Positions 1 through 5,908 of a DNA stretch of 5,908 bases are shown here, one piece after another. The notes below the pieces were generated by a model. It saw nothing but the letters and a program-made list of their open reading frames with translations, was not told where the DNA came from and did no database searches. The number at the start of each line of letters is the position of its first letter. Position 1 is the first letter of the stretch. The stretch covers positions 1 to 5,908 of the forward strand of contig CALJFL010000063.1 in the NCBI GenBank assembly GCA_938074135.1. Direction: 5' to 3'. The DNA comes from an uncultured Halieaceae bacterium (lineage in GTDB: Bacteria > Pseudomonadota > Gammaproteobacteria > Pseudomonadales > Halieaceae). A program made the position numbers and the translations under genes.

Positions 1-26
1 ATATAACATCGGTATCCTCGCGCAGC

Positions 27-31
27 GAAGG
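27..31 (+). promoter_or_regulatory. Shine-Dalgarno site of the mutase large-subunit gene
   Basis: GAAGG lies 9 bases before the ATG at 41 and supports that start. The reading frame is open upstream to the window edge with no in-frame stop, so a more distant start outside the window cannot be excluded. The 40 bases before the gene show no recognisable promoter or operator. Confidence 0.6.
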
Positions 32-40
32 CCTAACAAT

Positions 41-1672
41 ATGCAAGCGAAGAAAGCCCCGGACACCATCAAGACCAGCTCTGGTATCGAACTCAAACCC
101 TATTACACCGCCGCTGACGTACCGGAAGAACACCGGGAAAAGATGGATATCGCCCCCGGCCAGGCGCCCTACCAACGAGGCTTTCACCCGGCCGGTTATC
201 GCAGCAAGCCCTGGCGCATCTTTCAGCTCAGTGGCTTCGGTAAGCCCGAAGATGAGAACGAGCGCATCAAGTTCCTGCTGAACAACGGCGAGACCGGCTT
301 CATCATGGAACACGATCGCAACACCGGGGATCACTGCTACAACGTCGACCATCCGGAAGTCGTCGCGCGGCGTGAGGATGTGGGCCTGACCGGTGCTGTT
401 ATGCAAAGCGTGCGGGACATTGCGATCTGCCTCGACGGCCTACCCGTCGATACCAGCTTTGGTCACGCCGGTGGCGCTGTCGTGCAACACGCGCCCTTTG
501 CGCTTGCTGGCTACTGGACCGTGGCGAAGCAGCGCGGCTACGACCTGAGCAAGATTGCCGGTACCGGGCAGAGTGATTTCAATCTCACCTACCTTGGTTG
601 TGTGACCAAGCAACAAATTCCTACCGATGCCGGTCTCAGGTTCAATGCCGACATCATCGAGTTTTGTGGCCAGCACCTGCCGCGCTGGGTTCCGGTATCT
701 ATCGCCGGTTACAACGGCGCCGATACCGGCCTGAGCCCCGACCAGGAACTGGGCTCTCTTTTTGCCAACGCGGTCGAATACCTCGATGAAATCAAACGAC
801 GCGGTAATGTACCGCTTGAGCAGGCGGCAAAAGGTTGTGCCGGCGTCAGCTTCCGGGCATCGATTCACATCTTCGAGGAGGCGGCAAAATTGCGCGCTGC
901 CAGATTGATGTGGAGCGACCTCCTGCGCTCACGGTACGGCATCACCGATCCGAAAACGGCTAACCTGCGAATTCACTGCGTGACCGCCGGTTCCAAGATG
1001 ACCTATCAACAGCCGCTGAATAATATTGTGCGCGGCACCCTGATGGCGCTGACAGCGGCCATGGGCGGCGTACAGTCATTGGGGGTTTCAGGTTATGACG
1101 AAGCCCTGTCTATTCCCTCCGAGCACGCCCACCAGATGTCGGTGCGTATCCAGCAGATTCTGCAGGAGGAAACCAATTTCTGCGCGGTCACCGATCCACT
1201 GGGCGGCTCCTACTACGTGGAGACCCTGACGGCGCAACTGGCTGAAAAAGCCTGGGAGTTTTTCGAGGAAATCCAACAGCAAGGCGGCTACCTGGCCAGC
1301 CTGGACTCGGGCTGGCTGCATGCCAAGGCAGCAGAGAACCAGCATACCGAATTCATGGCCATGGAGTCGGGCGAGCAGCATGTGGTCGGGGTAACCTGCG
1401 CCGAGGGTGACGAGTCCCCCTTCGAGGTTGACGGCTTCATGGGTACTGACGACGCCTTCGATGTTGCGCTGGAACGACTTAACGACTTGCGTCGCACCCG
1501 TCACGAGGCGGGCGCTAATGCGGCACTGAAGAATCTCGACAAAGTCTGCCGATCGAAAGACAACATCATGCCTGCCATGCTCGATGCACTGGAGGCCGAG
1601 GTCACCCTGGGTGAAATCGGCGATGTCTACCGGGACGTGTTCGGTGACTGGAACACACCGATTCAAACCTGA
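41..1672 (+). CDS. Adenosylcobalamin-dependent acyl-CoA mutase, large (substrate-binding) subunit, atypical active site
   Basis: Large subunit of a split methylmalonyl/isobutyryl-CoA mutase-type enzyme, which performs radical 1,2 carbon-skeleton rearrangement of an acyl-CoA in the cytoplasm. Its 543 residues match large subunits that lack their own B12 domain. An N-terminal CoA-threading segment (about 10-55) precedes the TIM barrel. Recognisable family blocks are PW-IFQLSGFG (57-67), GQSD (176-179), the SIAGYN block (220-225), AAKLRAARLMW (281-291), RIHCVTAG (310-317), NNIVRGT (327-333), QSLGVSGYDEAL (345-356) and TDPLGGSYYVE (384-394). By hand alignment to Propionibacterium methylmalonyl-CoA mutase, Tyr89 becomes Leu63, Ala116 becomes Glu90, Arg207 becomes Cys187 and His244 becomes Asn225. 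The FDLPT loop is replaced by HDRNT with small insertions (91-112). It is therefore unlikely to use methylmalonyl-CoA, whose carboxylate needs that Arg and Tyr. Leu63 plus Glu90 resembles 2-hydroxyisobutyryl-CoA mutase (Ile90, Asp117). The family is certain; the substrate is unknown. Confidence 0.93.
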   Translation: MQAKKAPDTIKTSSGIELKPYYTAADVPEEHREKMDIAPGQAPYQRGFHPAGYRSKPWRIFQLSGFGKPEDENERIKFLLNNGETGFIMEHDRNTGDHCYNVDHPEVVARREDVGLTGAVMQSVRDIAICLDGLPVDTSFGHAGGAVVQHAPFALAGYWTVAKQRGYDLSKIAGTGQSDFNLTYLGCVTKQQIPTDAGLRFNADIIEFCGQHLPRWVPVSIAGYNGADTGLSPDQELGSLFANAVEYLDEIKRRGNVPLEQAAKGCAGVSFRASIHIFEEAAKLRAARLMWSDLLRSRYGITDPKTANLRIHCVTAGSKMTYQQPLNNIVRGTLMALTAAMGGVQSLGVSGYDEALSIPSEHAHQMSVRIQQILQEETNFCAVTDPLGGSYYVETLTAQLAEKAWEFFEEIQQQGGYLASLDSGWLHAKAAENQHTEFMAMESGEQHVVGVTCAEGDESPFEVDGFMGTDDAFDVALERLNDLRRTRHEAGANAALKNLDKVCRSKDNIMPAMLDALEAEVTLGEIGDVYRDVFGDWNTPIQT

Positions 1673-1676
1673 AGGG
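1671..1676 (+). promoter_or_regulatory. Shine-Dalgarno site of the B12-binding subunit gene
   Basis: GAAGGG overlaps the TGA stop (1670-1672) of the large-subunit gene and sits 7 bases before the ATG at 1684. A strong site touching the preceding stop favours coupled translation and equal amounts of the two mutase subunits. Confidence 0.65.
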
Positions 1677-1683
1677 TCTGCCT

Positions 1684-2079
1684 ATGGATAACAGCCAGAA
1701 ACGTATTCTGATGGCCAAGACCGGTCTCGATGGCCATTGGCGCGGGCCTACCATCGTGGCCCGGGCACTGCGCGATGCGGGCTTCGAGGTCATCATGATC
1801 GGCATGGCCAACACCGATGAAATCGTTCGCGCCGCGATCGACGAAGATGTTGATCTGGTGGGCTTGAATATCGGTGGCCACATCAACGTCGCCTTGCGCG
1901 CCGTCAACTCGGTACGCGAAGCAAGACCGGAGGTACCGGTCTTCGCCGGGGGCACCGTACCGCCGCACGCCAAAAAGCAGCTGGAATCACTGGGCGTGGA
2001 AGTCTTCCCTCCCGGCTCCCAACTACACGAAATCGTGGCCGCTGCCGAGCGGTTGACCCACGCGACCGATTCGGCCTGA
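1684..2079 (+). CDS. Adenosylcobalamin-dependent acyl-CoA mutase, small B12-binding subunit
   Basis: Small subunit that carries adenosylcobalamin and caps the large-subunit barrel. The 131 residues are one Rossmann-like B12-binding domain, close to the usual length for IcmB/HcmB-type subunits. The base-off/His-on signature DxHxxG is present as D16-G-H18-W-R-G21, with H18 the expected lower cobalt ligand and K12 four residues before D16 as in the family. The GG motif that contacts the corrin tail is at 89-90 within AGGTVPP, and PPGS at 109-112 matches the usual FGPGT turn. Two features are unusual. The residue after the ligand His is Trp19, where mutases normally have Asp. The SxL motif is absent: the ISSLAAGH region is shortened to LNIGGH (61-66). 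The gene starts 11 bases after the large subunit with its own ribosome site. The assignment is secure; the changes around the cofactor tail are consistent with a divergent clade or a different corrinoid. Confidence 0.93.
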   Translation: MDNSQKRILMAKTGLDGHWRGPTIVARALRDAGFEVIMIGMANTDEIVRAAIDEDVDLVGLNIGGHINVALRAVNSVREARPEVPVFAGGTVPPHAKKQLESLGVEVFPPGSQLHEIVAAAERLTHATDSA

Positions 2080-2103
2080 CGCCGACGACCGCGCCGCCTT
2101 CTC

Positions 2104-3054
2104 TTGGCAGATATTAGCGAGACGATCACAGCGGCGCTTGCCGGCAACCGGGGCGCCCTCGCCCGCCTGCTCAGCGTCGCCGAATGTTGCGATGACCGCC
2201 TGTCGGTGATTGAGAGCGCAATCGCAGGACTGGTCGGCAAGGCCTACGTCATTGGGATTACGGGGCCGCCGGGGGCCGGCAAGTCGACCCTGATCAACCA
2301 GTTACTGCCGCGGGCCCAGGGCGAGTTCGACCGCGCTGCAGTGTTGGCAGTAGACCCCAGTTCACCCTTCTCCAATGGCGCCTTGCTTGGTGATCGCGTT
2401 CGTATGCAGGGCGACAACCTGAAAGATTCGGTGTTCATCCGGTCCATGGCCTCGCGCGGCGAAGCCGGCGGTTTGGCGCGAGCAGCGGCGACCTGTGTGC
2501 GAATCTTCGATGCCTGCGGTTGGCCGGTCATTATTATAGAGACACTGGGCATCGGGCAGGTGGAACTGGAGATCATGAACCTCGCCGATACGGTGCTGGT
2601 GGTACTGAACCCTGGCTGGGGAGATACCTTCCAGGCCAACAAGGCAGGACTGACCGAGGCGGGTGATGTCTTCACGATCAACAAGGCGGACAAACCCGGC
2701 GTTGAGCAAACCCGCACCGACCTGCTGGATTCGCTGGCACTGATGGCGGCGCGGCCGCTGCCCGATGTTGCCGAGACGATTTCCACCGACGGAACCGGTG
2801 TCGATGAACTCTGGGGCAGCCTGATCGGGCACCGCGATCGACTACTGGACTGCGGCGAACTGGACGTACGGCGTGCCCGCAAGCGGCAGCACGTACTGCA
2901 TAAACTGATCGCCGATCAATTGGACCAACGACTTAACAACGCGCTGGCGACAGACGCCGGAGGTGAGCTTCTCGCCAGCCTGGCGGATGGCACGCAAGAT
3001 ATACAACAGGTTGTACAGCAGCTGCTGGCTCAGATCAGTCAAGACTCACCCTAA
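2104..3054 (+). CDS. meaB: MeaB/ArgK-family GTPase, chaperone of the B12 mutase
   Basis: G3E-type P-loop GTPase that gates cofactor loading into the partner mutase and protects or reactivates it. The 316 residues are normal for MeaB. About 50 helical residues precede the Walker A motif GPPGAGKST (54-62). DPSSPFS follows (84-90), then LGDRVRM (95-101), the switch region ETLGIGQVE (146-154), NPGWGD (169-174) and the guanine-specificity motif NKAD (193-196). A C-terminal helical arm (about 250-316) would form the dimer contact. All GTPase motifs appear intact. The start is the best available rather than a good one: TTG at 2104 has no clear Shine-Dalgarno site. No ATG or GTG occurs in frame between the preceding gene's TGA (2077-2079) and this TTG, and later starts would remove the N-terminal helices. 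The gene is in the same frame as the B12-subunit gene. Function is inferred from family and position. Confidence 0.92.
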   Translation: MADISETITAALAGNRGALARLLSVAECCDDRLSVIESAIAGLVGKAYVIGITGPPGAGKSTLINQLLPRAQGEFDRAAVLAVDPSSPFSNGALLGDRVRMQGDNLKDSVFIRSMASRGEAGGLARAAATCVRIFDACGWPVIIIETLGIGQVELEIMNLADTVLVVLNPGWGDTFQANKAGLTEAGDVFTINKADKPGVEQTRTDLLDSLALMAARPLPDVAETISTDGTGVDELWGSLIGHRDRLLDCGELDVRRARKRQHVLHKLIADQLDQRLNNALATDAGGELLASLADGTQDIQQVVQQLLAQISQDSP

Positions 3055-3068
3055 TACGTTTACCAAAG

Positions 3069-3089
3069 GGGCGGCTGATCACACCGCCC
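3069..3089 (+). other. GC-rich inverted repeat between meaB and the Fe-S gene
   Basis: A perfect 6-bp inverted repeat, GGGCGG (3069-3074) and CCGCCC (3084-3089), with a 9-base loop containing TGATCA. It lies in the only sizeable gap of the cluster (3055-3124, 70 bases). No T-run follows directly, so it is not a convincing intrinsic terminator. It could be a processing or attenuation hairpin, or chance in GC-rich DNA. Confidence 0.25.
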
Positions 3090-3124
3090 ACCTCGAATTG
3101 CCTTTCCGCGGCCAGTAGTGTGGA

Positions 3125-4144
3125 ATGGACGCAGGCACCCAGAACAGTGATCTCATCATGGCCAAGTCTGCACCCTACACACCACCGGCCGATATTCTCG
3201 CCAGTTTTCCGGAAAAATCAGGTAACGAGGTCAACGGGGTTGGCGAGACCGAGTACCGTCGTGCGTCGCGTTTTTTCTGGCACAAACCGGACTTGCAGTC
3301 CCACGGACAACTGCAAAAGACGGTTCTCAAATACGTGATGGGCGAACCCTCGGTGGGTGCCGAGTTTATCCACGCCGGCCCGGGCGATCCAAAACGTGGC
3401 CCGGTCGCAGTAGCTCAAGCGCAACACATCGTCGAAGGCAGCGAGCAACAGTGGAGTGAGAAGATAAAAGCCTTCGCCCTGGCCAACGAGGCCGATGTGG
3501 TTGGGGTTGCGAAAATGCGTGACGACTTCATTTTTGATGGCTATGAGGTTAACCACAAGTACATCATCATGATCGGTGTGGCTCATGATTATGAGCTTAT
3601 GAAAACGGCGCCATCGACTCCCGAGAATCCATCGTCAGCGGCGGAGGTGGCCAGGCAGTACAACCGTGGCTCGCGGGTGGTCAGCAAACTGCGAAATTAT
3701 ATCCTCGAGCAGGGCTATCCCGCCGCCGACTATCCCGGGCCCCTGGCCGATGCGATTGTAATGATCCCCGCCGCCATCGACTGCGGACTGGGTGAGTTGG
3801 GTAAACATGGCTCGCTCATCAACCGCAAGCTGGGCTCGTCTTTCAGGCTGGCCGCCGTTACTACCGATATGCCGCTAGCCGTCGATGCACCCGATACATT
3901 CGATGTGGACGATGTCTGCTACGGCTGCCGTGCCTGCGAAAATGCCTGCCCGCCCGATGCGATCTTTCAGGAAAAGAAGACCGTGCGCGGTGTCGAAAAA
4001 TGGTACGTGGATTTCGATAAGTGCATCCCGTTCTTTGCCGAGTCCTACGGCTGCGGCGCTTGTATCGCAGTTTGCCCGTGGAGTATCCCCGGTGTAGCCG
4101 ACAACCTGCTGCTAAAAATGGCGCGGCGCAAGTCCCGGGAGTAA
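3125..4144 (+). CDS. Cytoplasmic reductive dehalogenase-like / QueG-like protein with two 4Fe-4S clusters
   Basis: Iron-sulfur protein whose C-terminal half matches the core of cobalamin-dependent reductive dehalogenases (RdhA) and, more distantly, epoxyqueuosine reductase. The RdhA-type block GLGELGKHGSLI (221-232) is followed by FRLAAVTTDMPL (240-251). A first cluster motif Cx2Cx2Cx3CP uses C265, C268, C271 and C275. A second set is C300, C310, C313 and C317, ending CIAVCPW (313-319). Residues about 110-205 form the QueG/RdhA-like alpha/beta region presumed to help hold the corrinoid. No Tat motif plus hydrophobic stretch, no membrane segment and no RdhB-like anchor gene nearby were seen, so a soluble, non-respiratory role is likely. 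At 339 residues it is shorter than NpRdhA-type enzymes, which carry an extra reductase module. An in-frame TAG at 3116 makes ATG 3125 the earliest start; ATG 3158 (residue 12) is an alternative, and neither has a clear Shine-Dalgarno site. Corrinoid binding and dehalogenation are inferred, not shown. Confidence 0.87.
   Translation: MDAGTQNSDLIMAKSAPYTPPADILASFPEKSGNEVNGVGETEYRRASRFFWHKPDLQSHGQLQKTVLKYVMGEPSVGAEFIHAGPGDPKRGPVAVAQAQHIVEGSEQQWSEKIKAFALANEADVVGVAKMRDDFIFDGYEVNHKYIIMIGVAHDYELMKTAPSTPENPSSAAEVARQYNRGSRVVSKLRNYILEQGYPAADYPGPLADAIVMIPAAIDCGLGELGKHGSLINRKLGSSFRLAAVTTDMPLAVDAPDTFDVDDVCYGCRACENACPPDAIFQEKKTVRGVEKWYVDFDKCIPFFAESYGCGACIAVCPWSIPGVADNLLLKMARRKSRE
4137..4141 (+). promoter_or_regulatory. 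Shine-Dalgarno site of the DUF1624 membrane-protein gene
   Basis: GGGAG lies inside the last codons of the Fe-S gene and 6 bases before the ATG at 4148. The genes are only 3 bases apart, so ribosomes finishing the Fe-S protein are placed to start this one. This supports one transcript and coupled translation. Confidence 0.6.
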
Positions 4145-4147
4145 ACA

Positions 4148-5347
4148 ATGACCATAGCGCTCAGCAAGGATGCACGTTCCTATCGCCTTACCAGTATCGA
4201 CTTTCTACGCGGACTGGTCATCGTGGTTATGGCGATCGACCATGTCCGCGATTTCTTTTTCGCCGGTGCAACGCCAGACCCGTTGGGAGATGCCGACACG
4301 TCCCTGGGCTTATACCTCACTCGCTGGGTCACTCATTTTTGCGCGCCGGTGTTTATTTTCCTGGCCGGCACCTCCGCGGGACTCATGGCCGCGCGCAAGA
4401 CTCCACAAGACCTGGGCGTATTTTTGCTAAAGCGTGGGCTATGGCTGATTTTTGTGGAAGTCGCAGTGATATCCACGGCGTGGACCTTCGCACCGCTGGG
4501 AATGGCGCAAATCGGGGGTGCGACTATGGTCATACTGCAGGTCATTTGGGCAATCGGCATGTGCATGTTTTTGCTGGGTTGCGTCCAGTTCATGGGGCGT
4601 GCTTTTTGTCTGTATCTGGGTATCGCGATCGTGTTGCTGCATAACTTGCTTGACCCATTGGGTGTCGGGACTGACTTGCTAAAAGAGGGCCCACTGTGGG
4701 GACTGTTGCTGTTCCAGATGTCGATAAATTTAGGCGCGGTATTGGTCGTCGAGATATATCCAATTCTGGCTTGGTTCGGCGTGATGCTGGTTGGCTTTGG
4801 CTCTTCCTATATTTTTGAAAAGGAACCCGGTGAGCGCAATCGAATACTGATGAAAGTCGGCTTGGGCTTAATCGCTGGCTTTGCCCTGTTAAGAGGCCTT
4901 GGGATCTACGGGGACCCCAATGATTGGCAAGTTAGCGGCTCAGGAGCGATCGCAACAGCGCGAGACTTTTTCAATGTGACCAAGTATCCCCCCAGCCTAC
5001 TGTTCACTTTGATTACACTGGGACCGATGGCTGTATTGTGCGCACAGGCAGATCGACTGCAGGGTTGGCTCAAGGACACTCTGGTCATGTTTGGCAGAGT
5101 TCCCTTTGCTTTCTACATCGCCCACTTATACCTGATACATTTACTCAGCATCGGCTTGGGCATGATGCAGGGCTTCGAGGTTCATCAGTTTACGGTGCTT
5201 TACACCTTTTATCCTGCAGGCTATGGGGTTGGACTCATTGGTGTTTACCTGGTCTGGTTGCTGGTGCTGGTACTCTTATACCCGCTTTGCCGCTGGATGG
5301 CCGGGATCAAGCAGCGACGCAATGATTGGTGGCTGAGCTATCTCTGA
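4148..5347 (+). CDS. Multi-pass membrane protein, DUF1624 / heparan-alpha-glucosaminide acetyltransferase-like
   Basis: Integral inner-membrane protein of 399 residues. The N-terminal SIDFLRGLVIVVMAIDHVRD (16-35) is the hallmark of DUF1624 and related acyltransferase-like membrane proteins: Asp and Arg at the edge of the first helix, then a DH pair. Hydrophobic stretches near 20-38, 62-80, 94-113, 126-147, 151-168, 183-205, 207-222, 235-250, 283-298, 314-336 and 357-382 suggest about 10-11 membrane helices. Two further family blocks are NVTKYPPSLLF (276-286) and FGRVPFAFYIAHLYLIH (315-331). The tail is short and basic. Lysosomal HGSNAT, a eukaryotic relative, transfers acetyl groups from acetyl-CoA across a membrane, but bacterial DUF1624 substrates are generally unknown and none can be assigned here. 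The gene appears somewhat more T-rich than its neighbours, as expected for membrane proteins. Whether it serves the mutase module is unclear; only its tight spacing argues for it. Confidence 0.85.
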   Translation: MTIALSKDARSYRLTSIDFLRGLVIVVMAIDHVRDFFFAGATPDPLGDADTSLGLYLTRWVTHFCAPVFIFLAGTSAGLMAARKTPQDLGVFLLKRGLWLIFVEVAVISTAWTFAPLGMAQIGGATMVILQVIWAIGMCMFLLGCVQFMGRAFCLYLGIAIVLLHNLLDPLGVGTDLLKEGPLWGLLLFQMSINLGAVLVVEIYPILAWFGVMLVGFGSSYIFEKEPGERNRILMKVGLGLIAGFALLRGLGIYGDPNDWQVSGSGAIATARDFFNVTKYPPSLLFTLITLGPMAVLCAQADRLQGWLKDTLVMFGRVPFAFYIAHLYLIHLLSIGLGMMQGFEVHQFTVLYTFYPAGYGVGLIGVYLVWLLVLVLLYPLCRWMAGIKQRRNDWWLSYL

Positions 5348-5376
5348 CACTTAAAAATGTATCGGGCCATGACTAC

Positions 5377-5784
5377 ATGAGCGATTTCGCGATCCACCCG
5401 CAACTGCTTGGCGACTGCCACCTGCTCGGCAAAGTTAGCAGCGCGTATCTACTGTTGCACCGCAATGCCGCCCTGCCCTGGTTTATTCTGGTGCCCGACA
5501 CCGAATGCCAGGATCTACTGGACCTGCCGGATGATGTTCGTGAGCAACTGATGACCGACGCCAAGCGCGTCGCCGACTTTATAAAAACTCAATTTGGCCT
5601 GAGCAAAATCAATGTAGCGGCACTGGGCAACGTGGTTCCGCAGCTACACCTGCACGTTATCGGCCGTGATCCAGCTGATCCCTGCTGGCCGAATCCTGTC
5701 TGGGGTAATCTGACGACAGAGGAGGACTGGCCAGCCAATGCCGTAGACGACTTTAGCGCTACGCTGTGCCAGTGCCCTGACTAA
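5377..5784 (+). CDS. HIT-family nucleotide hydrolase/transferase
   Basis: Small soluble protein of the histidine-triad superfamily, which cleaves nucleoside phosphate derivatives such as dinucleoside polyphosphates or nucleotidyl conjugates. From ATG 5377 it has 135 residues, a typical length. It begins with FAIHPQLLGDCHLLG (4-18), continues with PWFILVP (34-40) and carries the active site QLHLHV at 89-94. In this QxHxH version of the triad, His91 is the expected nucleophile and His93 the supporting His. NVAALGNVVPQ (79-89) and CWPNPVWG (103-110) are, from memory, characteristic of a gamma/betaproteobacterial HIT subgroup. The frame is open upstream to a TTG at 5326 inside the membrane-protein gene. 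That start would add 17 residues unlike the family N-terminus, so ATG 5377 is preferred, although its ribosome site is weak. It follows the membrane-protein gene by 29 bases. The biological substrate is unknown and the role is probably general housekeeping. Confidence 0.87.
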   Translation: MSDFAIHPQLLGDCHLLGKVSSAYLLLHRNAALPWFILVPDTECQDLLDLPDDVREQLMTDAKRVADFIKTQFGLSKINVAALGNVVPQLHLHVIGRDPADPCWPNPVWGNLTTEEDWPANAVDDFSATLCQCPD

Positions 5785-5797
5785 AGTCGGATTGTGC

Positions 5798-5908
5798 CTA
5801 GCCGGCCTGGTCTGGCTCGGTCATTGACAGCACATAGCCATCCGAGGGATTAGCCCGACCTTCAAGTACCTTTAGGTAGATCTTCTGCAAGCAGTGCGAA
5901 CCGCCGCG
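5798..5908 (-). CDS. Possible 3' end of a convergent gene, product unknown (partial)
   Basis: On the - strand an open frame enters at the right edge and ends at a TAG whose complement is at 5798-5800. The visible 36 C-terminal residues contain SHCLQKIYLKVLEGR (4-18) followed by ANPSDGYVLSM (19-29), a mixed polar/aliphatic composition typical of a soluble protein. I do not recognise the family. It would converge on the HIT gene with only 13 bases between the stop codons. The case rests on plausible composition and on the need for something to fill the 124 bases after the HIT gene. The frame is too short to prove coding. Confidence 0.4.
   Translation of the reverse strand, partial: RGGSHCLQKIYLKVLEGRANPSDGYVLSMTEPDQAG

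Follow-up and report, generated by a model that had tools for sequence, protein, structure and literature searches.

A mutase large subunit from an uncultured Halieaceae bacterium belongs to a family with extensively altered pocket residues and is most likely a relative of RcmA

Few substrates are known for the B12-dependent mutase family (so far methylmalonyl, isobutyryl, ethylmalonyl, pivalyl and 2-hydroxyisobutyryl compounds), and each of them opened a route past a blocked carbon. In the (S)-specific 2-hydroxyisobutyryl-CoA mutase HcmAB of Aquincola tertiaricarbonis (4r3u), we take the pocket residues of interest to be Ile90 and Asp117 of HcmA, the latter presumably contacting the substrate hydroxyl. 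A distantly related enzyme, RcmAB of Kyrpidia tusciae, prefers (R)-3-hydroxybutyryl-CoA, and B. massiliosenegalensis carries both mutase forms, as described in passages of PMC7176365. The 2-hydroxyisobutyryl-CoA mutases of both organisms can be purified, a passage of PMC11599936 leaving the form from B. massiliosenegalensis unspecified. Here we compare these systems with a mutase family on which a search of the open-licence PMC literature found no paper.

Gene set of the window and the two-site observation

The window, i.e., the whole stretch of 5,908 nucleotides analysed, begins 40 bp 5' of a gene encoding the large subunit of an AdoCbl-dependent acyl-CoA-mutase-family enzyme (41..1672, + strand; 543 amino acids), so that the gene's own upstream neighbours lie outside it. 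The frame matches PF01642 over its whole length (464.7 bits, cut-off 22.1; profile positions 1–512 of 512) and falls far below the threshold of the IcmF equivalog model (121.6 bits, cut-off 1500). Adjacent to it, and also on the + strand, are separate genes for a cobalamin-binding subunit of 131 amino acids with a DGHWRG motif (1684..2079; PF02310 76.5 bits, TIGR00640 95.9 bits with a cut-off of 57.45) and a MeaB-type G-protein chaperone of 316 amino acids with a TTG start (2104..3054; PF03308 231.7 bits, TIGR00750 257.1 bits with a cut-off of 240.75). Fold and subunits were established computationally. In our preferred reading, to which as a whole we give slightly less than an even chance, the protein is the larger partner in a carbon-skeleton mutase that consists of two subunits, depends on AdoCbl and has a dedicated MeaB chaperone. 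Three genes downstream of MeaB, for a cytosolic-looking Fe-S protein with a weak likeness to reductive dehalogenases and QueG (3125–4144; TIGR02486 95.3 bits, below the cut-off of 160.35), an HGSNAT-like membrane protein (4148–5347) and a HIT-domain protein (about 5377–5784), gave no match at E 1e-15 in any of 44 related loci; they were therefore dropped as mutase partners and are not counted as part of the system.

The initial annotation had singled out two residues of the large subunit as a substrate-pocket swap, and both were found at exactly the coordinates it gave. Leu63 (codon 227..229, + strand) lies on barrel strand 1 at the site of Tyr89 in methylmalonyl-CoA mutase (MCM) and Ile90 in HcmA, while Glu90 (codon 308..310, + strand) lies just past barrel strand 2 at the site of MCM Ala116 and HcmA Asp117; our alignments agree with these equivalences. 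The gap-free match to MCM from P57 to D92 was likewise reproduced by phmmer against PDB chains, where it extends to HcmA and to the human, M. tuberculosis and P. shermanii (Y89F) mutases, and a separate alignment shows no pairwise gaps from P57 to T95. In an AlphaFold2 model, Leu63 is part of strand 1 and Glu90 stands where strand 2 ends, which supports their predicted placement at the acyl end of the barrel.

Across the family, Leu63 is kept in 161 of 161 rows and Glu90 in 159, the two exceptions (P0098 and P0100) carrying Lys; since many rows are near copies of one another, the 161 are not independent tests. They comprise 118 proteins and 43 loci, three partial rows being excluded. The proteins come from the best 120 of 1849 matches among 8000 candidates, and the loci from 44 of the 45 found in a genome-contig scan, the distant L045 (34%) having been set aside. 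When 119 of the 120 listed proteins were aligned a second time, the first site was Leu in 118 and Met in one, and the second was Glu in 117 and Lys in two. The family loci range from 62 to 91% identity to the window and span two proteobacterial classes. P0098 and P0100 (~70% identity) combine Glu90Lys with Ile88Arg and Phe61Leu, a charge-reversed variant of the pocket that perhaps serves an acidic substrate.

Phylogenetic placement and the wider pocket

In a first tree of 56 rows the window family stood alone on a long branch (3.16), and its stem of 1.7–3.2 changes per column calls for caution in placing it. Closer outsiders (best 39–40% identity, E 4e-110) were added from 299 genomes of the Bacillota-type phylum of Desulfovirgula (L045), among which there were no family members. 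In the enlarged tree the window family, six Bacillota-type rows and L114 joined at 100/100, and a grouping of the window family with the Hcm clade was rejected (p-AU 0.0039, lnL 41.5 lower). After the removal of 57 pocket columns and three long rows, the window family still joined the Rcm rows (100/99) and union with Hcm was still rejected (p 0.0089); on both tests, orthology to Hcm is rejected. The Rcm rows form their own clade in this pocket-stripped tree (99/95), with the window family as sister and not inside. L114 goes with the window family weakly in two trees that include the pocket columns (85/48 and 86/74); when it intervenes, the window family and the six Bacillota rows alone form no clade, yet that grouping is not rejected (p 0.145). 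Ecm and IcmF were represented in the trees by unlabelled rows taken for them (L063/L064 and L065), and there was no labelled Pcm or IcmA row. The window protein fell in no characterised clade that could be placed, an outcome on which the initial annotation had made its case depend.

A search from one of the Bacillota-type rows placed P0296 (Kyrpidia tusciae) and P0270 (Robertmurraya massiliosenegalensis) in the same group. P0296 has Ile89 and Val116, and RcmA presumably has Ile and Val at these sites (Val at 117 in Hcm numbering). We infer that P0296 is most likely RcmA, an identification of our own rather than a database label, and that the sister of the window family is most likely the clade of these K. 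tusciae and R. massiliosenegalensis proteins. Because the window family is not in the Hcm clade and is sister to Rcm, the likeness of Glu90 to HcmA Asp117 points to convergence.

Independently of the mutase sequence, a DxHWRG motif shared by the cobalamin subunits links the window family with the Rcm clade and L114. It reads DGHWRG in 43 of the 44 family loci (L040, the remaining one, breaks off within the mutase) and DxHWRG in the Rcm-side loci L123–L127, and in L128 the sequence KPGLDGHWRG occurs directly behind the L114 mutase, that locus also having a DGHDRG subunit beside a second, different mutase. DGHDRG is found in the Hcm-like loci L075 and L081 and the MCM loci L046 and L050, other sequences occupy the site in L045, L054, L063, L071, L074 and L108, and the pattern search gave no match in L094 and L109.

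The idea that the pocket differs from MCM by a two-residue swap modelled on Hcm was not supported by the comparison. In the Rcm clade, too, Leu is the more frequent residue at the Leu63 site (82 of 120 rows), and about a dozen more positions of the pocket and cobalamin face have changed. In P. shermanii numbering, which we use for all substitutions, the changes in gap-free stretches are Met78Gly, Arg82Lys, Thr85Arg, Arg87Phe, Tyr89Leu, Ser114Ile/Leu, Ala116Glu, Phe117His, Leu119Arg, Pro120Asn, Asn236Val, His244Asn, Gln330Val and Asn366Ser; Thr195, Gln197, Tyr243 and Glu370 are unchanged, and four deep rows (L037, L038, L039 and L041) retain Met78. Among the 120 nearest matches of HcmA (88–97% identical to it), Arg87, Ser114, Asn236, His244, Gln330 and Asn366 are invariant; all of these are replaced in the window family, as is the Gln that Hcm has at position 207. 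The 120 Rcm-clade rows likewise hold Arg87, Asn236 and Gln330 invariant and have Asp at 366 in 119.

Two short motifs show the exchange. On strand 1, RIFQL stands for TIRQY: the codons of Arg59, Ile60 and Phe61 (215..223, + strand) correspond to MCM Thr85, Ile86 and Arg87, so that the arginine of this strand, lost at 87, is present two residues earlier. Arg59 is found in 161/161 family rows and Phe61 in 159/161 (two Leu), while Thr85 and Arg87 are both present in 120/120 Hcm and 120/120 Rcm-clade rows. Past strand 2, EHDRNT stands for AFDLPT; His91, Asp92, Arg93 and Asn94 (311..322, + strand; MCM Phe117, Asp118, Leu119 and Pro120) are each invariant in 161/161 rows, and we take this stretch to face the cobalamin, beside the corrin. 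Our view of which MCM residues touch CoA (presumably Arg87, Ser114 and Asn236) or the adenosyl group is an assumption of the same kind. Further along, Val188 (codon 602..604, + strand), aligned without gaps to P0296, stands at the MCM Arg207 site in most alignments and Cys187 does so in one, where Hcm has Gln and the Rcm clade Ser; equivalences at positions 162–169 and 283 also vary between alignments. Asn225 (codon 713..715, + strand; 161/161 family rows) replaces MCM His244, a site with Asn in 120/120 Rcm-clade rows and His in 120/120 Hcm rows. Passages of two papers bear on these sites: human Arg228, the equivalent of Arg207, forms a salt bridge with a substrate analogue (PMC10356863), and the active-site residues listed for 1REQ include Tyr89 and His244 (PMC3205055). 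If P0296 is RcmA, Asn in place of His244 is compatible with an active mutase lineage. The invariance of the changed residues was obtained by computation, and Leu63 and Glu90 alone cannot name the substrate.

Gene neighbourhood and distribution of the family

Neighbouring genes were matched in the 44 family loci with an E-value limit of 1e-15 and at least 40% of the query covered, the lowest matches being 25–30% identical and possibly paralogues. A divergent iron-type alcohol dehydrogenase (Fe-ADH) is located upstream of the mutase in 38 of the 44 loci, with a median of 141 bp between matches; it is missing in L032, L033, L037, L038, L039 and L041, and no CoA ligase was found in L032 and L037 either. 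Where more than 4 kb of upstream sequence is available, a CoA ligase (38/40 loci), a TetR regulator (37/40) and a TonB receptor (30/40) are present, and where more than 8 kb is available, a P450 (19/30) and an LLM oxygenase (17/30). The ligase is nearest to the NCBIfam model PRK06155 (495.7 bits, below the cut-off of 722), the LLM oxygenase is nearest to SfnG and RutA, and the best matches of the P450 of L002 among solved chains are CYP125-type and vitamin D hydroxylases. In L002, a locus 91% identical to the window, the genes run Fe-ADH, TetR, ligase, TonB receptor, P450. Downstream, the cobalamin subunit follows in 43 of 43 loci with enough sequence, and MeaB is present in 34 of 39, counting L039 and L041, in which it lies upstream on the other strand. 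L038, L039 and L041, which lack Fe-ADH, have an aldehyde dehydrogenase that comes next after the cobalamin subunit, some 470 bp downstream of the mutase. As computed over the relatives, this conserved neighbourhood looks like a regulated uptake-and-oxidation (catabolic) cluster and not like part of central propionate metabolism. Directly 5' of the mutase in the same three alphaproteobacterial loci there is a protein of 230–246 amino acids (L038:9252-9974, + strand), the L038 copy of which matched neither Pfam nor NCBIfam.

In 8 of the 8 carriers searched first, the family member is accompanied by a separate MCM that has the canonical residues. Among five further carriers, three (G889, G891 and G893) contain a high-scoring MCM-sized frame of 714–739 amino acids, G890 has the family member alone, and G892 has no frame of MCM-like kind. 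That the window mutase is itself the MCM is rejected on its residues, together with the canonical enzyme in the first eight carriers.

The family occurs in 29 of 140 genomes of the taxonomic family of Pseudohaliea rubra (E 1e-150 or better), in the seed genome alone at family level within a 398-genome sample of the P. rubra phylum, and in 3 of 385 genomes of a class sample around L038, namely the seed and the contigs of L039 and L041. Plasmid records gave no family-level match (best identity 36.0% among 426 matching records). L024, a record titled as a Klebsiella pneumoniae MAG, contains a family member at 77% identity in a Halieaceae-type cluster, and the title is probably a wrong bin name. 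Other unusual mutases came to light in the same searches. Haliea alexandrii has a divergent one (L054/L108:9102-10853, − strand) that is accompanied by a cobalamin subunit (DTHTVG) and a MeaB of its own; this protein has Glu at 116 and Val at 207, most other key residues being lost. The genome of L038 encodes a very divergent PF01642 protein (L066/L109:6289-7875, − strand) beside a cobalamin-type subunit, within 17 kb that include reductase, enoyl-CoA hydratase and ligase genes. G888, the Desulfovirgula MAG of L045, has eleven PF01642 matches in 3.1 Mb, some of them fragments, as an unusually mutase-rich anaerobe.

Candidate substrates and comparison with known mutases

The reading we prefer, at slightly less than an even chance, is that the window enzyme turns a branched and probably 2-hydroxylated acyl-CoA into a linear one. 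RcmA is most likely its closest characterised relative, and this kinship favours a hydroxylated branched substrate. The sisterhood to Rcm, an enzyme that converts 2-hydroxyisobutyryl-CoA to 3-hydroxybutyryl-CoA, the absence of Arg207 and the acid at the Hcm hydroxyl site together make the conversion of a 2-hydroxy-2-alkylacyl-CoA to a 3-hydroxyacyl-CoA the most likely one. The initial annotation was probably right about an undescribed hydroxylated or branched substrate, given the position outside known clades and the RcmA kinship, and wrong in taking Hcm as the model and in noting just two changes.

In the proposed route, the acid would enter via the TonB receptor, be oxidised by the P450 or LLM oxygenase and the alcohol (or aldehyde) dehydrogenase, and be activated by the CoA ligase. 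AdoCbl would take a hydrogen from the alkyl group on the branch carbon and the CO-S-CoA group would migrate to the alkyl carbon, turning the branched 2-hydroxy-2-alkylacyl-CoA into a linear 3-hydroxyacyl-CoA fit for beta-oxidation. Leu63 would make room for the alkyl branch, and Glu90 would bind the hydroxyl or another polar group; a substrate with a second carboxylate would be disfavoured by the loss of Arg207. An acyl group bigger than 2-hydroxyisobutyryl may be accommodated by the altered residues of the barrel, and a larger acid is suggested both by this rebuilding and by the neighbouring P450, LLM and TonB genes. By analogy, the gene order of the Rcm-clade locus L123 (CoA-transferase pair, MeaB, mutase, cobalamin subunit, FabG-like SDR, thiolase) would match a linearising route to 3-hydroxyacyl-CoA. 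The B12 mutase of the acetone pathway of the sulfate reducer Desulfosarcina cetonica is induced also on butanone and two pentanones according to a passage of PMC7888143, making larger 2-hydroxy-2-alkylacyl-CoAs plausible for such enzymes. Against this reading, the P450 and the LLM gene are each absent in at least a third of the loci, and since Rcm has Val or Leu at the Glu90 site, Glu90 may not bind a hydroxyl.

It is possible, though we lean against it, that the family is a new specificity class with acyl site, pantetheine tunnel and cobalamin face all rebuilt, acting within a dedicated uptake-and-oxidation cluster on a substrate beyond the known short acyl-CoAs, i.e., a large hydroxylated marine terpenoid or sterol acid or even one not borne on CoA.

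The substrate might instead be a bulky branched acyl-CoA with no hydroxyl (pivalyl-like, or a terpenoid or steroid acid with a blocked carbon), in a pocket made oily by Leu63, Val188 and Ile88, with Glu90 kept off it by a salt bridge to Arg59, Arg93 or His91. IcmF handles pivalyl-CoA in the account given in a passage of PMC9974510, and the solved-chain matches of the L002 P450 fit such an acid. Val217 is hydrophobic as well, relatives in the Rcm clade combine Leu or Ile at the first site with Val or Leu at the second, and the new Arg59, His91 and Arg93 could indeed pair with Glu90. An unused buried acid is costly, yet 159 of 161 rows keep this one, and the two exceptions changed three neighbouring sites together; we consider this alternative unlikely.

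More doubtful is a substrate held unlike acyl-CoAs, as the free acid or on another carrier in a rebuilt tunnel, with the CoA ligase acting on the product. Thr85Arg, Arg87Phe, Ser114Ile/Leu and Asn236Val fall at positions that are conserved, fully or almost so, in the Hcm and Rcm rows and that we presume to contact CoA in MCM; with Arg87, Ser114 and Asn236 (all kept by Hcm) lost, CoA itself is at best a presumed ligand. Yet the ligase is present in 38 of the 40 loci with enough upstream sequence, Arg82Lys is still basic, an arginine two residues earlier makes up for the one missing at 87 and, to our knowledge, all characterised PF01642 members use CoA esters. If the protein were simply an orthologue of Hcm or MCM, with 2-hydroxyisobutyryl- or methylmalonyl-CoA as its substrate, this would account for 32–33% identity to HcmA, about 28–30% to MCM and the hydroxyl-binding logic of the two sites, but such an orthologue is very improbable given the rejected Hcm clade, the replacement of Tyr89, Arg207, His244 and Arg87, and the canonical MCM alongside in the eight first carriers. 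A non-catalytic paralogue, for which the many altered pocket residues and the degenerate-looking L054 and L068 of the wider family could be cited, is hardly credible for a protein whose changes are invariant rather than decayed and whose cobalamin subunit (43/43 loci with downstream sequence; DGHWRG in 43/44) and MeaB (34/39) are retained.

With much of its pocket rebuilt, the window enzyme probably works on a compound handled by no described mutase of its kind. The near-invariant rebuilt pocket and the transporter, oxygenase and ligase cluster make a B12 step in the breakdown of branched marine compounds directly testable, and the family offers a natural scaffold for engineered mutases.

Set beside the described systems, the window enzyme shares with MCM the fold, Thr195, Gln197, Tyr243, Glu370, the cobalamin domain type and MeaB, but the family has replaced Tyr89 (by Leu), Ala116, Arg207 (by Val), His244 (by Asn) and Arg87. 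IcmF joins cobalamin, G-protein and mutase domains in one chain, in contrast to the three separate genes of the window. From HcmAB the enzyme differs in lying outside its clade in both tests, in having Leu and Glu where 120/120 Hcm rows have Ile and Asp, in the replacement of His244, Arg87, Asn236, Gln330, Asn366 and Gln207, and in its TetR and Fe-ADH neighbours, a passage of PMC7176365 describing GntR and an hcl-hcmAB-meaH layout for Hcm. With P0296 taken as RcmA, the closest resemblance is to RcmAB of K. tusciae. The window family joins the Rcm rows (100/100, and 100/99, as their sister, without the pocket columns) and has in common with them Asn for His244, neither Arg nor Gln at 207, a DxHWRG cobalamin subunit, and separate large and small subunits accompanied by MeaB. 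The two nonetheless differ: the window mutase is 37% identical to P0296, the Rcm-clade rows have Val (67) or Leu (53 of 120) where the window has Glu90, the neighbouring genes are unlike, and RcmAB keeps Thr85, Arg87, Asn236 and Gln330, all four of which the window family has changed.
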